Positions 1-64,000 of a stretch of DNA of 64,000 bases are shown in pieces; the first letter of the stretch is position 1, and every line of letters begins with the position of its first letter. The notes under the pieces are model-generated. The model was not told the origin of the DNA, searched no databases, and saw only the letters and a list, made by a program, of their open reading frames with translations. Source of the stretch: Veillonellaceae bacterium (GTDB lineage Bacteria; Bacillota; Negativicutes; JAAYSF01); NCBI GenBank assembly GCA_012523975.1, contig JAAYSF010000065.1, positions 62,001-126,000 of the forward strand, written 5' to 3'. Made by a program: the position numbers and the translations under genes.

Positions 1-1619
1 ATAACTGCTTATTAGTTAGCTCATTGTGCAACAATAGTGTACTAAAACGTAACAATGTCGGAATAACAGGCCTATGGCGCCGCAAAAGTAGTAATGCATG
101 GTCAATCGAGGGGGATCCGACAGAAGGAGCATTATTGGTCGCCGCAGCTAAAGCAGGTATTTGGCGAGATGAAGTTGAGAAAATGCAGCGCCGTATTGCT
201 GAAATTCCCTTTGAATCAGAGCGACGCCGTATGTCAGTTATTTACGAACGGAGTGACGGTACATCAGTAATGTATGTTAAAGGCGCACCCGATACAATAT
301 TAGAATTGTGTACGCACTATTTCGATACAAATAAAGAGACTCCTCTGACACCAGAAAAGCTGTCATCAATTTTCGATGCTAACGATCAAATGACGAGTGA
401 CGCTTTGCGCGTACTTGCTTTGGCTTACCGTCGAATACCTAAGGAAGATGCCTATAACCCTTCGGAGGAAACTGAAAATGGTCTAGTTTTTGTCGGCCTT
501 ATTGGTATGATTGATCCTCCACGTGAAGAAGTAAAGCCAGCAATTGCAACTTGCCGACAGGCGGGAATTAAAACTGTAATGATAACTGGCGATCATCGTA
601 ATACAGCCGTAGCCATTGCTAAGGAATTAAAAATTTATGTAGAAGGAGAACATAAGGCGCTGACCGGTTCAGAACTTGACAATTTAAGCGATACAGAACT
701 TGCCCAAGTTGTGAATAAAACCACAGTTTATGCGCGAGTATCTCCTGCTCATAAACTAAGGATTGTAAAAGCTCTAAAACGTCATGGTCACATCGTAGCT
801 ATGACCGGTGACGGTGTAAACGATGCACCGGCTATAAAAGAGGCGGACATTGGGGTCGCTATGGGTGTTACCGGAACAGAGGTTACAAAAGAAGCTTCAT
901 CTATGATTCTAGCCGATGATAATTTCGCGACCATCGTTGCCGCAGTTGAGGAAGGTCGCGGAATTTATGATAACATTCGTAAATTTATCCGTTATCTGCT
1001 GTCTTGTAATTTAGGTGAGGTTCTTACAATGTTTATAGCAGCCTTAGCAGGCTTGCCTATACCTTTATTGCCTGTACAGATTTTGTGGGTTAACTTGGTT
1101 ACCGATGGATTGCCTGCCATGGCTTTAGGCGTTGATCCAAATGATCGGGATATTATGAATCGACCTCCACGTAATCCTAGAGAGAGTGTTTTTTCACGAG
1201 GCTTAAGCCGGAAGATAATAACAAGAGGCATCCAAATTGGTTTTTCAACAGTTCTTGTCTTTGCCGCAGTCTATTTACTTAAAAATGACTTGGCTTTAGC
1301 ACGAACCATGGCTTTTTGCACCTTAGTTTTTTCTCAAATGTTTCATGTGTTTGACTGCCGTTCAGAAATCTTTACTGTATTCGAAGCTGGTTTCTTCCGT
1401 AACAAGTTCTTAATCGTAGCAGCATCGATTTCAGTATGTATGCAGCTTGCAGTTATCTATTTACCGTTTTTACAGGAAATATTTGAAACTGTTCCCCTTG
1501 GTATTTATGATTGGTTAGTTATTTTAACAGTGGCGGGTTGGACCTCTATTTTGAATCTATTGCGTCATATTTTTTTACATCGTAGTATTGCACGCCCAAC
1601 ACTTCGCAGAGTACAATAA
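1..1619 (+). CDS. P-type Ca2+-transporting ATPase, C-terminal part (5' end outside window)
   Basis: The frame is open to the left edge, so this is the 3' part of a longer gene; the TTG at 24 is not a true start. It encodes the nucleotide-binding and phosphorylation-domain end of a SERCA-like pump: DPTEGALL near 117-140, KGAPD, TGDH near 586 and the hinge motif TGDGVNDAP at 803-830. The membrane C-terminus follows, with LWVNLVTDGLPA, typical of the calcium/cation P2 class. The phosphorylated DKTGT motif must lie upstream. Role: ATP-driven cation efflux across the cytoplasmic membrane. The ion is inferred from family resemblance; a Mn2+ or Na+ pump is possible. dapF follows 37 bases later. Confidence 0.93.
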   Translation, partial: NCLLVSSLCNNSVLKRNNVGITGLWRRKSSNAWSIEGDPTEGALLVAAAKAGIWRDEVEKMQRRIAEIPFESERRRMSVIYERSDGTSVMYVKGAPDTILELCTHYFDTNKETPLTPEKLSSIFDANDQMTSDALRVLALAYRRIPKEDAYNPSEETENGLVFVGLIGMIDPPREEVKPAIATCRQAGIKTVMITGDHRNTAVAIAKELKIYVEGEHKALTGSELDNLSDTELAQVVNKTTVYARVSPAHKLRIVKALKRHGHIVAMTGDGVNDAPAIKEADIGVAMGVTGTEVTKEASSMILADDNFATIVAAVEEGRGIYDNIRKFIRYLLSCNLGEVLTMFIAALAGLPIPLLPVQILWVNLVTDGLPAMALGVDPNDRDIMNRPPRNPRESVFSRGLSRKIITRGIQIGFSTVLVFAAVYLLKNDLALARTMAFCTLVFSQMFHVFDCRSEIFTVFEAGFFRNKFLIVAASISVCMQLAVIYLPFLQEIFETVPLGIYDWLVILTVAGWTSILNLLRHIFLHRSIARPTLRRVQ

Positions 1620-1656
1620 AATAAATTGTTATTAATGGCTTGCTGGAGGTATTTTC

Positions 1657-2499
1657 GTGGAATTTAAATTTAGCAAATGGCATGGTTTAGGAAATGATTT
1701 TGTAATTGTGAATGGTTTTACTGAAAACATCGAAGATTTGGCGACAGCTGCAATCAAAGTTTGCGATCGTCACTTTGGTGTTGGCGCTGATGGCTTAGTT
1801 TTGGTTCTCCCTTCCGAAATAGCAGATTTTCGCATGCGAATATTAAATTCGGACGGAAGTGAGGCTGAAATGTGCGGCAATGTTACCCGGTGCGTCGCCA
1901 GGTATGTTTACGAATCCGCCATGACAGACAAGACAAAACTTACAATCGAAACCCAAGCCGGACTTATTAGGCCGGAGTTATTGTTCGATAACGGTATTTT
2001 AAAAACAGTCCGTGTCGACATGGGCGAACCAAAATTAAAGCCATCACAGATTCCTGTATTAAGTGAATACGACTCATCTATTGTAAATTCCCCATTATGT
2101 ATTGATAACCATACTTTTTATATAACCTGTGTTTCCATGGGTAACCCACATTGTGTCACATTTGTAGACGATATAGACACTATAGATTTACCGAAATTCG
2201 GCCCCCTAATTGAATCAAATTCAATGTTCCCCCGCAAAACAAATGTAGAGTTTGTTCAGGTACTCGACCCGAAAACACTAAGAATGCGTGTCTGGGAGCG
2301 TGGTGCCGGAATAACGCTGGCTTGTGGGACCGGCGCTTGTGCCACACTCGTAGCAGCAGCTATTAATGGAAAGGCCGACAAAGCAGCTACAGTTAAGCTA
2401 GACGGCGGAGACTTGTTTATCGAGTGGGGCGAAGATAACCATGTATACATGTCCGGTCCGGCAACCGAAGTCTTCTGCGGTCACTATCAGGAAAAATAA
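1657..2499 (+). CDS. dapF: Diaminopimelate epimerase
   Basis: Converts LL- to meso-diaminopimelate for lysine and peptidoglycan synthesis in the cytoplasm. The 280-residue length is normal. The two catalytic cysteines sit in the expected contexts: AEMCGN in the first half and ACGTGACA near the end, with GVGADGL at the N-terminus. The start is GTG at 1657, eight bases after GGAGG at 1645-1649. A strong hairpin terminator follows directly, so the gene ends its transcription unit. Confidence 0.97.
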   Translation: MEFKFSKWHGLGNDFVIVNGFTENIEDLATAAIKVCDRHFGVGADGLVLVLPSEIADFRMRILNSDGSEAEMCGNVTRCVARYVYESAMTDKTKLTIETQAGLIRPELLFDNGILKTVRVDMGEPKLKPSQIPVLSEYDSSIVNSPLCIDNHTFYITCVSMGNPHCVTFVDDIDTIDLPKFGPLIESNSMFPRKTNVEFVQVLDPKTLRMRVWERGAGITLACGTGACATLVAAAINGKADKAATVKLDGGDLFIEWGEDNHVYMSGPATEVFCGHYQEK

Positions 2500-2509
2500 A
2501 ACTTGATTG

Positions 2510-2551
2510 AAAAAAGGTTATGCAGTTCAAAAAAGTGTATAACCTTTTTTT
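2510..2551 (+). terminator. Rho-independent terminator after dapF
   Basis: The arms AAAAAAGGTTAT and ATAACCTTTTTT pair around a short loop, and the 3' arm runs into seven T residues. Confidence 0.85.
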
Positions 2552-2646
2552 GCTACAACAAAAGTGCTATATTATATAACAGGATTTTCATAATTATCAG
2601 AGAATTAGATATGTGTGATCATGGTAGGTAAGGAGGTAATGAAGTT

Positions 2647-3243
2647 TTGAAAACACTTTTAATTACATTAGGGTTATTGCTCTTAAACAGCAGCTTTTGC
2701 TCGGCTATTGCGCCTATAAATGATGATATCATTAAAGAGGCTCAGAGTTACGGCAAAATCAACAGCGTCAGCACTTTTACCGATTTTATATCACCATGGA
2801 CTTCGTATGAAGAAAATGCACAAAAGCTTGATGATAGCACTGAATATGCTAATATATATACACCATTTTTACTGGTAGCAGCCGATGCAAGAGAAAAATC
2901 TCTTAACGGTCAAACTATTAGCCTTGTTGATAGTCAAAAAGCATTACAGCCGTATCTAGGCTATCTTACTTTTCGTGTGGTGCTATTCGGATCTACACCC
3001 CATTTTTCTGAATCGATTAAGTGCGTACTAAAAACAAACCAAAATACAATCGATTTTTACCAATCATCGCCTGCTGAGGTTACCAAAACCCCTTGGTATC
3101 CTAACCAGCCTCTATATATGTCTAAGCAGTATTTTTATTTTCTCGACAATCAAATGGACCTAGACGCTCCATCGACACTAATAGTAAATACTGCAGATAA
3201 ACGTGAACATAAATTTTATTTTAACCTTCCTGACATTAGCTAG
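2647..3243 (+). CDS. Hypothetical secreted protein
   Basis: This 198-residue protein has a clear N-terminal signal peptide: Lys at residue 2, a leucine-rich core, then a small-residue cleavage region SFCSA near residue 20. The mature part is polar, rich in Tyr and Phe, and I recognise no family. The start is TTG at 2647, ten bases after AGGAGGT at 2631; an ATG at 2639 is in another frame. Terminators stand before and after it, so it is a single-gene unit, probably exported to the periplasm or cell surface. Function unknown. Confidence 0.8.
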   Translation: MKTLLITLGLLLLNSSFCSAIAPINDDIIKEAQSYGKINSVSTFTDFISPWTSYEENAQKLDDSTEYANIYTPFLLVAADAREKSLNGQTISLVDSQKALQPYLGYLTFRVVLFGSTPHFSESIKCVLKTNQNTIDFYQSSPAEVTKTPWYPNQPLYMSKQYFYFLDNQMDLDAPSTLIVNTADKREHKFYFNLPDIS

Positions 3244-3262
3244 GGCTGAAAAAGCCCTTTTT
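3242..3262 (+). terminator. Terminator after hypothetical secreted protein
   Basis: AGGGCT and AGCCCT pair around GAAAA, followed by TTTTT. The stem begins in the last base of the gene's stop codon. Confidence 0.75.
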
Positions 3263-3375
3263 AATATTGGTGAAAAAGGATTTATAGCTAGAAAGTAGAA
3301 AGTAATTTTAAATAATCGGATTAATTGTTTTTTTTCCAGTCAATAATACATACACAAAGGAAGGTGCTAAATATT

Positions 3376-4260
3376 GTGCTCAAAAGCATGACTGGGTTTG
3401 GACGAGGAGAATTTCTTGACAGTACGCATCGTTTAATTGTCGAAATAAAGGCTGTAAATCACCGTTTTAATGAGATTGTACTACGCATGCCTAAAAATTT
3501 AGGCTCGCTCGAAGATAAAATTCGTCGTGCTGTAGCATCGGCTCTAGCAAGAGGTCGGATAGATGTCTTTATTACGGTTGACGAATACGGTCAAAATAAC
3601 AAAAAGGTAAGGGTTGACAAAGAATTAGCAATCGCTTACCATAGTGCAATGAAGGAATTGGCAGCATTATTTTCAATGCCGCTACGGGAAGATGTTTATC
3701 ACATTGCTAAATATCCCGATGTTGTAAAAGTAGAAGAAGTTTCCCCTGATGTTAGTTTACTATGGCCTAAACTTGCCCAAGCTATAAATTCGGCCATAGA
3801 GAATTTAATGGCAATGCGAATAACTGAAGGTGAAAATATTCAGCATGATTTGTTATCAAGAATTCAAAAGCTCGAATACAATATAACCGAAATAGAGAAA
3901 CGAGCCCCACAAATACTTGTTGAATATCGGGAAAAGCTGTTAAATCGTATGAGAGAGCTATTAGCCGCTGTTAATGTTGAGCCCGATGAGACTAGGCTGC
4001 TGCAAGAGACAGCCATCTTCGCCGATCGGACAAATTTTACTGAAGAGTTAGTTCGCCTGCGCAGCCATTTAGCTCAGTTCAGGTCTACGTTGTTTTCCGA
4101 AGATGCGGTTGGACGAAAACTTGACTTTATTGTACAGGAAATTAATCGCGAAACGAATACCATCGCATCAAAAGCAAATGACTATACTGTAGCCAATATT
4201 GTTGTTGAAATTAAAAGTGAAATAGAGAAGGTCAGAGAGCAAATCCAAAACATAGAGTAA
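3376..4260 (+). CDS. YicC/YloC family endoribonuclease-like protein
   Basis: The N-terminus KSMTGFGRGE and the C-terminal block DRTNFTEELVRLRSHL through EINRETNT are hallmarks of the YicC/YloC family, members of which act as endoribonucleases. I chose GTG 3376 (294 residues) because the family starts at this MTGFG segment and AAGGAAGG lies ten bases upstream; the frame extends upstream without a family match. It heads the run yicC-remA-gmk-rpoZ-coaBC, an order common in Firmicutes. Targets cannot be read from the sequence. Confidence 0.92.
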   Translation: MLKSMTGFGRGEFLDSTHRLIVEIKAVNHRFNEIVLRMPKNLGSLEDKIRRAVASALARGRIDVFITVDEYGQNNKKVRVDKELAIAYHSAMKELAALFSMPLREDVYHIAKYPDVVKVEEVSPDVSLLWPKLAQAINSAIENLMAMRITEGENIQHDLLSRIQKLEYNITEIEKRAPQILVEYREKLLNRMRELLAAVNVEPDETRLLQETAIFADRTNFTEELVRLRSHLAQFRSTLFSEDAVGRKLDFIVQEINRETNTIASKANDYTVANIVVEIKSEIEKVREQIQNIE

Positions 4261-4324
4261 TATAGAGAATAGATTCAGATTAGCCTCTTAGAATTCGGAA
4301 GTCACTATAATAGGGGGATTGAAT

Positions 4325-4591
4325 GTGGAAATAAAGCTTATTAATATCGGTTTCGGAAATATTGTTTCAGCAAATCGGATAGTTTCGATTGTAAGTCCGG
4401 AATCGGCGCCAATTAAAAGAATCATTCAAGAAGCGCGGGATAGAGGTATGCTAATCGATGCTACCTATGGCAGAAGAACCCGTGCAGTTATTATTGCCGA
4501 CAGCGATCATGTAATTTTATCGGCTGTTCAGCCAGAAACAGTCGCGCACAGACTTATTAATAAAGAAACAAGCGATGATTCAGCAGAGTAG
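4325..4591 (+). CDS. remA: RemA/DUF370 extracellular-matrix regulator homologue
   Basis: The core [29 protein letters not shown] and [12 protein letters not shown] closely matches the DUF370/RemA family. In Bacillus subtilis RemA is a DNA-binding activator of biofilm matrix and osmoprotection genes. GTG at 4325 is preferred (88 residues), eight bases after AGGGGG at 4312-4317; TTG 4319 in the same frame would sit on top of the ribosome binding site. It lies between yicC and gmk. The regulatory targets in this organism are unknown. Confidence 0.92.
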
Positions 4592-4613
4592 CAATGCAGA
4601 AAGGAGTAATAAT

Positions 4614-5231
4614 ATGACGCAGCCGGGAATTTTAATTGTCTTATCTGGTCCGTCTGGAACCGGTAAGGGAACAATTTGCCGGGAATTACTGCGCAACTAT
4701 CCCAACCTTCACTATTCCATTTCAGCCACTACCCGTCAGCCTCGCGCGGGTGAGGTCAATGGTTCAAACTACTGGTTTATTAGTCACGATAAATTTAAAG
4801 AGATGATAAATGAGAACGATTTCTTAGAATGGGCTGAGGTTTACGGTAATTATTACGGAACCCCACGCACATATGTAATGGAATTATTAAATAGTGGCAA
4901 AGATGTAATTCTAGAAATTGATACTCAAGGCGCTATGCAGGTAAAGAATAAATTTCCTCAAGGGGTTTTTATCTACATTATGCCGCCATCTCTCGAAGAA
5001 CTAGCAAATCGTATTCATAAACGCGGTACTGAATCTCTAGAAGCAATTAAGAATCGGTTAGGATGCGTACGTAACGAATTTTCATATGTTAACCACTATA
5101 ACTACATTGTCGTTAATGACGAGGTTAATGATGCCGTTAGCAAAATTGAAAAAATAATTGGCGCCGAAAAATGCCATGTGTCCCGTAATATTCAGCTAAT
5201 AGATCAGATTTATAATCTGAGTTCTCAGTAA
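4614..5231 (+). CDS. gmk: Guanylate kinase
   Basis: Phosphorylates GMP to GDP. The P-loop GPSGTGKG is near the N-terminus, followed by the GMP-binding segment TTRQPRAGEVNGSNYWF and the lid region. ATG 4614 (205 residues) follows AAAGGAG at 4600; the frame runs further upstream to 4575 but would overlap remA and lacks a ribosome binding site. It sits in the conserved remA-gmk-rpoZ-coaBC order. Confidence 0.97.
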   Translation: MTQPGILIVLSGPSGTGKGTICRELLRNYPNLHYSISATTRQPRAGEVNGSNYWFISHDKFKEMINENDFLEWAEVYGNYYGTPRTYVMELLNSGKDVILEIDTQGAMQVKNKFPQGVFIYIMPPSLEELANRIHKRGTESLEAIKNRLGCVRNEFSYVNHYNYIVVNDEVNDAVSKIEKIIGAEKCHVSRNIQLIDQIYNLSSQ

Positions 5232-5252
5232 TATAGCCGAAGGAGGCATTCT

Positions 5253-5459
5253 ATGATACACCCGTCTTTAGATGTACTGGTAAAGAAGGTTGATAGTAAG
5301 TATACTTTGGTTGTGCTTGCTGCCAAAAGAGCCCGTGAAATACTTGATGGTAATACGCCAACTGTAGAAAGCAAATCAAACAAGCAAGTGACGATTGCCC
5401 TAGAAGAAATAGCGAGTAATAATATTTCTTACGAAAGGACTAAGACAGGAATTAAGTAG
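5253..5459 (+). CDS. rpoZ: RNA polymerase omega subunit
   Basis: A 68-residue protein with the omega pattern: an N-terminal helix, then YTLVVLAAKRAREI and the Lys-rich segment before VTIALEEIA. It assists assembly and stability of RNA polymerase around beta prime. It has an excellent ribosome binding site, AAGGAGG, before ATG 5253. It lies between gmk and coaBC, as in most Firmicutes. Confidence 0.93.
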   Translation: MIHPSLDVLVKKVDSKYTLVVLAAKRAREILDGNTPTVESKSNKQVTIALEEIASNNISYERTKTGIK

Positions 5460-5469
5460 GTGGCAATAA

Positions 5470-6666
5470 ATGCTTAAAGGACGAAAAATTGTCGTAGGTG
5501 TAACTGGCGGCATCGCCTCTTATAAATCGCTTGAAGTTATTAGTCGTTTAAAAAAGGCCGGCGCCACAATCAAGGTAATAATGACAGAGTCAGCAACTAA
5601 ATTTGTCACTCCGCTAACCTTTCGAGAGATTAGCGGTAACCCAACAGTTACCAGTATGTGGGGCGAACCGGCTAATTGGAATGTAGAACATATTGCATTG
5701 GCTAACTGGGCTGATTTATTTTTAATTGCGCCTGCTACCGCTAACATCATTGGAAAAATTGCAAATGGTATCGCCGACGATATGCTTTCTACTACCATCA
5801 TGGCTACGAAAGCTCCGATTATTCTCGCACCAGCAATGAATTCTAACATGTATGTTAATCCCATTACTAAACAAAATATTCATAAACTAAATGCCCTCGG
5901 CTACCACTTTATTGAACCAACGTATGGAATGCTAGCTTGCGGCGTCCAAGGTCAAGGGCGACTACCTGAACCCGAGGTAATTACCGAAAAGGTTTTTTCT
6001 TTTTTTTCTAATGCTAAATCACTATGCGGGAAAAAAATTATTATAACAGCGGGCGGAACACGTGAACCTATTGATCCAGTCCGATATATTGGCAATCGAT
6101 CAAGCGGTAAGATGGGGTACGCTCTAGCAGAGCAAGCTGCTATGAGGGGAGCAGAGGTTGTTCTCATTTCTGGCCCGAGCAGTCTGCCAGTGCCTAATCG
6201 GGTAGAAATTATTAAAGTTGAAACAGCACTGCAGATGAAAGAGTCAGTTCTTGAACATTTTAATGGTGCCGATATTGTTATAAAAGCAGCAGCTGTGGCT
6301 GATTACCGACCGCAGCAGGCAGCCAATCATAAAATAAAAAAGTCGGCCGACTCATTAACTATCGTATTAGAAAAGAATCCTGATATATTGCTTGAGCTTG
6401 GCAAACTAAAATCCCATCAATTTTTGGTAGGATTTGCAGCTGAAACCCAAGACTTAATTAATAATGCTAAAGAGAAGCTAACCAAGAAAAATCTAGATAT
6501 GATTGTAGCTAATGACGTTACTGCGCCAGGCGCTGGTTTTAATACGGATACGAACATAGTAAAACTGCTATATCGCAGCGGACACATAGAAGATCTCCAA
6601 CAAATGACAAAAATCAGCCTAGCCCAACTCATTTTAGACAAAATTAGTGAACAACTCCAAAAATAG
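5470..6666 (+). CDS. coaBC: Bifunctional phosphopantothenoylcysteine decarboxylase / phosphopantothenate-cysteine ligase
   Basis: Two steps of coenzyme A synthesis in one polypeptide of 398 residues. The N-terminal CoaC half has the FMN-binding start GVTGGIASYKS, the catalytic His in NVEHIALANWAD, the PAMNSNMY motif and the substrate-flap segment CGVQGQGRLPEPE. The C-terminal CoaB half begins at TAGGTREPIDPVRY and has the KKN motif near LTKKNLDMIVAND. ATG 5470 lies 10 bases after the rpoZ stop. No strong terminator hairpin follows. Confidence 0.97.
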   Translation: MLKGRKIVVGVTGGIASYKSLEVISRLKKAGATIKVIMTESATKFVTPLTFREISGNPTVTSMWGEPANWNVEHIALANWADLFLIAPATANIIGKIANGIADDMLSTTIMATKAPIILAPAMNSNMYVNPITKQNIHKLNALGYHFIEPTYGMLACGVQGQGRLPEPEVITEKVFSFFSNAKSLCGKKIIITAGGTREPIDPVRYIGNRSSGKMGYALAEQAAMRGAEVVLISGPSSLPVPNRVEIIKVETALQMKESVLEHFNGADIVIKAAAVADYRPQQAANHKIKKSADSLTIVLEKNPDILLELGKLKSHQFLVGFAAETQDLINNAKEKLTKKNLDMIVANDVTAPGAGFNTDTNIVKLLYRSGHIEDLQQMTKISLAQLILDKISEQLQK

Positions 6667-6667
6667 G

Positions 6668-6696
6668 TTGCTTTTTTTTATTTTTTAAATTAAAAT
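6668..6696 (+). promoter_or_regulatory. Probable sigma-A promoter of the metK leader
   Basis: TTGCTT at 6668 and TAAAAT at 6691 are separated by 17 bases. This would start transcription about 20 bases before the riboswitch P1 helix. Confidence 0.55.
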
Positions 6697-6718
6697 CTAC
6701 AAGTAAAATAACATATAC

Positions 6719-6853
6719 TACTCATCAAGAGTTGGTGGAGGGACTGGCCCGATGAAACCGCGGCAACCATTGGCGAGCCAAAACGGTGCCAATTCCTGCA
6801 GCAATGCTGTAAGATGGGAGAGTGAATCATACCTCCCATTAGGGAGTTTTTTT
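6719..6853 (+). promoter_or_regulatory. SAM-I (S-box) riboswitch with terminator, upstream of metK
   Basis: The aptamer carries the S-box core: CTCATCAAGAG, GGTGGAGGGACTGGCCC, GATGAAACC, CGGCAACC and GGTGCCAATTCCTGCAG. P1 can form between CTCATC at 6721-6726 and GATGGG at 6813-6818. The same 3' strand, ATGGGAG at 6814-6820, can instead pair with CTCCCAT at 6833-6839 as an antiterminator. That segment is also the 5' arm of the terminator CTCCC-ATTA-GGGAG followed by seven T residues. The three mutually exclusive helices indicate SAM-induced premature termination of metK. Confidence 0.97.
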
Positions 6854-6880
6854 ATTATTCGTTTTAGGAGGCATGCCAAA

Positions 6881-8071
6881 ATGCAAAAAAAACGTGTTCT
6901 TTTCACGTCCGAATCGGTTACAGAAGGCCATCCTGATAAGATTGCCGACCAAATCTCAGATAGCGTACTTGATTCCATTCTAGCACAAGACCCGACCGCT
7001 AGGGTAGCTTGTGAAACCCTTGTGACTACAGGCTTAGTTCATGTTGTTGGTGAAATTACTACTAGCTGTTACGTCGATATTCCCAAAACAGTGCGTGATA
7101 CTATTCGTGAAATTGGCTATACCCGTGCCAAGTACGGTTTTGATTGCGACACCTGCGGAGTAATGGTATCTATTGACGAACAATCCCCTGATATCGCTTT
7201 GGGTGTTAACAAGGCCCTCGAAGCGAAAAAAGGCGAAATGGATGAAATTGAGGCGATCGGTGCCGGCGACCAAGGCATGATGTTCGGTTATGCTACAAAC
7301 GAAACACCAGAATATATGCCTTTGCCGATTTCCCTTGCTCATAAGCTTTCACGCCGCCTAAGCGAAGTAAGGAAGACCAATGAGCTTGACTACCTTCGTC
7401 CGGACGGTAAGACCCAAGTAACTGTTGAATATGAGGCTGGCAGGCCTGTACGCGTTGATACAATTGTTATCTCTACGCAACACGGCCCGGATGTAGAGCT
7501 ATCTACGATTGAGAAAGATCTTATCGCCAAAGTAATAACTCCGGTTGTTCCGGCGGAGCTGCTCGACGATAAGACAAAATACTACATTAACCCAACTGGA
7601 AGGTTCGTCGTTGGCGGTCCTCAAGGAGACGCCGGCTTAACCGGCCGTAAAATTATCGTTGACACTTACGGCGGCATGGCCCGCCATGGCGGTGGCGCTT
7701 TCTCAGGTAAAGACCCAACAAAGGTTGACCGCTCAGCAGCTTATGCAGCCCGTTATGTTGCTAAAAATGTCGTTGCTGCTGGTCTTGCCGATAAATGTGA
7801 AATACAGCTTGCCTATGCAATTGGTATTGCCCGCCCAGTCTCGATATTGGTAGAAACCTTTGGTACAGCTAAAATTGACGAGACCATTATTGCTGATCTA
7901 GTAGACAAACATTTCGACCTTAGACCGGCAGGAATCATAAAAACACTGGATTTACGTCGTCCAATCTACCGCCAAACAGCTGCTTATGGGCATTTTGGCC
8001 GTACCGACATTGACCTGCCGTGGGAGCGCACAGATAAGGCTGAAATTTTACGCAAGGAAGCTAACCTCTAA
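6881..8071 (+). CDS. metK: S-adenosylmethionine synthetase
   Basis: Makes SAM from methionine and ATP. The start [13 protein letters not shown], the segment [12 protein letters not shown] and the glycine-rich [21 protein letters not shown] are diagnostic. ATG 6881 (396 residues) follows TTAGGAGG by nine bases; the frame extends into the riboswitch, but that part is untranslated leader. It provides the SAM whose by-products are handled by the salvage operon at 46.6-51.7 kb. Regulated by the S-box upstream. Confidence 0.98.
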
Positions 8072-8088
8072 TTAAATAAATGGGAATG

Positions 8089-8135
8089 GTAATACTAACT
8101 TAGGAAAACAAATTGTCCAAGGAGGTTAGTATTAC
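8089..8135 (+). promoter_or_regulatory. Perfect 11-bp inverted repeat enclosing the ribosome binding site of the HMA gene
   Basis: GTAATACTAAC at 8089-8099 and GTTAGTATTAC at 8125-8135 are exact reverse complements, separated by 25 bases. The Shine-Dalgarno AAGGAGG ends at the first base of the 3' arm and the ATG at 8136 follows its last base. In RNA this is a hairpin presenting the ribosome binding site in its loop. In DNA it could be a dimeric repressor site. No T-tract follows, so it is not a terminator. Confidence 0.7.
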
Positions 8136-8366
8136 ATGGCAGATCCGAATAAAGGTATTCAAAAAGCTACCTACCGGGTTGGCGGTTTAAAGGGTAACCA
8201 TTGCCGGGACCGCATCGAACATACTTTGTCACATCTTCCCGGAATTTCAGCAGTTGATGTAAGTGTCAGCAGTAAGCAGGTGAGTGTCAACTATGACCCC
8301 GACGTCATTGCCAGCGGATATATCGAAGAAACTCTGCAATCCTTGGGATATTCGATACAAGGTTAA
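8136..8366 (+). CDS. Small HMA-fold protein lacking the CxxC metal site
   Basis: A 76-residue protein with the heavy-metal-associated ferredoxin-like fold: a first strand, then GLKGNHCRDRIEHTL, GISAVDVSVSSKQVSVNYDP and ETLQSLGYSI. Copper chaperones have GMTCxxC here, but this protein has only one Cys in GNHC, so classical two-Cys Cu(I) binding is unlikely. It follows metK by 64 bases, with its own hairpin-embedded ribosome binding site. Possible roles are a divergent chaperone, a heme or single-Cys metal binder, or an adaptor; I cannot decide. Confidence 0.85.
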   Translation: MADPNKGIQKATYRVGGLKGNHCRDRIEHTLSHLPGISAVDVSVSSKQVSVNYDPDVIASGYIEETLQSLGYSIQG

Positions 8367-8370
8367 TGTC

Positions 8371-8475
8371 ATGAAGATCCGTTACCAACCTAGACGCCGG
8401 GTAATGCGCTTTTTTAAACGCCTGCCTATGGATACAGGGTTTCAATTAGACTTTATTACCAATCGAGACATTTAA
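8371..8475 (+). CDS. Possible 34-residue basic microprotein
   Basis: ATG 8371 lies four bases after the HMA stop, with AAGG eight bases upstream (a weak site). The product is Arg-rich at the N-terminus (MKIRYQPRRRVMRFFKR). No family is recognised. It may be a translationally coupled small protein or chance. Confidence 0.25.
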   Translation: MKIRYQPRRRVMRFFKRLPMDTGFQLDFITNRDI

Positions 8476-8556
8476 TCACTGCCTAGCAGGTAATTTGATA
8501 AAACTAATCGAATTCAAAAATATGAATCTTAGACGTTATTCTGAACGGCTAAATAT

Positions 8557-8586
8557 AAAGGGGAGAATAAATATCTCCTCTTTTCT
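8557..8586 (+). terminator. Terminator before priA
   Basis: AAAGGGGAGA pairs with TCTCCTCTTT (one G-U pair) around ATAAATA, and T residues follow. It closes the metK/HMA unit. Confidence 0.75.
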
Positions 8587-8615
8587 TTATTAGTAATCAT
8601 GCTGGCGGTGGTAGT

Positions 8616-11039
8616 ATGGGTAATATCGCCCAAATTATTGTTAATGTAACGGCAAAGGCTATAAATAAATCTTTTTCGTATTATATACCTGATGAATTAA
8701 GCTTTTTGGAAAAAGGTTATCGTGTTTTAGTTCCATTCGGCCCACAAAAGGTTGAAGGCTTTGTAATCGATATTATTGATGGAAATGCTTCAAACTTGAA
8801 GCCAATCATTTCGGCCTTAGACGACTACGCTTGGTTTGACGATAATATGTTAAAAACAGCCGACTGGGTCGCAAAATTTTATCTTTGCACTCAGGCTGAA
8901 GCATTGCGGCTATTTGTTCCCGGTAAAAGTGGTATAAAGACCGAATTCTCATATTCAATTCCAGACAGTTTAGACATCCAGAATGCCGCAGCATTTCTGT
9001 CTGCTAAACCGGACCTTTATTTGGAGGTTCTAGCTTTTATTGCTAAAAATGTAAATGTAAAGCTTGCCCAACTCAACAAGCAATTTGGGCAAGCTGCTTT
9101 AAAAGCGTTAAAGTATTTAGAAGCAAACAAGCTGGTATATAAGGAGATGATTGCACATTCAACAAAACGGATAAAATATCAAAATAATATTGCCCTGGCT
9201 GTACAAAAGTCGGTTGGCTTATTAAAAATGGCTGAGCTAAATCGAAGCCCTGCACAACAGCGCCTATTGACAGTGTTGCTCGAAAAAGCAAGTCTTACTC
9301 CTCAAGAGTTAAAAGAGCTTCATATTGCGCCAAACACTGTCAAAAAGCTAGTTGATGCAGGAATTGCAAAAATCATTAAAACCCAAATTCTAAGAGACAG
9401 CTATTCACACACCAATTGTAATTCACCTATATTGAGACTAACACCAGAGCAGCAAAACTGCTTAGTTTCTATAAACAGTGCACTTCATTCTGGAGATTAT
9501 CAGTCATGTCTAATTCATGGTATTACTGGTAGTGGAAAAACACAAGTTTATATTGAGGCAGTAGCTGAAACAAGGCGAAATAACCGCCAAGCCATTGTAC
9601 TAGTTCCCGAAATAGCCTTAACAAGCCAGATTGTAGCTCGTTTTAAAGCTTACTTCGGTGATGATGTTGTTGTAATCCATAGTAAATTATCAATTGCCGA
9701 ACGTTACGACGCTTGGCAAAAGCTTCGCACAAATCAGGCTGGAATAGCTATTGGTGCACGCTCCGCCATTTTTGCCCCATTAACCAATTTGGGCCTAATA
9801 ATTATTGATGAGGAACATGAGTTTACCTATAAACAGGAAGAGAGCCCTAGATACCACGCTCGACAAGTAGCGGAAATACGCTCGCGTCTTGCAAAGGCAT
9901 TACTAATTTTAGGAAGCGCAACGCCCTCAATTGAAACATATTATAAATCATTGTTGGGTAAACATACCCTGCTGACAATCAACGAAAGAATCGACGGTGC
10001 AGCCTTACCTCATGTTACTGTTGTAGATATGCGTGAAGAGCTCCGGCTAGGAAGAAGAACGGTGCTATCACAACCGCTCCAACAGCTCTTAAGCGAGACT
10101 ATTGAGAATGGCGAACAAGCCGTTCTGCTACTTAACCGGAGGGGTTATGCAACTTTTGTCTTATGCCGGGAATGTGGCTACGTTATGGAATGTGAACATT
10201 GTTCATCAACTTTAGTTTATCATACCTCAGGTAACACTCTGCGGTGTCATTATTGCCAATCCTCGCAAGTCCCACCTGATACCTGTCCTAATTGCAGCAG
10301 TCGTTATATTCGATATTTTGGGACAGGAACACAAAAATTAGAGGAGGAGTTATTCAAGCTCTGGCCTAATATACGTGTTATTCGAATGGATCAAGATACA
10401 ACTAGTAGAAAAATGGCATACTCCCGAATTTTATCTGATTTTGCTGCTGGTCGTTATGATATACTTCTTGGAACACAGATGGTTGCAAAGGGACATGACA
10501 TAAAAAATGTTACTGCTGTCGGAATCATCGCGGCAGATACAACTCTCAACCTGCCTGACTTCCGCGCTGCCGAGCGAACATTTTCGCTAATAACACAGGC
10601 AGCAGGCCGGGCGGGGCGGGGAAATAAGCCCGGTAAAGTTGTCATTCAGACTTACAACCCGGATCACTATGCGTTGCAAGCAGGCGCTAACCAAGATTAC
10701 TTTTCGTTTTATCAAACAGAAATTTCTCATCGAAAAGAACTATTCTATCCCCCGTTTAGTCATATTGTTAAACTTACGATAACTAATAATGATGAAAGAC
10801 AAATTCGTATACAAGCCGAAAATATAGCATCGCAACTTCGAAAGGCGCTAGCATCAGAGCCATATACTGAAGTAATCGGCCCGTTTAATGCTGCTATTTT
10901 TAAGGTAAAAGATACATTCAGAGTTAATCTTATGATTAAAACAGTTCGTTTAGCGACAATCAGACACCATATTAACAATTTAGGTTTAAGCAATGTAGCT
11001 AATATTTACATAGACATTGAACCTGTGAATGTAATGTAA
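8616..11039 (+). CDS. priA: Primosomal replication restart helicase PriA
   Basis: An 807-residue superfamily 2 3'-5' helicase that reloads the replisome at stalled forks. It has an N-terminal DNA-binding domain, then Walker A GITGSGKTQVY, the DEEH box in IIIDEEHEF, and helicase motifs GSATPS and GTQMVAKGHD. Between the helicase lobes lies a zinc-binding insertion with Cys pairs (CRECGYVMECEHC and CHYCQ...CPNC). ATG 8616 has only a weak GGCGGTGG site. It is followed by def and fmt, a common arrangement. Confidence 0.97.
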   Translation: MGNIAQIIVNVTAKAINKSFSYYIPDELSFLEKGYRVLVPFGPQKVEGFVIDIIDGNASNLKPIISALDDYAWFDDNMLKTADWVAKFYLCTQAEALRLFVPGKSGIKTEFSYSIPDSLDIQNAAAFLSAKPDLYLEVLAFIAKNVNVKLAQLNKQFGQAALKALKYLEANKLVYKEMIAHSTKRIKYQNNIALAVQKSVGLLKMAELNRSPAQQRLLTVLLEKASLTPQELKELHIAPNTVKKLVDAGIAKIIKTQILRDSYSHTNCNSPILRLTPEQQNCLVSINSALHSGDYQSCLIHGITGSGKTQVYIEAVAETRRNNRQAIVLVPEIALTSQIVARFKAYFGDDVVVIHSKLSIAERYDAWQKLRTNQAGIAIGARSAIFAPLTNLGLIIIDEEHEFTYKQEESPRYHARQVAEIRSRLAKALLILGSATPSIETYYKSLLGKHTLLTINERIDGAALPHVTVVDMREELRLGRRTVLSQPLQQLLSETIENGEQAVLLLNRRGYATFVLCRECGYVMECEHCSSTLVYHTSGNTLRCHYCQSSQVPPDTCPNCSSRYIRYFGTGTQKLEEELFKLWPNIRVIRMDQDTTSRKMAYSRILSDFAAGRYDILLGTQMVAKGHDIKNVTAVGIIAADTTLNLPDFRAAERTFSLITQAAGRAGRGNKPGKVVIQTYNPDHYALQAGANQDYFSFYQTEISHRKELFYPPFSHIVKLTITNNDERQIRIQAENIASQLRKALASEPYTEVIGPFNAAIFKVKDTFRVNLMIKTVRLATIRHHINNLGLSNVANIYIDIEPVNVM

Positions 11040-11083
11040 TAGAATTGGGTTAAGCATAACCAGCATAAGAGGAGGATAAAGTC

Positions 11084-11542
11084 ATGGCAGTCCTAGAAAT
11101 CAAAAAAGCTGGGGACGAAGTATTAAAGAAGGTTTGTACCCCAGTCACTAAAATTGACCGCAAAATAAAAAAACTTATTGAAGATATGGCAGAAACTATG
11201 TACGCCGCTAACGGTGTAGGATTAGCAGCTCCGCAAATCGGTTTACCAATCAGAGTAGTTGTTATTGATACAGGTGATGGATTAATTGAGCTAATCAATC
11301 CGGTTATTACCGAAAAAGAAGGGTGTGATAAAGACACCGAAGGATGCTTGAGTATCCCCTTCGTCTTTGGTGAAGTAGAGCGTTACAGCAAAGTTACTGT
11401 CGAAGCTCTAAATCGTAATGGTAAGACAGTAAAAGTAACCGGTACAGGCCTTCTAGCAAGAGCGCTGCAGCATGAGCTAGACCACCTTGATGGCGTACTT
11501 TTCATTGAACGGGCAAATACATTATACAAGGAGAAAGCCTAA
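11084..11542 (+). CDS. def: Peptide deformylase
   Basis: Removes the N-formyl group from nascent proteins. All three family motifs are present: GVGLAAPQIG, EGCLSIP with the metal-binding Cys, and QHELDHLDG with the two metal His and the catalytic Glu. The length of 152 residues is normal. GAGGAGG precedes ATG 11084. The stop overlaps the fmt start (TAATG), so translation is probably coupled. Confidence 0.98.
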   Translation: MAVLEIKKAGDEVLKKVCTPVTKIDRKIKKLIEDMAETMYAANGVGLAAPQIGLPIRVVVIDTGDGLIELINPVITEKEGCDKDTEGCLSIPFVFGEVERYSKVTVEALNRNGKTVKVTGTGLLARALQHELDHLDGVLFIERANTLYKEKA

Positions 11543-12480
11543 TGTCATACCCCAGAGTAATCTTTATGGGTACGCCTGACTTTGCTGTCCCATGCTTAGA
11601 TATGCTTGTTGAAGAAGGCTATGAAGTTGTTGCTGCAATAACACAGCCTGACCGACCAAAAGGACGCGGTCATAAACTTACCCCATCACCGGTTAAAGCG
11701 CGAGCCTTAGAATACGGAATTGATATTCTGCAGCCTGAGAAAATTAAAAATCCTGAATTCGTAACACAATTAACCGCTCTAAAACCTGATATTATAATTG
11801 TCGTTGCATTTGGCCAGTTTTTACCAAAAAATATACTTGATTTACCGCCGCTCGGTTGTATCAATGTCCACGCCTCGTTGTTGCCTTACTACCGGGGCGC
11901 TGCCCCGATTCATTGGGCTATCATCAATGGCGAAACAAAGACCGGAGTCACGACAATGTATATGGATATTGGGATGGATACCGGCGACATGATACTGATG
12001 GCAGAAACTCCTATCGACGCAGCTGACACTACCGGCTGTCTTCATGATAAATTATCTGTATTAGGAGCTAAGGTGTTAAAAGATACAGTCCAATTAATAC
12101 TAAAAGGCAATGCTCCGCGAATACCACAGCCTAACGAAGAGGCCACTTATGCACCACTATTAACAAGAGACCTGGAGAAAATTAATTGGGATTGTTCAGC
12201 TGACAAGATTCATAATCTTGTCCGTGGACTAACCCCATGGCCTGGTTCTTATTGTAAGTTCAAAGACAAGCATCTCAAAGTTTGGGAGACAAAAGTTGTG
12301 AATGCATGTGCACTTGGTCAGCCTGGGAGAATTAACCAAATAACACAAACGAGCATTATAGTTGAAACTGCCAGTGGCCTTATTGAACTCTTGACAGTCC
12401 AGCCGGAAAATAAACGTCGGATGAGCGCCCGGGATTATGCTTCCGGTTATGGGTTAAGGACCGGGGATTTTTTTAAATGA
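11542..12480 (+). CDS. fmt: Methionyl-tRNA formyltransferase
   Basis: Formylates initiator Met-tRNA using 10-formyl-THF. The N-terminus VIFMGTPDFAVP, the active-site region NVHASLLPYYRGAAPI and the C-terminal OB-fold domain fit the 312-residue family. It overlaps def by one base and is followed ten bases later by the DUF116 gene. Confidence 0.98.
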   Translation: MSYPRVIFMGTPDFAVPCLDMLVEEGYEVVAAITQPDRPKGRGHKLTPSPVKARALEYGIDILQPEKIKNPEFVTQLTALKPDIIIVVAFGQFLPKNILDLPPLGCINVHASLLPYYRGAAPIHWAIINGETKTGVTTMYMDIGMDTGDMILMAETPIDAADTTGCLHDKLSVLGAKVLKDTVQLILKGNAPRIPQPNEEATYAPLLTRDLEKINWDCSADKIHNLVRGLTPWPGSYCKFKDKHLKVWETKVVNACALGQPGRINQITQTSIIVETASGLIELLTVQPENKRRMSARDYASGYGLRTGDFFK

Positions 12481-12489
12481 GGTGATACT

Positions 12490-13305
12490 GTGATTGAAGT
12501 AGCATTCAGACCTAAAAAACGCCTCTTTGTATCTTTGATTATAGCTAGCTTATGTTTAGCAATGCTCTCTATATATGGCATTTGGATTGTCAGCTTTCCT
12601 GGACTTAAAAGTATAAGTTCCTTTCTTCCGTTAATCTTAGGAACACTACTTGGATTGGTAGTAATCGCAATAGCCAGTGGTGTTGTTGGAATCATTCTAG
12701 CTATACTAGGCTTTCCAACGCCAAAGTTTTTTCAAAGCTTAGCTTGGTCGGCTATTAATCTTTTATTTCCATTAGCTACCCGTATTGGAAGACTATTTGA
12801 TGTCGAAAAGGAACGTGTCGAACGCTCATTTATTGAAATGAGCAACCACCTTATTAAGCAGAAACATATCAAAGTATCTCCGGAAAAACTGTTGATACTT
12901 AGTCCGCATTGTATCCAGCAAGAATCATGCCCCCATAAGATAACCCGTGACATTAATAATTGTCGATGCTGTGGCGGCTGCCAGGTAGGGGATTTGCTAA
13001 AATTATCACGTAGCCTAGGAGTTAACGTTACTCTAGTTACCGGCGGAACCTTAGCGCGAAAAGTTATCAAAACTATTCGGCCGCATGTAGTTATTGCAAT
13101 CGCATGTGAGCGCGATCTAACCAGCGGTATTCAAGATACTTTTCCATTACCAGTTATTGGTGTGCTAAATGAACGCCCGTATGGACCTTGTTGCAATACC
13201 AGAGTTAGCATTAAACAAGTTGAGAGTACTGTCAGAGAATTAATCAATATAAAACAAGGTGATGCAAATGAATGCCCGCGAGATTGCTCTGAAAATTATA
13301 AATGA
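12490..13305 (+). CDS. DUF116 membrane protein with cysteine cluster
   Basis: GTG 12490 follows GAGGTGAT. The 271-residue product has two N-terminal membrane segments (about residues 13-33 and 42-78), then a cytosolic domain with conserved cysteines: HCIQQESCPHK, NCRCCGGCQVGD and YGPCCNT. This is the DUF116 pattern, and the clustered cysteines suggest a metal or iron-sulfur site (inference). It sits between fmt and rsmB and overlaps rsmB by 38 bases. Function is not established. Confidence 0.88.
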   Translation: MIEVAFRPKKRLFVSLIIASLCLAMLSIYGIWIVSFPGLKSISSFLPLILGTLLGLVVIAIASGVVGIILAILGFPTPKFFQSLAWSAINLLFPLATRIGRLFDVEKERVERSFIEMSNHLIKQKHIKVSPEKLLILSPHCIQQESCPHKITRDINNCRCCGGCQVGDLLKLSRSLGVNVTLVTGGTLARKVIKTIRPHVVIAIACERDLTSGIQDTFPLPVIGVLNERPYGPCCNTRVSIKQVESTVRELINIKQGDANECPRDCSENYK

Positions 13306-14599
13306 CGTTACAACTAACGATGCTTACGCCAATATTGCCCTAACACGTGAACTCAACAAGCATAAACTCACAGATCAGGACCGTCGTTTCGTTACAGAGT
13401 TGGTATACGGAACAATTAAGGCTGGTAAGACCCTTGATTATATAGTTAGTCACTACATAAATCGGCCAATGAAAAAAGTTCCACAAATAATTCAAGACAT
13501 ACTAAGAATGGGTGTATATCAAATATTTTTCCTGTCAAAAGTTCCGGTTTCCGCCGCATGTAATCAAGCAGTTGAGCTTACAAAGAAGTATGGCCATTCT
13601 GGAACGGTTAAGTTTGTCAACGCTGTACTAAGAAGCGCTGGTCGCAACCCAGATAAGGTTGCCTACCCTGATGTGAACACTAATCCTGTACAATACCTTT
13701 CTCTAAAGTACATGCATCCAGAATGGATTATCAGCAGATGGATAAAACGATTCGGTCTTGAGGCTACAGAATCTTTATGCCAAATTAATAATGTCACTCC
13801 ACCATTATCGATTCGTACCAATACTTTAAAAATTACTAGATCTGCTTTGATCAACGTTTTAGAAGAAGAGGGTGTTGTCTGCGAGCCGTCTAAACTAACG
13901 CCGGAAGGAATTATCTGTCATCAGTATCCTTCACTTGGAACATTAAGACCGCTTCAGCAGGGATTTTTTCAAGTTCAGGATGAAAGCTCAATGCTGGTTG
14001 CACATATATTAAATCCTCAGCCCGGCGAATATATTATTGATGCCTGTGGAGCTCCCGGCGGAAAAAGCACTCATATTGCTGCACTTATGGAAAATAAGGG
14101 AACGGTAATCTCTACCGACATTTATGATCATAAGCTAGCATTAACAAGGGAAAATGCTGAGCGCTTAGGAATAAAAATTATTGAAACTTTAGCTATCGAT
14201 GCTACAAAATTAAGCAGCCATTACTCTCTTAAAGCAGACAAGGTTCTTGTAGATGCACCATGCTCTGGTTTAGGGGTGTTAAGGAGAAAACCTGACTCAC
14301 GTTGGCGCAAGACTGAATCAATGATTAATGATTTACCGAAACTCCAAAAAGCTATCTTGAATAGTGCAGCCGACTGTGTAAAACCAGGTGGTACTCTTGT
14401 ATATAGCACGTGCACAATCGAACCAGAAGAAAATCAAAACGTCGTACATGCTTTTTTAAGCAGTCGAACTGATTTTAAATTGGACGACATTAGTGACTGC
14501 ATTCCTGGAAAAAGTCTGTCATCAAAAATGATTCAATTGCTACCGCATGTCGACCACGTGGATGGGTTCTTTATTGCTAGGATGATTAAGAGTAGGTGA
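13268..14599 (+). CDS. rsmB: 16S rRNA (cytosine-967-C5) methyltransferase
   Basis: An N-terminal NusB-like RNA-binding domain (about residues 1-130) is followed by a Rossmann methyltransferase with the SAM motif DACGAPGGKSTH, the catalytic Cys in YSTCTIEPEENQ and the second Cys in DAPCSGLGVLRRKPD. ATG 13268 is chosen over the upstream GTG 13259 and ATG 13262 because AAGGTG at 13255 is correctly spaced for it. 443 residues. Confidence 0.96.
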   Translation: MNAREIALKIINDVTTNDAYANIALTRELNKHKLTDQDRRFVTELVYGTIKAGKTLDYIVSHYINRPMKKVPQIIQDILRMGVYQIFFLSKVPVSAACNQAVELTKKYGHSGTVKFVNAVLRSAGRNPDKVAYPDVNTNPVQYLSLKYMHPEWIISRWIKRFGLEATESLCQINNVTPPLSIRTNTLKITRSALINVLEEEGVVCEPSKLTPEGIICHQYPSLGTLRPLQQGFFQVQDESSMLVAHILNPQPGEYIIDACGAPGGKSTHIAALMENKGTVISTDIYDHKLALTRENAERLGIKIIETLAIDATKLSSHYSLKADKVLVDAPCSGLGVLRRKPDSRWRKTESMINDLPKLQKAILNSAADCVKPGGTLVYSTCTIEPEENQNVVHAFLSSRTDFKLDDISDCIPGKSLSSKMIQLLPHVDHVDGFFIARMIKSR

Positions 14600-14603
14600 T
14601 AGT

Positions 14604-15665
14604 TTGAAAGACAATTTGCTAGGTTTATTTGCGGATGAAATAGTTGAAAAACTTGCAGCTTATGGTTTTGAAAAGTATCGGGGACAACAAATTGCTAAGT
14701 GGATTTACCAACAGGGAGTTTTTGATTATGAACGAATGACAAATATTCCCAATGCTAAACGCCAAGTGCTAAAAAATCATTTTGAAATAAATATGCCTAC
14801 CCTAACAGCTCATCAGCACTCTGGAGATAAAAAAACCAGTAAATTTTTACTCACCTTCAAAGATAATGCTTCAGTCGAAACTGTCCTTATGAAACAGCCT
14901 TACGGTAATAGTGCTTGTGTTTCCACTCAAGTTGGCTGTGGAATGGGGTGCCGATTCTGTGCATCTACCCTTCAGGGGGTAAAACGTAACTTGACGGGTG
15001 GGGAAATCCTCTCCCAAATACTCTATATAAATAGTATTCTTGCCAAGGAACGGTCTGCAGTAAATTCTATAGTAATTATGGGCTCTGGCGAGCCCCTGGC
15101 TAACTACGATAACGTACTTCGTTTTATCAGGCTATGCCATGAAAGTTACTCCTTGAACATGAGTTATCGCAATATTACTCTTTCTACTGCTGGGATTGTA
15201 CCTGGTATAGAGAAACTAGCTACCGAGGGCATTCCTATAAATTTAGCCATTTCGCTCCATGCTCCCACGAACGCTATACGTTCAAGCATAATGCCAATCA
15301 ATAAACAGTATGATATAGCTAGCGTTATCGATGCCGCTGATCGTTACGCTGAAAAAACTGGCCGCCGTGTCACCTATGAATACACATTAATTGAGAATAT
15401 TAACGACAGTCCTGATCATGCAGCAATGTTGGCCAAATTGCTTAAAGGCAGATTAGCCAGTGTTAATTTGATCCCTGTAAATTCAGTACCCGAACGGGGA
15501 TTACTGCGTCCTGCGAGAGATCAGATTCTGAAATTCCTACACATCCTGCAATCACTCCATATCGTCGTAACTCTCAGAAAGGAAATGGGTGCTGATATTC
15601 AGGCCGCCTGCGGTCAATTGAGAAGAAAAGTAATCGAAAAAGAAGAGAGTGCTTGTCTAGAGTAG
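14604..15665 (+). CDS. rlmN: 23S rRNA (A2503-C2)/tRNA(A37) methyltransferase RlmN
   Basis: A radical-SAM enzyme methylating adenosine 2503 of 23S rRNA and some tRNAs. The cluster motif is CGMGCRFCAST (CxxxCxxC); the C-terminal Cys in AACGQLR is in the position of the conserved catalytic cysteine. TTG 14604 follows AGGTGAT, and the gap from rsmB is four bases. 353 residues. Confidence 0.97.
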   Translation: MKDNLLGLFADEIVEKLAAYGFEKYRGQQIAKWIYQQGVFDYERMTNIPNAKRQVLKNHFEINMPTLTAHQHSGDKKTSKFLLTFKDNASVETVLMKQPYGNSACVSTQVGCGMGCRFCASTLQGVKRNLTGGEILSQILYINSILAKERSAVNSIVIMGSGEPLANYDNVLRFIRLCHESYSLNMSYRNITLSTAGIVPGIEKLATEGIPINLAISLHAPTNAIRSSIMPINKQYDIASVIDAADRYAEKTGRRVTYEYTLIENINDSPDHAAMLAKLLKGRLASVNLIPVNSVPERGLLRPARDQILKFLHILQSLHIVVTLRKEMGADIQAACGQLRRKVIEKEESACLE

Positions 15666-15695
15666 ATTGGCTTTAGCAAGTAACTCTCTTTTATA
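15643..15695 (+). terminator. Possible terminator overlapping the end of rlmN
   Basis: GAGAGTGCTTG at 15645-15655 can pair imperfectly with CAAGTAACTCTC at 15678-15689, followed by TTTTAT. The loop is long and one arm lies in the coding sequence, so this is moderate evidence. Confidence 0.4.
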
Positions 15696-15752
15696 ATGCA
15701 TTGCATTTTTTTGTGTATATTGGTAATAATTAGGTAATGACTATGGTTTATT

Positions 15753-15781
15753 TTGACTCGATTTACAATTTAGACTATAAT
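15753..15781 (+). promoter_or_regulatory. Strong sigma-A promoter of the FHA-kinase operon
   Basis: TTGACT at 15753 and TATAAT at 15776 are separated by exactly 17 bases. The first gene starts at 15817. Confidence 0.75.
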
Positions 15782-15816
15782 ATTTTCATATACTCACGCG
15801 CATTGGAGTGCATAAG

Positions 15817-16575
15817 ATGAAGATTGTTCGAAATCTTGAAAATTTCTTTGAAAAATATATAGAAGGTTTCTTTAATAAGAAATTTGAGAGCGGCCTTCAG
15901 CCTGTCGAAATAGCCAAACATTTACTGCGAGAAATGGAAGCAGAGCGGTTCGTGGGCGTTTCTCGCATTTATATACCTAATTTATATAATGTCTATCTAA
16001 ACAAAGATGATTATGATCATCTATTGCCTTATAGCCAAGCTATCCGAGATGAATTAGCGCAATATGTTAACAATGAAGCACGTGAGCGAGGCTATACAAT
16101 AGTAGGTAAGCCTATCATTGAGCTTCTTTCTGTTGGCGACCAAAATACTGAGAAAATTAGAGTAGACTGCAGTTTTACTGAACCACTGCCAATTGATCAA
16201 TCTTCAGATAGCCCTCCTGAAGGACTTTCTGACACTAGAGTATTTAATAAAGTAACGTCAGAGCCTAACTGGCCGAAACAAAATATAGAAGCAGCTTTAA
16301 CAGTAATAGAAGGTCTTGATGCTGGCGAGAAATATATTATTGGTAATAACCGAGTTAATATAGGACGTCGCAAGAGTAACGAGCTGCCTTTAGCAGATAT
16401 GAATACCTCTAGGTTACATTCATATATAGTGATTGAGGACAATAATCATATTCTTTACGATGCCAAGAGCCTTAATGGTACATATGTTAACGGGCACCGT
16501 GTTGCTCGCTGGCGTCTAAGATCCGGCGATAAAATAAAGCTCGGTAACACCATAATTTTATACGAGGTGAAATAA
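15817..16575 (+). CDS. FhaA-like protein: DUF3662 plus FHA domain
   Basis: 252 residues. The N-terminal DUF3662 domain begins NLENFFEKYIEGFFNKKFESGLQ (first ~115 residues). An acidic linker leads to a C-terminal FHA domain with IGRRKSNEL, SRLHSYI and LNGTYVNG, the phosphothreonine-binding signature. This is the architecture of mycobacterial FhaA, which binds phosphorylated envelope proteins. ATG 15817 is chosen over GTG 15808 because TTGGAG lies eight bases upstream. First gene of an operon with phosphatase, FtsW/RodA, PBP and PASTA kinase. Confidence 0.92.
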   Translation: MKIVRNLENFFEKYIEGFFNKKFESGLQPVEIAKHLLREMEAERFVGVSRIYIPNLYNVYLNKDDYDHLLPYSQAIRDELAQYVNNEARERGYTIVGKPIIELLSVGDQNTEKIRVDCSFTEPLPIDQSSDSPPEGLSDTRVFNKVTSEPNWPKQNIEAALTVIEGLDAGEKYIIGNNRVNIGRRKSNELPLADMNTSRLHSYIVIEDNNHILYDAKSLNGTYVNGHRVARWRLRSGDKIKLGNTIILYEVK

Positions 16576-17052
16576 TTGCCGGCTAAAGTAATGGTGTTGA
16601 ATATTATCAGTGTTATTCTTCAATATTGCTTAATCGCGTTGGTCTACTATTTTTTATTTATGATTATCAAAGCTATTTATCGCGATTTAGCCTCATCAAA
16701 GCATAATATCGAATTAACTAAAACCATTCATACTGAGTCCCAACCATTAGATGTTAGTAAATCACGCTTGGTAGTTATTGATAGTAAGCACATTGCTTTA
16801 CAATCTAATAGCTTTAATCTTGATGAAACTACCTCCATAGGACGAGGTGGTACCAATGATATCGTTATTGATGATAAGTTTGTTTCCTACGAACATGCCT
16901 GTATAACTTACTATAAGAACGGCCACTGGCTAAGCGATCTGAATAGCACCAATCACACCTACCTAAACGGAAAGGCAATAGCTGGAGAAATTCTCCTCAA
17001 GGACGGGGATGTGCTAAAAATTGGTGCTGTTACTTTTAAATATGTGAGGTGA
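16576..17052 (+). CDS. FhaB-like membrane-anchored FHA protein
   Basis: 158 residues: one N-terminal membrane segment (about residues 9-32), a linker, and a C-terminal FHA domain with IGRGGTNDIVI, SYEHA and NSTNHTYLNG. TTG 16576 follows GAGGTGA and abuts the previous stop. Like FhaB of actinobacteria it would recruit phosphothreonine-bearing partners of the kinase encoded four genes downstream (inference). Confidence 0.9.
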   Translation: MPAKVMVLNIISVILQYCLIALVYYFLFMIIKAIYRDLASSKHNIELTKTIHTESQPLDVSKSRLVVIDSKHIALQSNSFNLDETTSIGRGGTNDIVIDDKFVSYEHACITYYKNGHWLSDLNSTNHTYLNGKAIAGEILLKDGDVLKIGAVTFKYVR

Positions 17053-17058
17053 TATGAA

Positions 17059-17775
17059 TTGCTGGCTTACGTTAAATCAGATGTCGGACTAGTTCGCGAA
17101 ACTAATGAAGACAGTTATGAATTTTTGCCCCCGCACCTATTCGTCGTAGCCGACGGAATGGGAGGGCATGCTGCAGGAGAAATTGCAAGCAATATAGCGG
17201 TACGGACTCTAAAAGAGTTTGTCACGCAAAACATGTTACCAACAGTAAATCCTAATAGTATTCTAGAACAAGCAATAGCTAGGGCAAATACGCTAGTATA
17301 TGAAATGGCTATGTCTAAAACTGAATGTACTGGCATGGGCACAACGCTAACGGCTGTTTATGTAACTGACACCGAAATATATTGGGGTCATGTAGGCGAC
17401 AGTCGTATTTACTTGATCCATGAAAATAGACTGCGCCAGCTTACCAGTGACCACTCATTAGTTTGGGAATTGGTCCAAAATGGAAATATTACAAAAGAAG
17501 AAGCCAACACGCACCCTCAGCGCAATTTGCTTACTCGCGCAGTGGGTACCAGTAGTAGTATTAAAATTGATACCGGGATCACTAGCTGGAATACTGGTGA
17601 TATTCTATTGCTATGTACAGACGGATTAACAAATATGGTGAGTGAGCAAGACATTTTTACTCTAATAAGTATGGAACCTTTAGGAAATTCGGTAACTGAT
17701 ATGCTTGTTGAGCAAGCTAAGCAGGCTGGCGGCCTAGATAATATTACTGTTATCTTAGTACGAAATGGAGATTGA
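17059..17775 (+). CDS. prpC: PP2C-type Ser/Thr protein phosphatase
   Basis: The metal-dependent phosphatase motifs are in order: VVADGMGGHAAGE, GHVGDSRIYL, CTDGLTN and GGLDNITVI. The 238-residue length equals the PrpC/Stp class. It is expected to reverse phosphorylation by the PASTA kinase in the same operon. TTG 17059 follows GAGGTGAT; a nearby ATG at 17054 is out of frame. Confidence 0.96.
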   Translation: MLAYVKSDVGLVRETNEDSYEFLPPHLFVVADGMGGHAAGEIASNIAVRTLKEFVTQNMLPTVNPNSILEQAIARANTLVYEMAMSKTECTGMGTTLTAVYVTDTEIYWGHVGDSRIYLIHENRLRQLTSDHSLVWELVQNGNITKEEANTHPQRNLLTRAVGTSSSIKIDTGITSWNTGDILLLCTDGLTNMVSEQDIFTLISMEPLGNSVTDMLVEQAKQAGGLDNITVILVRNGD

Positions 17776-17783
17776 ATAGGTCT

Positions 17784-19046
17784 ATGGCTGAAGCTCGCTG
17801 CGAGTTTAAATTACTTATAATTGCTAGCTTAATCGGTTGTTTGGGAATATTGGCTGTCAGTACAGCAACGCTGACTTTAAACATAACTATTCTAATTGTT
17901 GCTGCCGGCATGCTTATCCTACCGCCGATTGCTTTTAGACTCCGAAACCAAGCAAACTGCATTACCACCGATCCGCTTTTACTACCTCTAGCCATTGCTT
18001 TAACCGGGCTTGGATTGGTAATAATTCTTCGCCTTAAACCTAACTTATTTCCATTGCAAGCTACTTGGGCGGCTATTGGATTGCTATGTTTTGTTGGATC
18101 GACCAAGTTGTTTCGTAATTTAGAAAAAATTGCACAATATAAATATCTCTGTGGGATAATTGGCATCGGTCTGTTATTTACAGCTATTATTTTTGGGGTC
18201 GACATTGGCGGAAATAAAAATTGGGTTATCATTGGACCGGTAAGATTTCAGCCCTCCGAATTCGCTAAAATTTTCATTGTTCTCTTTTTAGCTGCCTATC
18301 TAGCTGAGCGGCATGATCTACTTGCGTTGACAACTAACCGTTACGGCCCACTTGAACTTCCTCATCCGCGTTTTATCGCGCCGTTACTAGCAATTTGGGG
18401 ACTAGCTATGGTAATGTTAGTACTTCAGCGAGATCTAGGCTCCGCGCTGCTTTTTTTTGGGGTAACTATATTAATGACTTATATGGCGAGCGGGAGATTT
18501 AGTTATGTTGTATTAGGCCTAACCCTTTTTTTACTCGGCTCGATAATATGTTATCAGCTTTACCCTCATGTTAGGGTTAGAGTAGATATTTGGCTTAATC
18601 CTTGGAGTGACCCTAGCGGTAAGGCCTTTCAAATTGTTCAATCACTATTTGCTTTAGGCTCTGGAGGGGTTCTCGGAAGCGGCCTTACCTATGGATTCCC
18701 GCACTTAATACCTGAAGTTCATACTGACTTTGTATTTGCAGCTATTGGTGAAGAACTAGGTTTACTTGGTACTGCTGCTGTCCTACTTTTGTATATAACG
18801 CTTATTTATCGGTCGTTCAAGATAGCCCTAACATGCCGAAAACCATTTAGTACCTTAGTTGCTGCCGGATTGGCTATAGCAACCGGCTTACAAGTGTTTA
18901 TTATTATCGGCGGGGTAACAAAATTCTTCCCTCTTACCGGAATAACTTTGCCATTCATAAGTTATGGCGGCAGTTCTATGATAGCTAACTTTATCTTACT
19001 GGGAATACTGTCGGCAGTATCTGAAATGAGGGCTAAAAATGCATAA
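17784..19046 (+). CDS. FtsW/RodA/SpoVE family peptidoglycan glycosyltransferase
   Basis: A polytopic SEDS protein with about ten membrane segments and the C-terminal motif PLTGITLPFISYGGSSM. It polymerises lipid II and works with a class B PBP, here the next gene, which overlaps it by eight bases. Start uncertain: ATG 17784 (420 residues) or TTG 17772, which overlaps the phosphatase stop; neither has ideally spaced Shine-Dalgarno. FtsW, RodA and SpoVE cannot be separated with confidence from the sequence alone. Confidence 0.93.
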   Translation: MAEARCEFKLLIIASLIGCLGILAVSTATLTLNITILIVAAGMLILPPIAFRLRNQANCITTDPLLLPLAIALTGLGLVIILRLKPNLFPLQATWAAIGLLCFVGSTKLFRNLEKIAQYKYLCGIIGIGLLFTAIIFGVDIGGNKNWVIIGPVRFQPSEFAKIFIVLFLAAYLAERHDLLALTTNRYGPLELPHPRFIAPLLAIWGLAMVMLVLQRDLGSALLFFGVTILMTYMASGRFSYVVLGLTLFLLGSIICYQLYPHVRVRVDIWLNPWSDPSGKAFQIVQSLFALGSGGVLGSGLTYGFPHLIPEVHTDFVFAAIGEELGLLGTAAVLLLYITLIYRSFKIALTCRKPFSTLVAAGLAIATGLQVFIIIGGVTKFFPLTGITLPFISYGGSSMIANFILLGILSAVSEMRAKNA

Positions 19047-20457
19047 AGGTGATTCGAATAAGTTTAATTTATCTATACGTCGAGTTGCCTTTTCAATAAT
19101 ATTCCTACTGCTTCTGCTATTTGTACATGTTTCCTATATACAAACATTTCAAAGCAATGCTTTGGCAACTCATGCTCTCAACCGTCGTAACATAGAGGCA
19201 GCACACAAAGTGGAACAGGGCCAAATATTAGATAGAAACAACAATAAACTGGCACTCAGTGTGCCCGACGATGATGGTGTTTATAATAGGCAGTATCCAT
19301 ATGGAGCTATAACTTCCCATGTTATAGGATACTCGAGTATCGAGTATGGCAAAAGTGGTCTAGAGAGTCGTTATACAAGCTATCTTACCGGCAGCGGTAA
19401 TCCAGAAAGAAACCTTGGCCCGATTGCACATCTCTGGGATACAAAAAAGGGTAATAATCTTGTAACAACACTTGACGCAGATTTGCAAGAGATAGCTTAT
19501 AAAGCCTTGGGTAATCGACGTGGCGCGGTTGTAGCCCTATCGCCCCGTACCGGTGAGATTATTATCATGGCCAGCAAGCCTGGTTTCGACCCTAATAATA
19601 TTGAAAAAGACTGGCAAACAATTTCACAATCTGATGATAGTCCATTGCTTAACCGATCGGTTCAGGGGCTTTATCCTCCGGGGTCGATAATAAAAGTAAT
19701 GATTGCTGAGGCGGCACTAACTGAAAAGACAGTTAAGCTTAATAACATATATTCCTGCGAAGGGGCACTAAAAATTGGACCAGATTATACGCTTTATGAA
19801 AGCAATAGTGTAGCCCATGGTAAAGTTGATTTGGAAGATGCTTTAGCTGTGTCCTGTAATGTCACCTTTGGGAAATTAGCCCTTCAGCTAGGCAGCAAGA
19901 AGATGGAGAAAACGTTTGCCCGTTATGGTTACTCTCAAAATGTTGACGATGTACTGGCTGAGTCCTCCTGCCACATACCAGATTTCCGAAAGCTATCTGA
20001 TGGCGACATTGCACAAGCAGGCATTGGACAAGGGAGTTTACTGGTAACACCTCTCAGGATGGCTATGTTAGCTAGTTGTTTCGCAAATAGTGGAACGATG
20101 ATGAAACCCTATTTGATCAGCAAAATAATTTCACCAGACGGTGCAATTATCGAACAGACTAGTCCTCAAGAATGGCTACGTCCTGTAAGTCCAGAAGTTG
20201 CGAATGAAATTAGAAAGATGATGATTTCCGTTGTTAATAATGGTACAGGAAATTCAGCTAAAATATCTGGATTACCTGTAGCAGGAAAGACTGGAACAGC
20301 AGAAAATCCTAGTGGTTCTCCTCATGCTTGGTTTATAGGATTTGCCCCTGCAGATGACCCACAAATTGCGATAGCAGTTATTGTAGAAAATGGCGGGTCA
20401 GGCGGTCAAGTTGCAGCACCTATAGCTCGTTCGATATTCCAACGGGCACTACGTTAA
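19039..20457 (+). CDS. pbpA: Class B penicillin-binding protein (PbpA-like transpeptidase)
   Basis: 472 residues: an N-terminal signal anchor (about residues 14-34), a non-catalytic dimerisation region, and a transpeptidase domain with the nucleophile motif SIIK (in YPPGSIIKV), SCN (in AVSCNVTFG) and KTG (in AGKTGTAENP). It cross-links peptidoglycan outside the membrane, paired with the SEDS polymerase just upstream. This pairing resembles rodA-pbpA of actinobacteria. Confidence 0.94.
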   Translation: MHKGDSNKFNLSIRRVAFSIIFLLLLLFVHVSYIQTFQSNALATHALNRRNIEAAHKVEQGQILDRNNNKLALSVPDDDGVYNRQYPYGAITSHVIGYSSIEYGKSGLESRYTSYLTGSGNPERNLGPIAHLWDTKKGNNLVTTLDADLQEIAYKALGNRRGAVVALSPRTGEIIIMASKPGFDPNNIEKDWQTISQSDDSPLLNRSVQGLYPPGSIIKVMIAEAALTEKTVKLNNIYSCEGALKIGPDYTLYESNSVAHGKVDLEDALAVSCNVTFGKLALQLGSKKMEKTFARYGYSQNVDDVLAESSCHIPDFRKLSDGDIAQAGIGQGSLLVTPLRMAMLASCFANSGTMMKPYLISKIISPDGAIIEQTSPQEWLRPVSPEVANEIRKMMISVVNNGTGNSAKISGLPVAGKTGTAENPSGSPHAWFIGFAPADDPQIAIAVIVENGGSGGQVAAPIARSIFQRALR

Positions 20458-20472
20458 GGAGGTGATTTTATA

Positions 20473-22341
20473 ATGATAAATAGAACACTAGATAGACGTT
20501 ATACGATTTTAGAACATATCGGCGGCGGCGGCATGGCCGATGTATATCGCGCCCACGACCAACTACTTGATCGTTCTGTTGCAGTAAAGGTTTTACGGTC
20601 ACAATTTACCAACGACGAGGATTTTATTTCTCGTTTTTGGCGCGAGGCTCAAGCAGCTGCCCGTTTATCACATCCAAACATTGTCAATATATATGATGTT
20701 GGTAATGATGACGGTACATATTATATCGTTATGGAATACATATCGGGTGAAACCCTTAAGGACCGTATCGTACGAGACAAAGTATTACCGGTCGAAGTTG
20801 CTTCGAGAATAGCATTAGAAATTGCCGAGGCTCTTGAACACGCCCATCAAAACAACCTAGTTCACTGTGATATTAAGCCTCATAATATTCTAATCACTAG
20901 CTCTGGCCGTATTAAAGTTACTGACTTTGGTATTGCCCGGGCTGTAACAACAGCCACAATGACGCATACAGGTACAGTACTCGGTTCAGTGCATTATTTT
21001 TCTCCCGAACAGGCCAAGGGCGGAGCTATTAGTGCTAAATCAGACATTTATTCTTTAGGCGTTGTTCTATATGAGCTACTTACCGGGCAACTTCCTTTTA
21101 ACGGTGAAACACCTATTAGTATTGCTCTAAAACATTTACAAGAGCATCCCCGGTCAGTTCGTGAACTTAACCCAGAAATCCCGCCTTTAGTAGAGGCAAT
21201 TGTCATGAAAGCAATGGCAAAAGACATTTCGGCACGCTTTGATAGCATTACCGATTTGATTAAAGACCTAAGGCATGCGCAAAACTATCTTCGCGATGAT
21301 CATACCCGACGCCTGTCACGTGATGACTTTCCTACACAGATACTACCACGCTTGGATGACCCGACGGTGGGAACCGATAAGGACGATAATTTTGATTATC
21401 AAGACCCACCACGTAAATCCAAGCGTTGGATATGGGGATTATTACTAATCCTCTTACTGGGTTTTTTAACCGGGGCATTTTTGGCATTCGGTAAGTTCTG
21501 GAGCTCAAATGAGGTAAGCGTTCCAAATGTTGTCGGCAAGCCCCAAGATACCGCCCAGAATATTATTGAAAGTCAAAATTTACGGGTTAGTATATCAGAT
21601 ACCTTCAATGATAAAGTTCCATCTGGGTATGTTATTTCACAATATCCAGAGCCAGGTTCAATAGTTAAAGAACAAAGAACAATCACGCTTGTAGTAAGCA
21701 AGGGTAGCGAGATAACAGTAGTACCAAATCTAAAAGGGCTCAGCCGGCGAGATGCTGAGCTAACACTTAAAAACGCTGGCTTGGCAATTGGCAATATTGA
21801 GGAACAATATACCACTGATGCAGCCGCTGACATTGTCATAAGTCAAAATCCTCGGCCGCCTGCTCAGGTTAATAAAAACACACCTATTGATTTTGTTGTT
21901 AGTAAAGGGGCAGGACCTAAGAAACTTCCATTACCTGATTTCCGCGGCACACCTCTTAGTACAGTTAATTCACAAATTGAAAGTCTTAAATTGAAGGTTG
22001 GCAAAGTAACTGAAGAAATCAATGATAAATATCCGTCAGGCATAATCAGCGGTCAAAATCCAGCTCCTGGTTATGAAGTAGCAGAGGGGACTGTAATAGA
22101 TTTGACTGTTTCAAAAGGAACAATATCTGCCGTTAAACGGGCTGTGGTTCAAGTAAACGTTCCGGAAGGACCTTCTCGTCAAGCTGTCCAAATTGTGGTT
22201 ACCGATTCGGCGGGGCGCAATATAATATATGAAAACGTCCATAAGCCTGGTGATAAGATTGAAAAGCCAGTTGAAGGAGTAGGACAAGTTAGAATACAGG
22301 TCTATATTAATGGCGCGTTGCTACAAGAGCAAACACTATAG
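20473..22341 (+). CDS. PASTA-domain Ser/Thr protein kinase (PknB/PrkC type)
   Basis: 622 residues. The cytosolic kinase domain (about 10-275) has GGGGMADVYRAHD, the VAVK lysine, the catalytic loop HCDIKPHN, DFG in VTDFGIARA and an SPEQ motif. One membrane helix follows at about residues 317-338. Outside are three PASTA repeats (about 347-413, 414-481, 483-549), each ending near VSKG, then a tail of ~70 residues. The catalytic loop is HCD where HRD is usual. PASTA domains sense muropeptides or lipid II. ATG 20473 has a full AAGGAGGTG. Confidence 0.96.
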   Translation: MINRTLDRRYTILEHIGGGGMADVYRAHDQLLDRSVAVKVLRSQFTNDEDFISRFWREAQAAARLSHPNIVNIYDVGNDDGTYYIVMEYISGETLKDRIVRDKVLPVEVASRIALEIAEALEHAHQNNLVHCDIKPHNILITSSGRIKVTDFGIARAVTTATMTHTGTVLGSVHYFSPEQAKGGAISAKSDIYSLGVVLYELLTGQLPFNGETPISIALKHLQEHPRSVRELNPEIPPLVEAIVMKAMAKDISARFDSITDLIKDLRHAQNYLRDDHTRRLSRDDFPTQILPRLDDPTVGTDKDDNFDYQDPPRKSKRWIWGLLLILLLGFLTGAFLAFGKFWSSNEVSVPNVVGKPQDTAQNIIESQNLRVSISDTFNDKVPSGYVISQYPEPGSIVKEQRTITLVVSKGSEITVVPNLKGLSRRDAELTLKNAGLAIGNIEEQYTTDAAADIVISQNPRPPAQVNKNTPIDFVVSKGAGPKKLPLPDFRGTPLSTVNSQIESLKLKVGKVTEEINDKYPSGIISGQNPAPGYEVAEGTVIDLTVSKGTISAVKRAVVQVNVPEGPSRQAVQIVVTDSAGRNIIYENVHKPGDKIEKPVEGVGQVRIQVYINGALLQEQTL

Positions 22342-22355
22342 CGGGAGGCATAGTT

Positions 22356-23240
22356 GTGCTGCATGGAGTTGTCATAAAGGCGTACAATAGCTACTACTAT
22401 GTACAGACAGATAGTAAACTAACTATGTGTACACTACGCGGGAGATTTAAGAAAGAACGTTATTCCCTATTAGTTGGAGACGAGGTAGAGTACGAGCTAT
22501 CCGGGCAGCAGAAGGGCGTTATTGAGAAGATATTGCCAAGACGCACTATGCTCAAACGCCCTATGGTTGCTAATGTCGATCAGGTCATTTTAACTTTCGC
22601 TGCCGTCAATCCTGATTTTAATTCGGTACTGGTTGATCGGTTTTTAGTATTAGCTGAGTTATCCAATCTCGATATAGTAATCTGTATTAATAAGATTGAT
22701 TTAGCAAATATTGATGATCTACAACCTACCATTGATCTTTACCGTCAGATTGGGTATATTGTTATCCCCATCTCGGCCAAAACCGAGCTTGGAATTGAAG
22801 AGTTTCGTAATCTACTGCATAACAAAATAACGGTTTTTGCAGGTCCTTCCGGGGTAGGCAAATCTACCATCCTTAATTCATTAGAACCTAAGCTTGAACT
22901 CGTTACTGGCCAAGTCAGCGATAAGATTGGAAGGGGGAAACATACTACGAGGTTTGCCCAGCTACTTCCGCTTTCAGGAGGTGGTTTTGTCGTTGACACC
23001 CCAGGATTCAGCGCAACTGATTTTTCTGATATACAGGAAAGTCAATTGATGGATTGCTTTCCTGAAATCTCGAGATTAGTTTCTGATTGTAAATATAATA
23101 CCTGCCTACATTATAAGGAGCCTCAATGTGCTGTAAAACAAGCTGTTGCTGAACAAACAATCAACGAAAAAAGATATAATTCCTATATCGAAATACTTGA
23201 GGATATTAGGGAAAAAAGGAAAGGATTTTATAATGGTTAA
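22356..23240 (+). CDS. rsgA: Ribosome small-subunit biogenesis GTPase RsgA
   Basis: A circularly permuted GTPase acting in late 30S assembly. Motifs appear in the permuted order: NKID (G4), GPSGVGKS (G1), DTPG (G3). An N-terminal OB fold precedes them, and a C-terminal zinc segment C...CLHYKEPQC follows. GTG 22356 has GGGAGG upstream; 294 residues. It is followed by rpe with an 8-base overlap, as in many Firmicutes after the PASTA kinase. Confidence 0.97.
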
Positions 23241-23880
23241 AATTGCACCTTCAATTTTATCAGCTGATTTTTCCATGCTAGCCGATGAAATTCGAAAAGT
23301 AGAACAAGCTGAAGCAGACATGATTCATATCGATGTTATGGACGGCCACTTTGTTCCTAATCTGACATTTGGCCCCCCGGTAGTCGCTGCTATTCGTAAG
23401 GTTACCAAGCTACCGTTTGATGTTCATCTTATGGTTACCAATCCACAAGATTTAATCGATTCATTTATAAATGCCGGTGCTGATATTATTACAATTCATG
23501 CTGAAACAGCACCTCACCTTCACCGTCTGCTGCAGACTATTAAAGATAAGGGAGTAAAGACTGGGGTTTCATTGAACCCATCAACCCCTTTATGTTGCGT
23601 AAAGGAAGTTCTGAGCAATACTGATATGGTTCTCCTGATGAGCGTAAATCCAGGCTTCGGTGGCCAAAAGTTCATTCCTGAGACGGTTGATAAAATTAAA
23701 CGGCTAAAGCAAATAATAGATCAACATAACTATCGAGTAGATATTGAAATTGATGGCGGTATAAATCAAACCACAGCTGCTGAGGTTATTGCCGCCGGAG
23801 CTAATATTCTAGTAGCCGGTTCAGCTGTTTATGGCGCACCTGATATTGCCGAAGCAATACGAACAATCCGCAGGGCTTGA
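23233..23880 (+). CDS. rpe: Ribulose-phosphate 3-epimerase
   Basis: Interconverts ribulose-5-P and xylulose-5-P in the pentose phosphate pathway. The TIM-barrel signatures are present: [40 protein letters not shown] and DGGI. ATG 23233 (215 residues) is the family start; the longer upstream frame overlaps rsgA and has no match. Last gene of the operon before the FMN leader. Confidence 0.98.
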
Positions 23881-23930
23881 TTATTTCTGCGATTAGTGCT
23901 AAATTATATGTAGACCAATTTGAATATTGT

Positions 23931-24136
23931 AGCCTTTGGGGTAAGGTGAAAAAGAGCAATCTTTTAATTCCTGACCGGCGGTATAGCCCGCGAGCTTAAC
24001 AGCTGATCTGGTGAAATTCCGGAGCCGACAGTACAGTCTGGATGGGAAAAGGCTGGTTAAGAGGACATTTAAGTGTACTCTATGCCTCTTATTGCCATCC
24101 TTAGGCTGTTATAAGCATTGCTTAAAACAGCCTTTT
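23931..24136 (+). promoter_or_regulatory. FMN (RFN) riboswitch with terminator, upstream of ribD
   Basis: The core elements are GGGGTAAGGTGA, CCTGACCGGCGGTATAGCCC, GCTGATCTGGTGAAATTCC and GAGCCGACAGTACAGTCTGG. P1 is AGCCTTT at 23931 with AAAGGCT at 24048. The 3' strand AAAAGGCT can alternatively pair with AGCCTTTT at 24129, the 3' arm of the terminator hairpin (AGGCTGTT at 24103 with AACAGCCT, then TTTTTT), giving an antiterminator. FMN binding should therefore stop transcription. One conserved loop holds a 16-base hairpin insertion (23950-23965). Confidence 0.97.
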
Positions 24137-24207
24137 TTGTTCTACGGAATTATAAGTATATAATTACGATAGCATAAAGCATCATTTTCTTTAATATTCG
24201 CCAAAGG

Positions 24208-24249
24208 CTCGGCGTAAGCCGGGTTTTCTCATTTTTTTATTGCCGGGGG
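24208..24249 (+). promoter_or_regulatory. Second hairpin in the ribD leader with alternative pairing to the ribosome binding site
   Basis: CTCGGC at 24208-24213 pairs with GCCGGG at 24218-24223 around a GTAA tetraloop, followed by TTTT. The same GCCGGG occurs again at 24242-24247, where it merges with the GGGGG ribosome binding site of ribD. CTCGGC can therefore pair with either copy; only the second pairing hides the ribosome binding site. Confidence 0.5.
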
Positions 24250-24258
24250 TATATACAT

Positions 24259-25389
24259 ATGGACACGTTTTATATGCGTCAAGCCCTTATGCTGGCCAAA
24301 AATTCGCTGGGACGAACAAGCCCTAATCCATTAGTTGGCGCGGTGATTATCCGCGATGGTGAGGTTGTCGGTACTGGTTGGCACAAAAAGGCAGGTACTC
24401 CACATGCTGAAATTCATGCGCTAAATCAGGCAGGTAGCTTAGCAAAGGACGCTACAATTTATGTTACACTTGAACCTTGCTGCCATCATGGACGAACAGG
24501 ACCTTGTACAGAGGCTTTAATAAAGGCTGGCATCAAAAAAGCTGTTATTGCAATGACCGACCCAAATCCAAAAGTCGCAGGGTGCGGCATTGCCAAACTC
24601 CGCGAATCAGGTATAGAAGTAGTGGAAGGGGTCTTAGCGGCAGAGGCAGCAAAACTAAACGAAGTGTTTATTAAGTGGATAGCCACTAAAATGCCCTTTG
24701 GTGTTCTAAAAACTGCCATGACTCTTGATGGAAAAATTGCAACATATACTGGTCATTCTAAGTGGATTACCGGTAGCCAAGCCCGCTTAAGAGTTCATGA
24801 GCTAAGGAATACTTATGATGCCATCATGGTTGGCATAGGAACAGTCTTAGCTGATAATCCTGAATTGACGACTCGTCTCCCTAATGGCGGAAGAAATCCG
24901 GTACGTATAGTGGTTGATAGCATGGCACGCACTCCGCTATCGTCTAAAATTATTACCGATGGCCTAGCTAGAACAATTATCTGTGTATCTGAGAATGCTC
25001 CAGTTGATAAAATAGCATCACTAAAATCCTGCGGAGCTGAAATTCTTATTATTCACCGTAATGAACTAGGTCTTGATTTGCGTGAACTTTTTATCGAATT
25101 AGGCAATAAGAACATTACCAGTGTTTTGATTGAAGGCGGTGCTAGCATTAATGGATCGGCTTTACAGGCTAACATTGTTGATAAGATCGAATGGTTTATT
25201 GCCCCGAAAATTGTTGGTGGAATAGGAGCGCCTGGATCTGTCGGAAGTATCGGCGCAGCTACCCTAGACAACGCGCATCTTTTGGAAGATATAAACACTA
25301 ATTTTATTGGAGAAGATATACTAATAAGTGCGTATTTACGCAATCGGGAGGGTAGAGATGTTTACAGGACTTGTGGAAGAATTGGGTAA
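24259..25389 (+). CDS. ribD: Bifunctional riboflavin deaminase/reductase
   Basis: 376 residues. The N-terminal cytidine-deaminase-like domain has the zinc motifs HAEIHAL and PCCHHGRTGPC. The C-terminal reductase domain starts near residue 150, with AMTLDGKIAT and LIEGGASINGS. It performs the deamination and ribose reduction steps after GTP cyclohydrolase II. The ribE start lies 32 bases inside its 3' end. Controlled by the FMN riboswitch. Confidence 0.97.
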   Translation: MDTFYMRQALMLAKNSLGRTSPNPLVGAVIIRDGEVVGTGWHKKAGTPHAEIHALNQAGSLAKDATIYVTLEPCCHHGRTGPCTEALIKAGIKKAVIAMTDPNPKVAGCGIAKLRESGIEVVEGVLAAEAAKLNEVFIKWIATKMPFGVLKTAMTLDGKIATYTGHSKWITGSQARLRVHELRNTYDAIMVGIGTVLADNPELTTRLPNGGRNPVRIVVDSMARTPLSSKIITDGLARTIICVSENAPVDKIASLKSCGAEILIIHRNELGLDLRELFIELGNKNITSVLIEGGASINGSALQANIVDKIEWFIAPKIVGGIGAPGSVGSIGAATLDNAHLLEDINTNFIGEDILISAYLRNREGRDVYRTCGRIG

Positions 25390-26014
25390 GGTCAAAGCTA
25401 TTAACCGTGGTCCTAAATCGGTTCGCCTGACATTAGCAGCAAAAAAAGTCCTTTCTGACGTCAAAATAGGTGATAGCATTGCTGTAAATGGCACCTGCCT
25501 AACCGTAGTCGATTTTGGCGATGACTGGTTTACAGCAGATGTTATGCCGGAAACCGTTGAACGAACGGTGCTAGCTAAATTTAAGCTAGGTGATATTGTT
25601 AATTTAGAGCGAACATTAGCACTTGGCGACCGTTTCGGCGGCCATATTGTCAGCGGCCATATCGATGGCGTAGGCGTTATTCGCAGTATGCAAAGAGATG
25701 ATAACGCTGTTATAATAAGGATCGAAACTGGTCCGGAAGTTATGCGCTACATTATAAAGAAAGGTTCTATTGCTATTGATGGGATTAGTCTCACGGTGGT
25801 GGACTATGGTGAAGACTGGTTTACTGTATCATTAATTCCGCACACTGCCGCCATGACAACTCTTGGTATTAAGTCAACCGGGTCATTAGTTAATTTAGAA
25901 ACTGACATTATAGGAAAATATGTTGAAAAGATGCTTGGTCTCGCCACAAAAGAACCGCAAAATACTTCTAAAATTACAGCAGACTTTTTGCGTAATTATG
26001 GCTTTGATTTATAA
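25358..26014 (+). CDS. ribE: Riboflavin synthase alpha subunit
   Basis: Dismutates two 6,7-dimethyl-8-ribityllumazines to riboflavin. Two tandem lumazine-binding barrels are visible: [10 protein letters not shown] with [13 protein letters not shown], and [12 protein letters not shown] with [14 protein letters not shown] 25358 (218 residues) follows GGGAGGGT; the frame extends upstream but the family begins MFTG. Confidence 0.97.
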
Positions 26015-26037
26015 AATTTATTAAATGGAGGTCCATT

Positions 26038-27252
26038 ATGAAATTCAATACAATACCTGAGGCTATTGAGGATATTAAAAGCGGTAAAATGATTGTCGTA
26101 GTAGATGATGAGGATCGCGAAAATGAAGGCGACTTGCTAATGGCAGCTGAGAAAGTAACACCCGAAGCGATTAATTTTATGGCAACATATGCTCGCGGTT
26201 TAATTTGTATGCCCGTAATCGGTTCAAGACTTGATGAGCTCAATATTGGTGCAATGGTTGAAAAGAACACTGATAACCATTGTACAGCATTTACCGTTTC
26301 AATCGATGCTGTTTCTACGACAACAGGTATTTCGGCTCATGAACGTTCCGAAACTATCCAAGCAGTATTAGCACCTCAAACCAAACCTGAGGATTTAAGA
26401 CGGCCTGGTCATATATTCCCGCTGCGGTATGTTGAGGGCGGTGTACTGCGCCGTGCCGGTCATACTGAAACTGCCGTAGATATGGCTAAATTAGCTGGAC
26501 TATATCCTGCCGGCGTAATATGTGAAATTATGAATGACGATGGTACTATGGCTAGAGTACCACAATTGATGGAGTTTGCAGCCAAGCACAATCTAAAAAT
26601 TGTTACTGTTGCTGATCTTATAAAATTTCGCAAAAGCACTGAGAAGTACATAACACGGGCTGCAGAAACAAAGCTCCCCACTAAATATGGCGAATTTCGT
26701 CTTATTGCGTACGAAAATAGTCTCGATAAAAAATGTCATGTTGCCCTTGTAAAAGGTGATGTAGCAGGCAAAGAAAACATCCTCGTCCGTGTACACTCGG
26801 AATGCCTTACCGGCGATGTTCTAGGCTCATTACGCTGTGACTGCGGTGAACAGTTAGCCACCGCACTCAAACGAATTGAAGCCGAGGGTACTGGTGTTTT
26901 ACTTTACATGCGCCAAGAAGGTCGAGGAATCGGATTAGCGAATAAAATTCGTGCATACGCTTTGCAGGACAATGGTAAAGATACCGTTGAGGCCAATGAA
27001 TTACTCGGTTTCGCTCCAGATCTAAGAGATTACGGTATTGGAGCGCAAATCCTCTCGGATTTAGGTTTGTCGAGTATCAGACTTCTAACTAATAATCCCC
27101 GCAAACGGGCAGGATTGGAAGGCTACGGTTTAACAATTACTGAGCGTATCCCGCTTGAGATGAAGGCTAACCGTTTCAATAAACGTTACCTTTCGGCCAA
27201 AAAGGCTAAACTAGGCCACATGCTAAAACAACAATATGAGGAGGCAAAATAA
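26038..27252 (+). CDS. ribBA: 3,4-dihydroxybutanone-4-phosphate synthase / GTP cyclohydrolase II
   Basis: 404 residues with two fused enzymes. The first ~200 have the DHBP-synthase motifs [26 protein letters not shown] and [16 protein letters not shown]. The second half has the cyclohydrolase zinc motif [17 protein letters not shown] and [10 protein letters not shown]. It supplies both precursors of riboflavin. The ribosome binding site is GGAGG before ATG 26038. The stop overlaps the ribH start. Confidence 0.98.
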
Positions 27253-27716
27253 TGGCTAAAACATTAGAAGGTCAACTAATTGCAGAAGGTTTAAAATTTG
27301 GGTTAGTAGTAGCAAGATTTAATGAATTTATCACAAATAAATTATTAAGCGGTGCACTTGACGCCCTAAAGCGTCACGGCGCTAATGATGATGATATTGA
27401 AATAGCATGGGTACCTGGCGCTTTTGAAATTCCGCTTGTTGCCCAAAAAATGGCTTTCAGTAAAAAATATGACGCAATTATATGCTTAGGTACTGTAATT
27501 CGCGGCAGTACTTCTCATTATGATTTCGTATGCGCTGAAGTTTCAAAAGGTGTTGCACATGTTGGTCTGGATAGTGGTATTCCTACAATGTTCGGGGTTT
27601 TAACGACAGAAACTATTGAACAAGCCATAGAACGAGCTGGCACTAAAGCAGGCAACAAAGGTTTTGATTCTGCAATGTCCGCCATTGAAATGGCAAATCT
27701 GCTTAGAAATATCTAA
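27252..27716 (+). CDS. ribH: 6,7-dimethyl-8-ribityllumazine synthase
   Basis: 154 residues with the lumazine synthase blocks [42 protein letters not shown] and [11 protein letters not shown]. It joins the RibD pathway product and the DHBP from RibBA. Translationally coupled to ribBA by TAATG. It completes a full riboflavin operon. Confidence 0.98.
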
Positions 27717-27721
27717 TGTAA

Positions 27722-27741
27722 ATTATTTCCAGGGAAATAAT
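27722..27741 (+). other. Hairpin between ribH and yfcE-like gene
   Basis: ATTATTTC and GAAATAAT pair around CAGG. No T-tract follows, so it is a possible mRNA processing or stability element rather than a terminator. Confidence 0.35.
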
Positions 27742-27752
27742 CGAGGTGAGTA

Positions 27753-28310
27753 ATGAAAATTGGGATAGTAAGCGATACACATGGCTGTACAGCTACTTGG
27801 CAAAAAATCTACAATAAATTTTTAATTGATACTGACTTAATAATCCACGCAGGCGATGTGCTGTATCACGGCCCGCGAAACAATATACCAGCTGAATACA
27901 ACCCCAAACTGTTAGCTGAACTTATTAACAGCTGCCCAACTCCCATTGTTATAGCCCGCGGAAATTGTGATGCCGAAGTCGACAGTATGGTGCTTGATTT
28001 GCCAATTCAAGCACCATATGCTTACGTTCAGCTTGAAAAGCTACGGATAATTGTTACTCATGGCCATAACTTAACAAGCGAATTTAAAAAAATACTTGCT
28101 GCTAAATATAAGGCTGATTTATTTATTACTGGTCATACTCATATTGCAGAACTTGAGAAGCAGGGTGATGTGATATTTGTTAACCCGGGATCACCGTCAA
28201 TGTCGAAACGACAAGATGAGCGTAATACCCTAGCATTGCTGTTCGACAATAAAGTATCAATATACGATGCTGACACAGAAGAAGAAATTATAACGGTTAA
28301 TCTTAAGTAA
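27753..28310 (+). CDS. YfcE/MJ0936-type metallophosphodiesterase
   Basis: 185 residues of the calcineurin-like fold. Metal ligands appear in order: VSDTHG, HAGDV, ARGNCD, THGH and GHTH. Family members hydrolyse phosphodiesters such as bis-pNPP; the natural substrate is unknown. ATG 27753 follows GAGGTGAG, 36 bases after ribH. Confidence 0.94.
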   Translation: MKIGIVSDTHGCTATWQKIYNKFLIDTDLIIHAGDVLYHGPRNNIPAEYNPKLLAELINSCPTPIVIARGNCDAEVDSMVLDLPIQAPYAYVQLEKLRIIVTHGHNLTSEFKKILAAKYKADLFITGHTHIAELEKQGDVIFVNPGSPSMSKRQDERNTLALLFDNKVSIYDADTEEEIITVNLK

Positions 28311-28339
28311 TAAATACAGTATATTTAGGAGTGTGTACC

Positions 28340-29212
28340 ATGTCAGATAATTTGATCCGTGCTACAGTACCAGGGGTGAGAGTTTTTGCAGCCGTCACAA
28401 CTGAGTTGGTGGAGGACGCTAGACAGCGGCATGATTGCTATCCGGTTGCAAGTGCCGCACTGGGCAGAACTATGACGGCTGCATTACTATTAGCTGCCAA
28501 TCTTAAATCTGATGAAAGTTTGACCATCCGTTTTTCTGGCGACGGACCACTTGGAGAAATCATCGCTGATGCACATTCAACTGGAATTGTTCGCGGTTAT
28601 GTTAGGAACCCGCATGTTGAATTGCCACTTCGCGGTAATAAGCTTGATGTAGGCAAGGCTGTAGGGCAGCAGGGGCATATTTATGTTACAAGGTTTACAG
28701 GCTTAAAACAGCCTTTTACAGGAAGTGCACCTTTAGTCAGCGGAGAGATTGCTGAAGATATAACAAACTATTTAATGGTCTCTGAGCAAACGCCATCAAG
28801 TGTAGGTCTCGGCGTCCTAGTCAACCCTGATTTAACTGTACAGGCCGCAGGAGGATTTTTAATTCAGGCTCTTCCAAACTGTGATGATGATGTACTCGAT
28901 AAGATTGAACACAACCTTGCAACGTTACCGCCTGTATCACAGCTGATTAGTGACGGCAAGGACGCAGCCGGCATCATTGAAATGATTTTTAACGGACTTC
29001 CCATATCGTTCTACGATGCTATGCCGCTGAAATTCAGCTGTCCTTGCTCAGTTGAAAGGGTTAGCAATATGCTAATAAGCCTTGGCGCAAGTGAGTTAAA
29101 TGAGATGATTGAAGAAGGTAAAGCCGAAGTTTGCTGCCACTTTTGTGCAGAAAAGTATCAGTTTTCAAGAAAAGAACTGCAAGCACTTCTGCATACAATA
29201 AATCGAAACTAA
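28340..29212 (+). CDS. hslO: Hsp33 redox-regulated chaperone
   Basis: 290 residues. The zinc/redox centre is at the C-terminus: CPC (in FSCPCSVERV) and CHFC. Oxidation releases zinc and activates holdase function against oxidative unfolding. ATG 28340 is preferred over GTG 28331 because AGGAGTG lies correctly upstream of it. Ends at a long palindromic terminator shared with rpmB. Confidence 0.97.
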   Translation: MSDNLIRATVPGVRVFAAVTTELVEDARQRHDCYPVASAALGRTMTAALLLAANLKSDESLTIRFSGDGPLGEIIADAHSTGIVRGYVRNPHVELPLRGNKLDVGKAVGQQGHIYVTRFTGLKQPFTGSAPLVSGEIAEDITNYLMVSEQTPSSVGLGVLVNPDLTVQAAGGFLIQALPNCDDDVLDKIEHNLATLPPVSQLISDGKDAAGIIEMIFNGLPISFYDAMPLKFSCPCSVERVSNMLISLGASELNEMIEEGKAEVCCHFCAEKYQFSRKELQALLHTINRN

Positions 29213-29218
29213 AAAAAA

Positions 29219-29250
29219 TAAAAAGGACTTGATATCAAGTCCTTTTTATT
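29219..29250. terminator. Bidirectional terminator between hslO and rpmB
   Basis: AAAAAGGACTTGA and TCAAGTCCTTTTT form a palindrome with A-run and T-run on opposite sides, so it works for both convergent genes. Confidence 0.9.
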
Positions 29251-29265
29251 ACGATAACAAACTAA

Positions 29266-29457
29266 TTAAATTGCGCGCTGAATTTTACCAGAACGCAGGC
29301 AACGGGTGCAAACATTGATTCTCTTAACTTCGCCGTTTACTAATGCCCTTACACGTTGGATGTTTGGTTTCCAAGTGCGCTTTGTTTTTAAGTGGGAGTG
29401 GCTGACATTAAAGCCGCTAGTTTCACCTTTAGCACAAATATCACATACATTTGCCAT
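29266..29457 (-). CDS. rpmB: Ribosomal protein bL28
   Basis: 63 residues: MANVCDICAKGETSG, then HSHLKTKRTWKPN and KRINVCTRCLRSGKIQ. The CxxC...CxxC pairs mark the zinc-binding form of L28. AAAGGAGG precedes the ATG. It is convergent with hslO. Confidence 0.98.
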   Translation of the reverse strand: MANVCDICAKGETSGFNVSHSHLKTKRTWKPNIQRVRALVNGEVKRINVCTRCLRSGKIQRAI

Positions 29458-29509
29458 CTATTCCACCTCCTTTGATGAAGGACAAAATCCTAAGTACAAT
29501 AACATTACT

Positions 29510-29539
29510 ATTTTAACACAAATAGCTAATAATGTGCAA
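29510..29539 (-). promoter_or_regulatory. Probable rpmB promoter
   Basis: On the minus strand TTGCAC (29539-29534) and TAAAAT (29515-29510) are separated by 18 bases, about 50 bases before the start codon. Confidence 0.6.
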
Positions 29540-29632
29540 GAGAAACGCATAAACATTATATCGAATCCATATGAAGGGATTTTCTTTTCCAATATTGAAT
29601 ATTCAATTACAACCATTTGGGGAGGGGACAAC

Positions 29633-29830
29633 ATGATTAACAAGAACACCCCAATAATTGTAGCGCTTAGGTCTCATCCAGACGCCCGCGAAATTTTTAT
29701 GAAGCATGGCATGGGCTGCATCGGCTGCATGGGCTCCACTAGCGAAACCATAGAAAATGGCGCTAAAATGCATGGCATTGACGTTGAATCGTTAGTAAAG
29801 GAATTAAACTCTTTAAGGTTTAAAGAATAG
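29633..29830 (+). CDS. DUF1858 domain protein with CxxC
   Basis: 65 residues. The pattern HPDAREIFMKHGMGCIGCMGS followed by a short helix is typical of DUF1858, also found fused to hybrid-cluster and redox proteins. Its CIGC motif suggests redox or metal binding (inference). ATG 29633 has a strong GGGGAGGGGA site; the longer upstream frame is antisense to rpmB. A 12-bp hairpin separates it from recG. Confidence 0.88.
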   Translation: MINKNTPIIVALRSHPDAREIFMKHGMGCIGCMGSTSETIENGAKMHGIDVESLVKELNSLRFKE

Positions 29831-29855
29831 GCAAAGATTTTCTTTGCCTATTTCT
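29826..29855 (+). terminator. Terminator after DUF1858 gene
   Basis: AATAGGCAAAGA and TCTTTGCCTATT are perfectly complementary around TTT, with a T-rich 3' side. recG begins 17 bases after the 3' arm, so read-through is possible. Confidence 0.65.
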
Positions 29856-29868
29856 ATGAGGTGATCTT

Positions 29869-31926
29869 TTGCACGAGTTTTGGTCTAAAAACATCCAATT
29901 TATAAAGGGAGTAGGCCCAACTAAAGCTGCATTATTAAACAAGTTAGGTATATTTACCATATCTGATTTGATTGAGCATTATCCACGACGCTACGAAGAT
30001 CGCAGCCAATTGAAACTAATAAGTCTACTTAACGACGGCTTAGTTGAAACATTTCAAGCCAAAGTAGTCAGCTTCGCCGATTCAAAGCCACGGCCAAATC
30101 TTATTATTACAAAGGCTGTAGTCCAAGATACCTCTGGTATTGCAAATTTAGTTTGGTTTAATCAACCCTACAAGAAAAAAGCTTTACGAATCGGCATGAA
30201 TTTATTTGTTTCCGGAAAAATTCAGCGAAAGTTTTATCAATGTGAAGTATTAAATCCTGATATTGAAACAGTCGATGCCGATGATCATATAAATACCGGC
30301 CGCATTGTTCCTATATATCCCGCTAATGAAAGTATAAGCCAAAAGTGGCTCCGTTTACTGCTTTGGCAAGTTCTTACCGGCGATCATTATAACAGACCTA
30401 TTGAAACACTTCCACAAGCAATTATTGAACAGTATAATTTAATGGATCGTTACGATTCTATTTTGAATATACATTTTCCAAAGGATCAAATTTCCTTGGC
30501 AAAGGCCAGACATCGTTTAGCCTTTGAAGAGCTTTACCTGCTGCAATGCGGCTTGTCTTATCTAAAACAGAAAAATAAGCAGAAGTGCCTTGGTATAAAG
30601 CATGCTGCAGACGGCGAGCTTGTAAAAAAGATATTGCATTCTCTCCCTTTTGACCTTACCAATGACCAAAGACGAGTACTAGCAGAAATCACAGCTGACA
30701 TGGAAGATACCCTTTCTATGCAAAGGCTAGTTCAAGGTGATGTTGGTTCAGGAAAAACAATAATTGCGGCCTTAGCATTAGCAAAAACTGTCGAGAATGG
30801 GTTTCAAGGAGCTATGATGGCTCCGACCGAAATTCTTGCTGAACAACATTATCAAACTCTTAATAGTATTTTTATACCTTGCGGAGTAAAAACTGCACTA
30901 CTGACCGGCAAACTTTCCCGACGCAAACGTCAAGATATTTTGCTGCAAATTAAAACAGGACAAGTTGATATTATCATCGGCACACATGCTCTAATTCAAG
31001 ATGATGTAGAGTTTAATAGACTAGGCCTAGTTGTGACTGATGAACAGCATCGTTTTGGAGTATTACAGAGAGCTCGGCTTCAACTAAAAGGCACTATGCC
31101 GGACGTCTTGGTTATGACAGCTACGCCAATACCTCGAACTTTAGCACTAACGGTATATGGGGATTTGGATGTATCTAGTATAAGACAGTTACCTCCAGGT
31201 CGAAAACCGATTAGAACCTTTATCCGCGGAAGTGCAGGAAGAAAACGCGTTTATGATTTTGTGGCAGCTGAAACTGCAAAAGGCCGTCAAGCTTATGTAG
31301 TTTGTCCACTTGTTGAAGAGTCTGAAAAAATCCAAGCACAGGCTGCAACTACACTATACGAAGAACTTACGCAGGGTTACTTGAGAAATATTCCTTGTGG
31401 ATTACTGCATGGTAAGCTGGCCAATAAAGATAAAGAGGCTATAATGGCTGAATTTTATAGCGGACGCATCAAAGTTTTGATTGCTACAACAGTCATCGAA
31501 GTCGGGGTCAATGTCCCGAATGCCACTATAATGGTAATCGAAGGCGCTGAAAGATTTGGTCTTGCCCAGCTTCATCAGCTGCGTGGGCGTATAGGCCGAG
31601 GCACAAAGCTTTCATATTGTATTTTGCTCTCTGATACTAAAAATGATGATACAAGAGAACGTTTAACTATACTTACCGAAACAAATGATGGTTTTGCCAT
31701 ATCCGAAGAGGATCTCAAGTTGAGAGGCCCAGGACAATTTTGGGGAACTAGACAGCATGGAATGCCTGACTTAAAAATTGCTAGTATTTTAAGGGATACC
31801 CCAATTTTACTTGAAGCTAGAAAGGCTGCGGAGTGGACATTTGCATCACCAGAACGCCTTGAACTGATCCGGCCAGCGGTGTCGAAATGGTTTGGAGAAT
31901 CCTATTTGATGGCCTTCCAAGGTTAA
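29869..31926 (+). CDS. recG: ATP-dependent DNA helicase RecG
   Basis: 685 residues; reverses stalled forks and processes Holliday-type junctions. An N-terminal wedge OB domain (GVGPTKAALLNKLGI, HYPRRYED) is followed by helicase motifs GDVGSGKT, TDEQHRFG, MTATPIPRTLA, ATTVIEVGVNVPNA and QLRGRIGRG. TTG 29869 follows GAGGTGAT. Confidence 0.97.
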   Translation: MHEFWSKNIQFIKGVGPTKAALLNKLGIFTISDLIEHYPRRYEDRSQLKLISLLNDGLVETFQAKVVSFADSKPRPNLIITKAVVQDTSGIANLVWFNQPYKKKALRIGMNLFVSGKIQRKFYQCEVLNPDIETVDADDHINTGRIVPIYPANESISQKWLRLLLWQVLTGDHYNRPIETLPQAIIEQYNLMDRYDSILNIHFPKDQISLAKARHRLAFEELYLLQCGLSYLKQKNKQKCLGIKHAADGELVKKILHSLPFDLTNDQRRVLAEITADMEDTLSMQRLVQGDVGSGKTIIAALALAKTVENGFQGAMMAPTEILAEQHYQTLNSIFIPCGVKTALLTGKLSRRKRQDILLQIKTGQVDIIIGTHALIQDDVEFNRLGLVVTDEQHRFGVLQRARLQLKGTMPDVLVMTATPIPRTLALTVYGDLDVSSIRQLPPGRKPIRTFIRGSAGRKRVYDFVAAETAKGRQAYVVCPLVEESEKIQAQAATTLYEELTQGYLRNIPCGLLHGKLANKDKEAIMAEFYSGRIKVLIATTVIEVGVNVPNATIMVIEGAERFGLAQLHQLRGRIGRGTKLSYCILLSDTKNDDTRERLTILTETNDGFAISEEDLKLRGPGQFWGTRQHGMPDLKIASILRDTPILLEARKAAEWTFASPERLELIRPAVSKWFGESYLMAFQG

Positions 31927-31928
31927 AA

Positions 31929-31952
31929 AAAAAGAGGCGGTTTTTAAACCGC
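31929..31952 (-). terminator. Hairpin with U-tract on the minus strand, after recG
   Basis: GGCGGTTT and AAACCGCC pair around TT. The A-run lies before the stem, so only minus-strand RNA would carry the U-tract. On the plus strand no T-run follows. No minus-strand gene ends here. Confidence 0.5.
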
Positions 31953-32092
31953 CAATTATGGGAGAGGAGAAAATTTACACTACTAATTTGCTCAATATGC
32001 ACGTAGTTTATACACTCTTTAAATAAATTTTTTTCAATTATTTTAGAATTATAAGCGCACACTACAATAAAAGAGTAGTGGAGGTGCTTTGA

Positions 32093-32293
32093 ATGAAAAA
32101 TAATTATACTGATGAAATGCTAAGTAGTATAGCTGAGGAATGCCGTGAATTTGAACATATCATCAACGCAATGGGATATGGCTATTCACTCCTTAACGTA
32201 TCTCCAGATAAGTTCACGAGAAACTGTTCTGATTGTGTTAACTGGCTAGGTGGTTCATGTGACATCTTCCACAATGAGCTCGACGAGCGATAG
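32093..32293 (+). CDS. Small hypothetical protein with C-terminal cysteine motif
   Basis: 66 residues, acidic. A helical N-terminal half is followed by NCSDCVNWLGGSCDIF, a CxxC-x7-C arrangement that could bind metal or form a disulfide. GGAGGTG precedes ATG 32093 and a terminator follows directly, so it is a monocistronic gene. I recognise no family. Confidence 0.78.
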   Translation: MKNNYTDEMLSSIAEECREFEHIINAMGYGYSLLNVSPDKFTRNCSDCVNWLGGSCDIFHNELDER

Positions 32294-32318
32294 CACTGCA
32301 CCGCAGTGCCTTTTCTTT
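32293..32318 (+). terminator. Terminator after small cysteine protein
   Basis: GCACTGC and GCAGTGC pair around ACC, then CTTTTCTTT. Confidence 0.8.
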
Positions 32319-32368
32319 GTAGAAAAAACCCTTTAACCAGTGTTAATTATTTCAATCATAAATTTTGA

Positions 32369-32397
32369 TTGATATTTCCATTATTGTTTAATATACT
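32369..32397 (+). promoter_or_regulatory. Probable promoter of the TVP38-family gene
   Basis: TTGATA at 32369 and TATACT at 32392 are separated by 17 bases, 37 bases before the ATG. Confidence 0.65.
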
Positions 32398-32434
32398 CTA
32401 ATAGTATAAATTCTAAGAAGAATTTGGGGTTTGT

Positions 32435-33112
32435 ATGAATAAGTTATTTAGTTGGCTTTTTATACTTATTTTTATTTCATTGCTTTATTTTTGGCAGCCA
32501 GAGTTTTTTTATCAAATTTATGCCATAATTAAGAATGGCGATATTGCTGCTCTTGCAGGCTATTTACGTTCATTTGGTCATTGGACAATTGTAGCAATTA
32601 TTGTTTTGTTCGTAATAATGACCTTTACCATTGTTTTCCCTTTTATGATTTTATCAGGTGCAACCGGAATTATTTATGGGTTATTTTGGGGCACAATTAT
32701 TTCATGGTTGGGCGAAGTAACTGGCGCATTAGTAATGTATGTTTTTGTCCGATATTTTTTCCGTAGTGCTACTGAAAAATGGATTATAAAAAGTCCTTAC
32801 CTAAAGAAAGTTGATGATTATAGTGCAGATAACGGCTTCAAAGTTCTATTGATAGCAAGATTATTGCCACTCGCTCCCTCAGGTATAATAACTGCAGTTG
32901 CCGCTATTAGCAGAATGTCATTTAAAGATTTCTTTACGGCGACCTTTCTTGGTAAACTTCCACCAGTGGTAATCAAAGTTATTCTTGGTCATGATATCGT
33001 CTTTGCTAGTGAGAACATGACCCGCCTGATTATTATTGTCGCTCTCGTTATTTTAATATACGCAGCCTTGTGGTGGCATAAACGAAAAAAAGTAAGAAAC
33101 GAAATAGACTAA
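32435..33112 (+). CDS. TVP38/TMEM64 (VTT/DedA-like) membrane protein
   Basis: 225 residues with about five to six membrane segments. It has the VTT-domain features FPFMILSGATGIIYGLFWG and RLLPLAPSGIITAVAAISRM. Related proteins act in lipid flipping or membrane homeostasis; the substrate here is unknown. Isolated gene with its own promoter, ending in a 15-bp inverted repeat that includes the stop codon. Confidence 0.9.
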   Translation: MNKLFSWLFILIFISLLYFWQPEFFYQIYAIIKNGDIAALAGYLRSFGHWTIVAIIVLFVIMTFTIVFPFMILSGATGIIYGLFWGTIISWLGEVTGALVMYVFVRYFFRSATEKWIIKSPYLKKVDDYSADNGFKVLLIARLLPLAPSGIITAVAAISRMSFKDFFTATFLGKLPPVVIKVILGHDIVFASENMTRLIIIVALVILIYAALWWHKRKKVRNEID

Positions 33113-33142
33113 AATACGAAATTTTACATTTTAGTCTATTTC
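33101..33142. terminator. 15-bp perfect inverted repeat at the end of the TVP38-family gene
   Basis: GAAATAGACTAAAAT (33101-33115) and ATTTTAGTCTATTTC (33128-33142) are exact complements with a 12-base loop. The stop codon is inside the 5' arm. There is no real T-tract beyond TATTTC, so termination is likely but not certain. Confidence 0.55.
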
Positions 33143-33184
33143 GCAAAATTAATCGTTCTTTATTTCTAGATAGAAGGAGCAAAA

Positions 33185-34771
33185 ATGAGAATCAAATTTA
33201 CGCTCAAAACTAAAATTATCTTTCTAGTTTTAAGCGTTGTTGCAATAATATTAATTGTAACTAGCCTTTTAATATCCAGAAGTATTGCCTATGAAGTAAA
33301 GGATAGTATCGGCCGCCAAGCCTTAAGTATAGCCCGAATTATAGCCCACTCCCCGATCGTAATTGAGGGCTTAGCTGGCAAGCGCGATATTCCTGAGATT
33401 CAGCATTATGCAAATGATGCTAAATTGATGGCAAATGTTCAGTTTATTGTCGTTCTTGATATGAACGGTATCCGTCTTTCACATCCGCTGCCTAGCCTGA
33501 TTGGTCAACATCTGGTAGGTGGCGATGAACTCGAAGCTTTGAAAGGCAATGAGTACTTATCCGAAGCAGTTGGAACCATGGGCTATTCCCTACGAGCCTT
33601 TACACCCGTTTATGGACCAGACGGAAAGCAGATTGGGGTCGTTCTAGTTGGTATTCTTATGAAGTATGTTCATGATGCTGTAACAAAGGCCCAGATGATT
33701 TTATTTTTAACTATGCTAATTGGCATGATTATCGGAATATTAGGCGCACTGTATCTAGCGAGAGATATAAAGGCAACACTCCACGGCTTAGAACCTGAAG
33801 TCATTGCTAAAAAACTAGAAGAGCGTAATGTAATACTTCAATCGGTTCGAGAGGCCATTATTGCAATAGATATTTCTGGTAGAATTACATTAATTAACGA
33901 AGAGGGTAGTAGACTCCTTCGGTTTAGTGGTGTTACAACCGACCCATTGGGACGGCATATAACAGAATTTATACCGAGTACACGCTTAATTGAAGTCGTG
34001 AAAACTGGAAACCTTGAGCTAAATCAAGAAGTGAATTTTTTTGGGTCATCAATACTCGTGAATAACGTTCCACTGGTTGTTGACGGTATTATTGTCGGTG
34101 CCGTTGCTACCTTCCGCGATAAGACAGAAGTCAAGCAATTAGCAGAAGAATTAACCGGTGTTCGCGACTATGTTGACGCGTTGCGTGCACAATCTCATGA
34201 ATTTATGAATCAACTTCATGTCATTTTAGGTTTGGTTCAGCTTGAAAACTATGATTTATTGGCATCATATATTCACCGTATTGCTGGTGAACATCAAGCG
34301 GAAGTAACCTATGTAGGAAGGCGTATTCGTAACCCAGTAATAGCTGGGTTTATCCTCAGCAAGCTGAGTATGGCCCGCGAAAAAAATATAACGATTAAAT
34401 TACACGAAGACAGTTTTTTACCTGAGGTTAATAACGAAGAAATAACACATGAACTTGTTACTATTATTGGAAACTTGGTTGAAAATGCTTTTGATTCCGT
34501 ATTGCAAAATCCTAAAAAGGAAGTGGAACTATTTATTAATTATAATGCAAACCTGATATCTATTGAGGTAAGTGATAGCGGATGTGGTATTAATCCAGAA
34601 TTAGGCGAACATATCTATAATTTTGGTGTTTCAACCAAATCAGCTCAACGTGGTATTGGGTTACATCTAGTTAAGCTTAGTTTAGGCCGCTTAAACGGCA
34701 ATATTGATTATGTTAGAAAAAATGGCCGAACAATTTTTAAAGTTTTGATACCTTATGAAAGTGTGGGGTAA
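33185..34771 (+). CDS. dcuS: DcuS/CitA-type sensor histidine kinase
   Basis: 528 residues: membrane helix 1 (about 11-32), a periplasmic sensor domain, helix 2 (about 176-198), a cytosolic PAS domain, and a SpoOB-type phosphoacceptor with His338 in QSHEFMNQLHVILGL, then an HATPase with NLVENAFDS and GIGLHLVK. The sensor holds Arg97, His100, Arg137 and Phe139 in RLSHP and LRAFTP, matching C4-dicarboxylate-binding R107, H110, R147 and F149 of E. coli DcuS at identical spacing. Its response regulator and a Dcu carrier follow. Confidence 0.93.
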   Translation: MRIKFTLKTKIIFLVLSVVAIILIVTSLLISRSIAYEVKDSIGRQALSIARIIAHSPIVIEGLAGKRDIPEIQHYANDAKLMANVQFIVVLDMNGIRLSHPLPSLIGQHLVGGDELEALKGNEYLSEAVGTMGYSLRAFTPVYGPDGKQIGVVLVGILMKYVHDAVTKAQMILFLTMLIGMIIGILGALYLARDIKATLHGLEPEVIAKKLEERNVILQSVREAIIAIDISGRITLINEEGSRLLRFSGVTTDPLGRHITEFIPSTRLIEVVKTGNLELNQEVNFFGSSILVNNVPLVVDGIIVGAVATFRDKTEVKQLAEELTGVRDYVDALRAQSHEFMNQLHVILGLVQLENYDLLASYIHRIAGEHQAEVTYVGRRIRNPVIAGFILSKLSMAREKNITIKLHEDSFLPEVNNEEITHELVTIIGNLVENAFDSVLQNPKKEVELFINYNANLISIEVSDSGCGINPELGEHIYNFGVSTKSAQRGIGLHLVKLSLGRLNGNIDYVRKNGRTIFKVLIPYESVG

Positions 34772-34776
34772 ATTAC

Positions 34777-35478
34777 ATGATTAAAGTACTTATTGTCGAA
34801 GATGACCCAATGGTTGCAGAATTAAACCGCCGATACCTGGAGAGGTTAAATGGATTTACACTGGCTGCCGTAGCCAGCAGTGGTGACCAAGCATTGTCGT
34901 ATCTTGCTAGTAATGACGTTGATTTGATTTTACTTGATATTTTTATGCCGAATATTAATGGCTTAGATTTCTTGTCATCCCTTCGCGCTCAGCATTACGG
35001 AATTGACGTTATCTTAGTTACAGCAGCAAGGGACAAGCAATCCTTGCAGGAGGCTTTGCGACATGGGGCAGTCGATTATTTAATAAAACCGTTCGAATTT
35101 GAAAGATTTAAATCGGCATTGGTGGCCTTTAAACAAAGGCATGACTTTATCGAACATCAGTCACATATTGATCAAACATTACTTGATAAGCACTTATTTA
35201 ACCAGCATAGCCGGGATAAAAGCAACGAATTCCCCAAAGGACTCGATCAACAAACTATGCAGAAAGTCTGTAAATGCATTTCTGAGTACCACGATGATTT
35301 TACAGCAGAAACAATGGCTGATATAGTTGGCATATCTCAGGTATCAATGCGAAAATATTTAAAATACTTAACATCGGTTGATCTGTTAAGTGTTAATGTA
35401 TATTACGGCTCAGTAGGTCGACCAATATCTAAATATCGCTGCACTAGCAAGAAAATAATGCCTTTTTCTGGTAAGTGA
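34777..35478 (+). CDS. dcuR: DcuR/CitB-type response regulator
   Basis: 233 residues. The receiver domain has the acidic pair in VEDDP and phosphoacceptor Asp54 in LLDIFMP, with a conserved Lys in LIKPFEF. The C-terminal third is an HTH domain of the CitB type (ETMADIVGISQVSMRKYLKYL). It lies five bases after the kinase stop, so the two are co-expressed. The likely target is the transporter gene that follows. Confidence 0.94.
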   Translation: MIKVLIVEDDPMVAELNRRYLERLNGFTLAAVASSGDQALSYLASNDVDLILLDIFMPNINGLDFLSSLRAQHYGIDVILVTAARDKQSLQEALRHGAVDYLIKPFEFERFKSALVAFKQRHDFIEHQSHIDQTLLDKHLFNQHSRDKSNEFPKGLDQQTMQKVCKCISEYHDDFTAETMADIVGISQVSMRKYLKYLTSVDLLSVNVYYGSVGRPISKYRCTSKKIMPFSGK

Positions 35479-35539
35479 CGGTAACTTACTCCCTAATCTC
35501 ATTTATTTTAATTAAAAAATCTTAAATTAATTTAACTAT

Positions 35540-35569
35540 TTGTTCTACCAAATTATCTTTAGATATAAT
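35540..35569 (+). promoter_or_regulatory. Probable promoter of the Dcu carrier gene
   Basis: TTGTTC at 35540 and TATAAT at 35564 are separated by 18 bases. The weak -35 is compatible with activator dependence (inference). Confidence 0.5.
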
Positions 35570-35612
35570 TAGGAGGTAGTATTAATTTTTTTGAGCAGGG
35601 GAGGAAGGTTTT

Positions 35613-36956
35613 ATGATTTCTTTGCAAATTTTAGTTATATTGGGTTGCTTACTACTTGGCACTCGGTACGGAGGTATGGGGCTAGGTCTAATTGGCGGTA
35701 TTGGTCTTTTTATACTTACTTTTGTTTTTGGTTTACAGCCGGGAAAACCGCCCATCGATGTTATGTTAACCATCCTGGCGGTAATCGGCTGTGCTTCTGT
35801 ATTGCAAACGGCTGGTGGACTTAACGTAATGATGCAATTTGCTGAACGTCTTCTCCGCAAGCATCCAGCCTATGTAACTATACTGGCTCCTATAACAACT
35901 TGGTCACTGACTTTCTTATGTGGTACTGGTCATGTTGTATACACTATGTTCCCTATAATTTATGATATCGCAATCAAGCAAAACATTCGCCCAGAACGCC
36001 CTATGGCAGTCGCATCTGTATCGGCCCAAATGGGAATTTGTGCATCGCCGGTGTCAGTTGCCGTTGTTTCCATGGTATCAATGCTGGGAGCAGCTCATGG
36101 CATAGGTAAACCGATCGGAATTATTGAATTGTTGTCAGTTGCTATTCCGGCCTCATTTCTAGGTGTTCTAGCTGCCGCTGCTTGGAGCCTTCGCCGCGGT
36201 AAAGATCTCGATAAAGATGAAGAATTTCAAGCAAAAATTAATGATCCTAAACAAAAGTCATATGTGTATGGTGAATCTCAAACTCTGTTAAACCAAAAAT
36301 TTCCTAAAGAAGCTTATTGGGCGACATGGATTTTCTTTGCCGCAATTGCTATAGTAGTTGCTTTCGGCGCATTTCCCGAATTACGTCCCTCGTTTGGAGT
36401 CCCTGGAAAAATGAAGCCACTTTCTATGAATTTAGTTATCCAGATGTTGATGCTGATTGCTGGTGCGATAATATTGATCACTTGCAAAGTTGATTCCCGA
36501 GATGTTTCTAATGGTACAGTATTTAAGGCTGGGGCAGTCGCTATTATCTCTGTCTTTGGCGTAGCTTGGATGGCCGACACATTTTTTGGAGCCCATTTTA
36601 CACTGTTAAAAGCCGCTCTAGCCGGAGTTGTTGTTAGTCACCCTTGGACATATGCTATCGTATTGTTTTTAACTTCAAAACTAGTTAACAGCCAAGCAGC
36701 CGCACTAGCAGCAATTGCTCCGCTAGGAATTAGCCTTGGTGTAGATCCTAAGATGATGATAGCGTTCTTCCCCGCGGCATATGGCTATTTTGTATTGCCA
36801 ACTTACCCAAGCGACTTAGCTTGTATTGGTTTTGATCGCTCAGGAACAACCCGTATTGGAAAATACATCGTTAATCATAGCTTTTTAATGCCTGGCTTTA
36901 TCGGTGTCGGCACAGGCTGTATTATCGGATATCTCCTTGTAGCTTTATTTATGTAA
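35613..36956 (+). CDS. Anaerobic C4-dicarboxylate transporter (DcuA/DcuB family)
   Basis: 447 residues, about ten to twelve membrane segments, aligning along its length with DcuA/B: LLGTRYGGMGLGLIGGIGL, QTAGGL, YVTILAPI, TFLCGTGHVVY, CKVD, GVAWM, PTYPSDL and GTTRIGKYIVNHSF. It exchanges or takes up fumarate, malate or aspartate against succinate during anaerobic growth. GGGGAGGAAGG precedes ATG 35613. Adjacent to the cognate sensor system. Confidence 0.95.
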   Translation: MISLQILVILGCLLLGTRYGGMGLGLIGGIGLFILTFVFGLQPGKPPIDVMLTILAVIGCASVLQTAGGLNVMMQFAERLLRKHPAYVTILAPITTWSLTFLCGTGHVVYTMFPIIYDIAIKQNIRPERPMAVASVSAQMGICASPVSVAVVSMVSMLGAAHGIGKPIGIIELLSVAIPASFLGVLAAAAWSLRRGKDLDKDEEFQAKINDPKQKSYVYGESQTLLNQKFPKEAYWATWIFFAAIAIVVAFGAFPELRPSFGVPGKMKPLSMNLVIQMLMLIAGAIILITCKVDSRDVSNGTVFKAGAVAIISVFGVAWMADTFFGAHFTLLKAALAGVVVSHPWTYAIVLFLTSKLVNSQAAALAAIAPLGISLGVDPKMMIAFFPAAYGYFVLPTYPSDLACIGFDRSGTTRIGKYIVNHSFLMPGFIGVGTGCIIGYLLVALFM

Positions 36957-36984
36957 TTGCAAAGTAGCCTTATCTACAAAATGC

Positions 36985-37014
36985 TTGATAGAGCCGTTAT
37001 ATTTTTCATATAGT
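36985..37014 (+). promoter_or_regulatory. Probable promoter of the tautomerase gene
   Basis: TTGATA at 36985 and TATAGT at 37009 are separated by 18 bases; the gene starts at 37111. Confidence 0.5.
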
Positions 37015-37110
37015 GGTTAAAATAATAACAAGATATGGCTATGAAGGAATCTAAATACAAATGGCGAATTTAAACTTTATAACCACAAAACAAGGAGGCG
37101 CAATACCTGA

Positions 37111-37296
37111 ATGCCAATAGTTCAAATTGATATGTTAGAGGGACGCACTGTCGATCAAAGAAGAGAGTTAGTAAAAAGAGTTACCGAGGCAATATCTGAA
37201 TCTGCTAATTGTCCACCCAGTGCCGTTACCATAATAATCCGCGAAATGGATAAAGAACATCTTGGTCAGGGCGGCGTACTACGTGCTGACCAATAG
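37111..37296 (+). CDS. 4-oxalocrotonate tautomerase-like protein
   Basis: 61 residues, beginning MPIVQIDMLEGRTVDQRREL: Pro becomes the N-terminal catalytic base after Met removal, and Arg12 and the Arg in IIIREM fit the active site. No degradation genes are nearby, so the physiological substrate is unknown; such orphan tautomerases are common. AAGGAGGCG precedes the ATG. Confidence 0.93.
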   Translation: MPIVQIDMLEGRTVDQRRELVKRVTEAISESANCPPSAVTIIIREMDKEHLGQGGVLRADQ

Positions 37297-37319
37297 CCAC
37301 ACTGCAGTTAAGAACTCTC

Positions 37320-37347
37320 ACAGCCCATTTCAAATTGAAATGGGCTG
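37320..37347 (+). terminator. Terminator after tautomerase gene
   Basis: ACAGCCCATTTC and GAAATGGGCTGT pair around AAATT, followed by TGTTT. Confidence 0.8.
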
Positions 37348-37373
37348 TTGTTTAACTATAACGAGGTGATTAT

Positions 37374-37871
37374 ATGGATACATGCCGTTATGCGTTAATA
37401 ATGGAAAATTCAATAAAACAAGAAGTTATGCTTCGCTTGCAAAGTGGCCCTCTGCAATTGAAATCTCTTTTAGAAATGATTTCAACCTGCCAAGAAGCAT
37501 TTATAGATATTCTTCAGAAAACATTTGATAAAAATAATTTAAGTACATATTTTCAACAAGATGCTATACAAACATTATTTGAAACTATTAGGCTGGAGAA
37601 CAAGTTTGAGCTAAATAGTAACGATACAACTGAATTGGCAATGAACCTCTATATGACTCTTTCAACATTATCGAGCATTATCGAAAGGTCACTGCAATTT
37701 TATCGTCAAGCCGCCAATAACAGTGCTTATGAATATGAAAAAATATTTTACAATTCGCTTGCTGAGCAAAAAAAAGTCCTTAAACGCCGGATTGATTCAG
37801 CGTTACGAATAGTTTACAACAGTCTCTGGTCACAAGTTGGTTTTGCGCCTTTTTTATTTGGAAAAGAATGA
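37374..37871 (+). CDS. Hypothetical all-helical protein
   Basis: 165 residues, predicted almost wholly alpha-helical, without signal peptide or membrane segment. Helical blocks such as TELAMNLYMTLSTLSSIIERS and EYEKIFYNSLAEQKKVLKRR recall four-helix bundles, but I see no clear di-iron motif. GAGGTGATT precedes ATG 37374. It stands between a terminator and the recombinase region. No family recognised. Confidence 0.7.
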   Translation: MDTCRYALIMENSIKQEVMLRLQSGPLQLKSLLEMISTCQEAFIDILQKTFDKNNLSTYFQQDAIQTLFETIRLENKFELNSNDTTELAMNLYMTLSTLSSIIERSLQFYRQAANNSAYEYEKIFYNSLAEQKKVLKRRIDSALRIVYNSLWSQVGFAPFLFGKE

Positions 37872-38272
37872 TTGCTCAATGTCCGATAATATATATTATG
37901 TATACAAAAGTTATAGCCAAGCTACATTGGTCATCCGTAGAGTAGTAGAAAGGATCGGTTTTAAGCTGCAATATTTTCAACAATGTTGCAGCGCGACATC
38001 AACACAGTTATTTTTATAGACACAATAAACTACGAAATGAAGATTCTAGAAAATAGATAATTCGATTGAGTATCTAGCAAAGTGGAATACTAAAGCAAAT
38101 CTGTATAATAATCTGGATATTAAATGAAAATAAAACCTTACGACTGGAACATTCGCAAGTATCTACACCAGCTAAAAGAGTATAATTCTATTAAAAAAGT
38201 ATACTTTGTAACTAGCGATAATTTATAGTTATCACTAGTTGAGAGGAAAATTTGAGATAGGAGTCTATATTT
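37872..38272. other. 401-base intergenic stretch before the recombinase
   Basis: AT-rich with no convincing gene. It contains a hairpin GCTGCAA/TTGCAGC at 37965-37992 without T-tract, a 34-codon frame at 38124-38228 without ribosome binding site, and a dif-like inverted repeat at 38210-38240. The recombinase ribosome binding site is weak (GATAGGAG at about 38255). Confidence 0.6.
38210..38240. repeat. dif-like inverted repeat (candidate recombinase core or operator site)
   Basis: AACTAGCGATAA (38210-38221) and TTATCACTAGTT (38229-38240) are inverted 12-base arms with one mismatch, separated by the 7-base spacer TTTATAG. The inner ends ATAA/TTAT resemble Xer dif arms. It lies 32 bases before a tyrosine recombinase gene. 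It could also be an operator for autoregulation. No T-tract follows, so it is not a typical terminator. Confidence 0.5.
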
Positions 38273-39253
38273 ATGAGTAGCAATGACAAGTCTTTCGTTT
38301 TACGCAAAAATAATTTTATTCAAAACAACAATAAGCTTTCGATAAAGAGTAAAAAGCGTTTACAAAAATCTAAAGCTGATAATACATTGCGTGCATATGA
38401 ATCAGACTGGTTGGACTTTTATGACTGGTGCTCACACCATAATTTGCAATCGTTACCAGCGGAACCAGAAACGATTATTAATTATATTAATGATCTAGCC
38501 GACCATGCCAAAGCTAATACTATATCTCGACGGCTAAGCGCGATATCAGAAAATCATAAAGCTGCCGGGTATGTTGACGATAATCCATGTCGTGGCGGTC
38601 TCGTTAGAAATGCACTTGATGCAATTAAGCGCGAAAAAGGCACTATGCAACGTGGTAAAGCGCCTATCTTAATGGAAGATTTACAAAATATTGTTTCATT
38701 CTTTGATAGCACGGATATTGCTGGAATCCGGGATAAAGCCCTACTACTTACCGGTTTCATGGGAGCTTTTCGACGGTCTGAACTAGTCAAAATTGATATT
38801 GAAGACCTAACTTTCACTCGGGAAGGAGTAATCATTCTCGTTGAAAAATCTAAAGGCGATCAGGAAGGTCAAGGCGAACAAGTTGCTATTCCTTATAGCT
38901 CAGATCCTAATATATGTGCAGTCACCGCGTTAAAATATTGGATACACAGCGCTTTCTTAGATTCAGGCCCTCTATTCCGCCCAGTTAATAAATATAAACA
39001 GGTTAGAGATAGACGATTAAGCAATCAATCTGTAGCGCTAATAGTAAAGAAATATGCCGCGCTTGCTGGTTTTAATGCAGATAATTTCGCTGGACATAGT
39101 TTACGACGTGGTTTTGCAACAACTGCCGCTCAGTATGATGTTGACGAGCGCTCCATAATGCAACAAACGCGTCATAAATCAGAAAAAATGGTGCGTAGAT
39201 ACATAGAACAAGGTAATTTATTCAAAAATAATGCTTTGAATAAAATGTTTTAA
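38273..39253 (+). CDS. Tyrosine-type site-specific recombinase
   Basis: 326 residues: an N-terminal SAM-like core-binding domain (about 35-125) and a C-terminal catalytic domain. Catalytic residues are all present: Arg167 in FRRSEL, a Lys in EKSKGD, His275 and Arg278 in HSLRRG, His301 in RHKSEK and nucleophile Tyr310 in RRYIEQ. It is longer than XerC/D because of a basic N-terminal extension. No phage, transposon or plasmid genes lie nearby. It may be a domesticated integrase acting on the adjacent inverted repeat (inference). Confidence 0.93.
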   Translation: MSSNDKSFVLRKNNFIQNNNKLSIKSKKRLQKSKADNTLRAYESDWLDFYDWCSHHNLQSLPAEPETIINYINDLADHAKANTISRRLSAISENHKAAGYVDDNPCRGGLVRNALDAIKREKGTMQRGKAPILMEDLQNIVSFFDSTDIAGIRDKALLLTGFMGAFRRSELVKIDIEDLTFTREGVIILVEKSKGDQEGQGEQVAIPYSSDPNICAVTALKYWIHSAFLDSGPLFRPVNKYKQVRDRRLSNQSVALIVKKYAALAGFNADNFAGHSLRRGFATTAAQYDVDERSIMQQTRHKSEKMVRRYIEQGNLFKNNALNKMF

Positions 39254-39386
39254 TTGAAAGCAGCGTTCCATTCATTCCTCCCCCACCACCCTTATAAGCA
39301 ATTTAGGAATCGACCTCCTCCGCTCTATTAACAAACACACTCATAGTGGCTGTAATATTTCTAATATATAAACTTATTCAACGTTA

Positions 39387-39416
39387 GGATATTACTGACT
39401 AATTGTCACATACTAT
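39387..39416 (+). promoter_or_regulatory. Candidate sporulation sigma-E promoter for the coat genes
   Basis: GGATATT at 39387 and CATACTAT at 39409 are separated by 15 bases. This differs from the B. subtilis sigma-E consensus (KMATATT, N14-15, CATACAMT) at two positions. Its start would fall just before the AGGAGGTG of the coat gene. Confidence 0.55.
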
Positions 39417-39450
39417 TAAATGCGTAAACTATTTAGGAGGTGTTTTAATC

Positions 39451-39663
39451 TTGGTACATAGGGCCTTAACACAAAAAGAGCAGTCCTACCTGCAAGATGC
39501 ATTAGAAATGGAAAACCTATGCATCGCAAAATATAATGTCTATTCCGATCAATGTCAAGATGAAGCGCTAAAAGAAATGTTATTTAATATCTCCAAAAAT
39601 AAACGCGACCATGCCAATGCAATTAAGGATTTATTAAACCATTCGCAGCAAGGCTATCAATAA
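39451..39663 (+). CDS. Small spore-coat-associated (CotF-like, ferritin-fold) protein
   Basis: 70 residues, two long helices: LTQKEQSYLQDALEMENLCIAKY and ALKEMLFNISKNKRDHANAIKDLL. This resembles the short helical partner often found next to cotF. TTG 39451 is chosen because TAGGAGGTG lies eight bases upstream; the frame extends further but has no site. It lies 22 bases before the CotF gene and probably shares a sigma-E promoter. Confidence 0.75.
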   Translation: MVHRALTQKEQSYLQDALEMENLCIAKYNVYSDQCQDEALKEMLFNISKNKRDHANAIKDLLNHSQQGYQ

Positions 39664-39685
39664 TATACCAATACGAGGTGAAATC

Positions 39686-40033
39686 ATGGTATACACTAAA
39701 CGATATATGGGTACAAGTAAAAACCGTTTGTCGGATCGCGACATTTTGCTAGATGTACTTATGACAGAAAAACACATGTCGCAAGTATATGATACAGCAA
39801 TTATGGAATCGACGAATAATCCTATTCTCGAATTGTTTGAAAGAATGCAGCATGATGAACACGAAAATGCGCGGACAATATTTAATGCTATGCAAGAACG
39901 CCGCTGGTATAGTGCCAATCAAAGCAACGAAAAGCACAACCCTCGACAGAAGACACCTTATACAAACAAATTTAGTAGTGATTACGCAGTAACTAGCGGA
40001 TCACAAAATTTTGGAAGTAGGCTGCATCAATAA
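39686..40033 (+). CDS. CotF-family spore coat protein
   Basis: 115 residues. The segment LSDRDILLDVLMTEKHMSQVYDTAI and the helix around MQHDEHENARTIFNAMQERRWY match the CotF domain. The C-terminus is a Ser/Asn/Gln-rich tail typical of coat proteins. GAGGTGA precedes ATG 39686. It supports endospore formation by this organism. Confidence 0.9.
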   Translation: MVYTKRYMGTSKNRLSDRDILLDVLMTEKHMSQVYDTAIMESTNNPILELFERMQHDEHENARTIFNAMQERRWYSANQSNEKHNPRQKTPYTNKFSSDYAVTSGSQNFGSRLHQ

Positions 40034-40060
40034 CATTCAATAGCATAAAAAGTTAACTTG

Positions 40061-40085
40061 AGGTGGGATATTAATAACCCCACCT
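40061..40085. terminator. Hairpin between cotF-like gene and patatin gene
   Basis: AGGTGGG and CCCACCT pair around an 11-base loop. It separates two convergent genes; the U-tract on the minus strand is interrupted. Confidence 0.5.
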
Positions 40086-40092
40086 ATTCTAA

Positions 40093-41016
40093 TTATCTAT
40101 CTAATAATCGTCTAATCTCGCTTAGTTTCTCTATAGTCGCCCTTTCTCCAAGCTTTATACAAGTTGGCGCTTTAACAACAAAATCCTTAAAGTTGATATC
40201 GTCAACAGCTGGCCTAATAATAACATCGGCATACTGCTCAGCCTTCAGAAGCGTAACCTCTCTCCCCATTATTTCTATACATTGAATAAGTATTTCGCCT
40301 ACTGATTTTATATTATAAGTTTCCTGGCCAGCATATCCTAAATCTACCGCTATTATTATTTCAGCCCCCATATGCTTGAGAATATCGGTTGGCAGATTGT
40401 TCTTTACTGCTCCATCAACTAAGGTCATCCCACGATATTTTTTAGGAAAAAAAATGCCTGGTATTGAAATACTTGATCGAACTGCTTCTGTTAGCAAGGT
40501 ATTATGATAATATCTTGCATTTAGAATAGCACGACTGCCTGGAATAGGTGTAGTAAAAAAAACAGTGTCAGCAGAATTGATATCAACGGCAGTTATTGCA
40601 ATAGGAACCTGAGTATCACGGACTGTTCTATTTTTAAAAAACTGACCCAAGAAATGCTCAATTTTATCACCTTTTATCAAGCCTGCAGGCAAGACTGACC
40701 AAAATCTAAACATACCGCTCATCATCCATTTAGCGCCATGTTTTATTAAGTCTGGTATAGTAACTTTCAAATCAATTAATTTTTGAATATCTATTTGCTC
40801 AATTATATTTTCCATCTGGCGGGGTGTATATCCGCATGCATACATCGCTGCTACTATTGAACCAGCACTAGTTCCCGAAATAAAATTAATTGGAATCTTA
40901 TTTTCTATTAGTGCTTTAATAACACCGATATGAGCTGTTCCTCTTATTCCGCCACCACTAAGCGCTAAGCCGACTTTATTTCTGTTGGATTGCTTTCCAT
41001 TTATTTTGACCCGCAT
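40093..41016 (-). CDS. Patatin-like phospholipase
   Basis: 307 residues. Oxyanion-hole motif GGGIRGTAH, nucleophile motif GTSAGS and the dyad Asp in LVDGAVKNNLP identify a patatin/RssA-like Ser-Asp hydrolase, probably acting on membrane lipids or acyl esters. It has no signal peptide, so it is likely cytosolic. AAGGGGGG precedes the ATG. Substrate unknown. Confidence 0.94.
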   Translation of the reverse strand: MRVKINGKQSNRNKVGLALSGGGIRGTAHIGVIKALIENKIPINFISGTSAGSIVAAMYACGYTPRQMENIIEQIDIQKLIDLKVTIPDLIKHGAKWMMSGMFRFWSVLPAGLIKGDKIEHFLGQFFKNRTVRDTQVPIAITAVDINSADTVFFTTPIPGSRAILNARYYHNTLLTEAVRSSISIPGIFFPKKYRGMTLVDGAVKNNLPTDILKHMGAEIIIAVDLGYAGQETYNIKSVGEILIQCIEIMGREVTLLKAEQYADVIIRPAVDDINFKDFVVKAPTCIKLGERATIEKLSEIRRLLDR

Positions 41017-41082
41017 ATTATCCCCCCCTTAGTGCAGTGCTTCTGTAATATGTTATGACGCACTAAGCTGGTACGGTGCAAA

Positions 41083-41121
41083 AAAATAAACTATCGGAAT
41101 ATCCTTCCAATAGTTTATTTT
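41083..41121 (-). terminator. Terminator after the GGDEF gene
   Basis: AAAATAAACTAT and ATAGTTTATTTT pair, with an extended GGAA/TTCC core. The minus-strand side runs into T residues. Confidence 0.75.
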
Positions 41122-41167
41122 AATATGTTAAGAATAATCATCAGTATTGGCAATACTTAGTTGCTAG

Positions 41168-42625
41168 CTAATTATAGGCGCATATTGTATTACGGAAAAC
41201 TTTAGCCTGATATAGAGCTGAATCAGCATGGTCAATTAATTCGAGAGCTGTAACAGCGTCATGGGGATAGCCGGCAACTCCAACGCTAATCGTTAATTTT
41301 CCGTTAGGCTGGGTTTCTTCATTTTTAAAATAGTGTTCAGCAATTGATTTGCGTAATCTTTCAGCCAGAACTTCAGCCTCTCCTATTTTGGTCTCAGGTA
41401 ATAAAATCGCAAATTCTTCTCCACCGTATCTAACGGCAAAATCAACATCACGGCAGCAGTTACGAATAAGTGATGCTACAATACATAAAGCTTCATCTCC
41501 AGCCCGGTGACCGTTATTATCGTTATAGTGTTTAAAATAATCAATATCTACCATAATTAAAGATAGCGGACGATTGTACCTAATAGTTCTTTTCAACTCT
41601 TGATCTAAGATAGCTCTAAAGTAACGGTAGTCATAAAGTCCTGTCAACCCATCAGTTATAGCTTGTAATTCTACTGTGGCAACATGATTGGCATGAGCAA
41701 TCGTCATGGCAATTTGACTAGCTAATGATCTTAGCAAGTCTAAATAATAAGGTTGCAATGTCCTGCCGTCATTAATATCAATATTTAAAACGCCAACAAC
41801 CTTATCTTGAACAATTAACGGTACTGCCACTTCACTTATGCAATTATTTCCACCATCAATATATCTAGGATCATTTTTAACATTATCTACATAAATCAAT
41901 TCACGTGATTGGACGGCAGATCCTGTAATTCCCTTTCCTACTGGTACTTTAATTGAAGCATCTAGGTGCCCACGAAAAGCAGTTATCCTTAACTCATTAG
42001 TGTATTCGTCTAGCAACAATAAGGAAACATTATCAAAATTAAGCTCGCGAGTTATACCATCTAAGATTTCTTCCAGAACTTCTCGCTCATTTACAGTCCT
42101 TTGAACAATAGAAGTAATTCGATATAATGCTGCAACCTTTTTGTGAGCCTGCTCTATGTCCATAAGATGAAAGTCCAAGTTCGATACAGCGATACATAGC
42201 TCACGATTAAGCGACTCGTATTGTTCTGACATAGAAGTAAATTCTTCTTCAATAAGTACACTTTCGGTGATATTATGAATAAATGCAACTGTGCCACTGT
42301 CTTCAGCAATAGGAACAAATTTCAATTCAAAATATTCTACAAGGCCATGAACAGTTATATGCTTAATCCTCAAAGCACCCGGTGAGCCTTCTGATTCTTG
42401 ACAGCTATAATAAGCTGCAAATACAGCGTTAGCTGTTTCAGCAGAAAACAGAAAATTTAAACACCTCTTAAAGTCCTGATTTATGCAATGCTTTAATACA
42501 GGTCTTGATGGGTCGGAAGTATATGCATAAACTATCCTACCCTCATTAGTAATAACAATTATGGCTCCCTGGACAACGCTCATAACAGCTTTGAACATTG
42601 CTGCAGGAATTAGTGTTTCTATCAT
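41168..42625 (-). CDS. PAS-GAF-GGDEF diguanylate cyclase
   Basis: 485 residues. A PAS-like N-terminal region (about 15-125) and short coiled segment are followed by a GAF domain (about 170-315) and a GGDEF domain with active motif YGGEEF. The inhibitory I-site RDVD lies five residues before it, as in PleD. It should synthesise c-di-GMP, with feedback inhibition, in response to a signal bound by GAF or PAS. No membrane segments. ATG follows GGGTGGGT. Downstream effectors are not in the window. Confidence 0.94.
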   Translation of the reverse strand: MIETLIPAAMFKAVMSVVQGAIIVITNEGRIVYAYTSDPSRPVLKHCINQDFKRCLNFLFSAETANAVFAAYYSCQESEGSPGALRIKHITVHGLVEYFELKFVPIAEDSGTVAFIHNITESVLIEEEFTSMSEQYESLNRELCIAVSNLDFHLMDIEQAHKKVAALYRITSIVQRTVNEREVLEEILDGITRELNFDNVSLLLLDEYTNELRITAFRGHLDASIKVPVGKGITGSAVQSRELIYVDNVKNDPRYIDGGNNCISEVAVPLIVQDKVVGVLNIDINDGRTLQPYYLDLLRSLASQIAMTIAHANHVATVELQAITDGLTGLYDYRYFRAILDQELKRTIRYNRPLSLIMVDIDYFKHYNDNNGHRAGDEALCIVASLIRNCCRDVDFAVRYGGEEFAILLPETKIGEAEVLAERLRKSIAEHYFKNEETQPNGKLTISVGVAGYPHDAVTALELIDHADSALYQAKVFRNTICAYN

Positions 42626-42708
42626 TTGATCTACCCACCCTAAATTTAGCTTTTATAGTAATTCGCTGATAGTGACAATAATCCTGCCAATAAATGTATT
42701 ATAATAAA

Positions 42709-42739
42709 ACAATGTACCTCAGTTGCAAGGGTACATTGT
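42709..42739. terminator. Terminator after korC
   Basis: ACAATGTACC and GGTACATTGT pair around an 11-base loop, with T-runs on both strands. It closes the korDABC operon. Confidence 0.85.
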
Positions 42740-42751
42740 TTTTTTATGTTA

Positions 42752-43294
42752 TCAACAATTTTTCTTAATATAATTCGCCCCGCGATAAAGCGCTTTTTCA
42801 TTTATCTCCAATAATTTTGGCTTCTTAGCAAACATTTTGGCAAAGGCTTTCAGGACGGAATCAATTTCAACTGCAGATGTTGCAGCTACAATAGCGCCTA
42901 AAACAACCATATTTGTTACTTTAGTATTGCCAAGTTCATTAGCAATATCATTAGCCGGTATTTTACACACCTTTATGTCCGTTCTCTTTGCATCTCTTCC
43001 AATTAAAGAGCTATTAATTATTAAGGTACCACCTGGACGCAGCACAGGCTCAAATTTGTCCAAAGAAGGCAAATTCATAGCTACTACAATATTAGGCTCG
43101 GATACCATCGGAGCGCCAATGGGCTCGCCAGATACTATTACCGAGCAGTACGCTGTTCCTCCGCGCATCTCAGGGCCATAAGAAGGTATCCATGAAACAT
43201 TCTTTTCTTCAATCATGCCTGCATATGTCATTAGTTGCCCCATAAGCATAATACCTTGGCCGCCAAATCCCGACATGATCATTTCGTATGTCAT
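42752..43294 (-). CDS. korC: 2-oxoacid:ferredoxin oxidoreductase, gamma subunit
   Basis: 180 residues with [14 protein letters not shown] and [17 protein letters not shown], the gamma-subunit signature of the 2-oxoglutarate/2-oxoisovalerate class. ATG 43294 is used: GAGGAGG lies upstream and it overlaps the korB stop as ATGA. Last gene of korDABC. Confidence 0.95.
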
Positions 43295-44043
43295 TTTGCT
43301 ACCTCCTCTGGTGATTTGAGTACACCCAACGGGTAATACGGAATCATTTTGTCCTCCAGCCATTGAACGGCTTCTAATGGGCTCATACCCCAGTTAGTCG
43401 GACATATTGATAAAACCTCAACCAGAGAGAATCCTAAACCTTTTAATTGAATTTCAAACGCCTGTTTAATTGCCTTTTTGGCTCTGGTCATATTGGCCGG
43501 GTTGTTTACTGCTACTCGCGCAATATATTTTGCCCCATCAAGCGTAGCCAGCAATTCAGACATTTTTATTGGTTGGCCAGCGAAATCCGGATTACGGCCA
43601 TAAGGCGATGTTGTAGTAACTTGATCAACAAGAGTAGTCGGCGCCATTTGGCCACCTGTCATACCATAGATAGCGTTGTTTACAAACACTGTAGTGATCC
43701 TTTCACCTCGTGCAGCAGCATGAACAATTTCAGCCGTTCCGATTGCAGCAAGATCTCCATCTCCTTGATAAGAAAAAACAACGGCATCAGGGTGTACCCG
43801 CTTCACACCAGTAGCAGTGGCAGGCGCCCTTCCATGGGCAGCCTCGAGCATGTCAAAATTAAAATAGTCGTAACATAAAACTGAACAACCGACAGGCGCT
43901 ACACCTATTGCTTTTTCTTGCACGTTAAGCTCATCAATAACCTCTGCAACTAAACGATGAATAATACCATGGTGACAACCAGGACAATAATGGGTTGATA
44001 CATCAGCTAAAGATTTAGGCCTGGCAAATAGTTTTTCAGTCAT
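43291..44043 (-). CDS. korB: 2-oxoacid:ferredoxin oxidoreductase, beta (ThDP-binding) subunit
   Basis: 250 residues. Cluster cysteines in [11 protein letters not shown] and the ThDP/Mg motif [16 protein letters not shown] with [19 protein letters not shown] 44043 follows AGGGGGG. Together with KorA, C and D it oxidatively decarboxylates a 2-oxoacid to acyl-CoA, reducing ferredoxin. Substrate most likely 2-oxoglutarate; branched 2-oxoacids are possible. Confidence 0.95.
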
Positions 44044-44044
44044 T

Positions 44045-45112
44045 TTATTTGCCCCCCCTAGCATTTATGATTTTTACAATTTGTTGATAAATTTCTTGTG
44101 GGTTAGGCATCACGCCGCCAGTACGTCCATAGAAATGAACCGGCTTAACACCGCCGACAGCCAATCTAACATCCTCAATCATTTGACCAGCACTCAATTC
44201 TAAAGTCAAGAGCTCAGACGCATTTTTTGAGGCCTCTGCCAACTGCTGTTCAGGGAATGGCCACAACGATATAGGCCGGAATAGACCAACTTTTATTCCT
44301 TCCGAGCGCGCTTTTTCCATCGCAGATCTAGCAATGCGTGAGGTAATCCCATAGGCGACAAGGACCAGTTCAGCATCTTCAGTTCTGATAGTTTCATAGC
44401 GAATTTCATTCGCTTTTATTAAAGAATATTTTTGTTGTAAATGGATATTATGTTGCTCTAAAGCTTCCGGTTTTAGATATAAGGAATTAATAATGTTAGG
44501 TTTATTACGTCCTCTAAGCCCAGTAGCGGCCCAAGGTTTATCGATTTTTTTAGTTTTAGCTGGAGTGAACTCTGCCGGCTCCATCATTTGCCCTAATGCG
44601 CCGTCTCCTAAAACTATTACTGGGTTACGATATTGGTCAGCTAAATCAAATGCTAATATCGTTATATCAACAAGTTCTTGAACTGAATTAGGTGCGAGTA
44701 CTATGCTATGATAATCACCATGTCCGCCGCCTTTAGTTGCTTGAAAATAATCACCTTGGGCGGGCTGAATGCTTCCCAGGCCAGGTCCCCCTCGCATCAT
44801 ATTTACGATGACACAGGGAAGTTCAGCTCCGGCAATATAAGATATCCCTTCTTGTTTTAAGCTAATTCCAGGGCTGGAAGAAGAAGTCATAACCCTAGCC
44901 CCAGCTCCAGCAGCGCCATATACCATATTGATAGCTGCAACTTCACTTTCAGCTTGTACGAATACACCATCAATTTGGGGCATACGTCTCGACATATACT
45001 CGGTCAATTCTGTTTGCGGCGTAATGGGATAACCAAAATAATGGCGACACCCAGCAACTATAGCTGCTTCCCCAATGGCCTCATTGCCTTTCATTAATAC
45101 CTTTTCTGCCAC
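44045..45112 (-). CDS. korA: 2-oxoacid:ferredoxin oxidoreductase, alpha subunit
   Basis: 355 residues, with [29 protein letters not shown] and [12 protein letters not shown], the domain I/II architecture of KorA/VorB. GTG 45112 is the likely start: GGGGGAGGA lies upstream, whereas the longer frame has no site. It ends one base before korB begins. Confidence 0.94.
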
Positions 45113-45134
45113 GATATTTCCTCCCCCCAACTGT

Positions 45135-45338
45135 TTATTTATGAATCTCAATCACAAGGTCTGGACAAGCCTTAGCGCACAGTAAACAGCCAATACATTT
45201 AGACTCATCAGAGCAACTGGCAGGACGATAGCCTTTACTGTTAAATTTATTAGATATTACAACAATCTTTTTTGCACAAACCTTAGTGCACAGTCCACAA
45301 CCTTTACATCTTTCCTCATTAAACACAGGTCTCGGCAT
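45135..45338 (-). CDS. korD: 2-oxoacid:ferredoxin oxidoreductase, ferredoxin-like delta subunit
   Basis: 67 residues with two 4Fe-4S motifs, CKGCGLCTKVC and CIGCLLCAKAC. ATG 45338 follows GGGAGGAG. First gene of korDABC; it passes electrons to free ferredoxin. Confidence 0.95.
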   Translation of the reverse strand: MPRPVFNEERCKGCGLCTKVCAKKIVVISNKFNSKGYRPASCSDESKCIGCLLCAKACPDLVIEIHK

Positions 45339-45474
45339 CTTATCTCCTCCCATTCCTTTTGATTATTAGAAAATTTGGGGAAAGTATTATCTTTTACATT
45401 TTTATTAAATTATTAATTTTAGTTGATAACTTCGTAATTCTAAAAAAGAACTCCTTTAATTGCTAAATGAATAC

Positions 45475-45511
45475 AAAAGGAATACCCATGTCCATAACGG
45501 GTATTCCTTTT
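45475..45511. terminator. Terminator after pduL
   Basis: AAAAGGAATACCC and GGGTATTCCTTTT are perfect 13-base complements around an 11-base loop, with A and T runs at the ends. Confidence 0.9.
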
Positions 45512-45515
45512 ATAT

Positions 45516-46091
45516 CTATTTAACCAATTCTAATGTAACATTGTTACTTAGCAGAGCAGCATTTCCTTCATCTGTATCAACATGCATCTCTAATTTATAC
45601 TGATCATTAACACGGATTAATACTTTATCAAATACTAATGCGCGCTCACCTTCGCACTTAACCTTAACAATCTCTTTGTCCTTTACACCGAATGCCTCAG
45701 CATCTGCAGGAGTCATATGAATATGACGACATGCAACAATAACGCCTTCTTCAATCTTAACTGATCCTTGAGGTCCTACGATAGTTAGGCCAGGAGAGCC
45801 TTTGATATCGCCCGAGTCGCGAACCGGCGCCTTTAACCTTAATTTCATAGCATCAGTCATTGATAATTCTACCTGGGTTTCCTTACGCTCTGGGCCTAAA
45901 ATTCGCACATTTTTAAATGTACTCTTTTCAGTGACTAAATCTACTGTTTCATTACTAGCAAATTGTCCAGGTTGGGATAAGTCTTTCTTAACAGTGAGTT
46001 GATAATCTTTACCATATAGAATATCAAGATGTTCACGTGATACATGTACGTGACGGGCAGAAATACCTACTGGAACTAGTTTTTCAGACAT
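45516..46091 (-). CDS. pduL: PduL-type phosphate acyltransferase
   Basis: 191 residues. The zinc-site motifs are SARHVHVSREHL and CRHIHMTPADA, marking the PduL fold that interconverts acyl-CoA and acyl-phosphate, functionally replacing Pta. The N-terminus is short and lacks the encapsulation helix seen in microcompartment PduL, so it is probably cytosolic and serves acetate or propionate formation (inference). ATG 46091 follows AAGGAG by nine bases. It lies upstream of korDABC. Confidence 0.94.
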   Translation of the reverse strand: MSEKLVPVGISARHVHVSREHLDILYGKDYQLTVKKDLSQPGQFASNETVDLVTEKSTFKNVRILGPERKETQVELSMTDAMKLRLKAPVRDSGDIKGSPGLTIVGPQGSVKIEEGVIVACRHIHMTPADAEAFGVKDKEIVKVKCEGERALVFDKVLIRVNDQYKLEMHVDTDEGNAALLSNNVTLELVK

Positions 46092-46135
46092 AGCAAACAC
46101 TCCTTCTAGGATAAATATAGATATAGATTGGCTTC

Positions 46136-46483
46136 CTATTCAATAATCTCCGAGAAATAGACGACCGTTACTAGATCAGTCGGCGTAAAAGTTTTCTCAT
46201 ATATAGATTTTAGGAAAACCACTAAATCATCAATATTAGTAATATCTGGGTTCTCGCCTTGTAAATCCTCTTTAGTAAGCTGAGAAACTTGTTTAACTAA
46301 TACCCTATCGATAACAGCAGTGAATATTTTCTTCCTTTGGGCAAACCTCTTACCAACCGTAACCCATACAATATCGCCTTCCTGATATTTTTCTGATTTG
46401 TCACCCCGACGGATTGTACAAGTCTTACGACGACACACAAGTTGATTGTGATAATTAGATGAGTAAAAGTTCAATGCGCGCAT
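46136..46483 (-). CDS. ASCH-domain protein
   Basis: 115 residues. RALNFYSSNYHNQLV, KTCTIRRGDKSEKYQEGDIVWVTVG and a C-terminal YFSEI strand fit the ASCH (PUA-like) fold, linked to RNA or modified-nucleoside handling. The specific role is unknown. GGGGGGAT precedes the ATG. It lies between the salvage operon and pduL. Confidence 0.75.
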   Translation of the reverse strand: MRALNFYSSNYHNQLVCRRKTCTIRRGDKSEKYQEGDIVWVTVGKRFAQRKKIFTAVIDRVLVKQVSQLTKEDLQGENPDITNIDDLVVFLKSIYEKTFTPTDLVTVVYFSEIIE

Positions 46484-46618
46484 GTCATCCCCCCGTTAAG
46501 TCATAATTTAGTTTTAATTAGGAGGTTTCATATAAACCAGCTTGATATTATATAATTCTCTTTTAGGGGATAGACTCCTTGTAAAAAATGTGATTTTTTC
46601 GTTGTAACTAGATTTTAG

Positions 46619-47902
46619 CTAAAAATTTGTCAGTCTTAAGCCTCTTGTCTGCACTTCATATTTTAACTGTTCCTCATCTATAGTTGTTAGTTTACGGTTT
46701 TCCATTAGTACATTCCCATCAACAAGGACAGTATCTACATCGCTTAGTCCTGCTGAATATGTTAATAACGATAGCAAATCATAGCATGGGCACCAATGCA
46801 ATCCACTCATATCAAGCAATACTATATCAGCCTTGAGGCCAACTGAAAGAGCGCCAGTGATATCCCCAATCCCTAGAACTCGCGCCCCATTGCTGGTAGC
46901 CATTTTCACGGCCTCAATAGCAGGCACGACTAGCGGATCAAAGGTATTCACCTTATGAAGCGTTGCCGCAAGCCGAAGTTCTTCAAACATATCCAGATTA
47001 TTGTTGCTGGCTGCCCCATCAGTACCTAATCCCACTGACAATCCCGCTTTAAGCATTTTGGGAACCGGCGCAATACCACTTGCCAGTTTCATATTGCTGC
47101 CGGGATTGTGAGCAACACGTACATTTTTAGTCTTCATAATATTTATATCATCTTCTGTAACATGAACGCAATGTGCTGCTAGCACACCACAGTCTAATAT
47201 GCCTAGTTGATCCATTAATTTAATTGGAGACACTTTATACTGTTGCTCACAGTTTTTTACTTCATCGGCAGTCTCTGCTAAATGTATATGTATTTCAGCG
47301 CCTAGACGGTGTGCCAATGAAACGACCTTTCTCAAATAATCCGGCGGACAAGTGTATGGAGCATGCGGCCCTAGCATAACTTTTATCCGTCCGTCAGCTG
47401 CATTATTATACTGGGTAAAAAAGTCTTCACTTTCTTTCAATGCAGCTTCAGCCGTCGGTGAAACACCAGCTATACCACGCGCCAAAACGGCCCGGATACC
47501 GCTCTCTGCAACTGCTTTCGCCACCTCTGGCATGAAAATATACATATCGGCAAATGCAGTAGTACCAGACTTTAGCATTTCCGCAATTGCTAACATACTG
47601 CCCCAATACACATCATCTGCTGTTAACTTGGCTTCTGCCGGCCATATTTTGTTTTGAAGCCAGTCCATCAAAAGCATATCATCAGCAAAACTGCGGAAGA
47701 GTGTCATAGCTGCATGAGTATGGGTGTTAACTAAGCCCGGTATTGCCAATTTACCGCTGCAGTCAATAACCTTGTCTGGTTTGCAGTCTTCAGATATATT
47801 TCCGACTGCAGTGATAATACTGCCTTCAATGAAAATATCACCTTTTTCAACCATATAGTTATCCCTAAGTATGTCAGCGTTTTTTAGTAAGGTTTTAGTC
47901 AT
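46619..47902 (-). CDS. mtaD: 5'-methylthioadenosine / S-adenosylhomocysteine deaminase
   Basis: 427 residues of the amidohydrolase family. Metal ligands: His61 and His63 in NTHTHAAMTLFR, a His in EIHIHLAETADE, a His in AAHCVH and the Asp in GTDGAASNN. It deaminates MTA and SAH to inosine forms, like TM0936 of Thermotoga maritima. It overlaps the aldolase gene by four bases (ATGA) and is the last gene of the salvage operon. AGGAGG precedes the start. Confidence 0.95.
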   Translation of the reverse strand: MTKTLLKNADILRDNYMVEKGDIFIEGSIITAVGNISEDCKPDKVIDCSGKLAIPGLVNTHTHAAMTLFRSFADDMLLMDWLQNKIWPAEAKLTADDVYWGSMLAIAEMLKSGTTAFADMYIFMPEVAKAVAESGIRAVLARGIAGVSPTAEAALKESEDFFTQYNNAADGRIKVMLGPHAPYTCPPDYLRKVVSLAHRLGAEIHIHLAETADEVKNCEQQYKVSPIKLMDQLGILDCGVLAAHCVHVTEDDINIMKTKNVRVAHNPGSNMKLASGIAPVPKMLKAGLSVGLGTDGAASNNNLDMFEELRLAATLHKVNTFDPLVVPAIEAVKMATSNGARVLGIGDITGALSVGLKADIVLLDMSGLHWCPCYDLLSLLTYSAGLSDVDTVLVDGNVLMENRKLTTIDEEQLKYEVQTRGLRLTNF

Positions 47903-48567
47903 ATTAATCCTCCTTTCTGACGCTTCCGGTAATGCTGCAAATAAAAATTATGCATTGTTTCTATATCATTAGTACTAAGATCAATTGCTCCGCCTATTTG
48001 GCTAGCATAAATAAATATCTGCGCCGCCCGCTCTACCAATTCACAGGCTAATAAAGCTTCCCTTAAATTTGCACCACAACAAACAACACCATGGTTAGCC
48101 AATAGAGCTGCACCTTTATGCCCGAGTGCCGCTACAACATTTTCCGCCAATTCATTCGTGCCAGGCAAAGCATATTTTGCTACATCTACACTGCCCCCAA
48201 TTACTTGTACCAAATCTTCAATAATTGGCGGAATAGACTTATTTGCAACGGCACAACTGCTAGCAAAAATACTGTGAGTATGGATTATTGCCATAATATC
48301 AGTACGGGCTCTATATATGGCCAAGTGCATTTGTAATTCTGATGAAGGCTTAAGACCTCCATCAATAACATTGCCATCTATATCTGTTAGAACTATATCT
48401 GTTTCTTGAAGATCACGATAATTTCTTCCTGACGGGGTTACGGCTATTGTACCCGTTCCAGGCACTCGCGCGCTAACGTTTCCCCAAGTACCCGCCACTA
48501 ATTTTTTATCTAGTAAGGCACAACCAATCTTGAGAATACCTGAACGAGCTTCCATAGCAGTATCCAA
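47899..48567 (-). CDS. Class II aldolase/adducin family protein (candidate 5-deoxypentulose-1-phosphate aldolase)
   Basis: 222 residues. Zinc ligands HTHS and the later His in ANHGVVCCGANLREAL, plus GNVSARV and PSSELQMH, define the FucA/AraD class II aldolases. Between a SAH hydrolase gene and mtaD, and in one operon with mtnP and mtnA, the likely substrate is 5-methylthioribulose-1-P or 5-deoxyribulose-1-P, giving DHAP and an aldehyde (inference). MtnB dehydratase belongs to the same superfamily and is an alternative. TTG start, after AAAGGAG. Confidence 0.9.
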   Translation of the reverse strand: MDTAMEARSGILKIGCALLDKKLVAGTWGNVSARVPGTGTIAVTPSGRNYRDLQETDIVLTDIDGNVIDGGLKPSSELQMHLAIYRARTDIMAIIHTHSIFASSCAVANKSIPPIIEDLVQVIGGSVDVAKYALPGTNELAENVVAALGHKGAALLANHGVVCCGANLREALLACELVERAAQIFIYASQIGGAIDLSTNDIETMHNFYLQHYRKRQKGGLI

Positions 48568-48588
48568 AACAACCTCTCCTTTACAGAG

Positions 48589-49830
48589 TTACACTAAGCC
48601 AATGTACTCTTTTTGCTCGTCTGTTAAGGTATCGATTCTGATACCTATTGACTGAAGTTTTAAGGATGCAACTCGTTCGTTTAGCTCATGCGGCAAGGTA
48701 AAAACGTCGTTTGCCATTTCTTTGTGATGGTTAAGAATATAAAGTGCAGCAAGGGCCTGCATAGCAAATGACAGATCCATAATTTCCGTTGGGTGACCAT
48801 CACCAGCCGCAAGATTTACTAGTCGTCCCTCTGCCAGAAGATAGATTTTGCGATCGTCGGGCATCACAAATTCTTCGATATTTTTTCGGACCCTACGCTG
48901 CGATTTCGCACAATCTGCCAGCTGTTTCTTATTAATTTCAACATCAAAATGCCCGGCATTTGCCATTATCGCACCTGATTTCATTTTTGCAAAGTGCCGT
49001 CCTTCAATTACATCTTTACAGCCAGTCAATGTTACAAAAATATCACCATGTTCTGCTGCTTCTTCCATCGGCATAACCTTGAAACCGTCGAATACAGCCT
49101 CTATAGCTTTTATAGGGTCTATTTCAGTGACAATCACATTTGCCCCTAGGCCTTTCGCACGCATTGCGACCCCTTTACCACACCAGCCATAGCCGGCCAC
49201 TACCACTGTTTTTCCGGTTACCGTTAGATTTGTTGTCCGCATAATTCCATCCCAAGTAGATTGTCCAGTGCCGTATCTATTATCAAATAGATACTTGCAA
49301 TAAGCATCATTTACTGAAATCATGGGAAACTTCAGTTTTCGCTGAGCTGCAAGAGTCTTGAGCCGAATTACTCCAGTTGTTGTTTCCTCAGATCCCCCTA
49401 ATATACCCTTAAGTAATTCTGTTCTCTCATTATGCAACAATGAGACTAAGTCACCGCCATCGTCAATAATTATATCAGGCTTTGTATCCAGTGCCTTATG
49501 AAGGAAATTGTTATATTCGGTTTCAGTAGCACCATACCACGCAAATACCTTTACACCAAGATCTGCTAAAGCAGCGGCCACATCATCCTGTGTTGATAAA
49601 GGATTGCTACCTGTGACGGCTACATTTGCACCCGCATTTTTTAAGACCAGTGCTAAATAGGCGGTTTTCGCCTCCAAATGCATGGTAACAACAATATTTT
49701 TCCCTGTGAATGGCTTGGTTTCAGATAATTCATCATTTAATATATTAAGAACAGGCATAAACTCCCGCACCCAATTAATTTTATCGTGGCCTTGCGGTGC
49801 TAAGTTCATATCACGAACTATTGATTCCAA
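48589..49830 (-). CDS. ahcY: S-adenosylhomocysteine (or S-inosylhomocysteine) hydrolase, Thermotoga/archaeal type
   Basis: 413 residues with the NAD-dependent core: [33 protein letters not shown] with catalytic Lys and Asp, and [12 protein letters not shown]. In the substrate site the human H-M-T-V-E-T becomes H51-L-E-A-K55-T, so the adenine-contacting Glu59 is Lys. The C-terminus lacks the animal KPDHYRY tail. Cleaves the thioether to homocysteine plus nucleoside. TTG 49830 is chosen because AAAGGCGG precedes it; ATG 49809 is the alternative. One base separates it from mtnA. Confidence 0.93.
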
Positions 49831-49831
49831 A

Positions 49832-50887
49832 TTAAATACCGCCTTTCAAGTCCTTAAGCTTAGTAATGGCTATATTAAACGGCTGTTTCATTACGCCAAA
49901 CTCAGTAATGATCGCCGAAACTAACGTATTGGGAGTGACATCAAACGCTGGATTAAACACTTTTACGCCTTCAGGTGCAACACAGCAGCCGGCGAAACTA
50001 GTAACTTCACTTGGATCTCGCTCCTCGATAGGGATCTCGTCACCGCTTGCCATGGAAAAGTCGAAAGTTGAAGTTGGAGCTGCCACATAAAAGGGGATAC
50101 CATGCTCTTTTGCAAGCACTGCGACACTATAAGTACCAATTTTGTTAGCTACATCACCATTTAAAGTTATGCGGTCAGCTCCGACTATGACAGCCTGCAC
50201 TAGTCCCTTTTTCATAACCCACCCGGCCATATTGTCAGTTATTATCGTAACAGGTATTTTTTCTTGCGAAAGCTCCCAAGCAGTTAGCCGAGCTCCTTGA
50301 AGCAACGGTCTAGTTTCATCGGCAAATACACCACTAATCTTCCCATTTACCCAAGCCTCACGAATGATACCAAGGGCAGTTCCTTGAGCTGCAGTGGCAA
50401 GCGCACCAGCATTGCAGTGCGTTAAAACAGTTATCGGTTCTGTTTGTGAAAATAATTGCGCTCCATATTTTGAAATTTTCAAGTTGATTCTTTTATCTTC
50501 ATCAAAGATATCAACAGCTTCTTGTTCAAGTCGAGCTATGGTCTCTTCGATCTCCATACCTTGATGTTTACTTGCATGTACAACTCCTAACATACGGTCT
50601 ACTGCCCAGAATAAGTTTACGGCGGTAGGCCGCGTCAACTTAAGTTCATGAGCAACATCCAATACTTTGTTCCAAAACTCTTCTTGCTTATTTGCAGCTT
50701 GACGAGCACCTAGAACAAAAGCAAAGGCAGCCGCAGCACCTATCGCGGGTGCACCGCGCACTTCAAGCCGTCTAATTGCGTCGGCTACAACCTGGTAATT
50801 GTTACATTTGATATATTCGACGCGATTAGGTAAAAGAGTTTGGTTCAGAAGAGTCAAATAAGTCCCGTCCCATTTAATAGCTTGCAT
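49832..50887 (-). CDS. mtnA: 5-methylthioribose-1-phosphate isomerase
   Basis: 351 residues. [15 protein letters not shown], the catalytic Cys in [10 protein letters not shown] and Asp in [17 protein letters not shown] define MtnA. It isomerises MTR-1-P (and 5-deoxyribose-1-P in some species) to the ribulose form, the aldolase substrate. AAGGGGTGG precedes the ATG; 12 bases after mtnP. Confidence 0.97.
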
Positions 50888-50899
50888 CTAAACCACCCC

Positions 50900-51700
50900 T
50901 TAAAGTTTGAATCCACCATATTCGGCCAGAGCATTATGGCAAGAGCAGCTTGCTTCTATATCGACGGAAAATTCTTCTATGGCAGTCATAATTAACTTTT
51001 TGATATTATTAGTGTTTGCTTTCATAGTATCAACAACTTCACTATGGGTCAGTGAAGTTGCTGATATTCCTGCCCCAAAATTAGTTACCATTGATACAGT
51101 TGCATAACACATTTCCGCCTCACGTGCTAATACGGCCTCCGGTACATTGGTCATTCCTACTAAATCGCCACCTATTTGGGCAAACATTTTTATCTCGGCC
51201 GCTGTTTCAAACCTCGGACCTTCAGTACAAACATATGTACCATTTGAATGAATGTTGATATTAGCCTTTTGAGCAGCTATTTGTATTTTGTCCCGCAAAG
51301 TAGGGCAATACGGATTTGTTAAATCTACATGCACGACACCTCGTGCCCCTCCATCATAAAAAGTATTAACCCGACTCTTTGTAAAGTCCAAAAACTGATC
51401 TACCAAAACAAAGTCCCCGGGCTTCATAGCTAAATTCAAAGATCCAACTGCGGTTGTTGCAATGATACGCTTGACTCCTACTTTCTTCATTGCCCAAATA
51501 TTGGCTCGATAATTTATAAGATGAGGTGGAATAGCATGAGCACTTCCGTGTCGGGGAATAAATGCGACCTTAGCACCAGCATACTCACCCACCTTAAATT
51601 TAACATCGCCGTATGGCGTTACGATTTCTTCTTGATAAATATTATTAAGAATGTTCGGATCATAAACACCCGTACCACCAATAATAGCAATCTTAATCAT
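50900..51700 (-). CDS. mtnP: 5'-methylthioadenosine phosphorylase
   Basis: 266 residues, trimeric PNP/MTAP class: GGTGVYDPNIL, FIPRHGSAHAIPPH, TTAVGSLNLAMKPGDFV, CTEGPRFETAAEI and TNVPEAVLAREAEMCYA. Converts MTA and phosphate to MTR-1-P and adenine. It carries CSC near its C-terminus (SCSCHNALAEYG), like thermostable archaeal relatives. First gene of the operon. Specificity for inosine nucleosides cannot be excluded given MtaD downstream. Confidence 0.94.
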   Translation of the reverse strand: MIKIAIIGGTGVYDPNILNNIYQEEIVTPYGDVKFKVGEYAGAKVAFIPRHGSAHAIPPHLINYRANIWAMKKVGVKRIIATTAVGSLNLAMKPGDFVLVDQFLDFTKSRVNTFYDGGARGVVHVDLTNPYCPTLRDKIQIAAQKANINIHSNGTYVCTEGPRFETAAEIKMFAQIGGDLVGMTNVPEAVLAREAEMCYATVSMVTNFGAGISATSLTHSEVVDTMKANTNNIKKLIMTAIEEFSVDIEASCSCHNALAEYGGFKL

Positions 51701-51837
51701 TACATCACCCTATCATAAATTTTGTTTTGGATAAAGTTAATATATTTCGCTTTATATGGGAAATAGTCCTGCTTAGTTAAGTTAGCTTTTGTACTTCTAA
51801 CATTAAATTGTCCATAATTCTAGGTATTTATAAAATG

Positions 51838-51863
51838 AAAAACGAGACCTCGTAGGTCTCGCC
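51838..51863 (-). terminator. Terminator after TIGR04086 gene
   Basis: CGAGACC and GGTCTCG pair around a 5-base loop; the minus-strand continuation is TTTTTC. Confidence 0.8.
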
Positions 51864-51875
51864 TTTTGCGCAATT

Positions 51876-52295
51876 CTATAAATTTACACCGACTAATCCT
51901 CCAAGAGCGCCCGCTGCTAGTCCAGCGATACATTTATTAACTAATCCCCAAAATACTATCGGCTCATGACTAAGTTCAAGCCCTATTCCTATCGAACAGA
52001 GTACATAGATAATTCCGATTGCCATTCCGATTATAAGTCCCTTTGATTCAGCCTTCTGAGTTGCGTACACACTGCCGACGAATATACTTATCATGGTCAC
52101 CCCTACCATTATATATTGCATGTATTTGTCTATCAATGTATTTTCAGTTACAAGGCTTATTATTGAAAGAAACATAACACACGCTATAGATACAAGTAAA
52201 CTTGCAAAAACTCCTTTAAATATGAGTATTACGACTCCTGTATTCTCTGGTTGCCGTTTGGGGGTTAAACGTGCTCGTCTTGTAATTTTAGTCAT
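51876..52295 (-). CDS. TIGR04086-type four-helix membrane protein
   Basis: 139 residues: a basic N-terminus, then four membrane helices (about 25-50, 60-80, 88-108, 112-137), with VGVTMISIFVGSVYATQKAESKGLIIGMAIGIIY typical of the TIGR04086 family. Function unknown. Single gene between terminators, GGAGGGA before the ATG. Confidence 0.85.
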   Translation of the reverse strand: MTKITRRARLTPKRQPENTGVVILIFKGVFASLLVSIACVMFLSIISLVTENTLIDKYMQYIMVGVTMISIFVGSVYATQKAESKGLIIGMAIGIIYVLCSIGIGLELSHEPIVFWGLVNKCIAGLAAGALGGLVGVNL

Positions 52296-52363
52296 ATAAT
52301 TCCCTCCTCAGGAGTTTTACTGTAAATTTATGCAGAATTCATCGAAATATACCAAACAAAAAA

Positions 52364-52395
52364 AGCTACTAGAAACATTTAGGTTTCTAGTAGCT
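52364..52395 (-). terminator. Terminator overlapping the surE stop
   Basis: AGCTACTAGAAAC and GTTTCTAGTAGCT are perfect complements around a 6-base loop; minus-strand RNA continues with U residues. The surE stop is within the 5' arm. Confidence 0.9.
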
Positions 52396-53145
52396 AATTT
52401 TCCAACCTTCAAGCATATTCATAATCGCATAATTGGTTAGATCAAAATGAACAGGAGTTACAGAAATCATTCCTCGTTTTATTGCCGCTATATCAGTATC
52501 TTCGTCATTGTTTGAATCAACGACCTTACCAGCCATCCAGTAATAGCTGCGTCCGCGCGGATCAGTCCGTTTATCAAAAGTATTATCATACTGGCGTATA
52601 CCTAGTTTTGTGATTTGAACTCCATTAATTTTTTCTTTCGCTGCAGGAACATTAACGTTAAGCAGAGTGTCTGGCGGTAATGAATTATTTTCTACATAAC
52701 CTACTAGTTTTTTTGTAAAGCAGGCGGCTGGCTGAAAATCTGAATCTCCCCATGAATCAAGCGAGACAGCTATTGCTGATATTCCATGTAATGCAGCTTC
52801 AATCGCGGCACTTACAGTTCCTGAATATAACACGTCAGTCCCTAAATTCGGACCTTGATTTATACCCGACACAACAATATCAGGACGTTTATCAAGCAAC
52901 GATTCAATTGCAATTTTAACACAATCTGTGGGTGTACCGCCTATCCGCCATCCGCAAATATTAGGATTTTCAATACAATGTCGATCAACCCTAATAGGAT
53001 GATGAACAGTTATTGCTTGGCTAGTTGCACTTCTTTCACTATCAGGAGCAACTACCACAACTTCTGCAATTGTAGCTAATTCAGTCCATAAAGCTCTTAT
53101 ACCAGGTGCATTAATACCATCATCATTGGTTAATAATATCCGCAA
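52387..53145 (-). CDS. surE: 5'/3'-nucleotidase SurE
   Basis: 252 residues. LLTNDDGINAPGI, SATSQAITVHHPIR, SGINQGPNLGTDVLYSGTVSAA and a C-terminal TPVHFDLTN are SurE blocks. Dephosphorylates nucleoside monophosphates and polyphosphate, associated with stationary phase survival. The start is TTG 53145 after a GGGGGG site. Confidence 0.96.
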   Translation of the reverse strand: MRILLTNDDGINAPGIRALWTELATIAEVVVVAPDSERSATSQAITVHHPIRVDRHCIENPNICGWRIGGTPTDCVKIAIESLLDKRPDIVVSGINQGPNLGTDVLYSGTVSAAIEAALHGISAIAVSLDSWGDSDFQPAACFTKKLVGYVENNSLPPDTLLNVNVPAAKEKINGVQITKLGIRQYDNTFDKRTDPRGRSYYWMAGKVVDSNNDEDTDIAAIKRGMISVTPVHFDLTNYAIMNMLEGWKISY

Positions 53146-53170
53146 ACTATCCCCCCTAGATATTTAATAT

Positions 53171-53908
53171 TTACATCTGCCCTATGTATTTATGAGTTTG
53201 TGGTATTACTCTTAAGTCATTCAGTTGTACAGAAGCCTTATCATGCAAAAATAGCACTCTCTCAGGGGCCACACTTTTACAGCTATTAATCGGTGTAACA
53301 GGCTGTAAGATAACTGGTATATTATTATCAATTTCTGCAATCAGTTGGATTGCAGTATCAAACTCAGCGTCATTGGTTTCCCCGCTAATGACTATCTTTA
53401 CAAATACCTCCCGTTGTTTTGCTATTCGCAGAAAATTCCGATGTTCTTCCCAATAATTCTTTCCAGCTACACTAGGCAGTTTTATATCCATACTGATTAT
53501 ATCAATATGCGGCAATACTTTTTCTAATTCATCGGGCAGTGTACCATTAGTTTCTAAATACTTAATACCTCTAAACATAGGCAAGAATAAGGACAACGCT
53601 GTTGAATGGCATAGAGGCTCACCGCCCGTAAAACTCACCGAGTGATGTTTGTGATCATACAGGTTAGTGATATACCCCAAGAGTTGTAATGGTTCTATAG
53701 GATTATCAACGCTCATAAAACGTCGAGAACCGGGACTTTCCTCAATCTGTGCTTTTGTTACGGAAGATTTTCTACTAGTCATAGTATCACAGTATTTACA
53801 TGTTGCGTTACAGCCAGCGAATCGAACAAATACTTGCCTACAGCCAACATATTTACCTTCACCCTGAATGGACGAAAAAATCTCGATAATATTTGCATCT
53901 GCAGACAT
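53171..53908 (-). CDS. queE: 7-carboxy-7-deazaguanine synthase
   Basis: 245 residues, radical SAM with cluster motif CNATCKYC (in FVRFAGCNATCKYCDT) and the N-terminal EIFSSIQGEG. Converts 6-carboxytetrahydropterin to CDG on the route to queuosine. It overlaps queD by one base (TAATG), so the pair is coupled. queC and queF are not in the window. Confidence 0.95.
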   Translation of the reverse strand: MSADANIIEIFSSIQGEGKYVGCRQVFVRFAGCNATCKYCDTMTSRKSSVTKAQIEESPGSRRFMSVDNPIEPLQLLGYITNLYDHKHHSVSFTGGEPLCHSTALSLFLPMFRGIKYLETNGTLPDELEKVLPHIDIISMDIKLPSVAGKNYWEEHRNFLRIAKQREVFVKIVISGETNDAEFDTAIQLIAEIDNNIPVILQPVTPINSCKSVAPERVLFLHDKASVQLNDLRVIPQTHKYIGQM

Positions 53909-54288
53909 TATCTCACCTCAGAATAAGCCACTGCTGAATGGGCTGATTCCCTTACCTTTACAAATAAAACGCGAACTTCAGTTTCTACAAAGGTTGGCCG
54001 ATTTATAATTTGTTCATAGATATACTTTGCAATGTTTTCTGCTGTGGGGTTTGTTAATTTAAACGGCTCAAGTTCATTGAGATAACGATGGTCAAGTGTA
54101 TCGATTACATGCTTAACTTCAGCTTTGAGATCATGAAAATCAATCAACATCCCCAATTGGTTAAGTTTATTTCCGCAAACTGCCACTTCCACCTTCCAGT
54201 TATGGCCATGAAGACGACTGCATTTACCCGGATAATCCTTGATAAAATGGGCTGCTTCAAAATCAACTAATATCGTAAGCTCAAACAT
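53908..54288 (-). CDS. queD: 6-carboxytetrahydropterin synthase
   Basis: 126 residues with the zinc and catalytic motif CSRLHGHNW and HRYLNEL. Makes 6-carboxytetrahydropterin from dihydroneopterin triphosphate, the QueE substrate. AAGGAGG precedes the ATG. I see no preQ1 riboswitch in the 100 bases upstream. Confidence 0.95.
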   Translation of the reverse strand: MFELTILVDFEAAHFIKDYPGKCSRLHGHNWKVEVAVCGNKLNQLGMLIDFHDLKAEVKHVIDTLDHRYLNELEPFKLTNPTAENIAKYIYEQIINRPTFVETEVRVLFVKVRESAHSAVAYSEVR

Positions 54289-54370
54289 TTGGTTTCCTCC
54301 TTGATAATATGGTCAACATCTACACAAAAAGTATACATAATAATACATGTAAGAAAAGTGACTGACAAAA

Positions 54371-54393
54371 AGAGGTGAGTTGGATACTCACCT
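54371..54393 (-). terminator. Terminator after the glycosyltransferase gene
   Basis: AGGTGAGT and ACTCACCT pair around 5 bases, with TTTTT on the minus-strand side. Confidence 0.85.
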
Positions 54394-54419
54394 CACTTAT
54401 TATGGCTTAAATTTTGAGA

Positions 54420-55703
54420 CTACTTGATAGCCTGTTTTCCAATAAAGTTCTCTTTTGGAAATTGATTAGACTCTGGTACTAATACATCATGGTAGCTTAA
54501 TCCGCGAGTATGTTCGGTATGACTCCATTCCCGATCATGACGATGTATAAACCCTAAAAATGTAATTGGTATCCAACTATAGACAAATAACGGATAAAAT
54601 ATTACATAGAACCACGATTTCCATTGAGCTCTAATCTTAGCTAAGACAATAAGCGGGAAAACATACTGGCCAATAGCAATAATCGTCCAAACCTCAATAG
54701 GCAAAACTGAATACAAAATATTAGTATAAAATGGTGTAATATGGTATACGTAACTTAATAAAACAAAAGTTGTCGACAAAATTAGAAAATGCGGTTGCAG
54801 TAAATGCAAAACTCCGTCTAATATTCTAATATCACGACGTTTAAAGCCCTCAGCCAACATTTTTGGTATATAACGTCCAGCAATATCAAAATGCCCCTGG
54901 GCCCAACGTTTTCTCTGTTTCCAAGACTGCTTAAATGTCAAAGGTTTTTCATCGTACACAATAGCATCATGTGCCCATGTGGTACGAATTCCTATTAATA
55001 ATACTTTCATAGTAAATTCCATATCTTCTGTTAAACAAGTCGCACCCCAGCCAAACTTTTGTAAAATATCAGTTGATATACACATTCCAGTTCCGCCAAG
55101 CACACTAGATAGACCTAAGTTGTACTTAGCAAGGTGCCATATATGATTAACGACCCAGAAGGAAATGGCAAATGTTCCAGCTATCCAAGTATCGTGCGGG
55201 TTCTTAGCATTTAAATAACCCTGAATTAATTTTTCACCCTTACATAGTCGGTTATTCATTTCTAATAAAAAATCAGGGTGGACAAGGTTATCAGCATCAA
55301 AAACAACTACTGCATCATATTTGCGTTTGAGCCGGAAAAGTTTAGCAAACATCCATTCCATAGCATATCCTTTTCCGCGCTGATTTAGATTAAATCGTTC
55401 ATATACTATAGCCCCAGCGTTACGAGCCAGTTGAGCAGTATTATCCTTGCAGTTATCAGCAACTACATAAATATCATATAGTTCTCTCGGATATTTTAGT
55501 ACGTGAAGGTTCTCTACTAATTGTGAGATAACGTTTTCTTCGTTGTGAGCTGCTACAATAATAGCAAAACTCTTCTTGGGAGTTAATATTTTGTCTTCTT
55601 TTCTTCTCCACATGCCAAAAATAGCAATAACAAAATAGTATAATGTAAAAAACACAATAATGAGTTGCATTGGTATCATTATGTAGTCAAAAACATAATT
55701 CAT
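54420..55703 (-). CDS. Family 2 membrane glycosyltransferase
   Basis: 427 residues. One N-terminal membrane helix, a GT-A domain with AAHNEENV, the DxD in VFDADN, the acidic TEDMEFTM and the QRKRW processivity motif, then three to four C-terminal membrane helices. This is the cellulose/hyaluronan/poly-GlcNAc synthase architecture. Product unknown; capsule, spore or exopolysaccharide is possible. AAAGGAG precedes the ATG. Confidence 0.92.
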   Translation of the reverse strand: MNYVFDYIMIPMQLIIVFFTLYYFVIAIFGMWRRKEDKILTPKKSFAIIVAAHNEENVISQLVENLHVLKYPRELYDIYVVADNCKDNTAQLARNAGAIVYERFNLNQRGKGYAMEWMFAKLFRLKRKYDAVVVFDADNLVHPDFLLEMNNRLCKGEKLIQGYLNAKNPHDTWIAGTFAISFWVVNHIWHLAKYNLGLSSVLGGTGMCISTDILQKFGWGATCLTEDMEFTMKVLLIGIRTTWAHDAIVYDEKPLTFKQSWKQRKRWAQGHFDIAGRYIPKMLAEGFKRRDIRILDGVLHLLQPHFLILSTTFVLLSYVYHITPFYTNILYSVLPIEVWTIIAIGQYVFPLIVLAKIRAQWKSWFYVIFYPLFVYSWIPITFLGFIHRHDREWSHTEHTRGLSYHDVLVPESNQFPKENFIGKQAIK

Positions 55704-55854
55704 GGATTCTGCTCCTTTAGAAAAATCCTATCAGCCAAGGTCTTCCTTGTTTTTATATGCAGACGGGAACTCATCATTACCAATCATAATATGCCAGATA
55801 GCTTACGATTAGAATATTATGCCATACAAAAGATCAAATAAAATGCTATCAGGT

Positions 55855-56535
55855 TTAATTATCATTAGGGCGCTGACTAAATAAACCAAAAATAGTATTT
55901 AAAATACCTAACAATGCATATGAGAAGAATATGGCAAATAAATAAGCGCTATGATCAATGAAAAGTATATATACACCAACAAAAATAGTGATTATAACCG
56001 GAATTATTCTAAGCTTGTCACCTTTGCCCTTAAAATCTGGATATTTCACTGTGCTAACCATTAAATATGCAAAAACGATCACCATAATAGGAAACCACCA
56101 ACCCGGCGGTTTATGTCCAAGCATTACAAAAGTAGCTACTACGCATCCGGCTGCCGGGATAGGCAAACCCATGAAATAGCCTTTAACTACCCCTGTATTT
56201 ACATTAAATCTAGCTAGACGCAGCGCACCACATGTTGCAAAAATAGCCGCAACGATATAACCGACTTCATCGAAATCCTTAAGCAAAAATGCATAAGCAA
56301 GCAAAGCCGGAGCAACACCAAAGGAAACCAAATCGCATAATGAATCAAGCTCTTTGCCAAATTCACTACTAACTTTAAAATAGCGCGCCACCCGACCATC
56401 TGTGCCATCTGCTACCATAGCCGCAACAATAAATAAGGCCGCCGCGGTAAAGTTACCGTTAAATGTTGCAATTATCGAGAAAACGCCCAAAACAAGGTTT
56501 AAAGACGTTAGTGCATTTGGAATTACACGTCTCAC
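55855..56535 (-). CDS. pssA: CDP-diacylglycerol-serine O-phosphatidyltransferase
   Basis: 226 residues, polytopic. The CDP-alcohol motif is DGTDGRVARYFK with GKELDSLCDLVSFG. Makes phosphatidylserine for the decarboxylase encoded just upstream. GTG 56535 overlaps the psd stop by four bases, with GGGAGG upstream. Confidence 0.95.
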   Translation of the reverse strand: MRRVIPNALTSLNLVLGVFSIIATFNGNFTAAALFIVAAMVADGTDGRVARYFKVSSEFGKELDSLCDLVSFGVAPALLAYAFLLKDFDEVGYIVAAIFATCGALRLARFNVNTGVVKGYFMGLPIPAAGCVVATFVMLGHKPPGWWFPIMVIVFAYLMVSTVKYPDFKGKGDKLRIIPVIITIFVGVYILFIDHSAYLFAIFFSYALLGILNTIFGLFSQRPNDN

Positions 56536-57170
56536 TGTGACAACCTCCCTATAACCGTCTCTCCACCTTTCACCTTATCACCTTTCTTTACCAGTATTTC
56601 TACTGTCTTCGGGACAATGACTTCAGTACAAGAGCCAAACTTTATAAGTCCATACCGTTCACCTTTGGCTAGTACGCTTCCTAGCGTAACCCAGGACACA
56701 ATTCTACGCGCAAGAATACCAGCAATCTGCGTAACTAAAACTCGCATATGTTCATTCTCAAGCCCAATCGAATGGCGTTCGTTCTCACACCCAGCAGTTT
56801 CTTTATAGGCAGGACGAAACCGACCGCATGTATACTGTTGATATTTAACTTCACCAGCAATAGGACTGCGATTAACGTGTACGTTAAATACCGATAGAAA
56901 AATAGTCACTTTTGTGCCTATTTCATTAAGAAATTCATCATCATACACTTCGCATACACCCATTACTTTACCATCCGCTGGCGACATAACTAGCAAATCA
57001 TCATCAGGAATTTTCCGCTCTGGATTACGAAAAAAAAACGTGATAAAAATTAATAATACTCCGGGAATAATACTCCAATAAGGATTTACAGTTAACGCAA
57101 CAACTAAAGTAATAAGCGCCAAAACTGCAATATATCTATATCCTTCCTTAACGATAGGAGTTTTAACCAT
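56532..57170 (-). CDS. psd: Phosphatidylserine decarboxylase proenzyme
   Basis: 212 residues of the short type. Two N-terminal membrane helices, MSPADGKVMG, FLSVFNVHVNRSP and the self-cleavage region IKFGSCTEV, where cleavage before Ser generates the pyruvoyl group. Yields phosphatidylethanolamine. Translationally coupled to pssA. Confidence 0.95.
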   Translation of the reverse strand: MVKTPIVKEGYRYIAVLALITLVVALTVNPYWSIIPGVLLIFITFFFRNPERKIPDDDLLVMSPADGKVMGVCEVYDDEFLNEIGTKVTIFLSVFNVHVNRSPIAGEVKYQQYTCGRFRPAYKETAGCENERHSIGLENEHMRVLVTQIAGILARRIVSWVTLGSVLAKGERYGLIKFGSCTEVIVPKTVEILVKKGDKVKGGETVIGRLSQ

Positions 57171-57205
57171 TTACCATCCTCCTACGAGCATCCTGTCAAA
57201 AACAA

Positions 57206-57227
57206 AAGGGCTTCTAGACGTGCCCTT
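57206..57227 (-). terminator. Terminator after tagA-like gene
   Basis: AAGGGC and GCCCTT pair around 10 bases, followed on the minus strand by TTGTTTTTG. Confidence 0.65.
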
Positions 57228-57268
57228 CGCATTTCTAACTCATTATAATATACCAAGTTTACTTTTGT

Positions 57269-57994
57269 CTATGTTTTTTGTGTGATTACCTTGAGCACAA
57301 AGTGCGGTAGCGCTATCATTCTTAACACTCGCTGCGGCTGCAGAGTAAGCCGGAAAAGCCACTCCAAATTTGCCCGCTGCATCCAAAGTGGAGCTCTTTT
57401 TACAGCGCCAGCCATTACATCTAAAGTTCCACCAACACCAATCGCTAATGAAACACTCAGTTTCTCTAGATTTCTAGAAAGCCACTTTTCCTGTTTAGGT
57501 ACACCCAGTGCAACAAGCAGAACGTTTGCACCTGATGCATTAATTTCATCAATTATATCTTTCTCTGTTTCTTCTGTAAAAAAACCATTTCGAGTTCCAA
57601 CAATCTGTACACCGGGATACCGGCTTTTCGCTGCTGCCTTAGCTTTTTCCGCAACCCCAGGGGCACCGCCGAATAAAAAAATTCGATAATTTTTTTGAAC
57701 CGATCTAACAAGAAAGTTCTGTACCAAATCGACCCCAGCAACCCGTTCAGGAACTTCAAAACCTTTGAAACGGGCAGCCCAAACGACTCCAGCCCCATCA
57801 GGAACTACCAAGTCGGCCTTATTTAATATGTTGGCAAGTTCTTTATCATTTTGAGCCATCATAACCATTTCGGCATTGGCCGTGGCAACTAAATGCGGCT
57901 TTGACTGTGAAACATAGCTATCTAAAATATCAACGGCTTCAGTCATTGTAACAGCGTCAATCATTACATCTAAGACGGCTACTCGTTTATGCAC
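57269..57994 (-). CDS. tagA: WecG/TagA/CpsF family (GT26) glycosyltransferase
   Basis: 241 residues. ATANAEMVMMAQ, PDGAGVVWAAR, LFGGAPGVAEKA, GVPKQEKWL and GVGGTLDVMAG are GT26 signatures. Transfers an N-acetylmannosamine-type sugar to a lipid-linked intermediate in wall polymer or enterobacterial-antigen-like synthesis. GTG 57994 follows TTAGGAGAG. It lies between the class A PBP and psd/pssA, an envelope region. Confidence 0.95.
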   Translation of the reverse strand: MHKRVAVLDVMIDAVTMTEAVDILDSYVSQSKPHLVATANAEMVMMAQNDKELANILNKADLVVPDGAGVVWAARFKGFEVPERVAGVDLVQNFLVRSVQKNYRIFLFGGAPGVAEKAKAAAKSRYPGVQIVGTRNGFFTEETEKDIIDEINASGANVLLVALGVPKQEKWLSRNLEKLSVSLAIGVGGTLDVMAGAVKRAPLWMQRANLEWLFRLTLQPQRVLRMIALPHFVLKVITQKT

Positions 57995-58073
57995 TGTTTT
58001 GCTCTCCTAATACAAAAACATACTTTACCTGCACTATTTTCAAAAATTACCTATTTAGTATTTTATCATATTA

Positions 58074-60044
58074 TTAAAAGCCCGGCAACCGTATGGGGAA
58101 CTTCCATCTTGGCTTAGTTTCGCGTGTTTCTTGGGTATTATTTTGCTGTTTACGTTCTTCTTTCGGCCACATACGATAATCTGAGGCCCATGGTTCAGTA
58201 CCTTTTATAAAAGCGCTGTATTCCGTATCTGGGCAACCTGCTGTTGCCCGTTTACCTGAATCGGTACACACAGGAATTCCCTTTACGACATTTGGCGGAA
58301 CAGCAAATTCGGTAGGTTGAGTGCCTTCAATACTTTTGACCATCATTTTACCCCATAGACCAGCTACGCCAGTACCAGATATTCCAACTGGCTGTCGATT
58401 ATCATTACCAATATAAATACCAACTAAAAGTTCAGGAGTATACCCTATAAACCAAGCCGTTTCATAATTATCGCTTGTACCTGTCTTACCAGCCGCTTCG
58501 CGTCCAAGAGCAGCCGGGGTACCTGTTCCGTCCTCAATAACCCCCTTTAGCATGTCAGTCAGTATATATGCCACTTCAGGGCTGAGAACAGAATATTGGA
58601 CAGGATGATTTTCTTCCAAAACCTGACCATTCTCATCTAACACTTTTAATATAGATAACGGGCGAGAAATAATACCTCCATTAGCAAAAGCCGTATAAGC
58701 TGTAGAAAGCTCTAGCAAATTAACACCATTGGTTAAACCGCCTAATGATGTAGCTAAATTATTATCTTGCGGCACTATTGTTGTAATACCCATATTTTGC
58801 GCCAAGCTTAAAACCTGATCAATTCCTACCTGCTGACCCAACTTCACAGCTGCTACGTTAACAGACCATCGCAAAGCCTTTTTCATTGTCATAGGACCAC
58901 GATGCTTTTTGTCGTAATTTTGCGGAGAATAACCAGAAATATTTATTGGCTCATCAACTATAATGGAATTGGCCGCCAACCCCTGGTTAAGAGCAACGGC
59001 ATAAACGAACGGCTTAAAGGCAGATCCAGGCTGACGAACTTCCGCAACCACTCTGTTTATCTGGCTCTCTTCATAATTTCTACCGCCAACCATGGCTCTC
59101 ACATGCCCATTCCTTGGGTCAATAGCGATTACTGCGCCTTGAAATTGTCCAAGGACCGCTTCGGCGGCTTGCTGAGTTTTTATATCCAAAGTAGTGTAAA
59201 CCCTCAATCCACCTTTATAAACTCTATTAGCTCCATATTTTCCAACCAGTTCATTAGCGATATAATCTAAAAAATATGATGCTTGTACAGCGCGCTTCTT
59301 TTTACCAGTCAAAGCAATAGGCTCCTGTTTTGCATTCTCAGCCTGCGCTCTTGTAATATATCCCTCATTTACCATACCTGATAATACCATATTTCTTCTA
59401 TCCGTAGCTGCTTTCAAGTCATTATAGGGAGAATAAATATTGGGGCCACGCGGTAACCCTGCGAGCAGGGCGCTTTCACCTAAAGATAATTGACTTGAAT
59501 GTTTCCCAAAATAAACTTGAGCAGCAGCTTCAATGCCATAAGCACCTTCTCCAAAATAAACTTGATTAAGATATGCTTGTAGAATTTCTTGCTTTGAAAA
59601 CTTACGTTCAATAATTACAGCTAATACAGCCTCTTTTATTTTGCGTGTAAACGTTCTTTCTTGAGTCAGAAACATATTTTTCGCAAGCTGCTGAGTCAGA
59701 GTGCTTCCCCCTTCAGCAATGCTACCAGTTCGAATATTAACAAATATTGCGCGTAGGATTCCTATAGGATCTATACCTAAGTGATTATAAAACCGAGTAT
59801 CTTCGTTTGCAATTATAGCCTGTTGAACATAGGGTGATATGCTATTAATTGATACAACAATTCGATTCTCTTCGAACAGTTTGGATACCAGTTGTCCGTT
59901 TATATCAAAAACCTGCGTCGCTGATATTAGGTTTAAATTGTCTAAATTGTCTGTTTGTGGTAAACCTAAAAAAGCGCAACCAGATGTAGTAAATAGACAT
60001 ATAATTATTATAACAATAATTGGCTTAATGATATAATGCCGCAC
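58074..60044 (-). CDS. Class A penicillin-binding protein 1A with possible lipobox
   Basis: 656 residues. N-terminal hydrophobic segment ends in TTSGC near residue 23. A GT51 glycosyltransferase domain (about 55-230; EDTRFYNHLGID, GGSTLTQQLAKN) and a transpeptidase domain (about 280-590) with nucleophile SAFK in PGSAFKPF, SVN and KTG in AGKTGTSDN. Polymerises and cross-links peptidoglycan outside the membrane. GTG start with AAAGGAG upstream. Divergent from a polysaccharide deacetylase. Confidence 0.94.
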   Translation of the reverse strand: MRHYIIKPIIVIIIICLFTTSGCAFLGLPQTDNLDNLNLISATQVFDINGQLVSKLFEENRIVVSINSISPYVQQAIIANEDTRFYNHLGIDPIGILRAIFVNIRTGSIAEGGSTLTQQLAKNMFLTQERTFTRKIKEAVLAVIIERKFSKQEILQAYLNQVYFGEGAYGIEAAAQVYFGKHSSQLSLGESALLAGLPRGPNIYSPYNDLKAATDRRNMVLSGMVNEGYITRAQAENAKQEPIALTGKKKRAVQASYFLDYIANELVGKYGANRVYKGGLRVYTTLDIKTQQAAEAVLGQFQGAVIAIDPRNGHVRAMVGGRNYEESQINRVVAEVRQPGSAFKPFVYAVALNQGLAANSIIVDEPINISGYSPQNYDKKHRGPMTMKKALRWSVNVAAVKLGQQVGIDQVLSLAQNMGITTIVPQDNNLATSLGGLTNGVNLLELSTAYTAFANGGIISRPLSILKVLDENGQVLEENHPVQYSVLSPEVAYILTDMLKGVIEDGTGTPAALGREAAGKTGTSDNYETAWFIGYTPELLVGIYIGNDNRQPVGISGTGVAGLWGKMMVKSIEGTQPTEFAVPPNVVKGIPVCTDSGKRATAGCPDTEYSAFIKGTEPWASDYRMWPKEERKQQNNTQETRETKPRWKFPIRLPGF

Positions 60045-60161
60045 AATATATCGCTCCTTTCACAACTAGTATTCCAATGCCTTAATGAATTTACACGCAG
60101 GAATACCGGTACAAGCAGCGAAATACATACTAGTCATAATATAGCATAGGGGTAGACTGCT

Positions 60162-61070
60162 TTGGTAAGCTCTAAAACGTTCCATATAATATGTAATTTA
60201 TTTTTCATTCTGTTATTAGTACTATTATTATCGCAGATTATAACATTAGCCTTTTGGGGCGTAAGCAGTCATAGTATTGATACTCAACAAAAATTTGCAC
60301 CGGCGAATGTCATTGTCAAAGAAGCCCTTCCAAAATCATATATTCTAAGCGATAACTATGATCCGGCACCGCCGAGCAACATGCCCGTATATGACTCGCT
60401 AAGTTTGGCAGAACGCCGCGAAAAACAACTACCGACTTCACTCCCTAATTATCAGCCTTATTATGGTAAAAAGGCAGTATATTTAACTTTTGATGATGGC
60501 CCCGATCCAGAAAACACTCCTGTAGTCCTTGAATTACTTAGAAAAAATAAGGTCAAAGCGACTTTCTTTATAACCGGAAACCAAGCTGAAAAATATCCTG
60601 AGTTGCTAAAACAGATTTACCTAGCAGGACACGCTATTGGGAATCACTCCTATAATCATATTTATCGTGAACTATATCAGTCTCCAGAAGCTTATACTGC
60701 GCAATTACACCGAACCGACGACGTAATCAAAAACATTATTGGTGTGCGCCCGCTTATAACCCGTGCTCCCGGAGGATCTGCCGGCAGTTTTAATCGGCAC
60801 TATTGGGATTTGCTCGAAAAAGAAGGATATATCGAAGTGGGTTGGAATATTAGCTCAGGAGATGCTTCATCAGCTCGTTCTGATCAAATTTTTCAAAATA
60901 TTGTCTACCAGATGAATAATAAATTCTTATGGAGCCATGCGATAATACTTATGCATGACGGCCGGGGACATTCTGAAACCGTAAAAGCCTTACCACACAT
61001 AATCAACTATTTAAAACAGCATGGATTTGAATTTCGCGTAGTAAATCTCTATACCCCTCCGCCCTGGTAG
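60162..61070 (+). CDS. Polysaccharide deacetylase (NodB domain)
   Basis: 302 residues with an N-terminal membrane anchor (about 7-32), then an extracytoplasmic NodB domain: TFDDGPD (catalytic base and metal Asp), HSYNH (metal His), RAPGG and a C-terminal LMHDG. Likely removes acetyl groups from peptidoglycan or a polysaccharide. TTG 60162, with GGGG nine bases upstream, is the only fitting start. Confidence 0.93.
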   Translation: MVSSKTFHIICNLFFILLLVLLLSQIITLAFWGVSSHSIDTQQKFAPANVIVKEALPKSYILSDNYDPAPPSNMPVYDSLSLAERREKQLPTSLPNYQPYYGKKAVYLTFDDGPDPENTPVVLELLRKNKVKATFFITGNQAEKYPELLKQIYLAGHAIGNHSYNHIYRELYQSPEAYTAQLHRTDDVIKNIIGVRPLITRAPGGSAGSFNRHYWDLLEKEGYIEVGWNISSGDASSARSDQIFQNIVYQMNNKFLWSHAIILMHDGRGHSETVKALPHIINYLKQHGFEFRVVNLYTPPPW

Positions 61071-61080
61071 ACAGAAATTA

Positions 61081-61103
61081 AACCGCCCAGTAAGGGCGGT
61101 TTT
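61081..61103. terminator. Bidirectional terminator between deacetylase and guaB
   Basis: AACCGCCC and GGGCGGTT pair around 5 bases, followed by TT; convergent genes share it. Confidence 0.85.
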
Positions 61104-61107
61104 GCGT

Positions 61108-62613
<1,506 letters not shown>

Positions 62614-62705
62614 CTATTCAAATCTACCGTTTTTTATGTAATTAAAAAACTTTTAGCGTAATTTACCAATAAAACAGGAGGTGTCTCCTAAGGACACCTC
62701 CTATT

Positions 62706-63125
62706 TTATTCAATTATATAGACCTTTACTTTCTGCATACCAAAATCCAATGCCTCGGATACAGTCCACATAGCTATATCTATTCGGTTGCCCTTTATAG
62801 CCCCACCAGTATCTTCTGCAACACCATACATGCCTTTTTCATTTGAGAATTCTATATACAGTTTAGTTCCTAAGGGAATTATATTAGGATCAACTGCTAT
62901 TACTCCTGGTCTAACTTGCGTACCAATGTGAGTTAAATTACCCCATTTCCCATTATCATGAGGCCCTGGAGCATAAGCAGTAGCTGTTGCATTAATTACC
63001 TTTTTATTTTGGATCTCCGACTTTATATCATCGGAAGGCATTGCAGATACGATCTGTGTGAAAATACCAGTTATTAAAAAAACAACAACCAATAAAGGTA
63101 ATTTTCTTACAGAAATATTTAGCAT
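62706..63125 (-). CDS. Secreted 3D-domain protein
   Basis: 139 residues: signal peptide (about 1-28, LPLLVVVFLITGIF), then a 3D domain with GTQVRPGVIAVDPNIIPLGT and AEDTGGAIKGNRIDIAM, whose three Asp give the name. This double-psi barrel relates to MltA/lytic transglycosylases and Rpf/YabE-type proteins, so a wall-remodelling role is likely. No G5 or LysM domain. Preceded by a c-di-AMP riboswitch. Confidence 0.93.
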   Translation of the reverse strand: MLNISVRKLPLLVVVFLITGIFTQIVSAMPSDDIKSEIQNKKVINATATAYAPGPHDNGKWGNLTHIGTQVRPGVIAVDPNIIPLGTKLYIEFSNEKGMYGVAEDTGGAIKGNRIDIAMWTVSEALDFGMQKVKVYIIE

Positions 63126-63144
63126 AATAACACCCCCTTTTCTA

Positions 63145-63249
63145 ACGCCTACGAAGTTAGCTGACGGGTTCGGTCAAAGGTCAATCCCTACCGCTAGTGC
63201 GGATTCACCCCCGGTAACGGTTCCTCCGTTTTCCAAGGAAATTCGGCGT
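63145..63249 (-). promoter_or_regulatory. c-di-AMP (ydaO/yuaA) riboswitch
   Basis: Read on the minus strand it has the conserved ydaO elements GAACC, GGGGGTGAATCC, GCGGTAGGG, CCGAACCCGTCAGCTAAC and TTCGTAGGCG. P1 pairs ACGCC (63145-63149) with GGCGT (63245-63249). A TATAAT box on the minus strand at 63272-63267 fits a start just upstream. ydaO elements commonly control wall-remodelling and osmolyte genes and turn expression off at high c-di-AMP. It ends about 20 bases before the 3D-domain gene. Confidence 0.92.
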
Positions 63250-63407
63250 GGATAATATATTACAACATTATAGAAATAAAGACAAACACCAAAATACGCG
63301 ATAAATTCCTCTATGGTGAGGTATATGTTGATTATATGGGTGTTATTAATAAAAACTATTGATAGCATTTAAATATCAAATAAGAGTATATTTGACTTAT
63401 AAACATC

Positions 63408-63421
63408 CGAACTGACGTTTG
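63408..63421. promoter_or_regulatory. LexA (SOS) box
   Basis: CGAACTGACGTTTG fits the Gram-positive LexA consensus CGAACNNNNGTTYG in full. It overlaps the -35 of the lexA promoter, indicating autorepression. Confidence 0.85.
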
Positions 63422-63447
63422 CAAAATCCTCTATTAATTGCTATAAT
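63419..63447 (+). promoter_or_regulatory. lexA promoter
   Basis: TTGCAA at 63419 and TATAAT at 63442 are separated by 17 bases. The gene starts at 63480. Confidence 0.75.
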
Positions 63448-63479
63448 AACTTAATAGATTCTAATTCCGGGGTGAATTC

Positions 63480-64000
63480 ATGAACAATGAAACTTTACTG
63501 ACTACCCGTCAAAAACAAATTTTGAATTTTATTAAAGAGACACTTCATGCCAAGGGATATCCCCCATCCGTACGCGAAATTGGACTGGCTGTTGGATTGA
63601 GTTCAAGTTCAACTGTACATAACCACTTAATAAAGCTAGCTGAGATGGGCTATATCCGCCGGGACCCAACAAAGCCTAGAGCGATTGAAATTCTTGATGA
63701 AAAAGCGTGGCGACAAAAAAGACTTACTTCCATTCCTCTGGTTGGACGTGTTACAGCTGGTCAACCCATCCTTGCTGTTGAAAATATTGAAGAAGTCTAT
63801 CCCATGCCCGCAGAACTTGTAGGAAATGACGAAAATGTTTTTATGTTGTCTGTGACAGGTGATAGCATGATAAATGCCGGAATCCTAGATGGCGATTTCG
63901 TCATAGTGCGCGAGCAGCATTCTGCAAATAATGGGGACATCATTGTGGCCTTGCTCGAGCAAGAAGAGGCAACTGTCAAACGGTTTTTTAAAGAGAAAAG
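63480..64000 (+). CDS. lexA: LexA repressor (3' end outside window)
   Basis: ATG 63480 follows GGGGTGA. The N-terminal winged helix has [21 protein letters not shown]. The autocleavage Ala-Gly is in GRVTAGQP, the catalytic Ser in GDSM and the Lys in EATVKRF. The frame is open to the right edge, about 30 residues short of the usual ~205. It represses SOS genes until RecA filament stimulates cleavage. It is divergent from the c-di-AMP-regulated 3D gene. Confidence 0.97.

Follow-up and report, generated by a model that had tools for sequence, protein, structure and literature searches.

Organization of the locus

The window analysed here is a stretch of 64,000 nucleotides from a Veillonellaceae bacterium (assembly GCA_012523975.1, positions 62,001 to 126,000 of contig JAAYSF010000065.1), within which a gene for a single tyrosine recombinase is preceded by a 31-base palindrome and, further upstream, by a canonical dif (Table 1). 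The palindrome reads AACTAGCGATAA TTTATAG TTATCACTAGTT, its arms being complementary at 11 of 12 positions, and the ATG of the 326-aa ORF begins 32 bases after it. A first-pass annotation of this DNA had described just this inverted repeat, with a 7-base spacer, 32 bases ahead of a recombinase possessing all catalytic residues, and had seen no second copy in the window; the repeat is confirmed exactly, our search of the window agrees, and the catalytic positions R167, K194, H275, R278, H301 and Y310 are invariant in 25 aligned relatives. Nor did a search of the whole genome from which the window derives, allowing up to 3 mismatches, reveal any further copy of the site.

Table 1. Positions of the features discussed, numbered from the first base of the window.
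Feature	Position	Strand	Remarks
Canonical XerCD-type dif (ATGTCCGATAATATATATTATGTATACA)	37879..37906	+	Contig positions 99879-99906; 3 mismatches to the search pattern
Spacer of 303 bp separating dif from the Cre-type site	37907..38209		The only listed ORF of at least 60 aa is the one overlapping dif (37837-38019)
Putative Cre/dif-like recombination site	38210..38240	+	Arms 38210-38221 and 38229-38240, centre 38222-38228 (TTTATAG); single-copy, conserved, arms covary
Single tyrosine recombinase, 326 aa, Cre-like	38273..39253	+	Phage_integrase and SAM-like domains; nearest solved structures are those of Cre

Inverted repeats with at least 11 of 12 arm positions matching and a spacer of 6-8 bases number 13 in the window, whereas 100 simulated windows contained 0.9 on average. 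Since the window thus holds other inverted repeats of equal quality, the repeat structure alone proves little, and the site stands above chance because it is conserved, with covarying arms amid dissimilar flanks (see below). Another inverted repeat (GCTGCAA...TTGCAGC) is situated at about 37966-37993, between dif and the Cre-type site.

The recombinase and its kinship

The recombinase is 47-86% identical to its aligned relatives (76-86% to the closest ones). When a profile of the family was compared with solved structures in the PDB, Cre was the best match with 82 bits, followed by XerD (55.5), XerA (49) and XerH (21.6 bits, E 0.00092); the whole-family profile likewise gave Cre 104 bits versus 83 for XerD. 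An AlphaFold model of the protein (pLDDT 84.6, pTM 0.66) also resembled Cre best in fold (Z 25.0), ahead of XerA (18.8), XerH (18.7) and XerD (14.6), with an rmsd near 7 in the Cre rows that probably reflects domain orientation. Not all comparisons point the same way, as a profile built from SAR11 only favours XerD (70.7 bits versus 50.4 for Cre) and a single-sequence BLAST of the window protein does the same (62 versus 46 bits). On profile and fold we lean, without certainty, towards a Cre-like enzyme that is closer to Cre of P1 than to the Xer proteins.

None of the curated Xer models that matched the window protein had its cut-off met, whether for XerD (69.5 bits, cut-off 329.6), XerC (56.2, cut-off 335.15), XerS (52.2, cut-off 267) or the archaeal XerA (56, cut-off 220), and no XerH model was among the matches. 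In the phylogenetic tree, the SAR11 sequences form the sister group of the main Negativicutes clade (support 99/95), a mixed group holding plasmid genes stands apart (98/93), and the f6 genomes branch separately. The tree also joined P1 Cre to a plasmid relative (92/95), a placement on which we do not rely because the program warns of long branches.

Conservation of the site among Negativicutes

Of 60 related genomes, 30 carry a close relative of the recombinase, called at E below 1e-80, and both numbers include the genome of the window. Carriers named in a scan of the genome collection, from Sporomusa, Anaerospora, Selenomonas, Mitsuokella, Megasphaera, Veillonella and Dialister, identify the class as Negativicutes. 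The site is present in 29 of the 30 recombinase-bearing relatives, G008 being the one in which none was found. It lies at most about 125 bp upstream of the recombinase gene in 15 of the 30 and away from it, on another contig or kilobases off, in 14. Each of these site-bearing Negativicutes genomes has one full-quality site, with a single clear exception (G012).

Across 15 loci picked by a fixed 18-bp core, the flanks are only 32-35% identical. A scan that required the core bases GATAA/TTATC and left the outer arm bases free to vary gave the site from 89 of 126 loci, a total that includes gene loci with the site elsewhere. Among the 44 distinct sites, the seven outer positions of one arm are matched by their counterparts in the other in 267 of 308 cells, as compared to 182 on average and 208 at most when the arms were re-paired. 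The window and all 44 distinct sites share a 12-7-12 layout, with the proviso that only a 7-bp centre was sought. In several loci (L003, L006, L031, L032 and L118) a copy of the outer right arm of the site (7-8 of 8 positions) recurs at -43/-44 upstream. It follows the local arm variant, the summed best matches over 14 loci reaching 86 versus no more than 79 in 500 shuffles, and could possibly represent an accessory half-site about 44 bp upstream.

Three genomes show other arrangements. G012 possesses a second recombinase copy on another contig (G012:C13; L128, L208) with a different palindrome of its own, AAGTAACGATAA ATTATAA TTATCGTTACTT. G024 carries a perfect orphan site (G024:C6:84374; L120/L201) together with XerC, XerD and dif and without a Cre-like gene; the flank of this orphan resembles the start of a group II intron. 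G005 has a second, unlike palindrome besides the site. An integrated element was considered as the origin of this double site, but homology in a comparison with G035 and G042 did not reveal an insertion between the palindromes; the second palindrome adjoins an apparent integrase gene, and we draw no conclusion from this pair.

Position of the site at the replication terminus

Around the site in the window's contig, GC skew changes from positive on the left to negative on the right, and the maximum of the cumulative skew lies 1,050 bp from the site. The skew flips within 3.5 kb of the site in 6 of 8 genomes, the corresponding distances being 3,326 bp in G049, 139 bp in G018, 3,490 bp in G025, 38 bp in G029 and 1,503 bp in the SAR11 genome G092. 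In G035 the maximum is 35 kb off the site, and G030, where the gene is 80 kb away, shows no clear flip at the site.

The shorter arc from dnaA to the site spans 0.418-0.497 of the chromosome in all 19 genomes (9 Negativicutes and 10 SAR11) in which it was measured. Only genomes with dnaA and the site on one main contig were used, which left 9 of the 23 genomes of the Negativicutes set; a further dnaA search of 15 genomes contributed only G060. The SAR11 genomes G111, G109, G099, G093, G096, G105 and G084 were left out (dnaA on another contig or none), as was G094, and for G055 and G006, which have more than one contig, the main contig was taken as the chromosome. In G029 two copies of the gene are some 38 and 43 kb distant from the point where the skew flips, at which the site itself is found, indicating that the position of the site follows the terminus and not the gene. 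The site also provides a sharp terminus marker for these genomes.

These positions bear directly on whether the palindrome might instead be an operator by which the recombinase represses its own gene, a reading suggested by the short distance between site and gene in half of the Negativicutes and in 30/30 SAR11 loci, and by the extra half-site near -44 in several loci. An operator would need neither a fixed 7-bp centre nor a place at the terminus, and because the site is not beside the gene in 14/30 relatives and remains at the flip in G029, repression cannot be its main function; we regard the operator reading as very improbable, autoregulation remaining a role that the site may have in addition. 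Of the two branches proposed in the first-pass annotation, a self-acting Xer/Cre-type site (with dimer resolution among its possible uses) or an autoregulatory operator, dimer resolution is strongly supported, and the operator is not upheld as main function. Among the findings that would refute its proposal, the same annotation named poor conservation among orthologous loci and the absence of a second site anywhere. The former does not apply; the latter is true within a genome, yet a single copy per genome is just how a dimer-resolution site should look.

Coexistence with dif, XerC and XerD

The dif located 303 bp upstream of the Cre-type site was missing from the first-pass annotation. With a weight matrix built from the dif matches of the class, excluding those of G000 and G037 and one weak match of G020, it scores 32.1, whereas 20 simulated 64-kb windows gave no more than 12.7; since the matrix derives from matches of the pattern search, the two kinds of evidence are not fully independent. 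The window's genome also encodes an intact XerD (304 aa) and an intact XerC (306 aa), and therefore seems to hold both the old system and the one replacing it.

As XerC, XerD and dif are all kept, the Cre-type system may not be the one at work in this genome, and which of the two works there can only be inferred. It is conceivable, if rather doubtful, that dimers are resolved here by the XerCD/dif pair, intact proteins and a recognizable dif being at hand 303 bp away, with the Cre-type module as a redundant backup. Set against this, the dif has 3 mismatches to the pattern and a long branch (0.80) leads to the XerC of this genome, which together hint at relaxed constraint, whereas the Cre-like recombinase is intact and closely similar to its nearest relatives.

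Across the related genomes, the distribution of XerC and XerD was determined with the XerD model at E 1e-40, XerC being taken as its second strong match. The XerC+XerD pair is found in 23 of the 30 relatives without the Cre-like gene (G016 and G033 among them having a partial second match) versus only 4 of the 30 with it (G000, G001, G017 and G037); the remaining carriers have XerD alone (16/30) or neither protein (10/30). XerC and XerD both went unmatched in G049, G054 and G059, which fall with Veillonella in the tree. Canonical dif is similarly distributed, in 22/30 genomes without the Cre-like gene and 2/30 with it, the window's dif being one of the 2. These counts are uncorrected for shared ancestry.

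Other loci with a dif adjoining the module of gene and site are those of G037, Sporomusa silvacetica, S. ovata and Anaerospora hongkongensis, where it scores 34-44, and a degenerate dif (scores 19-21) does so in G001 and G017. As we read the coordinates, the module is on the same side of dif in 7/7 loci (5 clear, 2 degenerate), in two module orientations, and in all four genomes that have the three recombinases together, a dif or a degenerate form of it persists next to the module. In our reading, this adjacency represents a replacement caught in progress, for which the arrival of a plasmid at dif is one possible route. Genomes in which the two systems lie 0.3 kb apart allow them to be compared directly. 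In G037, an XerD-like ORF of 277 aa (G037:C41; L207, 6339-7133) is located directly upstream of the site.

The module in SAR11

Relatives of the recombinase, at 45-49% identity, are found in the Pelagibacteraceae, where 34 of 40 genomes encode one copy each; the six others showed no recombinase, and some of them may be incomplete. No match to the XerD model exceeded its cut-off in any of the 40 genomes, and at E 1e-10 34 of the 36 matches were to the same Cre-like gene. The site is found just upstream of the gene in 30/30 loci, and in ten genomes with the gene and dnaA on one main contig it lies roughly opposite dnaA (0.42-0.49). As judged from these sequences, SAR11 carries the same putative module, in a sister version of the Negativicutes one. 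Pelagibacter ubique was described by Carnoy and Roten (2009; PMC2731167) as lacking a dif/Xer system, and a Cre-type system would fill this gap.

Plasmid and viral relatives

Among plasmid records, 4,007 match the recombinase, the best with 48% identity, and plasmid genes are among its nearest relatives outside the two groups, from Alicyclobacillus, Paenibacillus and Sporosarcina (best of each 44-48% identical). In 6 of 8 plasmid loci (L211-L218) a similar palindrome occurs within about 1.1 kb upstream, three of these palindromes having a 6-bp centre and less perfect arms. Plasmid Cre-like relatives with such a palindrome are likely multimer resolution cassettes, and from a cassette of this kind the chromosomal system would probably have been derived, an origin that remains inferred.

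These relationships also raise the question of whether the module is merely an integrated plasmid or another selfish element that XerCD settled beside dif, the palindrome being its own resolution or attachment site without a role for the host. This reading would account for the closest outside relatives including plasmid genes, of which several come with a similar site, and for a dif adjoining the module in seven loci (two of them degenerate), always on the same side. Such an element would not be expected at the terminus, conserved for long in many families, nor where XerC and XerD are gone, and integration at dif would leave two copies of dif, whereas a single one is found beside the module. 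We consider this reading improbable as an account of the present role of the site; as a route of arrival, a selfish element is compatible with a function in dimer resolution.

A generic 22-base pattern is found in 9 viral contigs, two with a 32% identical recombinase, and the SAR11 site, sought in viral contigs, was present in none. That the palindrome is the site of a phase-variation invertase or a phage attachment site, as might be supposed because invertible switches, too, combine a tyrosine recombinase with an adjacent inverted repeat, can hardly be maintained in view of this result for the viral contigs and of the lack of a second site in the window or the genome.

A putative Cre-type system for chromosome dimer resolution

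Chromosome dimer resolution is near-universal, and versions that use a single recombinase are, to our knowledge, few (XerS, XerH, XerA and XerL). From what was observed of the sequence and its conservation, the number of copies, their place at the terminus, the distribution of the gene and the kinship in fold, we consider it highly probable that the repeat is the core site of such a system, operated by one Cre-type tyrosine recombinase; in other words, a single Cre-like enzyme very probably acts at the 31-base palindrome to separate chromosomes linked to each other in the course of replication. In the mechanism inferred, an odd number of crossovers would join the sister chromosomes, their two sites would be brought together at the terminus at division, two protomers of the same enzyme would bind the two near-identical 12-bp arms of each, and the resulting tetramer would exchange strands within the 7-bp centre, thereby returning two monomers. 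Homotypic binding, synapsis at division, strand exchange and the resolution itself are all inferred. In a precedent reported in PMC2731167, loxP has to be at the terminus for Cre/loxP to rescue a dif mutant of E. coli.

In the Negativicutes, the system would have taken over from XerCD/dif, with dif, XerC and XerD kept in the window's genome, XerD alone in other relatives and neither in still others. We slightly favour the combined proposal that Negativicutes genomes preserve these stages of takeover (dif and the Cre-type site with XerCD, XerD only, no XerCD) and that the enzyme may act without FtsK-gated activation, in which case dimer resolution would be controlled by position and translocation alone. 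The FtsK gamma domain is found in 21/21 genomes examined, and any role of FtsK is inferred. Single-recombinase dimer resolution is already known, and Smyshlyaev et al. (PMC8138268) suggest that in some taxa the place of Xer may be taken by class-specific recombinases; a literature search that did not extend to subscription-only papers returned none describing a dif in Negativicutes or SAR11. A Cre-type version in SAR11 and in Negativicutes of the gut, mouth and rumen would illustrate the displacement of a conserved cell-cycle system by a plasmid cassette.

Among characterized systems, Cre/loxP of phage P1 shares the single enzyme, the near-perfect palindromic arms and a site upstream of the gene (loxP is 416 bp upstream of cre in X03453), besides being the best match in profile and fold. 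The commonest arm, AACTTCCGATAA, matches loxP at 10 of 12 positions, whereas the window's own, AACTAGTGATAA, does so at only 8. Unlike lox, the present site is chromosomal and lies at the terminus, its layout is 12-7-12 instead of 13-8-13, and H301 of the window protein aligns with the active-site tryptophan of Cre.

XerCD/dif occupies the same chromosomal place, here 303 bp away, with the same function inferred, yet relies on two recombinases, two unlike half-sites and a 6-bp centre, and the window protein falls far short of the XerD cut-off. XerS/difSL of streptococci (PMC5357621) is likewise a single-recombinase system with its site beside the gene and at the terminus, but the centre of difSL is 11 bp long and its arms are unequal, and the XerS cut-off is again far from met. 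XerH/difH of Helicobacter and Campylobacter combines a single recombinase with a site near the gene and differs in the imperfect arms and 6-10 bp centre of difH and in the 21.6 bits that XerH scores with the family profile. XerL/dif of Legionellales (PMC9765430) is similar in its single recombinase, uninterrupted inverted-repeat arms and terminus site, in its occurrence in bacteria reported to be without dif/Xer and in that gene and site can be far apart, whereas here the two form a close module in half of the relatives; this likeness is architectural, without sequence comparison. Lastly, three of the related genomes (G039, G056 and G057 of f12/f15; L202, L203 and L204) have neither XerCD nor the Cre-like gene and possess other, mutually similar tyrosine recombinases of 332-335 aa, which may constitute yet another single-recombinase system.
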